In this document: positions 1-24,485 of the stretch, piece after piece
How the letters are laid out: each line of letters begins with the position of its first letter
Numbering within the stretch: position 1 is the stretch's first letter
IMG/VR virus record: IMGVR_UViG_3300050821_005767
Coordinates: 1 to 24,485 of that record
Strand: one strand, 5' to 3'
Length of the DNA: 24,485 nucleotides
Source: a virus
Notes under the pieces: model-generated
Databases searched by the model: none
What the model saw: the letters and a program-made list of their open reading frames with translations, nothing else
What the model was told of the DNA's origin: nothing
Program-made: the position numbers and the translations under genes

Positions 1-147
1 AACGCGACAATCTCCGACGTGTGGGGCAACGCGACAATCTCCGACGTGCGGGGCAACGCGACAATCTCCGGCGTGCGGGGCAACGCGACAATCTCCGACG
101 TGTGGGGCAACGCGACAATCTCCGGCGTGCGGGGCAACGCGACAATC
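1..147. repeat. 27-bp tandem repeat, 5.4 copies, running off the left edge
   Basis: Copies begin at 1, 28, 55, 82, 109 and 136 (the last is only 12 bases). The unit starts AACGCGACAATCTCCG and ends GGGGC. Copies differ at only two positions, a CGA/CGG change and a GTG/GCG change. Because 27 is a multiple of three, the plus strand reads as an open nonapeptide repeat GQRDNLRR(A/V). One variable base is synonymous in that frame and the other gives A/V. All three minus-strand frames are also open, so an open frame alone does not prove translation. The array continues beyond the window, so copy number is unknown. Confidence 0.95.
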
Positions 148-170
148 GAAAACGACAACCGCAAAACCAA

Positions 171-293
171 ATGAAAAAACTCCATTGCCACCGCTGTCTC
201 CATGAATGGTTTCAGCGGCACGTCCAAAAACCCAAAATCTGCCCGCGCTGCAAAAGCGTGAAGTGGAATCAACCGAGAAAGGAAAAGAAGTGA
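171..293 (+). CDS. Small zinc-ribbon protein (40 aa), possibly fused to the upstream repeat
   Basis: The 40-residue product has two knuckles, CHRC (residues 6-9) and CPRC (25-28), separated by 15 residues. It ends in a basic tail with KSVKWNQPRK. Small treble-clef/zinc-ribbon proteins with a C-P-x-C-K-S-x-x-W-N-x-P-R-K ending are common in environmental bacterial and phage genomes; none has a role I can assign. The ATG at 171 has no clear Shine-Dalgarno sequence. The same frame is open upstream through the 27-bp repeats to the window edge, with a GTG at 21, so the true protein may be longer and carry GQRDNLRRA repeats. It converges on the minus-strand head-tail genes, leaving 50 bp between the stop codons. 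That gap holds only a weak GGCC-TTAAAT-GGCC hairpin. Confidence 0.5.
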   Translation: MKKLHCHRCLHEWFQRHVQKPKICPRCKSVKWNQPRKEKK

Positions 294-343
294 ACATCAC
301 CAGCCCGTCACCGGCCTTAAATGGCCTGGCGGCGGTGGGTGGA

Positions 344-1123
344 TTATGATGCCGTCTTGTTAAATTCCCGTTCCATTTCTGCACCAGCCTTTGACCAGTA
401 ATAATTCATGGCCTTTAGTCCTTCATTGTCCACGGCCCGTTGCAATGGTTCGGTGCCATATTTCAGCAGCGCCTCGTTGAAGCTCGCCGCATTCTTACCA
501 TCGTAGCCGATGTTGTTTTCGATGGTGCAGGCCGTGTTGAGTTGGCCCGCAACCGCCGGCTTGGCATCGCCAAACTTTGAAAAGTTGCTTTGACCGCCGG
601 TGGGCATAACTAATGATTGACGGTATTTGTTCACGGAGAACGGTCGTAACAAATCAATCGGTTCCAACCAACCCGCTTGCAGGAAATGCGGCGAACTGTG
701 GCGCGAGGCAATCATGCGGTGAACCGCCGCCGCCGCCGCAATTCTTCCAGCCTCACGTGAAACGCCTTTGAACGGTGACGACATGGCGTAGCGGCTATTA
801 GTGCGCTGGTTGTAAATGGACGATGGATTGGCGCGGGCCTGAACTATCAGGACGGCCAGCGGCACATCTCCATTGGTCGCGCCCCCCGAAAATGTCTTTT
901 TGTTTTTCAACGGTTTGCAGCGTTTGCCGATGACCGGCGTTGCGATGACATCCAATTCCGTGTCAATCCGAGACACCGGCACAAAAGGGGTGTTATTCTT
1001 CGCAGCAATCGCCACCTCAAGCGCAACCGTATTGCACATCTGCGCGGGTGTCCGTTTTGAAAACTCCAACGCCTTCGCAATGGCCGCATTCAGTCCGCTG
1101 CTGTCAATGGTGACGCTAATCAT
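344..1123 (-). CDS. Putative tail-completion / minor tail protein (gpZ- or gp10-like)
   Basis: 259 aa. The N-terminus (MISVTIDSSGLNAAIAKALE, then a segment with SKRTPAQM and an alanine-rich helix) resembles the start of lambda gpZ and HK97 gp10-type tail-completion proteins, which begin with a short beta strand, D-x-S-G-L and a long helix. The middle is basic and alanine-rich (residues ~118-145, with SREAGRIAAAAAVHRMIASR). No catalytic motif is seen. The start overlaps the stop of the upstream head-tail gene in an ATGA, indicating translational coupling. Its place after the capsid and joining-protein genes fits the lambda/HK97 order. It is the last structural gene inside the window. The assignment rests mainly on position and N-terminal character, so the exact family is uncertain. 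Confidence 0.5.
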   Translation of the reverse strand: MISVTIDSSGLNAAIAKALEFSKRTPAQMCNTVALEVAIAAKNNTPFVPVSRIDTELDVIATPVIGKRCKPLKNKKTFSGGATNGDVPLAVLIVQARANPSSIYNQRTNSRYAMSSPFKGVSREAGRIAAAAAVHRMIASRHSSPHFLQAGWLEPIDLLRPFSVNKYRQSLVMPTGGQSNFSKFGDAKPAVAGQLNTACTIENNIGYDGKNAASFNEALLKYGTEPLQRAVDNEGLKAMNYYWSKAGAEMEREFNKTAS

Positions 1124-1470
1124 GCGCTCTGATTCAACGACACCGCTTCAATCGCCAGAATCGTCGCCCCGGCCAAAATATGCACATTGTTGATGCGGTA
1201 GGCCGTGCCGAGATAGGTCATTTGCTCGTTTAGCAGGGCATCGCGCACCCCGGGCGGCGAAAGATTGAGCGCGGAGAATTGCGCCACGAGCAGCGTAAAG
1301 CCGAGGTCATACATCTGGCTGAAACCGCCGTCGCGCAACGGCTGGTTGAACATCGCGCTGCCGGGTATCACTTGGAAGTCCGCGCCCAGGACATTAACCG
1401 TAGGGCAATCCGCGCCCATTTCGGCCTGTAACGCGCCGATGTCCGCCGCCTGTATCGCGTAGGGATTCAT
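1120..1470 (-). CDS. Putative head-tail joining protein (FII-like by size and position)
   Basis: 116 aa from the ATG at 1470. The sequence has an N-terminal helix (NPYAIQAADIGALQAEMG), then a beta-rich body (NVLGADFQVIPGS, MYDLGFTLLVAQFSAL, AYRINNVHILAGATILAIEAV). The pattern of a short barrel entered after a low-complexity loop, with Y-R-I-x-x-V near the end, is typical of small head-tail joining proteins such as lambda FII (117 aa). An in-frame ATG at 1515 would add 15 residues, but those lie inside a terminator hairpin and have no ribosome-binding site. The chosen ATG follows directly after the U-tract of that hairpin, with only a weak GGCGG upstream. It overlaps the next gene by ATGA. Confidence 0.5.
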   Translation of the reverse strand: MNPYAIQAADIGALQAEMGADCPTVNVLGADFQVIPGSAMFNQPLRDGGFSQMYDLGFTLLVAQFSALNLSPPGVRDALLNEQMTYLGTAYRINNVHILAGATILAIEAVSLNQSA

Positions 1471-1512
1471 AAATAAAAACCGCCAGCAGCACAACCCAGA
1501 GGCCGCTGGCGG
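1471..1512 (-). terminator. Rho-independent terminator abutting the start of the next gene
   Basis: Read on the minus strand, CCGCCAGC (1512-1505) pairs perfectly with GCTGGCGG (1487-1480) across a 17-nt loop and is followed by TTTTTATTT. It lies 29 bp after the stop of the 1542-1928 gene and ends exactly at the ATG of the next gene. It would separate highly expressed capsid transcripts from the joining and tail genes, allowing only read-through expression of the latter. Confidence 0.8.
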
Positions 1513-1541
1513 CATGAGGGCCGCATGGTGTTGGATAAGAC

Positions 1542-1928
1542 TTACTTGGCGTCCGCCGCTTTGGAGAAAAACTTGGTCAGTGTGGCGACGAGGTTGGAAT
1601 TGTCCCCGTCTTTCTCGGCCTCAATACGCTGGGCCTTGTCGCGGGCGGCGTCTTTCACGTCCTGCTCAACGCGGGGAACCACCTTGGGGTCAGCCGCGTC
1701 ACCGATGCAACCGGCATAACGCAGTTGCGCTACCAGCTGCTTCTCAGGGTCATTGCCGAGTTGCAATTCCGATTCATCCTTGGCGGTCGGGGCCATCTCG
1801 AAAATCGCCCCCATGTGAATGTGGTTCGGATGTGGGGCGTCTTTGGTTGCGCCTTTGCAGGCGTCAATGATGGTCAACCGCTTCAACGCGGGCACACGGT
1901 AAAAATCTCTCTTGGCGATGAATTTCAT
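1542..1928 (-). CDS. Small phage head-region protein, unknown function
   Basis: 128 aa. I do not recognise a named family. It starts MKFIAKRDFYRVPALKRL, continues with a segment NHIHMGAIFEM and a leucine-rich stretch KQLVAQLRYAGCIGDA, and ends in a charged helix (residues ~90-125, rich in E, K, D and A). Small proteins beginning M-x-F-x-A-x-x-D-F-Y-R and carrying a L-V-A-Q-L-x-x-A-G-x-I-x-D segment are often found just after the major capsid gene in siphophages, where they are annotated as hypothetical head proteins. The ATG lies 4 bp beyond the stop of the upstream gene. A strong terminator follows it, so it ends the capsid transcript. Confidence 0.7.
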   Translation of the reverse strand: MKFIAKRDFYRVPALKRLTIIDACKGATKDAPHPNHIHMGAIFEMAPTAKDESELQLGNDPEKQLVAQLRYAGCIGDAADPKVVPRVEQDVKDAARDKAQRIEAEKDGDNSNLVATLTKFFSKAADAK

Positions 1929-1932
1929 GATT

Positions 1933-2520
1933 TTATTGCTGTTGTTTGCGGCCGGTAAAGATGGCGGCGACTGAGTTGGTTGACGTGCCCGCAAAAGTCC
2001 AGACCGCCTGCAAATATCGCTGCGCGTCAGTCGGCACAAAGCCAATCTCCGCAGCCCCGGTGTTAATCGTAATCGAACCGCTGTTGGTGAATGGCGCGGG
2101 ATTAAGATAGGTCGTGACAAACCCGGAACTGGCCGCCGATGGAGTTGTGACCGTCCCGGCGAACAAATAAACATTGGTCGCCAGCGGCGTGGCCGTGCCG
2201 TAGTAATTGTTGGTGGTGATGATGCTGTTTGAAACCGCCAGCGCGTAGCTGGACAGGGCTGACCAGTTCGTCCGGTCGGGAGAGGTCATAATCTGCACCG
2301 TGACGGCATTGGTGGTGTTGTTCGTTGTGCAGATGAAATCAATCTTGGCCACGCCCTCGAAACCGTGAATATCAATCACGGAATTTGAATCCGTCGCCGT
2401 CAATTTCGATGGATAGGTAAGGACGATAGTGCGCGGCGCGGCGAAGTAATCAAACTGCGCGTTGGCCGAGGCGCACAAGCCGAAAGCGGCCAACAAACCA
2501 AAAAGGATTTTGTTTTTCAT
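1933..2520 (-). CDS. Putative capsid decoration-type protein with an N-terminal signal peptide
   Basis: 195 aa, encoded 8 bp after the capsid polyprotein. Residues 1-21 form a classical Sec signal: MKNK, a hydrophobic core ILFGLLAAFGLCA and an A-N-A cleavage site before QFDYF. The rest is strand-rich and high in Thr, Ser and Asn. It contains a VQIMTSPDRTNWSAL segment and, near the C-terminus, IGFVPTDAQRYLQAVWTF. Beta-sandwich proteins with a V-x-x-Q-x-S-x-D-x-x-x-W segment and a late A-x-R-Y-L-x-A-V strand commonly sit next to the capsid gene and are taken as decoration or head-associated proteins. That role is inferred from position and pattern. A cleavable export signal on such a protein is unusual. 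Confidence 0.65.
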   Translation of the reverse strand: MKNKILFGLLAAFGLCASANAQFDYFAAPRTIVLTYPSKLTATDSNSVIDIHGFEGVAKIDFICTTNNTTNAVTVQIMTSPDRTNWSALSSYALAVSNSIITTNNYYGTATPLATNVYLFAGTVTTPSAASSGFVTTYLNPAPFTNSGSITINTGAAEIGFVPTDAQRYLQAVWTFAGTSTNSVAAIFTGRKQQQ

Positions 2521-2528
2521 ATTATTGC

Positions 2529-4658
2529 TTACTGGTTTCCAGCGTCCGTCGAGATTGCGAACGCCTGCGGGTGACGCACAGCGTAATCAATCCAAGTGTT
2601 CATCGTCACCAACCATTCCGCGTTCCCGGCCTTGGTGTAGGGGTCAACCACCACGTCAAACCCGCCAAAAATGCCGTGAATGAAATTGTCAAACACACCC
2701 GCCATCACAAGGTTGAGCGGAATCTGCTGGCTGTCCACGGCCTGACAGCCGTTTAGAATGCCATCCTCATCACCCATCGAATTGGCGTCCTCGTGCCACA
2801 GCGCATTCTGCTCGCCGCTGGCAACCACCGTCGCGCCGGTCAAGGCAACCGCCGTGCTCTTGAGCTTGCCCTTGACGGTGGAGGTGGAGGTGTAGGCCAG
2901 TTTGCCCATGACATTCTGCTGGCGAATCAAGGTTTGAAAAAGGACGATGTTCGCGTAAGTGGCCGAACCGCCGAACGTCACCGCACCAATGCCAGGCGTG
3001 TTGAGGATGCCGAGCGGTTCACTGGCCGCACCCTGACCGTTGATGCCAAGCTCGTCATGCTTCAAGGCCATGACCTTCATCATGTCATCACGAATCAAAG
3101 CCTCAATGTCTGGGCTGGCTTGAAAAACAAGCTGCTTGGAATACGGCACCTGAACCGAAACACGATGCGGCGTCATGGCGACCTGGCCAAGTGTTTCCTG
3201 AGAGGCTGTCACCGCCGCAATTTCTGCTAGGCTATAAGCGGTGGAAGGTGCTTCCAGGCGGGGGATGATGACATTGCCAGTCAAGCCACCCATTGTGCGA
3301 ACGCCTAGCCGGGGCAGCACCATTTTGTTGCGGAGCAAATCAATCACTGGCAAAAGCCAGTAAGTCGGCACCGTTGCGCCGCCCGCGCCAAAAACGGTTG
3401 CCTGCATGTCCCGGCCAAATCGATTCTGCAAGGCGCGAAACTCAGACCGTGCCTGCTGGCGAGTGACATTGGCCCGGCCAACGGGCGCATAAGGCGGAAT
3501 CACAAAACCTTGCGGCGCAAAGCCCATGCCACCATCAGCCTTGCGGCAGGCGTCACCAAAGGTCTTGATGACCTGCCCCTCAAGTTCCTTTTCATCAGGC
3601 AGTCCTCGTCCCCCTTTTTCGCGGGATTCAATCGCCTGCCGGATGCAGCGAACCACGGAAAACTCAGCCATTTCATCGGCGGGAACGAGGTTGCGAACGT
3701 CAACCGTTTCCGGCTCGGCGTTGAGGACATGTTCCATGCAACGGGAATTGAAAGCCTGGGCGGCGTCACCTTTTTCGATGGCTTCATTGGCGAACTTGCG
3801 GATTTCTTCCGCCGCCTTGCCGCTGTTCTTTTTGCCATGCTTTTCAATGAATTTGTCGGCGGCGATGGAAATTTCCTTGGAGCGTGCGCGTTCCGCTGTG
3901 GCGGTCAGTTCGCGCTCATTGGCCCGCACTTTGGTTTCGTCAACAATAATTGGTTCAGGCATAAGTTTTTGGCGCAACGCGCTTTTTTCCGATTCTGTCA
4001 ATTTCTCCAAGTCAACCCCTTTGCTGCGGGCCGATTCAAAATAACCATCACCCCGGCATTCCGCACACCGGCCATTGCCGCCGCATTCAGGACAATCCTT
4101 GTCACCTTCGCCGTCATCGCCAACGCACGCGCAATCGCCGCTGCCGTCGCATTCAGCGCATTGACGCTTCTTGCTGCGATTGATGCCGACAGAATGGTCT
4201 GCCGGTTCTCCCGTTAACAATGACACCTCGAAAGGTTGCCATGAAAATCTTCGGGTTGGTATTCCTTCTGGCCCCATTTCTGAGCTTAACTCGGAAAGGA
4301 GATTGTAACCAACACTGACGGGAATGCTTGACGTTTTAGAGCGAACTTCACTCCTCCAAGACTTGCTATGAATCTTGATTGTAGCGCGAGTTTTTTTGTC
4401 GGAATCCACCTTGGCCGAACCCTTCTCAACTTCTCCAATTTCTCTGGTATCGTCGTGATTTTCCAAAACGACACCCTCCTTATTCAAGAGTCCAAGATTC
4501 GCATCGCCCGGATTGTGAGACAAAACCTCAAAAAACTTACCCCGTTTATCTTTCCTCAAAACCGGCTCCTCAGACGCAAAAGACAGGCGAGCGATGCCCG
4601 CCTCTAAATCGGTGGATGAACTCTCAAGCAGCGCGGTTCTGAAATAGCTTTTCGGCAT
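2529..4658 (-). CDS. HK97-fold prohead protease / scaffold / major capsid polyprotein
   Basis: 709 aa. Residues ~5-162 are an S78-type prohead protease. They have the catalytic-type His in LENHDD (His68), the Ser in SVGY (Ser115), and the conserved ending FSWQPFEVSLLTGEPADHSV before GINRS. Residues 167-205 are a Cys-rich insert with three C-x-x-C pairs and G-x-G turns, like a DnaJ zinc finger. Residues ~215-375 are charged and helical, consistent with a scaffold (delta) domain. Residues ~400-709 match the HK97 gp5 fold: GGATVPTYWLLPVIDLLR, IPRLEAP, the LGQVAMTPHRVSVQVPYSKQ strand region, and ASEPLGILNTPG. The protease is expected to excise itself and the scaffold after prohead assembly. Protease-capsid fusions are known in siphophages; the zinc-like insert is the odd part. 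The ATG at 4658 has no clear ribosome-binding site. Confidence 0.92.
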   Translation of the reverse strand: MPKSYFRTALLESSSTDLEAGIARLSFASEEPVLRKDKRGKFFEVLSHNPGDANLGLLNKEGVVLENHDDTREIGEVEKGSAKVDSDKKTRATIKIHSKSWRSEVRSKTSSIPVSVGYNLLSELSSEMGPEGIPTRRFSWQPFEVSLLTGEPADHSVGINRSKKRQCAECDGSGDCACVGDDGEGDKDCPECGGNGRCAECRGDGYFESARSKGVDLEKLTESEKSALRQKLMPEPIIVDETKVRANERELTATAERARSKEISIAADKFIEKHGKKNSGKAAEEIRKFANEAIEKGDAAQAFNSRCMEHVLNAEPETVDVRNLVPADEMAEFSVVRCIRQAIESREKGGRGLPDEKELEGQVIKTFGDACRKADGGMGFAPQGFVIPPYAPVGRANVTRQQARSEFRALQNRFGRDMQATVFGAGGATVPTYWLLPVIDLLRNKMVLPRLGVRTMGGLTGNVIIPRLEAPSTAYSLAEIAAVTASQETLGQVAMTPHRVSVQVPYSKQLVFQASPDIEALIRDDMMKVMALKHDELGINGQGAASEPLGILNTPGIGAVTFGGSATYANIVLFQTLIRQQNVMGKLAYTSTSTVKGKLKSTAVALTGATVVASGEQNALWHEDANSMGDEDGILNGCQAVDSQQIPLNLVMAGVFDNFIHGIFGGFDVVVDPYTKAGNAEWLVTMNTWIDYAVRHPQAFAISTDAGNQ

Positions 4659-4734
4659 TCAACAATATTATTACAGTCAATCGCTACCCAAAATCCACTT
4701 GCCAGAATCTGCGCATTTGTGTAAATATTTTACC

Positions 4735-4823
4735 GTGAACGCAGTGACTCTAATTTCCAGTCCAACCCGCCGGATTTCCGGCAACCTCCGTGCTTGCGGA
4801 ATGCGTTCACAGGGTTGGACTGG
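4735..4823. other. Crossing inverted repeats upstream of the HNH gene (possible pseudoknot)
   Basis: Two perfect inverted repeats interleave. GTGAACGCA (4735-4743) pairs with TGCGTTCAC (4802-4810). CCAGTCCAACCC (4757-4768) pairs with GGGTTGGACTGG (4812-4823). Since the order is A-B-A'-B', they form either alternative stems or a pseudoknot. A further hairpin GCCGGA-TT-TCCGGC (4769-4782) and a short TCCG...CGGA stem (4787-4800) lie inside. The structure ends 12 bp before the ATG of the HNH endonuclease. I cannot match it to a known ribozyme, intron core or riboswitch. Confidence 0.75.
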
Positions 4824-4835
4824 TTTTGGAGCCAA

Positions 4836-5498
4836 ATGAGCAAAGAATATTATCGAAAGAACAAGGCTGTTTTGCTTAAAAAACAGAAGGAGTATTATGA
4901 GAGAAATAAGGACTGGATTCTCGATAAACAGCGTCAATATTCCAAACAAAGGTATCTTGAGAATCGTGAAAGTATTTTGCAACGAACTAAAAAAGCAAAT
5001 GCCAAACGAAGGCTATTGAATCCAGAGTTAGTGAGGGATAAACAAAGACAATGGAGGGCTAAAAATAAGGAAAGATGCCGTGGGTATTACTACAATAACA
5101 AACCAAAAATTAGAGAGCAGGCCACTCGCTCTTGGATTAAAAGGTCTGCAAACAATCCAAAATTAAGACTCATTAAAAATCTCAGGAACCGCCTTCGTAA
5201 AGCCGTTGAAAGATACAAAACAATCAAATCCAAAAGCACGATGGATTTAATCGGATGCACCGCCTTAGAACTCAGAAAACACATTGAGGGAAAATTCAAA
5301 ACTGGAATGTCTTGGGATAATTATGGGCAGTGGCACATTGACCACATTATCCCTATTGCAGCTTTTGATATTCGCTGCCCGTTCCAGCAAAAAGAGGCGT
5401 TCAATTATAAAAATCTTCAACCTCTTTGGGGTCTGGATAATATCTCCAAAGGAGATAAACTCACCAAATCATTTCAGCCTAGTTTTTCTTTCATTTGA
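4836..5498 (+). CDS. Free-standing HNH homing-type endonuclease
   Basis: 220 aa. The C-terminal nuclease domain has WHIDHIIPIAAFD (HIDH at residues 167-170) and NYKNLQPLWGLDNISKGDK (NLQPLW at 193-198), the metal-binding and catalytic His/Asn layout of HNH endonucleases. The N-terminal ~70 residues are repeats of Y-x-x-N-x-x-x-x-L-x-x-K-Q-x-x-Y, a very basic DNA-binding region often seen in this HNH family. The ATG at 4836 has GGAG four bases upstream. A TTG at 4794 would add 14 residues and is less likely. The gene is A+T-rich compared with its neighbours and lies antisense between the portal and capsid genes, which are otherwise adjacent in related phages. This suggests a mobile homing endonuclease insertion that cuts uninserted relatives. 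Confidence 0.88.
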   Translation: MSKEYYRKNKAVLLKKQKEYYERNKDWILDKQRQYSKQRYLENRESILQRTKKANAKRRLLNPELVRDKQRQWRAKNKERCRGYYYNNKPKIREQATRSWIKRSANNPKLRLIKNLRNRLRKAVERYKTIKSKSTMDLIGCTALELRKHIEGKFKTGMSWDNYGQWHIDHIIPIAAFDIRCPFQQKEAFNYKNLQPLWGLDNISKGDKLTKSFQPSFSFI

Positions 5499-5558
5499 CA
5501 GTCTCACCCGCTGTCCAGATTGAAAACGCCGGTCACAATCAGCCGTGGCCTTTTCTTC

Positions 5559-7349
5559 TTAACGCGCATGGCCGTTTTTTTCATTGCCAAGACCGAGCAA
5601 TAAATCTCTCAATTCGTAAAGCGACTGATTGCCGTTGCCATTCCGCTTCGGCGGCGGCATGTCATCATCGGTTGCGGGTTGAGTCTGGCCGGGCTCCCCC
5701 TTCGGCAGAGCGGGCCGCGTAACCTCAACCGTCAAATCAATGCCGTGGCCCTTCGCCATTTCGCGCTCGTTGGCAATCTCCACAATGACATCCTCGTAAG
5801 TGCCGCCGTTCTCACTTTCGCGGCGCACCTCAGTGTGTGATTTGAGATTGGCTTCCATCAATTCAATGTCCGCCTGCGCGTCTTGCACGGGGTTGACGTA
5901 GGGCCAGGTCTTGGCGACGAATGACGCCGCGTCTTGAAATTCTTCAAGGCGCGATATGGGCAGGTCAAGTGCCCCGCTCAAAATGGCCGATTCAAGCCAT
6001 TCATTGAAATGCAACCGGGCAAACGCTTGAATGAAATGATTCTGGCGCACTTTGAAATTGTCCCGCTGCGGTTGCTCGGCAAAGCGGGCCGTCGAGAATG
6101 AATACTTTTCGTAATCACTGGACACCGCCCCAAAAGACATGCCAACGCCGGTTGCCACCAAAAGCAAACTGTCCCGGTTGAAACCTTCCGCTGATTCAAC
6201 CGGAAATTTCGGGTCAACCAATTGCGCTTTTTGACCAAGCTGCAAAATCTCACCCGTCGCCGGTTGCAACGTCTTGAATTTATCGCGTCCGCCGCCCTGC
6301 AAATCGCCGGGAGCGGGCGCATTAACGCCGTTGCCGGTGACGCCAAATTCCACGCCTCCGTCGCGTAGATTGGCATACGTGACCGGGTCGCCCGCATAGG
6401 GAATCCCAGTGGGATATTCCTGCGTGATGAAAAACGGTTTGGTGCAAGACCAAAGCGCGGCGGTGACATGCGCGATGTTGAACTGGCGGGCGCGGTGCAA
6501 CGTCTGGATGGTTGAATCCATTTCCGGCAAGCCCAAATCCTGCTCGGCGCGGTCGCGTAAATTATTGAAAAAAATAATCTCATCGGCGGGCACGCGCTCA
6601 CGGTAGGTATTCGGAATGTTCCCGTTATACATGAACAGGTCTCCGGGATGACGGGTCAGAATCCAGTAGGCAACCGGAGCATTATATTTGTCCAGTTCAA
6701 CTGAGAACCGGATTTGATTGCCTTGCGGCGAACGGCCCATGTAATTCTGGTCAAGCCGGTCACACTCAATCAATTCAATCGCAAACCGATATTTGTTGTT
6801 TGGAAAGTTGCGGTGCAACCGGATTAAAATGCGGCCATCGCGGAAACTGGACGCCTCCACGCAATGATACATCTCCATCCTGCCCATGTTGCGCCGGACG
6901 GTGCAATTTTCCTGCAACCCGGCCTTTTCCCACGCATCCTTAATCAGCCGGTTGGTTTTGGTTTCCAGCGTGAACTTCTTGCCATCGGCAGACCAACTGC
7001 CAACCTGCATCTCCAACCGGAACGGGTCAGGGCCGCACACATTGTTTTTATCGGTGCGGAGGATGCCTTTGCCGGTGGGAAAGTCTTTTACCAGCGTGCG
7101 CGAACGATAGCGCATCATGGCTTCGCTGCCCAAAATCTCCGCGTTCGCGCTGCCAACCGTCAAAGGAAAATCAGCGTTGAGATTGTTGGTCATAGCCGCG
7201 TCATAGGCGCGGGCCATTTTTTTATTGTGCGATGCCGATTCACACAACGCCTCACCATGCCACGGCTGGACGCGTGGCGATTGAATCTGTGCGCCCAAAT
7301 TATTTGCGCCATTATTCGCGCTGCGGGCCAGTTCAAAGGAAATCTTCAT
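5559..7349 (-). CDS. Portal protein, lambda family
   Basis: 596 aa. The portal forms the dodecameric DNA-entry ring at one capsid vertex. The N-terminal third is typical of the lambda gpB-like portal family. It has an AYDAA segment, a RYRSRTLVKDFPTGKGILR stretch (repeated R-x-R, then helix), and NNVCGPDPFRLEMQVG. It continues with WEKAG, EMYHCVEASSFRDGRILIRL and YWILTRHPGD, followed by VPADEIIFFNNLRDRAEQDLGLPEM, which matches the P-x-x-x-I-x-H-x-F...R-x-x-Q-x-x-G-x-P element of portals. The C-terminus is charged (residues ~540-596) and proline-rich. No ClpP-type protease is fused. The start overlaps the upstream stop in ATGA. The downstream neighbour in relatives would be the protease-capsid gene, here separated by the HNH insertion. 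Confidence 0.88.
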   Translation of the reverse strand: MKISFELARSANNGANNLGAQIQSPRVQPWHGEALCESASHNKKMARAYDAAMTNNLNADFPLTVGSANAEILGSEAMMRYRSRTLVKDFPTGKGILRTDKNNVCGPDPFRLEMQVGSWSADGKKFTLETKTNRLIKDAWEKAGLQENCTVRRNMGRMEMYHCVEASSFRDGRILIRLHRNFPNNKYRFAIELIECDRLDQNYMGRSPQGNQIRFSVELDKYNAPVAYWILTRHPGDLFMYNGNIPNTYRERVPADEIIFFNNLRDRAEQDLGLPEMDSTIQTLHRARQFNIAHVTAALWSCTKPFFITQEYPTGIPYAGDPVTYANLRDGGVEFGVTGNGVNAPAPGDLQGGGRDKFKTLQPATGEILQLGQKAQLVDPKFPVESAEGFNRDSLLLVATGVGMSFGAVSSDYEKYSFSTARFAEQPQRDNFKVRQNHFIQAFARLHFNEWLESAILSGALDLPISRLEEFQDAASFVAKTWPYVNPVQDAQADIELMEANLKSHTEVRRESENGGTYEDVIVEIANEREMAKGHGIDLTVEVTRPALPKGEPGQTQPATDDDMPPPKRNGNGNQSLYELRDLLLGLGNEKNGHAR

Positions 7350-7957
7350 GCGAAAGGATAATTAACACCGCCGATGACCGGCCCGGTCTGGACAATCTGC
7401 ATTTGCGGCACAATCTTCTGACCGGATGGACGGCCATTGCGAACATTCTCAAGCGCGACTTCGTTTCGGCGCAATTCCTTGTTCCAAGCCAACTGCCGCT
7501 CCAAGTCCATCCGTTTCACCCGGCGAATCTCGGTCTGTTGAATGTTGGAATCGTCAATCGAATGGGCCGCCAAAGATTCAAGCGCCTTTTCCAAAAGCGG
7601 AATCATTTTTTGCGCGTGCGTCTGGACATTGGCGGTATTGACACCTGTTCCGAGATTCGGCTGAATGACAAACTCACCGTAATAAATCGAGTGGCGTTCA
7701 CCGCTGACGTTGACCGCAAAGCCGCTCAGTTCAAAATAACCCGGCAACCAAAGGGCTGTTACCGCTGGTAACACATTGATTTGGTGGAAGGTGTTCGTTG
7801 GGTCGGGCGTGGAAGTGAAAGTAGGCGCGGCCCCCGGCGCATTGCCCGCAATCTCGTAAAGGAGTGACCAGCCGGCGGACGGCAGATACTTCGGCAAAGA
7901 CCGATTGAATATCAGGCTGTCACCAGCGGAGAATAGTAAGGGTTCTTGCCAAAGCAT
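7346..7957 (-). CDS. Phage head-region structural protein between terminase and portal
   Basis: 203 aa from the ATG at 7957 (a TTG at 7978 is also in frame). The N-terminal ~110 residues form a beta-rich module beginning EPLLFSAGDSLIFNRSLPKY, then LPSAGWSLLYEIAG. This matches a recurrent phage pattern, F-x-A-G-D-x-x-x-F-x-x-x-L-x-x-Y-x-A-x-x-G-W-x-L-x-Y. Proteins with it sit beside gpW/portal genes and are not functionally characterised as far as I recall. The C-terminal part is helical and charged (residues ~130-180, with TEIRRVKRMDLERQLAWNKE), ending in NGRPSGQKIVPQMQIVQ. The position corresponds to lambda W, but the protein is about three times longer than gpW. The gene starts immediately after an 18-bp palindrome and overlaps the portal start by ATGA. 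Confidence 0.6.
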   Translation of the reverse strand: MLWQEPLLFSAGDSLIFNRSLPKYLPSAGWSLLYEIAGNAPGAAPTFTSTPDPTNTFHQINVLPAVTALWLPGYFELSGFAVNVSGERHSIYYGEFVIQPNLGTGVNTANVQTHAQKMIPLLEKALESLAAHSIDDSNIQQTEIRRVKRMDLERQLAWNKELRRNEVALENVRNGRPSGQKIVPQMQIVQTGPVIGGVNYPFA

Positions 7958-7961
7958 CAAA

Positions 7962-7979
7962 ATTGACTGGGTAGTCAAT
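7962..7979. promoter_or_regulatory. Palindromic operator candidate between divergent genes
   Basis: ATTGACTGGGTAGTCAAT is a perfect 7-bp inverted repeat with a 4-bp centre. It lies 4 bp upstream of the 7957 start codon. The half-site ATTGAC recurs at 8005-8010 in the TATTGACAATA palindrome overlapping the plus-strand -35 box. The two sites could be bound by one regulator controlling both directions; the small RHH-like protein of the adjacent operon is an obvious candidate. Confidence 0.55.
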
Positions 7980-8005
7980 CGCCAAAAATATCTTAAAATA
8001 ATGTA

Positions 8006-8033
8006 TTGACAATATGGCGGGATATGGTATTGT
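8006..8033 (+). promoter_or_regulatory. Sigma70-like promoter for the plus-strand small-gene operon
   Basis: A consensus -35 box TTGACA (8006-8011) is followed after 16 bp by TATTGT (8028-8033, 4 of 6 matches). This is about 65 bp upstream of the first ATG at 8100. On the opposite strand the overlapping TTGTCA could act as a -35 for the head gene at 7957, with a poor TATTTT 16 bp on. The -35 boxes thus lie face to face inside an 11-bp palindrome. Confidence 0.55.
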
Positions 8034-8099
8034 GGTGGCGTAATAATAAATTACAACCGACCGGGCGGTTCCCGGAACTGAAAGAAACAGAGATAAAAT

Positions 8100-8339
8100 A
8101 TGAAAAATCAAAAAGCAGCCCGCAGAGTTCACCGATTCCAAGTTTGTGCTTATATGCCATGCGGAGAGAAATATCCAGTATTATGCGTCCAAATCTTGCT
8201 TCCGGGTCACGGTGTTAAATTTGGACAGTATCTCAGTCCAGTCGTCAGGCGCGCCGATGTTGGATACCGTAACTTATTGGCGGCAGCAAGGAATGATATT
8301 CACTGGCTCTACAACACCGAACCGAGGCCTTTGCTGTGA
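8100..8339 (+). CDS. Small protein of unknown function, first gene of plus-strand cassette
   Basis: 79 aa. I do not recognise a family. It is basic, with a start MKNQKAARRVHRFQVCAYM, three cysteines (residues 16, 21, 29) and a hydrophobic middle (YPVLCVQILLPGHGVKFGQYL). The C-terminal half is RADVGYRNLLAAARNDIHWL. It has no signal peptide or convincing membrane span. The ATG at 8100 lies behind a purine run (AGAGATAAAAT) that only weakly resembles a ribosome-binding site. A later ATG at 8157 would leave 60 residues. It is the first gene after the 8006-8033 promoter and overlaps the second gene through GTGA. A moron or anti-defence product is possible from context only. Confidence 0.55.
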   Translation: MKNQKAARRVHRFQVCAYMPCGEKYPVLCVQILLPGHGVKFGQYLSPVVRRADVGYRNLLAAARNDIHWLYNTEPRPLL

Positions 8340-8614
8340 GAACAATATTCAAACAACTACAATTCACAGCCGAGCATGATTACCGAGACACAATTCATAA
8401 ATCTGAATTTGAATTCTTTGTCCCCGGCGTAAACAGCGGTATTTACGCCCCTGCTACACTTCACATTCGGGTGCTCGCCACGGAAAAACGAGCGCGAATG
8501 CTTGGATTTAAAACCGTTAAGACATTTTCCGAAATTACGCTCACCACAAGCCAGTTTGACGAGTTGTTTTCTCAAATGGTCAAGATTAAAAATCTTAGAG
8601 ACCTTAAAATATGA
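8336..8614 (+). CDS. Small protein of unknown function, second gene of plus-strand cassette
   Basis: 92 aa from a GTG whose bases overlap the preceding stop (GTGA), a sign of translational coupling. No family is recognised. The sequence has alternating strands and helices: TIFKQLQFTAEHDYRDTI, KSEFEFFVPG, ATLHIRVLATEKRARMLGF, EITLTTSQFDELFSQMVKI. This suggests a compact alpha/beta fold, perhaps a ferredoxin-like plait. It is not obviously a nuclease or DNA-binding protein. Its stop overlaps the third gene (ATGA). Because it is sandwiched between an unknown protein and a putative DNA-binding regulator under one promoter, it is the best effector candidate of the cassette. Confidence 0.65.
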   Translation: MRTIFKQLQFTAEHDYRDTIHKSEFEFFVPGVNSGIYAPATLHIRVLATEKRARMLGFKTVKTFSEITLTTSQFDELFSQMVKIKNLRDLKI

Positions 8615-8805
8615 AACAAAAAAACCAACCCAAACGTGGCCAGCCGCCGAAGGATGGATCACCCGCAACTGGTCAAATCCAGTTGCGGGTGACGATGGCC
8701 CGAAAGAACGCTTACGTGCGGGCCGCGAAGCCCCGCAAGCTAACGGCGTGGATTTTTGAACATCTAGACAAGGCATCGAAGTATGAACCGACTGAGCAGG
8801 GCTGA
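8611..8805 (+). CDS. Small ribbon-helix-helix-like DNA-binding protein, likely cassette regulator
   Basis: 64 aa. After a basic, proline-rich N-terminal tail (KQKNQPKRGQPPKDGS) comes a strand IQLRVTMA, then RKNAYVRAA, a short loop KPRK and LTAWIFEHLDKAS. The layout (strand R-V-T, helix K-x-A-Y-V-x-A-A, turn, helix L-T-x-W-I-x-x-x-L-D-x-A) matches the Arc/CopG/MetJ-type RHH fold found in many small phage and plasmid regulators. Such proteins dimerise and bind palindromic operators; the ATTGAC palindromes at 7962-7979 and 8005-8011 are candidates. An internal ATG at 8695 would skip a perfect 14-bp hairpin located inside the gene. The stop lies 1 bp from the convergent terminase stop. Confidence 0.6.
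   Translation: MKQKNQPKRGQPPKDGSPATGQIQLRVTMARKNAYVRAAKPRKLTAWIFEHLDKASKYEPTEQG
8659..8692. repeat. Perfect 14-bp inverted repeat (stable hairpin) inside the RHH-like gene
   Basis: TCACCCGCAACTGG (8659-8672) and CCAGTTGCGGGTGA (8679-8692) are exact reverse complements around a 6-nt loop TCAAAT. It is not followed by a T-run on either strand, so it is not a standard terminator. It lies between the ATG at 8611 and an in-frame ATG at 8695, and could control translation or mRNA stability of the regulator. Confidence 0.85.
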
Positions 8806-8806
8806 A

Positions 8807-10723
8807 TTATTCCGGTGACGCATTGTGGCCTAACAACGAATCCATCGCCATTCTCACAATTCGCATACACGCCAAATCCCAATAATGATTGTTTGGCCGA
8901 ATCTTAATCCAAGTCTCTTTGCCGCGTTCAAGCCCCTTCGTCTCTGAGTTCATCTGATTTTCGTAGGTCAAATCGCCCGTCTCTTTCGCCTGCATTTCAG
9001 GAGACAGTTGCTCGCGGCTTAACGCCTCAAATTTCGGCCTGCCTTCGCCGCCGATTCGCAGGTCATTCAACTGCTCTTTTACGCTCCAATTTGACCAGCG
9101 ATACATCGGGACAAGGATGCGTTCGCGTCCGCCCTTTTCGTTGATGATAATTTCCGGTCGCATCGTCGGCACTGACCAGACCTTGTGCATTTTCTCATTA
9201 CCAAGGTTCCACGGATAAGACTTTGCCGGGCCGTCGCCCAAAAGCACTTTCCACACCAGCGCGGACATCATTTTCGTTTTCAGCAACGGGTGAACCATGG
9301 GCACCCATTCCCGATACATGGCGCAACGGCGTAAAACCTCCGGTGTCCATTTCCTCCCATCAATGCACACGTAATTATTTGGAATCTTCCATTTGGCCTG
9401 CACTTCCCGTAACTTTTCCCAGCTATCACACCAGCCGCGTTCAAGCTGAAATGAATTTCCCTGCTTGTCCGCCGCGTAAACCTCAAACCAAAACGTCCCC
9501 ACGGTGTCCTGTTCCAAATGTTTCTGGCAATCAATTACCAGCCCGCGATGGTGTTCGTTCTCGATGACTTTGTGCGGGTCATAGCTGCCAATGACGGTCG
9601 CCACCTTGGGTTGTTCCAATCGTTCGTTCCACGTCTTTGCCGCCCGCTTCTGATACCATTGCCGCAACGGTTCCTTGTTTCCAAACTCACGCGCGGTCCG
9701 CTTGGCAATCAGATATTCCATCATTATCTTGTGCCACGGGATGCGGGTGTTAATCCACGCTGGACAACAAAATCCTACTTCGTCTTTCGGCGCGGAGGGA
9801 TTGGTTGAGACATAATACGAGCTAGCATCCAACGCGCTCCGATTCTCTGTGTTGTCCCTAATTTGACCCCGGCAATGGAAACACTCGAAGAATATCCATT
9901 CTTTAACGGAGTCAGAACTATATCCACCGTCCGGTGTTTTGATTTTTTCATCTGGGCCTCGATTAAACCCCGAATAGCTTCCATCGTCTCTTTGCCTGCT
10001 CCACTCAAACGCTTGTCCATTTCCACACAGCGGGCACTTAATCCAAAGTTCTCTTTTGTCTGTGCCTTCGTATTGCAGGTCGAAGTCGTCGCCTTCGTCG
10101 CTGGCCTGACTTTCGATGATGATTTTTTTGTCATGGGGATGTTGGGTTGTGCGGGCTATGGCCTCGTTAATCAGGCCGGTTCGTTGGGAAAGAAAGGCGT
10201 CGTGAATGAAAACGTAGCGGAGCGTGATGCGTTGCGTGCTGCTGAGATTGAGCGGCCACGCGCGAAAGGTCATGCCCGGCAGATAAAACTCCGTGATGGT
10301 CACGTCATGACGGCTGGCGACTTCTTTAATCTGGCCGGCAATCTCCGGTATCGAATGCAGGAACGGCATCATGCGGCTCTTGCAATGGTCGCTGGATGCC
10401 TCCTGGTCGCAATCATAAAGCGTCATGTCTCCGGGGTCATTGACGATGAAATATGCCGCTGACATTTCGCAGAGAAACGTCTTGAGCATTTGCACGCCCA
10501 TCTTGATTACCACCTTGAGGATGTTCGGGTCTTTGATGGCTTGGAAAATCGGCTTGAGATAGTGCGCGGTGAAAATGTCGAACGGCATGGGCCTGCCATC
10601 CTTGCCTTTGTTGGAGTAGCCCTTGCCCATCGGCACTTGCGCGACGAATTGCCATATGTCGCCACGGAAGGTCTTGCCGATTGAGGCGAAACCTTCGCGG
10701 GTTAGTTGATGGTCAGAGTCCAT
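8807..10723 (-). CDS. Terminase large subunit, GpA-like
   Basis: 638 aa. It packages DNA into the prohead using ATP hydrolysis and cuts concatemers. Visible GpA-family marks are: FDIFTAHYLKPIFQAI near residue 50-64; a Walker-A-like KMGVQMLKTF (74-83); the segment NDPGDMTLYDCDQEAS followed by KSRMMPFL; a hydrophobic strand ending in acid, LRYVFIHDA (168-176); and a zinc-knuckle pair CPLC (230-233) / CFHC (281-284). The C-terminus NHYWDLACMRIVRMA corresponds to the conserved N-H-x-W-D of the GpA nuclease domain. The ATG at 10723 overlaps the stop of the 49-aa upstream gene (TGATG), which decides the start over an in-frame TTG one codon upstream. It converges with the plus-strand cassette. Confidence 0.93.
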   Translation of the reverse strand: MDSDHQLTREGFASIGKTFRGDIWQFVAQVPMGKGYSNKGKDGRPMPFDIFTAHYLKPIFQAIKDPNILKVVIKMGVQMLKTFLCEMSAAYFIVNDPGDMTLYDCDQEASSDHCKSRMMPFLHSIPEIAGQIKEVASRHDVTITEFYLPGMTFRAWPLNLSSTQRITLRYVFIHDAFLSQRTGLINEAIARTTQHPHDKKIIIESQASDEGDDFDLQYEGTDKRELWIKCPLCGNGQAFEWSRQRDDGSYSGFNRGPDEKIKTPDGGYSSDSVKEWIFFECFHCRGQIRDNTENRSALDASSYYVSTNPSAPKDEVGFCCPAWINTRIPWHKIMMEYLIAKRTAREFGNKEPLRQWYQKRAAKTWNERLEQPKVATVIGSYDPHKVIENEHHRGLVIDCQKHLEQDTVGTFWFEVYAADKQGNSFQLERGWCDSWEKLREVQAKWKIPNNYVCIDGRKWTPEVLRRCAMYREWVPMVHPLLKTKMMSALVWKVLLGDGPAKSYPWNLGNEKMHKVWSVPTMRPEIIINEKGGRERILVPMYRWSNWSVKEQLNDLRIGGEGRPKFEALSREQLSPEMQAKETGDLTYENQMNSETKGLERGKETWIKIRPNNHYWDLACMRIVRMAMDSLLGHNASPE

Positions 10724-10872
10724 CAAAAAAACAATCTTGGATTTAACCTAATCAATTCTCCAACTGGAATTAAATTCGTTGCATCCATTGTCACCCATCT
10801 AGTTACAACTGAAACCGCAAACCCCAATTCATCGCAAATTTCAGACACTTCCAAATATTTTGAGTGTATCAT
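10723..10872 (-). CDS. 49-aa HTH-like microprotein wedged between terminase subunits
   Basis: The frame begins with an ATG whose bases overlap the small-terminase stop (ATGA at 10872-10869). It ends with a TGA overlapping the large-terminase ATG (TGATG). It fills the gap exactly, in the same direction, which is hard to explain by chance. The product starts MIHSKYLEVSEICDELGF, continues AVSVVTRWVT and LIPVGELIRLNPRLFF. The V-S-E-I-C-D-E-L-G-F-x-x-S-V-V-T-R-W run looks like a MerR/excisionase-type helix-turn-helix, the same kind of fold used by Nu1-like small terminases. It may be a packaging accessory or a split-off DNA-recognition module. The function is not known. Confidence 0.75.
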   Translation of the reverse strand: MIHSKYLEVSEICDELGFAVSVVTRWVTMDATNLIPVGELIRLNPRLFF

Positions 10873-11429
10873 ATATTTTCCTTTCCCAGTTTCTCACATT
10901 CCAGCTCAATTTTCTCCACGGTCTGCCGAGCCAGTTCCAAATCGAAATGTAAAAATATAGCCATGATTGCGGGTGATGTTTCCAATTCAGCCAGCTTTGC
11001 ACGTCTCAACTCTGTCAAATTTCTCTCCAACTCAGCCCGCACAATTCCGTGATACCGCTTCAACGCGCCCACAATCGTCCGCCGCGCCAGGTCCCGATCA
11101 ATATACTTCCCGCGCCTCAAATCCAAATCGAACTGTTCATTCTCAGCCGCCAGAATCTTGCGCGTGCTGATGGCGGTTTGCTCCCGCGCCAACATGCCTT
11201 CTTCCAACTTGTTTTGATTCGGCAGATAATGCTTCTCCACCCATTCCTCAACCTGCGCGATGTTGAATCGGTTGTTGGCCGTGGCGGTTGGAAACGGCGG
11301 CTCTTTTTTCTGCCAGTATTTTATCAGGTGTTTGGTGCAACTGATTTTATACTTATGGCTGATGTAAGTCGCCGTCGCGGTCAGGCTGTCAATCCATGCG
11401 GACGGTTTTTGTTTACGACGTTTTTTCAT
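10869..11429 (-). CDS. Terminase small subunit, Nu1-like
   Basis: 186 aa. Nu1-type subunits recognise the packaging site and load the large subunit. After a basic start (MKKRRKQKPSAW) there is a winged helix-turn-helix: ATYISHKYKIS, then CTKHLIKYWQKKEPPFP and FNIAQVEEWVEKHY. The last is the typical ending where an I-x-x-V-x-x-W helix closes the domain. Residues ~85-115 contain the helix and turn RKILAAENEQFDLDLRRGKYIDRDLARR, split here by the family pattern E-x-x-x-x-x-x-R-R-G-x-x-I. This is characteristic of Nu1/DUF1441-type proteins. The C-terminus is a long charged helix (residues ~120-186). It overlaps the 49-aa gene by ATGA and precedes the large subunit, as expected. Confidence 0.82.
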   Translation of the reverse strand: MKKRRKQKPSAWIDSLTATATYISHKYKISCTKHLIKYWQKKEPPFPTATANNRFNIAQVEEWVEKHYLPNQNKLEEGMLAREQTAISTRKILAAENEQFDLDLRRGKYIDRDLARRTIVGALKRYHGIVRAELERNLTELRRAKLAELETSPAIMAIFLHFDLELARQTVEKIELECEKLGKENI

Positions 11430-11468
11430 TAAAACTTATGCGCGTATCCCGCCGCGCCCCGGCTATCA

Positions 11469-11663
11469 TCACGAAACGACTGTGAGCCACGTAACCGCGC
11501 ACCAGATGGTGTATTTTTCCTCATTGGCCCATGTTTGACCGTTTTTCCAATGCGAATCAATAGCCACCTGAACATGCCCATCAACCTCATCGGTGATAGT
11601 GGTTCCCGAACCACCTTCCGCACCGCCTTTCAATGTCCAACTTACCTTTGTGCCTTTTTTCAT
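11469..11663 (-). CDS. Small beta-barrel-like protein, TUDOR/DUF2945-like
   Basis: 64 aa. It starts MKKGTKVSWTLKGGAEGGSG, then TITDEVDGHVQVAIDSHW and EEKYTIWCAVTWLTVVS. The opening K-x-G-x-x-V-S-W followed by glycine-rich turn and strands recalls the hypervirulence-associated TUDOR (DUF2945) family, which begins K-G-D-x-V-x-W. The second half diverges, so this is tentative. The ATG has a good ribosome-binding site (AAGGA, 4-5 bases upstream) and overlaps the upstream stop by ATGA. It is followed by 39 bp of non-coding sequence before the small terminase. The role in the phage is unknown. Confidence 0.6.
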   Translation of the reverse strand: MKKGTKVSWTLKGGAEGGSGTTITDEVDGHVQVAIDSHWKNGQTWANEEKYTIWCAVTWLTVVS

Positions 11664-11899
11664 GTTTCCTTTTTGTTAATTGAGGATTCATCCCTCAAAA
11701 TCTCATCCAGCCCGCAATCGCAGGCGAAATTGTTGCCGGGTTGCTTGGAGCAGGTGTCAGTATGCCGGGCGTAGCGGGCCATCGCATTGGCGCGGGCCTG
11801 CAACGATTCGATGGCCTCAATCAGTTCTTCCGTTTCGGCTGCCACAAGGTCACTGCCATTCGCTCGGCGTTTGAAATAATCCAATCGTTCCGGATTCAT
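11660..11899 (-). CDS. Small hypothetical protein with Cys pairs
   Basis: 79 aa. It opens with a charged helix (MNPERLDYFKRRANGSD), then a long amphipathic helix LVAAETEELIEAIESLQARA and a Cys-containing tail: HTDTCSKQP, then NNFACDCGLDEIL. The H-T-x-x-C-x-x-Q...C-D-C-G-L-x-E-x-L tail occurs in many small phage hypothetical proteins and looks like a minimal metal-binding knuckle. No enzymatic motif is present. Both ends overlap neighbours by ATGA, placing it in the same operon. Function not assigned. Confidence 0.7.
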   Translation of the reverse strand: MNPERLDYFKRRANGSDLVAAETEELIEAIESLQARANAMARYARHTDTCSKQPGNNFACDCGLDEILRDESSINKKET

Positions 11900-12732
11900 C
11901 TCGTTTCTCCCTTCAACTGGTTGAGTAGGGTGGTGATGGCATCATGTGCTCGCATAAAGTATGGGTCGCGATAACTTCTTTGTTCAATGCAAGTGTGAAT
12001 CAACTCCAAAACCCTCGCAACCTCCGCTCTTTCCTTGGCTGAGGCATCACGGAGTTGCTGGTCGCGGTCGGTTATACGCTTGATACAGTTGCTAAACTTG
12101 ACCTCTGGAATGTATTCAAGGCCCATTTCAAACATCAAATCTTTAATCAACTCACTAACATCTTGCGGGATTGGTGGCGGTTTTGGAGATGATGCCGCCT
12201 TAGTTACCTCAGCGGCTTGACTGCCCATTAACGACTGAGCATACTTGGCAGCAACAGTCGGTTGGATGGCGCATTTTTCATCACCCCTTTCGTTTACGAC
12301 CTTTTCCAGTCCGGTTATACAATATGCCAAAGCATTCCTGTATAAGCCGTTCCAATTTGTGTCGTTAAATTCCTTATTCCATTCTTTTACCAACTCTTTG
12401 AGTCGTTCCAAAATAGTTGGCTCTGGTGGTTTGGGTTGGTGACGGTCGTGAGCTATCCAGCCTTCGTAAAACATTGCGGCAGACAATTCTTTATCAGACT
12501 CATTGCGTGGCACAGCATTGTTGTTCCACTTGCGTTCAAATATTACTTCCCACTCCGGCTGAGAAGCGGGTGGTTGGTTGTTTGGTGGGTTGCATATATA
12601 TAGAACTATAAGCAACAAGCCTACTCCCCATAACACGGCAGAGAAGTCATGGTCTTCTTGTGTTAAGTGGCCCACTATTAACCCAGTCCACATTAATACT
12701 AGACCAAAAACAAGAAGTTTTAAGTTATTCAC
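11896..12732 (-). CDS. Two-helix membrane-anchored hypothetical protein
   Basis: 278 aa from the GTG at 12732, chosen because AAAGGA lies 5 bases upstream. An in-frame ATG at 12768 would add 12 residues but has no ribosome-binding site. Two hydrophobic segments follow at once, LKLLVFGLVLMWTGLIVGHL and FSAVLWGVGLLLIVLYIC. The remaining ~220 residues are soluble. They include WEVIFERKWNNNAVP, AAMFYEGWIAHDRHQ, a proline-rich stretch (SSPKPPPIPQD), and helical segments near the end with SAKERAEVARVLELIH. The N-terminus is therefore probably a membrane hairpin with a cytoplasmic body. No family is recognised. The start overlaps the 17-aa ORF by GTGA and the end overlaps the next gene by ATGA. Base composition is somewhat more A+T-rich than in the head genes. 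Confidence 0.65.
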   Translation of the reverse strand: MNNLKLLVFGLVLMWTGLIVGHLTQEDHDFSAVLWGVGLLLIVLYICNPPNNQPPASQPEWEVIFERKWNNNAVPRNESDKELSAAMFYEGWIAHDRHQPKPPEPTILERLKELVKEWNKEFNDTNWNGLYRNALAYCITGLEKVVNERGDEKCAIQPTVAAKYAQSLMGSQAAEVTKAASSPKPPPIPQDVSELIKDLMFEMGLEYIPEVKFSNCIKRITDRDQQLRDASAKERAEVARVLELIHTCIEQRSYRDPYFMRAHDAITTLLNQLKGETR

Positions 12733-12782
12733 TTTATTCCTTTCTCTTGTGCCACGAAGGCTAGCCATGCTTGTTCACTCAT
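12729..12782 (-). CDS. 17-aa micro-ORF with strong RBS, coupled on both sides
   Basis: The ATG at 12782 overlaps the stop of the upstream gene (ATGA) and is preceded by AAAGGAGAAGGT, the best Shine-Dalgarno match in the neighbourhood. The TGA overlaps the GTG of the next gene (GTGA). The peptide is MSEQAWLAFVAQEKGIK. It could be a real microprotein or a short translated leader that delivers ribosomes to the weak GTG start of the membrane protein gene. Nothing in the peptide itself indicates a function. Confidence 0.5.
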   Translation of the reverse strand: MSEQAWLAFVAQEKGIK

Positions 12783-13405
12783 ACCTTCTCCTTTCTAAAT
12801 TTCTCAGCCCGTTCGCGTTCCTCCGCAATCCATTCCGTCTCGCTTAAAAACTTGTTGAGCGCGGTCTTGTCCCATGTTTCCATCGGCTTCTGCGCCAGAA
12901 TCTTTTTGAACGGCTGATGCACCAGCGTCATTTGCGCCAGAAACTTTTCCATGACGCTGATAGCGGAACGGGATTGCGACTCGGCGCGTTCCGGCAGTTG
13001 CAAAAGGTTGTCCGCAATCAAAGCCTGCTGGACGAATTGCACTGCCTCATTCAGCGTCTTGGCGGGCGCGGTCATCTTTCTGGCCACGGAAACAAACATG
13101 TTCGCGTTATCATAACTGAACGGCAGATGCTTGGCAAAATGTTCATCCCAAAGGAACTTGCCCTGCTTGTCGGAAAGGATTTCCCGGCCCGCCAGCGTTT
13201 GCAAATGGATGCCCAGCTCGCGGGCGAGGTTGGCCGCGTCAATGGCGTTGGTCTTGATGCCATTCGCCGCCACGTCAAACTTTTTATACGTGGCGCCGAT
13301 GGTCTTGAACTCGGCGGCGTTGCTTTTCACCTTCAAAGCGTGGCCGCGCTCGAGGTAGGTTGCTTCGGACTTTTGTTTTTTGGTCTTGGGTTTTTTTGTG
13401 CTCAT
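12779..13405 (-). CDS. DUF3102-like phage/plasmid DNA-binding-type protein
   Basis: 208 aa. A lysine-rich tail (STKKPKTKKQKSEAT) precedes a helical core. The core contains DAANLARELGIHLQTLAGRE, then FLWDEHFAKHLPFSYDNANMFVSVARKM. The pattern A-x-E-L-G-x-x-L...G-x-F-x-x-W-x-x-x-x-F-x-x-S-x-x-x-A-x-x-x-x-x-x-A is that of DUF3102-type proteins, thought to contain a helix-turn-helix. The C-terminal half is a long helix (residues ~140-208). Two perfect palindromes lie in the 61-bp gap upstream of its ATG, suggesting autoregulation or regulation by the related protein at 23042-23797. The role is inferred from family resemblance only. Confidence 0.6.
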   Translation of the reverse strand: MSTKKPKTKKQKSEATYLERGHALKVKSNAAEFKTIGATYKKFDVAANGIKTNAIDAANLARELGIHLQTLAGREILSDKQGKFLWDEHFAKHLPFSYDNANMFVSVARKMTAPAKTLNEAVQFVQQALIADNLLQLPERAESQSRSAISVMEKFLAQMTLVHQPFKKILAQKPMETWDKTALNKFLSETEWIAEERERAEKFRKEKV

Positions 13406-13417
13406 AGATTTTTAATT

Positions 13418-13466
13418 TGACAACTTTAGTTGTCATTTGGGTTTTGGGTGGTAACAATTGTTACCA
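13418..13466. promoter_or_regulatory. Two palindromic operator candidates upstream of the DUF3102-like gene
   Basis: TGACAAC-TTTA-GTTGTCA (13418-13435) and TGGTAAC-AATT-GTTACCA (13449-13466) are perfect inverted repeats with 7-bp arms and 4-bp centres. They are separated by 13 bp and sit between the stop of the MazG-like gene and the next ATG at 13405. The second shares its arms with a site at 23538-23557. The identical geometry of all three suggests dimeric binding sites. Confidence 0.65.
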
Positions 13467-13844
13467 TTATTTTATCAGTCCCGACAAATCAGGCGGTTGC
13501 CAGCCCTCCGGTTTCAAAATCTTGCCATCGGCGCGGAGGATGGGTTTTCCATCCGGCCCCAGCTTCGCCATGTTGGAGGCGTGGACAATCTCAAATGCCG
13601 CTTCCTTGACACTGCCAAAGCCAAGCGCGAGATATGCGCCATCGAGGACGTATTGCAAATCCGTTAACGCGTCCAAGACAGCGACTTTATCGCCGCCATT
13701 TATCGCCCAAAGCAGCTCACTCAATTCTTCTTTCAATAAATCATATCTCAGCAGATTGATTGAAGGATTGGAGAGGGTTGGCTTGTCCTGAATCACCACG
13801 CCAAATGTGCGGTGGAATTGAGCTACTTTTTCGAGGGTGGTCAT
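13467..13844 (-). CDS. MazG-like / all-alpha NTP pyrophosphohydrolase
   Basis: 125 aa. The core has the all-alpha NTP-PPase signature. A first helix carries RYDLLKEELSELLWAINGGD (the E-E-x-x-E motif, residues ~38-43). A second carries VAVLDALTDLQYVLDGAYLALG (the D-A-x-x-D motif). These acidic residues coordinate Mg2+ to hydrolyse (d)NTPs to NMP and PPi. The C-terminal FEIVHASNMAKLGPDGKPI and KPEGWQPPDL match the F-x-x-V-H-x-S-N-M-x-K ending of the phage subfamily. Phage MazG-type enzymes are linked to nucleotide pool cleaning or to lowering of (p)ppGpp-like alarmones; which applies here is open. The start overlaps the upstream stop by ATGA. Confidence 0.85.
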   Translation of the reverse strand: MTTLEKVAQFHRTFGVVIQDKPTLSNPSINLLRYDLLKEELSELLWAINGGDKVAVLDALTDLQYVLDGAYLALGFGSVKEAAFEIVHASNMAKLGPDGKPILRADGKILKPEGWQPPDLSGLIK

Positions 13845-14206
13845 TTGAGTTGTTTCTTTCTGGCGTTCGCCATTGCCTGCCGTCCAGCGGTGGGTCTTTG
13901 CGACGGCAGGCCCAATGAGTCACTGAACATCAGCACGCATTTCGTGACCGCCGCCTTTTTCTTTTTGTCCCCAAAATGTTTCAACGCAATCTCCGTCGCC
14001 GTGTGCATCCCTATCATGTCGCCATACCCCAGCGCAAGCGCAAGGCAGTCTTGGGCCATCACCCGGTTGCCGCGATAGGTGAACAGCAACCGCAACACCC
14101 GCTCCTTCCAGTCCTCGAGGCGCGTGATGCAATCAGACTTCCACGCATCACCATCGTCCATGATGGCCGGGGCTTCGTAACCGCCAGTTGAGGATTCATC
14201 GTCCAT
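13841..14206 (-). CDS. Putative HTH protein (sigma-region-4-like)
   Basis: 121 aa. The N-terminal 20 residues are acidic and probably disordered. The middle reads NRVMAQDCLALALGYG, then HTATEIALKHFGDKKKKAAV and TKCVLMFSDSLGLP. The arrangement A-x-E-I-A-x-x-x-G-x-x-K-x-A-V-x-K-x-V-x-x-F is that of a helix-turn-helix in which the second helix is rich in K and A. It resembles small phage regulators related to sigma factor region 4. The C-terminus is basic (GRQAMANARKKQLK). Function is not established; a transcription regulator is a reasonable guess. It overlaps the previous gene by 11 bp and the MazG-like gene by 4 bp. Confidence 0.6.
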   Translation of the reverse strand: MDDESSTGGYEAPAIMDDGDAWKSDCITRLEDWKERVLRLLFTYRGNRVMAQDCLALALGYGDMIGMHTATEIALKHFGDKKKKAAVTKCVLMFSDSLGLPSQRPTAGRQAMANARKKQLK

Positions 14207-14387
14207 TGGTTATTCCAAAGTGTTTTGGTTTAAATTGCTCTCCGGAAATAATTGTGGCTAACAAAATCCACCATCCTGAATGGCCCTTCGCAAAAACAGC
14301 CCAGCCAAATATTCCCCAAATAATTGCCTCGTAAAGAACGGAGTAAATTCCAAAAACAATAATACGGGCAAGTTGGGTGTCTTTCAT
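14196..14387 (-). CDS. Small two-span membrane protein
   Basis: 63 aa from the ATG at 14387, which has a good upstream AAGGTGA. After MKDTQLAR there is a long hydrophobic segment IIVFGIYSVLYEAIIWGIFG, then WAVFAKGHSG and a second hydrophobic segment WWILLATIIS. The tail is polar (GEQFKPKHFGITNGR). Two short spans and small size would suit a holin or an inner-membrane effector such as a superinfection-exclusion protein, but there is no endolysin nearby, so neither can be claimed. A longer frame reaching 14453 runs over the neighbouring 41-aa gene and is not favoured. Confidence 0.65.
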   Translation of the reverse strand: MKDTQLARIIVFGIYSVLYEAIIWGIFGWAVFAKGHSGWWILLATIISGEQFKPKHFGITNGR

Positions 14388-14400
14388 TTCTTCACCTTCA

Positions 14401-14526
14401 TTATTTCGTCCACGGTCGCAAGACTCGAATGTCCCGCTTCCATTCCACCTCACTAAAGCAAAGTCCGCACCTCACACAAGCGCGGTTGACCACGATGGGA
14501 TGCGGACAATGGCAAAGGTCGATCAT
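14401..14526 (-). CDS. 41-aa zinc-ribbon-like microprotein
   Basis: The ATG at 14526 overlaps the stop of the upstream gene (ATGA). The TAA at 14401-14403 is followed after 13 bp by the next ATG. The peptide opens MIDLCHCPHPIVV, then NRACVRCGLCFSEVEW and ends RPWTK. Cysteines at 5, 7, 17, 20 and 23 with His6 and His9 make a plausible metal knuckle (C-x-C ... C-x-x-C-x-x-C). A longer overlapping frame on the same strand (start at 14453) lacks a ribosome-binding site. Function unknown; the frame continuity, the coupling and the ordered cysteines argue that it is real. Confidence 0.6.
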   Translation of the reverse strand: MIDLCHCPHPIVVNRACVRCGLCFSEVEWKRDIRVLRPWTK

Positions 14527-14717
14527 GGTTGTTTTTGATTGAGAGCGGCGATTAAGGCGTCGGCCCGCGCTGCGGATGCTTCAGCGATCTCTCTCCAATC
14601 TCTTTGGTTTGGGATAGTGCAAATCCCCTGCATCGCCAGCGCGGCGAAGTGTTCGCGTTTGGTGAGGCCGTCCGATTTGTCTTTCGTTGGGAACGCTTGG
14701 TCATTTGGGTTGGTCAT
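14523..14717 (-). CDS. Conserved small phage protein (GLTKREHFAALAMQG family)
   Basis: 64 aa. Begins MTNPNDQAFPTKDKSDGLTK, continues REHFAALAMQGICTI and DWREIAEASAARADALIAAL. Proteins of the form A-F-P-x(n)-G-L-T-K-R-E-x-F-A-A-x-A-M-Q-G followed by A-x-x-A-V-x-x-A-D-A-L-I are very widespread in phages of many hosts and prophages. They have no proven function to my knowledge. The fold is predicted to be two helices. Upstream, 120 bp (14718-14837) contain no gene; I see no convincing promoter or terminator in them. Confidence 0.8.
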   Translation of the reverse strand: MTNPNDQAFPTKDKSDGLTKREHFAALAMQGICTIPNQRDWREIAEASAARADALIAALNQKQP

Positions 14718-14837
14718 AATCTACAGTATGTTAGTTGGGTTAAAAATCTTTCAGGGTGAAGGGGTTGTTTTTTGATTTATACGTTGAAAAAGAACAGTTC
14801 CGCAACTTGCTCCAGTAAAATTCACGTCCGGGAGAAC

Positions 14838-15137
14838 CTAGACATTCACCACGACGGCCCTCCTTAGCCCCTGCGCTGCCATTACAGCTACTTTGATTGA
14901 ACAAACCAACCATCTACCCATCAGCCTGCCTGCCCGCTCATATCCAATCCACAGCCAGACACCTAACGCTGTAGATTGACCCACCTCAAAGCAAATGGCT
15001 GATAATAGAAAGTGGCTCATCAAAATAAAGACGCGGCTAATGGCAACGTGGCGACAGTGTGTTGTGAGGAATAGACGCCAATACCACGGTTTATTTGGCA
15101 TGGCGATTGCGAGAGATTGTGAAATAGATTGATTCAT
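14838..15137 (-). CDS. Small membrane protein, unknown function
   Basis: 99 aa from the ATG at 15137, 1 bp after the upstream stop. A central hydrophobic region HVAISRVFILMSHFLLSAIC and STALGVWLWIGYERAG suggests two membrane helices; the C-terminus CSIKVAVMAAQGLRRAVVV is amphipathic and basic. An internal ATG (MPNKPWYWRLF) gives an 87-residue alternative. A longer frame to 15263 overlaps a better-supported neighbour and is rejected. No family is recognised, and no ribosome-binding site is evident for either start, so the exact start and even the reality of the gene are moderately uncertain. Confidence 0.5.
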   Translation of the reverse strand: MNQSISQSLAIAMPNKPWYWRLFLTTHCRHVAISRVFILMSHFLLSAICFEVGQSTALGVWLWIGYERAGRLMGRWLVCSIKVAVMAAQGLRRAVVVNV

Positions 15138-15138
15138 T

Positions 15139-15342
15139 TCACAAGGCCAGTTGAGCCGCAATATCCCGGCAAGATGCCGTCTCGCAGAGGTCTTGGTGAC
15201 AGCCCGCCTCAAAATATTTATTAGCGCGGAGCATGACGATGCGGCGGAACTGTTCGGGCACACGGCGCATCAACGGTGCGTTGACCATGGGCGGAACTTT
15301 GCCGAGCGGTGAGGTTGCGAACCATGGCGGGAGTGGTTTCAT
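15139..15342 (-). CDS. Small hypothetical protein
   Basis: 67 aa. Sequence begins MKPLPPWFATSPLGKVPP, continues EQFRRIVMLRANKYFEAG and ends CHQDLCETASCRDIAAQLAL with three Cys. There is a proline-rich N-terminal segment, then a helix, then a Cys-containing helix. No family is recognised. The ATG overlaps the stop of the winged-helix gene upstream (ATGA), so it is probably translated in the same operon. No signal peptide or membrane span is seen. Confidence 0.6.
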   Translation of the reverse strand: MKPLPPWFATSPLGKVPPMVNAPLMRRVPEQFRRIVMLRANKYFEAGCHQDLCETASCRDIAAQLAL

Positions 15343-15782
15343 TCTTCGCTTCCTTGTTCACCGGGCAATGGATTGCCCTGACGACGCTTTCTCATCCCGT
15401 GTCTAATTTGAGTTTTTGCGGAGTTGCGGTTGTCCCGCTGCCATTTGGTTTTGTATTCCCGGCGATTCATGCCGCGCATTAAATTCTGATACACTTCACC
15501 GTTGAGAATCAGCCAGCCTTCCAAAACTTTTTGGATTCGACGGCCTTCGTGCGGTTGCGGTTCCACCCGCCTTTTGTCCGGCTCTGATAGAATGCGCAAC
15601 GCCTCCAATGTCTCCGCCTCGGTTTTGTTTGACCAACGTGAAATTTGAAAGGCCGAACCACGGCAGACATGGTCGTAATCTTTTTTCGCCAGCATGGTGA
15701 CAAAAACGATGCGGACAAAATCAGGTTCCAGCCAGATGGATGAATCCACAATACGGGAAAAAATTGGATTCCAATATTCCAT
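15339..15782 (-). CDS. Winged-helix phage replication-type protein (O/DnaD-like N-domain)
   Basis: 147 aa. It begins MEYWNPIFSRIVDSSIWLE, followed by VRIVFVTMLAKKDYDHVCRG, a recognition-type segment FQISRWSNKTEAETLEALRI and LSEPDKRRVEPQPHEGRRI, then LEGWLILNGEVYQNL. The order S-S-I-W...V-F-x-x-M-L-A-x-x-D...V...L/I-x-x-W...E-A-L-x-x-L-x-x-P-D...G-R-R-I-x-x-V...G-W-x-x-L-N recurs in phage proteins located beside replication genes and looks like the winged-helix domain of replication initiators. The C-terminus is strongly basic (residues ~105-140). It lies directly downstream of the repeat array at 15853-16131, which supports an origin-binding or helicase-loading role. That role is an inference. 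Confidence 0.65.
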   Translation of the reverse strand: MEYWNPIFSRIVDSSIWLEPDFVRIVFVTMLAKKDYDHVCRGSAFQISRWSNKTEAETLEALRILSEPDKRRVEPQPHEGRRIQKVLEGWLILNGEVYQNLMRGMNRREYKTKWQRDNRNSAKTQIRHGMRKRRQGNPLPGEQGSEE

Positions 15783-15818
15783 AATCAGGGCAGCGACGGA
15801 TTAACCAACGGCGCAGGT

Positions 15819-15836
15819 AAAAAACCCCTTTGGGGG
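15819..15836 (-). terminator. Short rho-independent terminator
   Basis: On the minus strand GGGG (15828-15825) pairs with CCCC (15835-15832) around an AAA loop and is followed by TTTTTT. The stem is only 4 bp but fully G-C. It lies between the iteron-like array and the 15782 gene, so it would end transcription coming from the primase side. Confidence 0.5.
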
Positions 15837-15852
15837 CCACGCTTCGGGAAAG

Positions 15853-16131
15853 CTGTATATGTATCTGTATATGTCCTCATAAAGTCCACATATGTCCACT
15901 TGTATCCACAAGTGTCCACGGTGTCAAGGGAGTCTGTGTCCGGCTTTGAAAGCAATCCAACACGCTTCTACTCTGCCACATGCAGAGATTTTGTATTGGT
16001 TTTTTTCAAACCATTCATCGAATTTATCAACTAACAAGTTGTCCACAGATTGAGTTTTTTTAGATGCTGATTTTCGTTTTTTCATGCTTTTTTTGACGTG
16101 TTTTAACATCAAATGTCCACACCTGTCCACA
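15853..16131. repeat. Helically phased GTCCAC repeats with DnaA-box-like members; candidate replication origin
   Basis: GTCCAC or ATCCAC occurs at 15884, 15894, 15904 and 15914, exactly 10 bp apart. A degenerate copy GTCCTC lies at 15873. Further copies are at 16041, 16115 and 16125, the last two again 10 bp apart. Extended 9-mers approach the DnaA box TTATCCACA: GTATCCACA (15902-15910) and TTGTCCACA (16039-16047) each differ by one base. A 12-bp direct repeat of CTGTATATGT (15853 and 15865) provides an adjacent A+T-rich stretch. A small gene (15924-16109) lies within the array. Placement between primase and replication-type genes fits an origin. Confidence 0.65.
15924..16109 (-). CDS. Small basic protein within the repeat array
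   Basis: 61 aa from the ATG at 16109; other possible starts are a GTG at 16130 (68 aa) and an ATG at 16085 (53 aa). None has a clear ribosome-binding site. The N-terminus is very basic (KHVKKSMKKRKSASKKTQ). The rest reads VDNLLVDKFDEWFEKNQYKI, then GRVEACWIAFKAGHRLP. The ending F-D-x-W-F...A-C-W-x-A-F-x-A-G is a common tail of small phage proteins of unknown function, in which A-x-x-A-W-x-A-G forms a helix. It lies between two halves of the GTCCAC array, one copy of which (16041-16046) is inside its coding sequence. A role in origin function is possible but unproven. Confidence 0.6.
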   Translation of the reverse strand: MLKHVKKSMKKRKSASKKTQSVDNLLVDKFDEWFEKNQYKISACGRVEACWIAFKAGHRLP

Positions 16132-16151
16132 TCATTGTAATTGATTGGTTA

Positions 16152-16943
16152 TTAGTGGTTTGACCATACAATTCCCATTAATTCACTCTCAACCACTTGC
16201 GACGTGCCACCCAAGCGGACAAACTCCCTCAAGTCTTTTGCTGGCGGCGTCCAGAGGCAGGTTTTGACGCCCAGCTCGGATTGCAGTTTGATGGCGCCGG
16301 CGGTTCCTGGCCCGTCATTGTCCGCCACGATGACCGCCATCCGCACGCCAATGCGGTTCAGCAGCGTCTTGATTTGGTCGCCCCCACCTTGGCAGCTTGG
16401 CCGGCCAATCGTCGGCAGGCCGATGGTTAGACCAGCGGCAACGTCAGTTGGCCCTTCCGTTATGAAAACCTTTGGGCACGTCTGGATTTGTGGATTGTAA
16501 AAGATGCCCTGCCGTGAACCGCGCACGGCCCATTTCCGGCCGTCATTGGCGCGGAGTCGGATGCCGATGATTTCACCGTAGCCGTCGCGCATTGGGAAGG
16601 CCCAAGCCAGATGCACACCGGCCCACACGCATCCAAAAGCCTCGAGAGAGTTGAGACTGACCCCAAGATTCTCAGCCAACAATCCCATGGCCGGCGTGAA
16701 GGTGTTTTTTGAAAACGTCCGCATCATGGCCGGGGCGTTCAATTCAGGTTCCTTTGGCCGTGGCGCGGGCCGCTCAATCTTCACATCGCCTTGGAATGGA
16801 TGAAACCAGCCGCCATTTTTGAAGGGGAAAGGCGAGGCAATCCGCATACATTTACTGCCACGGTCGCCCGTGCAGCACCAATCTGGCTTGCCGCAAATAA
16901 TGCACGGCTGATTTTTGGTGACGGCGGGCCAGATGTTGCTCAT
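16152..16943 (-). CDS. TOPRIM-domain DNA primase with N-terminal zinc motif
   Basis: 263 aa. The N-terminus carries a Cys cluster, CIIC (14-17), then C23-C24 and C32, resembling a primase zinc-binding domain. A central domain (residues ~80-150) has WAFPMRDGYGEIIGIRLRAN and the TOPRIM entry GIFYNP. The TOPRIM domain proper shows KVFITEGPTDVAAGL with the catalytic Glu163, and AVIVADNDGPGTAG with the D-x-D at 208-210. It closes with a PPAKDLREF-type motif. It would make RNA primers for phage replication, partnered with one of the helicases in this module. It is short for a full primase, with no fused helicase. Its ATG overlaps the stop of the 47-aa gene (ATGA). Confidence 0.88.
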   Translation of the reverse strand: MSNIWPAVTKNQPCIICGKPDWCCTGDRGSKCMRIASPFPFKNGGWFHPFQGDVKIERPAPRPKEPELNAPAMMRTFSKNTFTPAMGLLAENLGVSLNSLEAFGCVWAGVHLAWAFPMRDGYGEIIGIRLRANDGRKWAVRGSRQGIFYNPQIQTCPKVFITEGPTDVAAGLTIGLPTIGRPSCQGGGDQIKTLLNRIGVRMAVIVADNDGPGTAGAIKLQSELGVKTCLWTPPAKDLREFVRLGGTSQVVESELMGIVWSNH

Positions 16944-17083
16944 TTAGTTGGAGGATTTTTAATTTTCCCAGTGCCAGCGAAAATCGCGCACCAATCGAGT
17001 TTGAAAATCTCATTCCAAAACAGCCGCATCACCTTTTTTCTGCCTTTGCATTCAGGACATTTTATAAAATCAAAACGGCACAT
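16940..17083 (-). CDS. 47-aa zinc-finger-like microprotein between helicase and primase
   Basis: The ATG at 17083 lies inside the last codons of the helicase gene. The TGA at 16942-16940 overlaps the primase ATG (ATGA). The product starts MCRFDFIKCPECKGRKKVMR, continues LFWNEIFKLDWCAIFAGTGK and ends IKNPPTK. C-P-E-C-K-G-R-K-K-V and W-C-x-x-F-A-G-T-G-K-I are the two halves of a DnaJ-type C-x-x-C-x-G-x-G finger. In the second half the second cysteine is replaced, so metal binding may be incomplete. It fills the helicase-primase gap precisely. Its function is unknown; a replication accessory role is suggested only by position. Confidence 0.65.
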   Translation of the reverse strand: MCRFDFIKCPECKGRKKVMRLFWNEIFKLDWCAIFAGTGKIKNPPTK

Positions 17084-18827
17084 TTTCATTGACCGCCTCA
17101 ACCGGCCTTTTCCACCCATTCTCCTTTACCGCCGTAATCAGTTCGGAGGCCCGTTCAAAACTCACGTTCGTTTCGTAACCATACCGCTTGAGCAGCGCAG
17201 CCTGCTTAAGTGAGCATAATTTATTCTGCCAACGGTTCATCATCTCGCCAATCAATTGCTTCGCCTGCGCGTAGGGAATGGAATCAGGATTGATGCCCGC
17301 CCGCTGCAAAAAGCCAATCTGTTTTTCGCTCAATACTTTGAGCTCATCCCAGCCCCGTGTTTTGGCCGGTTCAATGTCCAGCACGTCAAACGGATTGATT
17401 GATTGCGTGGAATATTTACCCTTGGCAACGATGCGATTTTTGCGGGCTTCCTCCTGCAACCGTTTTTGTTCCATTTCGGCTTTAATCGCCGCTTCCTCCT
17501 CATCCAAAATCTCATTCACTTTGAACGTGCCCTTGCCGCTTCTGATTTTCAGCGTGGCCCGTCCCACCGCCTCATCACTGACATGGCCTCCGAGAATATC
17601 CGCCAGGCAAACCAGCTTATGCTTGCCAGCATTGCCAACGGTATCGAGCAACGTCGCAAATGGTTTTGCGCTGGCGGCAATTGCCGCAATGCGTTCCTCT
17701 TTGGTTTCCAACCCATCAATGACACCGCGCAATGCGCGAGTGCTCCTGCCAGCGATTTGCGCGTAAAGCCGCCGCGATTTAGTTGGCCGTCCATTCACAA
17801 TCAGTTCAATGCCCGGCGAATCAAAGCCAACCGCGTGCGTGCCGTAATTGCAGAGCAACGGGATTTTTCCATCATTGAAGTCGGCATTGATTTTGCGCCG
17901 CAAATCCTTGTCCGTCTTGCCGCACACAAACGCCGCCATGCCGTGGATGATGCGGTTGAAAATATTGCACAGCGTTTCCGCGTGTTTGACTGATGCGCCA
18001 AAAGCCAGCGTGCGCTTGGGTGTCTTGTTTTCAACCTGCGCGGCCCAAAGCGCGGGGTCAACATTCAGCAATGAATTTTCCTCAAGGTCATACATCGCCT
18101 CAAAAACACCCATCACGACATCTTGAACCTGTTGCTCGCCCTCCATCACCTTCGCCAAGTCCGCGCCGTTCAAATCGCCGCACGCTGTCCGAATGTGCGA
18201 GAAGTCCGCGCCATGCAGATGCACCGTGCGCTGCCGCACGTCCACGAGCCAGCCATTTTCAATCGCCCATTCCAATTCCAAATCAAAGGCGACACTGTTG
18301 AATATATGGCCCAAACTTTCCTCATCGGTGCGGTCGGGTGTGGCTGTCACCCCGAGGATTTTCAGGTTTGGATTCGTGGAATAATAATCAATGGCGCGGC
18401 GAAAGCTGGCCGAGGTTGCGCCGTCCGCCTCATCGAGAATCAGCACGCCAAAATCCATCGGGTCAAACTTGGACATGCGCCCTCCACCGTCCCCGCCAGC
18501 GCATTGCGTTTGAATCGTGGAGACAATGACATTCGACTGGCCGTATAGTGTCTCAGTGGCGGCGCGGTATTCGCCCATTTCAATCTCACAGTTTAGGCCG
18601 GTAAATTCCGTGATGCGTTCCACCGCCTGAAATATCAATTCCTTGCCGTTAGCGAGCACCATCGCTTTTGTTTTGCGCGGGAAATAAGACCGCAACACCC
18701 GCTGAATCACGGCGGCGAAGATGACCGTCTTGCCGAGGCCGGTTGCCGCCACGCCCAAAGTGGAAAGGTTTTCCTCCCATTCTTTGAAAACGGATTCAAG
18801 GCAATCGCGCTGATAATCTCTCAACAT
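17070..18827 (-). CDS. SF2 DEAD-box-type helicase
   Basis: 585 aa. It has the full SF2 order: a Q-motif-like RDYQRDCL at the N-terminus, Walker A ATGLGKT (28-34), DEAD (132-135), motif III TAT (161-163), then the second RecA domain with NYGTHAVGFDSPGIELIV and motif VI QIAGRSTR (357-364). The C-terminal ~150 residues contain a charged helix (EEEAAIKAEMEQKRLQEEA) and two short helical repeats with LSEKQIGFLQRAGI and LKQAALLKRYGYE...SFERASELI. The last recalls small helical modules at the end of phage helicases. Such helicases are often encoded beside phage primases and may open the origin or restart forks. The start overlaps the upstream stop by 7 bp. Confidence 0.9.
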   Translation of the reverse strand: MLRDYQRDCLESVFKEWEENLSTLGVAATGLGKTVIFAAVIQRVLRSYFPRKTKAMVLANGKELIFQAVERITEFTGLNCEIEMGEYRAATETLYGQSNVIVSTIQTQCAGGDGGGRMSKFDPMDFGVLILDEADGATSASFRRAIDYYSTNPNLKILGVTATPDRTDEESLGHIFNSVAFDLELEWAIENGWLVDVRQRTVHLHGADFSHIRTACGDLNGADLAKVMEGEQQVQDVVMGVFEAMYDLEENSLLNVDPALWAAQVENKTPKRTLAFGASVKHAETLCNIFNRIIHGMAAFVCGKTDKDLRRKINADFNDGKIPLLCNYGTHAVGFDSPGIELIVNGRPTKSRRLYAQIAGRSTRALRGVIDGLETKEERIAAIAASAKPFATLLDTVGNAGKHKLVCLADILGGHVSDEAVGRATLKIRSGKGTFKVNEILDEEEAAIKAEMEQKRLQEEARKNRIVAKGKYSTQSINPFDVLDIEPAKTRGWDELKVLSEKQIGFLQRAGINPDSIPYAQAKQLIGEMMNRWQNKLCSLKQAALLKRYGYETNVSFERASELITAVKENGWKRPVEAVNENVPF

Positions 18828-19348
18828 GGCTGAGGTTCTAAATAGCGAATAATCTTTCCAAAAGATTTTGCGTATTCAATTTCATTGCGCGTGGAATGGC
18901 CGATATATCCACCAACATTTAGCACCAGCACTTCATTGCAAAGGTCAATCTTTCGGAAGTGGAGTGTATCCAGCATTTTCTTTGTCGCCTCAAATTCAAC
19001 CTGCGGCATGTGCCCAAAAATCTCATCATCAGATTTCATGTTGCAGCCGATTGAAAGAACAATGTTACCAGCTAACGTCTCTTTAAGATTAGCCTTTTGA
19101 AACGCCTCGCCAAATCGAGTTGAACCACACAAACAGACAACAGTTGGAAGTGGTGGGGCGTTCCACTCAATTTTACAAGTTCTCACTTTTGACATGAATT
19201 GCCGCGTTGTTATAACAAGACCGTCAATTAGATGCGATTTAGGAATTACACGCCCTCCAATTTCACGTAACCACGCCCTTTGAAACATTTCAGCATGGTG
19301 TTTCCACGCATCCCGGTCTTGTTTTAATTTTTCAAGTGATTCACTCAT
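18821..19348 (-). CDS. Nucleoside 2-deoxyribosyltransferase-like protein
   Basis: 175 aa from the ATG at 19348, chosen because it overlaps the upstream stop (ATGA). The first ~60 residues form a helical extension (SLEKLKQDRDAWKHHAEMFQ). The catalytic-type domain begins PTVVCLCGSTRFGEAFQKAN (residues 69-87), continues FEATKKMLDTLHFRKIDLCN and EVLVLNVGGYIGHSTRNEIE followed by YAKSFGKIIRYLE. C-G-S-T-x-F, D-x-x-x-V-L-N-x-x-G-Y-I-G-x-S-T-x-x-E-I-x-Y-A is the standard layout of the NDT/DUF4406-like superfamily. Members transfer or hydrolyse deoxyribosyl groups of nucleotides. A role in nucleotide salvage or base modification is plausible, but the precise substrate is unknown. Confidence 0.8.
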   Translation of the reverse strand: MSESLEKLKQDRDAWKHHAEMFQRAWLREIGGRVIPKSHLIDGLVITTRQFMSKVRTCKIEWNAPPLPTVVCLCGSTRFGEAFQKANLKETLAGNIVLSIGCNMKSDDEIFGHMPQVEFEATKKMLDTLHFRKIDLCNEVLVLNVGGYIGHSTRNEIEYAKSFGKIIRYLEPQPC

Positions 19349-19677
19349 TGTATCAGTGTCCTCCAAATTAAATCCACGGTTTCAGCGGTGCAAAGTTGCT
19401 GCGGAGTTACGAATAAAATTCGCCACCCCATACTCGCCGCGCAATTATACTTCTCGTAATCCTTCAACATTTGAGCCCCGCGATTATGACCACCGTTGAC
19501 AAACAATCCCCCATTCACCTCGAGGGCGACGCGGGCCGGGACCAAAAACCCGAAGTCGAATCTCCATTTCCTCGTTTCGTGAAAACGCAATTCCAAATGC
19601 GGCTCCGGCAGTCCGCGCTCCTTGAAGTAGGCGATGACGATTTTAGGGTTGTATTTCACTGGCTTAAGGTTTCCCAT
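19345..19677 (-). CDS. PD-(D/E)XK-type nuclease (VRR/DUF559-like)
   Basis: 110 aa. Core motifs are an N-terminal helix (PKIVIAYFKERGLPEPHLEL), the strand KWRFDFGFLVP with Asp41, and VALEVNGGLFVNGGH with Glu53. These are followed by GAQMLKDYEKYNCAASMGWR and ILFVTPQQL. The D...E-x-x-G-G-x-x...G-H-x-R-G-x-x-x-x-D-x-E-K-Y-N-x-A-x-x-x-G-W-R-x-x-x-x-T-P-x-x-L pattern is characteristic of small phage nucleases of the restriction-endonuclease fold. These are often assigned to DUF559 or to Holliday-junction-resolvase-like families. In the classical motif a Lys would follow the Glu by two residues; here Asn55 is found. Functions in recombination or packaging-debranching are possible. It overlaps the truncated methylase by 22 bp. 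Confidence 0.75.
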   Translation of the reverse strand: MGNLKPVKYNPKIVIAYFKERGLPEPHLELRFHETRKWRFDFGFLVPARVALEVNGGLFVNGGHNRGAQMLKDYEKYNCAASMGWRILFVTPQQLCTAETVDLIWRTLIQ

Positions 19678-20078
19678 GCGAGCTTAACCACTGCTGGAAC
19701 TTGACCATTGCCAATGGCTCTAAGTCTGTTTGACCTATTGGCCAATCCATCATGTTCTCGACACAGGACGGGCACGGTGCCCCGTCGAAGTAATTCGACA
19801 GATGCAGTTGTTTTCCAGCCAATTGTGTTGCACGTCGAAATATCCTGACACGGGAACCCTCCGCACACAATGTCAATTTTCCCTTTCCACGGTTTTCCAT
19901 CGAAGGTTTGGACATCATCCCAGATGGGGAACTTGGGTAGGATGCCATCCCGCTGTCGTTGCAGCAGAACTTTTCGGCAGTAAGGTTCAATCTCAACAGC
20001 ACATACGCAGGTATGTCCGAGAAGCATTCCGCCGAGGATTCCTCCTCCCGCTCCCGCAAAAAGATGTAGCTCATTCAC
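19656..20078 (-). pseudogene. Cytosine-5 DNA methyltransferase with large internal deletion
   Basis: 140 aa. It starts like a Dcm-type enzyme: MNELHLFAGAGGGILGGMLL (motif I), AVEIEPYC (motif II), DIVCGGFPCQDI with the catalytic Cys (motif IV, P-C-Q at 76-78). It ends like one too, NRLRAIGNGQVPAVV (motif X, 115-131). Between them only about 35 residues remain, where a complete enzyme has motifs VI (E-N-V), VIII (Q-x-R-x-R) and the target-recognition region. The frame stays open throughout, so the deletion was in frame. Methyl transfer is unlikely. It may be a remnant, or a shortened SAM- or DNA-binding protein. The ATG has AAAGGTGA upstream. It was probably transferred along with the neighbouring modification genes. 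Confidence 0.7.
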
Positions 20079-20304
20079 CTTTTCCCTCCGTTGGAATCTT
20101 CGCCGTCAAACTGCTTAACGGAAACCAATCGCGCTTTGTCCGTTCCACTGTCGGGCAGTATTGGATTTTGACGCAGCCATGATTCGTGTCCACCACTTCC
20201 GACTGAAAGAATTTAATCTTGACCGATGGCAGTTTTTTCATCAGGAAAATCACGTCGCCCTTTTTGGGCAGGGCGGTTAGGGGGTTGGGGAAGTCGGTTG
20301 GCAT
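20071..20304 (-). CDS. Small hypothetical protein between two methyltransferase genes
   Basis: 77 aa. It begins MPTDFPNPLTALPKKGDVIF, continues LMKKLPSVKIKFFQSEVVDT and VKIQYCPTVERTKRDWFPLS. The K-K-G-D-V-I-F-L opening and later strand-rich part suggest a small beta barrel (SH3/OB-like). No family is recognised. It overlaps the methyltransferase stop by 28 bp and the C5-methylase start by 8 bp, a degree of overlap that supports co-translation. Confidence 0.6.
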   Translation of the reverse strand: MPTDFPNPLTALPKKGDVIFLMKKLPSVKIKFFQSEVVDTNHGCVKIQYCPTVERTKRDWFPLSSLTAKIPTEGKGE

Positions 20305-21278
20305 AAAGTTTTCAAATCGCTTTCTACAATAAACTGGCCTTGTTCGCTCTTTTCAGTAAGCGCGTGTTTGAGATTCTTTAATGCCTGCCGGAAATAAGAC
20401 GGCTTCAATTCCACTCCCAAGCCAAGCCTGCCCATTGTCACCGCGCCATACACTTCCGAACCGACACCCATAAAGGGCGTGAACACTTTTTCAGCTGGGT
20501 TTGACCAAAGCGTGATGCACCGTTCAATCACATCCAGTTGCAATGGGTGCACATGTTTTTCATCTTCGGAATCCTTTGATTCACGAAACGGCAGCACCCT
20601 TTCAAGCCGGATGTCATCCCAAAAAGCCGAGGCATATTGCCGCCAAATCCAATGTGAATAACGGTTCTGAATCTGGTTGCCGGTCCAGCCGCGATACTGC
20701 ATCAGGTCATGTGGAATAACGCGGCTGCCTGCATAATCCATCAAGCCTTGCGGATGCGCGATGGCCACTGGATTTTTACCCGCCTTGCGAAAGACCACCA
20801 AATAATCCGCTGAGGCCACGGAACACCGCGACGAATCTTCGACCACGGTTTTGTGCGCGAGGTTCTTTGCCATGGTGCGGTTGCGAACCGCCAGCGGCTC
20901 CTTCCAAATCGCATAGCGGGCGATGAATTTCCAACCTTCTTCCTCGTGCAACCGGATGATGTCTCCGGGAAAATCGGTCATGTTGTCAATCCCGCAATTT
21001 CCACTAGGCACGTCCATGCAATGCACACAGGTCATGCGGCCCGGCATCGTCAACCGCGCCAGTTCCTTCACCACAAAACGGTAGTGCTCAAAAAACTGCC
21101 GATAATCTTTGCAGTTGGAAAGGTCACGCTCGTTGGAGCTGTAATGATACAAGCCACCGAACGGGGGGGAGTAGATGGACAGATGGATTTTATTGTCCGG
21201 CAACTTTGCCATGGTTTCAATGCAATCGCCGTTCCAGATGGCGAAGCGTTCGTGAATTTCCTGTTTTAAGACAGCCAT
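20277..21278 (-). CDS. Beta-class DNA methyltransferase (N4-cytosine or N6-adenine)
   Basis: 333 aa. The N-terminal motif IV SPPFGG (37-42) follows an N-G-D-C-I-E motif. The SAM-binding motif I, VFTPFMGVGSE (265-275), lies near the C-terminus, and HPLQLDVIERCITLWSNP precedes it. This IV-then-I order is the beta class. SPPF is more typical of N4-cytosine enzymes, while DPPY is typical of N6-adenine enzymes. The middle (residues ~100-240) is the target-recognition region. Such phage-encoded methylases protect against host restriction or mark the genome. It overlaps the Snf2 helicase stop by 13 bp, so the two are translated together; pairs of this kind are common in phages. Confidence 0.9.
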   Translation of the reverse strand: MAVLKQEIHERFAIWNGDCIETMAKLPDNKIHLSIYSPPFGGLYHYSSNERDLSNCKDYRQFFEHYRFVVKELARLTMPGRMTCVHCMDVPSGNCGIDNMTDFPGDIIRLHEEEGWKFIARYAIWKEPLAVRNRTMAKNLAHKTVVEDSSRCSVASADYLVVFRKAGKNPVAIAHPQGLMDYAGSRVIPHDLMQYRGWTGNQIQNRYSHWIWRQYASAFWDDIRLERVLPFRESKDSEDEKHVHPLQLDVIERCITLWSNPAEKVFTPFMGVGSEVYGAVTMGRLGLGVELKPSYFRQALKNLKHALTEKSEQGQFIVESDLKTLCQPTSPTP

Positions 21279-22636
21279 GCGGGTATTTCCTCCGGGTTGT
21301 TAAAGGTGACGTTTTTGTTGATGGACGCGAACTGATTCATTTCCCTGACCAATGACGAAAACATTTTGTCGGCGGCGATGGCTTTGCGCTGGTAATTTTT
21401 CACCACGTTTTTCTCGCCCTCCGTGGTGACAGTTTCAACGGTGACGGTTTGTTTCTGGCCGAACCGCCAGCAACGGCGCACACCCTGATACCGTTGCTCG
21501 AATGAGTGCGACGGAAAATCCGTCATGTGGTGACAGTGCTGCCAGTTCAAGCCCCATCCCGCAATCTTCTGCTTGGTCACCAGTTTGGGAATTTTTCCAG
21601 CGGTAAAGGCTTCCAGCTTTTCCTCTTTTTCATCATCGGAATCCCTGCCGCTCACCTGAACGCAATTTTTAATCAGCTTTTCCAATAAATCACCCTCGGG
21701 GTTCAGATGACACCACGACACCGATGCGCCCTTGGATTTATTGACCAGCTCGGCAACTTTTTCACATCGCTGATTCAACGTGGCACGCCGCTCTTCCCGT
21801 TGTTCACGCAACCCAATTGCGGGCATGGTGAATAAATATCCGTTGGCAACCTCAGCCACCTCCACCACATGCTCAATCTCTTTTAATGGCGGCAGTTTGA
21901 ATTTGGCATCTAAAAATCCAAGGTCAGACGGCTTTCGCAAGGCGCGGCCCCATGAAACTATCCACCGCCAAAACGGTTGCTCGGCATGGCCTTTGAACCG
22001 CCATTTAACCATGTTCCCATGATGCCTCCCGGTGCTGGAATTATTGTGGTCATTTTTGAAGAAACGATTGAGCATGTCCATGTAGCCAAGCTCACCCAAA
22101 TACTCCGCGCTGGTGCCAAGTTCAATGTAATCATTCGGCGCGGCGGTCGCCGTCCAGAGCGAGCGATAAGGAATCTTCCTTGAAAACTCCGTCACGGCGG
22201 CCTTGGTTGCGCCGTCAAACGATTTCAAGATGGACGATTCGTCACAGGCAATGCCGATGAAATTGTTCGGGTTGAAATGTTTCAACCGCTCGTAATTGGT
22301 GACCACAATTCCGTTGCTCAATTTTCCATCCCGCGAACGGAAAACTTCAATGCCAAACTTTTCACCCTCCTTGACATGCTGATGCGACACGGCCAGCGGC
22401 GTCAAAATCAAAACCCGCTTGCTGGTTTTGCGGACGATGTTCTCAGCCCAAACCAGTTGCATCGGGCTTTTTCCAAGGCCACAGTCGGCGAACACACCGC
22501 AGCGACCTTTTAGAATGGCCCATTCAACCAGCGCCTTTTGAAAATCAAACAGAAAATCCGGCATCCAAACCGGCTCAAATCCCGACTGATTTCCAAGTTG
22601 AGATTTGCGCTCTAAAAATATTTCGTAATCACTCAT
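21266..22636 (-). CDS. Snf2-family DNA helicase/translocase
   Basis: 456 aa. Motifs: an N-terminal LFDFQKALVEWAILKGR (Q-type), Walker A DCGLGKS (51-57), VVTNYERLKHF, DESSILKS (132-139), and a motif III-like LWTATAAPNDYIELGTSAEY (160-179). There are two characteristic Snf2 segments in the second domain, KQKIAGWGLNWQHCHHMT and QRYQGVRRCWRFGQ (381-394). It lacks accessory domains. Snf2-type proteins lying next to a DNA methylase are a recurrent phage pair. Suggested roles are ATP-driven DNA translocation to aid modification or to displace restriction and other proteins. The last Walker A residue is Ser, not Thr, which still fits the family. Confidence 0.9.
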   Translation of the reverse strand: MSDYEIFLERKSQLGNQSGFEPVWMPDFLFDFQKALVEWAILKGRCGVFADCGLGKSPMQLVWAENIVRKTSKRVLILTPLAVSHQHVKEGEKFGIEVFRSRDGKLSNGIVVTNYERLKHFNPNNFIGIACDESSILKSFDGATKAAVTEFSRKIPYRSLWTATAAPNDYIELGTSAEYLGELGYMDMLNRFFKNDHNNSSTGRHHGNMVKWRFKGHAEQPFWRWIVSWGRALRKPSDLGFLDAKFKLPPLKEIEHVVEVAEVANGYLFTMPAIGLREQREERRATLNQRCEKVAELVNKSKGASVSWCHLNPEGDLLEKLIKNCVQVSGRDSDDEKEEKLEAFTAGKIPKLVTKQKIAGWGLNWQHCHHMTDFPSHSFEQRYQGVRRCWRFGQKQTVTVETVTTEGEKNVVKNYQRKAIAADKMFSSLVREMNQFASINKNVTFNNPEEIPAWLS

Positions 22637-22805
22637 CCTTCATTGCCTTGTGTTTGTAGCCGAGTAGTTTTTCGCGTTCATCCTCAATGGACACACGTTC
22701 CGGTTCCGGGGTTTTGTTTTCGCCACGGGCCTTCATGCCGTCCAAAATCTCCTGCACGGAATAATACCTAGGCCCGGGTCTGGAGTTGGAGTCTTTTTTG
22801 GGCAT
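22629..22805 (-). CDS. Small charged hypothetical protein
   Basis: 58 aa from the ATG at 22805; a longer start at 22847 would overlap the previous gene more. Sequence: MPKKDSNSRPGPRYYSVQEI, LDGMKARGENK, then EREKLLGYKHKAMKDE. It is highly charged, with a short helix (YYSVQEILDGMKARG). No family recognised. It overlaps the upstream gene by 38 bp and the Snf2 start by 8 bp. The lack of a ribosome-binding site makes the start uncertain. Confidence 0.5.
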   Translation of the reverse strand: MPKKDSNSRPGPRYYSVQEILDGMKARGENKTPEPERVSIEDEREKLLGYKHKAMKDE

Positions 22806-23040
22806 GATAATTACGTTGGTAAGCCAGCACTCGCTCGCGGTTTTCAATCATGTAATTGGCTTGATATCGCCGTTTATTTTCGATGGACTCGCCGGTGAGT
22901 TGTCTCTGCTGGCAAATCATTTCCGTGATGTCGAATTGCACTCGCTTAATCATCGCGCGGCATAGCGCACAAGACCAGCCGGTTGAATCGCGCTTGTCGG
23001 CGGGTGAACCACAATCGCAGATTGGAAGTGATGGCAGCAT
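22768..23040 (-). CDS. Small zinc-binding protein with HNH-like repeat tail
   Basis: 90 aa. The N-terminus has CDCGSPADKRDSTGWSCALC, a C-x-C ... C-x-x-C zinc-knuckle arrangement with the first pair at residues 8/10 and the second at 24/27. The tail (residues ~55-90) contains KRRYQANYMIENRERVLAYQ and RNYHAQKRLQ. These Y-x-x-N-x-x-x-x-L-x-Y-Q repeats resemble the DNA-binding repeats of the HNH endonuclease at 4836-5498, but no nuclease domain follows. A GGGGAGG ribosome-binding site lies 7-8 bases upstream of the ATG at 23040. It may be an HNH-derived DNA-binding protein; function unknown. Confidence 0.65.
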   Translation of the reverse strand: MLPSLPICDCGSPADKRDSTGWSCALCRAMIKRVQFDITEMICQQRQLTGESIENKRRYQANYMIENRERVLAYQRNYHAQKRLQLQTRA

Positions 23041-23041
23041 T

Positions 23042-23797
23042 TTATTTCCTCCCCTTGAATCTAATTTCTTTTATCTCCCGGCCAACGGTGCCCCATTTGA
23101 ACTCGGAAATAAATCCTGTTTCCGAACATGGACGGCAACCTTTCGACGTGCGGCCCTGACAGGTGCAGCACACCGCGTAGGGAATGCCGTTCTTAATTCC
23201 GGTGTAGGCATTGTCCATCGCCGCCAGCACATGAGAAAAGTTGAACAGCTTGTAAGTCGGATTCTTTTCTTCCTGCGCCCTGCGGATGGTATTGCGGATG
23301 CGGCCAAACTCTGACAGCAATGTCCGCGCTTCCTGGGCCTGAGACCACATCTCCCAAAGCGGTTCCGGTATGGGGTGGCCCGTTTCATCAACTGGTGCCT
23401 CAGGCGGCTTTGGCAGAGGCGCGGCAGCGGCGGCAATCGTCTTGGCTGTCACGGGTTGACCTGACTCCACCACGGCCTCAACCACGGCGGCGCGTTTCGG
23501 TTGCGGAATTTTGCGGATGGCGCGGGCGGCAGTTTCGGTGGTAACTTTTGTTACCACTTTTTCAGGCAACTCAGCCACGGTCTCAGCCGCCTGAATCATT
23601 TGCAATCCACGGTTCCGGCTCCAGCCCCATTTCTCCTGACAATAATCCTCAAACGATTTGTAATCGCATCGGTAGAGTTTTTTGTCTCGGATTTCAGTCA
23701 GAGCCTCGCCTACTTCCACAAAAGTAAGCTGCCCCTTCTCGATGATTTTCTCCAGATGAATCAGCCGTTTTGATTCATCGAGCGCGATGGTCTCCAT
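23042..23797 (-). CDS. DUF3102-like DNA-binding protein with C-terminal zinc motif
   Basis: 251 aa from the ATG at 23797, chosen for the GGAGG ribosome-binding site upstream and a one-base overlap with the previous stop. The N-terminal segment LTFVEVGEALTEIRDKKLYR, SFEDYCQEKWGWSRNRGLQM matches DUF3102/KorB-like proteins, in which a first helix precedes a helix-turn-helix. Residues ~75-125 are a helical region (VTKVTTETAARAIRKIPQPK). The C-terminal part has a Cys cluster VCCTCQGRTSKGCRPCSETG (residues 209-228), close to a DnaJ-type C-x-x-C-x-G finger. The C-terminus is basic. It may regulate or partition phage DNA. A 20-bp inverted repeat sharing arms with the operator at 13449-13466 lies inside the gene. 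Confidence 0.65.
   Translation of the reverse strand: METIALDESKRLIHLEKIIEKGQLTFVEVGEALTEIRDKKLYRCDYKSFEDYCQEKWGWSRNRGLQMIQAAETVAELPEKVVTKVTTETAARAIRKIPQPKRAAVVEAVVESGQPVTAKTIAAAAAPLPKPPEAPVDETGHPIPEPLWEMWSQAQEARTLLSEFGRIRNTIRRAQEEKNPTYKLFNFSHVLAAMDNAYTGIKNGIPYAVCCTCQGRTSKGCRPCSETGFISEFKWGTVGREIKEIRFKGRK
23538..23557. repeat. Inverted repeat GTGGTAAC-N4-GTTACCAC inside the DUF3102-like gene
   Basis: GTGGTAAC (23538-23545) and GTTACCAC (23550-23557) are exact complements around TTTT. The inner 7-bp arms TGGTAAC/GTTACCA are identical to the site at 13449-13466, including the 4-bp spacing. It lies in the coding sequence for the VVTKVTTETA segment. Confidence 0.75.
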
Positions 23798-23982
23798 TAT
23801 TTTTTCCTCCTTTTGGCCTTGGGCTTTTCCTGGGGCCACGGCTTCACAATGTCGCACCGCAACAAAATCAGCGGCAACATTTTGTCCATCTGGCGGGCCA
23901 ACTTGGTGAACCGTTCCAACTCCTTTACCAGTTCAACGGAATTGTGGCGGATATTCAATCTTTCCATTTCAGCTTTGGTCAT
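23797..23982 (-). CDS. Small helical basic protein
   Basis: 61 aa. Sequence: MTKAEMERLNIRHNSVELVK, ELERFTKLARQMDKMLPLIL, ending in WPQEKPKAKRRKK. One long helix with leucine/isoleucine spacing (coiled-coil-like) and a strongly basic tail. No family recognised. TAATG joins its stop to the next start, indicating coupling. Its ATG has no ribosome-binding site, and an 8-bp hairpin lies just upstream, which could regulate its translation. Confidence 0.6.
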   Translation of the reverse strand: MTKAEMERLNIRHNSVELVKELERFTKLARQMDKMLPLILLRCDIVKPWPQEKPKAKRRKK

Positions 23983-23991
23983 AAATTTATT

Positions 23992-24016
23992 GCCGTGAGT
24001 TGGCTGTCCTCACGGC
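23992..24016. promoter_or_regulatory. Perfect 8-bp hairpin in the leader of the 61-aa gene
   Basis: GCCGTGAG (23992-23999) and CTCACGGC (24009-24016) pair across 9 nt. On the minus strand the stem ends 9 bases before the ATG at 23982. There is no T-run, so it is not a terminator. Possible roles are a translational operator or an mRNA-processing or stability element. Confidence 0.55.
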
Positions 24017-24029
24017 CTTAGCGGTGCCT

Positions 24030-24485
24030 CTACATCTTCACGTTGTCGGAAAACTTTTCCTTGAGCTGGCCCCATTGAGCGGGCGTGGCGGAATTGTCGC
24101 GCTTGCCCGTGACTTCAAACTGCGCGTCAAACCAGATTTTTTCCAGCTTGTCCTGCTCAACGCCTGGATTGGCCTTTTCCAACACATCCCACGCTTCTTC
24201 CATCGTGGACGTCGGCCCAGCGGGCGGCTTCGGTGCGCCTTTGGTCTTGGTTGCCGGAGGTTTCGGCGGTGTGCCGCCTGACAAGGCCCGCAACTTCGAG
24301 CCAAACTTTTTGGCGAACTTTGCGCGGTCGCCGAGTTCCGGCATTTGACCAGCCGAACCAAGCGGATTGAGAAAGCCGACACGGAATTGCGTGCGGCCTT
24401 CATATTCCTCGTGCGAGCATTGGTTCAACGCAAACTCAATCTCGCCGAGCGTATTTTTGTCGGGCGCGGAGTTTTCGTAGAGCCA
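24030..24485 (-). CDS. Partial DUF669-like phage protein, 5' end outside the window
   Basis: The frame is open to the right edge, so the start is not seen; 151 codons are present. The visible sequence begins WLYENSAPDKNTLGEIEFAL, continues CSHEEYEGRTQFRVGFLNPL and LGDRAKFAKKFGSKLRALSG. A proline/alanine linker follows (residues ~67-92) and then a helical C-terminal segment MEEAWDVLEKANPGVEQDKL. W-L-Y-E-N...E-x-Y-x-G-R/K-x-x-x-x-V-x-F-x-N resembles DUF669-type phage proteins. These occur beside recombination and single-stranded DNA functions. The identity is tentative. A TTG at 24428 can serve as a start for a 132-aa version but is internal to the homologous-looking region, so the true gene is longer. 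Confidence 0.5.
   Translation of the reverse strand, partial: WLYENSAPDKNTLGEIEFALNQCSHEEYEGRTQFRVGFLNPLGSAGQMPELGDRAKFAKKFGSKLRALSGGTPPKPPATKTKGAPKPPAGPTSTMEEAWDVLEKANPGVEQDKLEKIWFDAQFEVTGKRDNSATPAQWGQLKEKFSDNVKM

Follow-up and report, generated by a model that had tools for sequence, protein, structure and literature searches.

The lambda O protein binds the origin within its own gene, and lambda ori comprises an A+T-rich region and four iterons (six in Stx phages), each of which is bound on both sides of a centre (PMC7466680). SPP1 gp38 also binds an origin within its own gene; it binds both oriL and oriR, which are composed of direct repeats and an A+T-rich unwinding region, one origin being situated inside the initiator gene and the other elsewhere (PMC6316719). 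RepA_N initiators of the PLEs, satellites of Vibrio cholerae, combine a swappable DNA-binding domain with cognate iterons that are semi-palindromic and about 30 bp in length (PMC7145576, PMC8263062), and it has been reported that PLE initiator and iteron covary and function only as matched pairs (PMC8263062). The Rac prophage is reported to contain an active origin, oriJ (PMC3945230). In uncultivated phages, origins are almost never known.

Here we analyse a linear virus record of 24,485 bp, taken over its whole length and called the window, in which genes for terminase, portal and capsid are present. It belongs to a family which, like lambda O and its ori, has an initiator-type protein with a DNA-binding part and repeated sites in or beside its own gene. 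Our analysis suggests that positions 15853–16130 are likely to form a phage replication origin module, with boxes predicted to be bound by a 147-aa winged-helix protein.

The phased array and its surroundings

The features of the region are given below; coordinates are those of the window.

15339–15782, − strand: 147-aa winged-helix protein, short member of a phage initiator-like family (homology, alignment, model, structural neighbours)
15823–15838, − strand: terminator-like hairpin (CCCC-AAA-GGGG-TTTTTT), between the array and the winged-helix start codon; weak
15853–15872, + strand: 6-bp-periodic tract CTGTAT-ATGTAT-CTGTAT-AT, abutting the array
15873–15919, + strand: helically phased array of putative initiator boxes, GTCCTC 15873, GTCCAC 15884, GTCCAC 15894, ATCCAC 15904 and GTCCAC 15914, at steps of 11, 10, 10 and 10 (sequence, shuffles, Tandem Repeats Finder, same array type in or beside homologous winged-helix genes)
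15924–16130, − strand: 68-aa ORF between the array and the primase gene, without family match
16001–16160, no strand: A+T-rich stretch (66–71% A+T in 80-bp windows), candidate unwinding region
16039–16047, + strand: single box TTGTCCACA, within the A+T-rich stretch and the 68-aa ORF
16115–16130, + strand: second phased pair, GTCCAC 16115 and GTCCAC 16125 (sequence)
16152–16943, − strand: DNA primase-like protein (phrog_47, E 2.9e-9)
17070–18827, − strand: SF2 helicase (ResIII/DEAD, phrog_16), adjoining the primase gene

The + strand from 15853 to 15919 reads CTGTATATGTATCTGTATAT-GTCCTC-ATAAA-GTCCAC-ATAT-GTCCAC-TTGT-ATCCAC-AAGT-GTCCAC. A preliminary description of this DNA had reported four GTCCAC copies at exact 10-bp steps. 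Three of them (15884, 15894 and 15914) are exact, but the copy at 15904 is ATCCAC, so that the four share the form RTCCAC. A degenerate fifth copy, GTCCTC at 15873, is located 11 bp ahead of the first GTCCAC, and Tandem Repeats Finder, unprompted, reported a repeat of period 10 with 5.0 copies at 15869–15919 and the consensus ATATGTCCAC. The phased pair at 16115 and 16125 is present as previously described, and a further single GTCCAC is found at 16041; all three have the same direction (+) as the boxes of the array.

The array is real. Neither 2000 dinucleotide shuffles of the 700-bp surroundings nor 200 shuffles of the whole window contained any hexamer four times at 10-bp steps, allowing at most one mismatch, and the array is the sole place in the window with such an arrangement. 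The hexamer is present 14 times in the window against 8.9 expected; the exceptional feature is the phasing, whereas the hexamer alone is not rare.

Nearly all of the likely genes of the record are on the − strand, where the order is SF2 helicase, primase-like protein, 68-aa ORF, array and 147-aa winged-helix protein. The 68-aa ORF probably starts at the ATG just downstream of the 16115/16125 pair. Neighbours named in the preliminary description were all recovered, namely an A+T-rich direct repeat near the array (CTGTATATGT at 15853 and 15865), the adjoining primase gene, and the adjoining winged-helix gene, whose fold is backed by a model. The larger A+T-rich stretch lies between the array and the 16115/16125 pair, reaching just past the pair; it is at least 80 bp away from the array and does not directly adjoin it. 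Terminator-like hairpins are weakly enriched in the 1-kb region (4 found, 1.4 expected), and none of the described RNA families matched. GC skew gave no support for an origin in this 24-kb record, where it is uninformative because the record is a linear fragment with nearly all genes in one direction.

The SF2 helicase gene is paired with the primase gene in the window and in several relatives. Relatives of the primase are present in viral contigs and in sampled Verrucomicrobiota-centred genomes, with four clear relatives in 288 genomes of the Verrucomicrobiales-centred phylum group. Among 387 genomes of the phylum group around the Verrucomicrobiales genome behind locus L121 (L numbers denote the loci compared), the winged-helix family gave at most one match, which is weak and contains stops. 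A Verrucomicrobiota host is a lead only.

Elsewhere in the window, positions 1–147 contain a tandem repeat with a 27-bp unit (AACGCGACAATCTCCGACGTGCGGGGC; 5.4 copies, 95% matches), which continues past the first base of the record and has several frames open. A 140-aa C5-cytosine methylase-like ORF (PF00145; 19656–20078, − strand) has the PCQDIS catalytic segment and, almost immediately after it, a NRLRAIGNGQVP-like end, so that the central, target-recognising part seems to be absent. At 20277–22636 (− strand) an N6/N4 methyltransferase adjoins an SNF2-like helicase, and strong homologues of the two occur together upstream of the winged-helix genes in L267, L285 and L291. Between the capsid and portal genes there is a 234-aa ORF (4794–5498, + strand), HNH-like by eye and without a Pfam match, in a stretch of lower G+C (about 41%).

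Phased arrays in a family of winged-helix genes

Searches of Pfam, PHROGs and NCBIfam gave no match to the 147-aa protein, and none of the three places it in the O-like initiator family. Its AlphaFold2 model (mean pLDDT 92.4) reveals a helix-turn-helix followed by a two-strand wing. The nearest viral structures include, by name, a replication initiator, a replication protein, a replisome organizer and DUF1376, the DUF1376 proteins being weak structural neighbours only. Structural neighbours in the PDB are mostly generic winged helices, and no sequence relative was found there.

A DNA-only search of 2.9 million viral contigs for four RTCCAC copies at 10-bp steps yielded 22 loci. Control scans yielded 84 loci for RTCCAC at 11-bp steps, mostly canonical DnaA-box arrays of TTATCCACAGG, and 9 loci for the mirror motif at 10-bp steps. 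Pattern counts alone are therefore weak evidence, and our argument is based on gene linkage instead. A pattern scan of genome contigs (at least 119 loci) was set aside, many of its arrays being without a winged-helix gene.

The viral loci include other box arrangements. L027, L029, L045, L095 and many others of L026–L109 carry tandem canonical DnaA boxes in runs of up to about six, spaced at exactly 11 bp. L033, L051 and L061 have a phrog_2509-type initiator with direct GTCCAC boxes at 11-bp steps, after which L033 has inverted GTGGAC boxes as well as a GAAGAG tract.

Comparison of the 147-aa protein with all ORFs of the fetched loci gave outside matches only to L020/L025 (phmmer, E 2.7e-14) and L018 (E 1e-4), and a homologue in L008 was added by profile search. 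In all four loci the array is located inside the homologous winged-helix gene, in the linker just past the winged-helix domain, and L020 has two additional GTGTGGACA boxes shortly ahead of its start codon. The family is defined by the winged-helix domain together with hexamers in the linker or in flanking DNA, phased at 9–12 bp or at roughly two to three turns, and the window has both a homologous domain and a phased hexamer array. Several of the relatives match replication-initiation PHROGs, the O-like match of L020 to phrog_345 being at E 0.004 only. Among the 68 members of the family alignment (A2), one matched Phage_rep_org_N (PF09681) at E 0.0018, short of the curated score and with no match for the window protein, and none matched RepA_N at E 0.01. 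A tblastn search with four family members against 50,697 phage records returned no match.

Protein-only retrieval with alignment A1 gave 80 loci, of which 65 were left after dropping the starting loci and near-identical copies, and the gene neighbourhood of each was searched without a preset motif. Chains of at least three hexamers phased at ~10 bp were found in 29 of the 65 relatives and in 3 of 272 control windows drawn from these relatives' contigs (Fisher 1.3e-20), and chains of at least four in 13/65 and 0/272 (Fisher 1.8e-10); the loci are related, so that these counts and statistics are not fully independent events. The preliminary description had raised the case of relatives keeping the genes without the repeats; winged-helix relatives carry phased repeats far above controls. 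The strict criterion gave no chain in 36 of the 65, some of which (L264, L288, L310, L315 and L316) have 9-bp-spaced copies that it excludes. Distances between identical hexamers peak at 9–11, 19–21 and 29–31 bp in the linker and at 9–11 and 19–21 bp upstream of the gene, and hexamer pairs at 10 bp are enriched over control about 55-fold in the linker and about 12-fold upstream. Chains were present in 23 of 54 real genes against 79 of 5400 synonymous-codon shuffles. Because synonymous shuffling destroys them, the arrays are selected as DNA and the phasing is not a by-product of the protein.

This comparison bears on the view that the array is a functionless tandem repeat made by chance or slippage. 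The mirror-image motif at 10 bp is also present in viral contigs (9 against 22 loci), and several pattern matches are located far from replication genes, as such a view would allow. However, the shuffles did not reproduce the array, the spacers between the boxes of the window differ from each other unlike those of a fresh slippage repeat, and motif-changing arrays recur in association with one protein family. The family comparison already makes an origin by chance or slippage unlikely, and we regard this explanation as extremely improbable.

The hexamer sequence varies between phages while its position is constant. The motifs found in the relatives are as follows.

GTAACG: L257, L272, L273; upstream in L295
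GTCACG: L244, L260, L282
GTGACG: L246, L248
GTAAAC: L278, L296
GTAAGC: L259, L270
GTCAGCC: L243, L298
GTCCGC: L289, L294
GTCAAC: upstream in L242
TCAACC: upstream in L240

Long genes have the array inside, about 345–460 bp beyond the point where the winged-helix match begins. In short genes (about 350–530 bp) it is found outside, either upstream (window, L240, L250, L255 and L295) or at or after the stop codon (L270 and L281), and in L242 (696 bp) the clearest array is also upstream. The window is a short-protein member of the family with an outside array. A constant place and phasing with a changing motif is as expected for cognate initiator sites.

The variety of motifs also bears on the suggestion that the boxes are DnaA boxes recruiting host DnaA. 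Two 9-mers, GTATCCACA at 15902–15910 and TTGTCCACA at 16039–16047, are indeed one base off the DnaA box TTATCCACA as noted earlier, and true DnaA-box arrays of TTATCCACAGG at 11-bp steps are common in viral contigs. However, none of the seven sites of the window is an exact TTATCCACA, five of them having two or three mismatches, and related phages have unrelated hexamers in the same place, such as the GTAACG, GTCACG, GTAAAC and GTCAGCC arrays, which are not DnaA boxes. Host DnaA is unlikely as the general binder because most of the motifs are not DnaA-like, and we consider its recruitment by the array of the window very unlikely.

Relatives found through the primase (L002, L003 and L327–L330), with no winged-helix gene adjoining, had no GTCCAC-type array in the stretches examined, which links the array to the winged-helix gene rather than to the primase; L328 has an unrelated 11-bp GATCGG repeat. 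No covariation was seen between the motif and the predicted recognition helix. Phages with GTCCAC boxes have dissimilar recognition helices, so that the winged-helix protein is a putative binder. No description of such arrays was found in the literature searched, most subscription journals being outside the search.

A 6-bp-periodic tract and the origin reading

Many of the arrays adjoin a (CAGNNN)n tract, in which CAG, or CTG on the opposite strand, recurs every 6 bp. At least four CAG units are present in 33 of 65 loci against 1 of 206 control windows, and at least four CTG units in 4 of 65 against 1 of 206. In long genes the tract mostly encodes (Ala-Glu/Asp)n, an AEAEAE linker, and all of its alanine codons are GCA (123/123), compared with 166/756 elsewhere in the same genes. 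In the short-gene members L240, L250, L251, L283 and L295, a CTG-rich tract is located upstream, in non-coding DNA beside the boxes. These GCA-only alanines and non-coding CTG tracts lead us to the view that the tract is best seen as a DNA element. In the window this position is taken by the direct repeat of the preliminary description, with units at 15853, 15859, 15865 and 15871 (two CTG and two ATG), an imperfect counterpart of the (CTGNNN)n/(CAGNNN)n of its relatives.

CTG is the trinucleotide primed by gammaproteobacterial DnaG (PMC5204125). Tentatively, the tract might be a second, so far undescribed origin element which offers 5'-CTG-3' every 6 nt on one strand as a cluster of primase start sites or as a track for single-strand loading; a general loading or unwinding track is equally open as an alternative to the start-site cluster. 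If the tract is such an element, it is the underlying DNA that accounts for the alternating Ala-Glu/Asp linkers found in many phage initiators, and in phages with a short protein, such as that of the window, the tract is placed outside the gene along with the boxes.

It is also conceivable that the boxes are not an origin and instead form an operator array, used by the winged-helix protein, or by another phage repressor, to control how the replication genes are transcribed. In the window, both the array and the second pair occupy intergenic gaps, ahead of the winged-helix gene and of the 68-aa ORF, and the two GTGTGGACA boxes of L020 immediately precede its start codon, as could be expected of operators. 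However, the boxes of most relatives are present about 350 bp inside the gene, past the winged-helix domain, which is an odd place for an operator. The terminator-like hairpin, although weak, separates the array of the window from the winged-helix gene, and it is not evident what the adjoining (CAGNNN)n tract would do in repression. Since most arrays are situated well within the gene, a purely regulatory function is less probable, and we consider the operator explanation unlikely.

The array is best read, from its sequence and that of its relatives, as the part of a phage replication origin that holds the binding sites of a winged-helix initiator, comparable to lambda ori in gene O. Besides the arrays themselves, this reading draws on the winged-helix fold, the initiator-type structural neighbours, the PHROG matches of relatives, the DUF1376/YdaU-type genes with Rac oriJ, and the precedents of lambda O and SPP1 gp38. 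Against it stand the lack of visible covariation between motif and recognition helix, the 36 relatives in which the strict criterion gave no chain, a GC skew that lends no support, and the imperfect tract of the window with just two CTG units. The candidate origin, the helix-phased sites and the linkage to the winged-helix gene given in the preliminary description are thus retained, whereas its DnaA-box reading is not. We infer binding of the array by the winged-helix protein, opening of DNA by the resulting complex and a start of replication in this region. The 147-aa protein would bind the GTCCAC boxes, and boxes one helical turn apart would align several molecules on one face of the DNA to form an initiation complex. 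This complex may open nearby DNA, either the A+T-rich stretch (16001–16160) or the 6-bp-periodic tract (15853–15872) or both, on which the phage helicase and primase encoded next door, or host enzymes, could begin replication.

Helix-phased, phage-specific boxes in or beside an initiator gene, often with a CAG-periodic tract, provide a signature for candidate origins from sequence alone, which could make origin prediction possible in many unstudied viruses. The matched initiator and box pairs are also material for studying how DNA-binding specificity changes, and the tract suggests that the make-up of a common low-complexity protein linker follows from the function of its DNA.

Comparison with known initiator and origin systems

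With the PLE system the window family would share a swappable DNA-binding domain of the initiator and cognate sites; it differs in that the window protein has no RepA_N match and its sites are hexamer boxes instead of iterons of about 30 bp. It resembles SPP1 oriL and oriR in having direct repeats plus an A+T-rich region, a likeness of layout.

Like lambda O, the window protein has an N-terminal winged-helix DNA-binding domain, as indicated by its AlphaFold2 model and PDB neighbours, but unlike lambda O it has no match to O-like PHROGs. The hexamers of the window family are directly repeated every 10 bp with motifs that differ between phages, unlike lambda iterons. Unlike lambda ori, the array of the window is located outside the initiator gene, upstream of it, whereas it is internal in the longer relatives L020, L243 and L272. 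In these long relatives, as in gene O with its lambda ori, the repeats are present in a linker past the DNA-binding domain, and special DNA adjacent to the repeats of the family may serve for opening.

DUF1376/YdaU-type initiators, including those of Rac, epsilon15, phiPSA1, Olaya and others, were reached from the GTCCAC-array locus L033. Their genes have GTAACGC or GTCCGC boxes past the DNA-binding domain, followed by a GAGAAG purine tract and then by A+T-rich DNA. The window protein has only weak structural similarity to these proteins and no sequence match, and unlike the window family they have direct and then inverted boxes and a tract of GAGAAG, not CAGNNN. Their box repertoire overlaps that of the window family, and the boxes occupy the same position in the gene.
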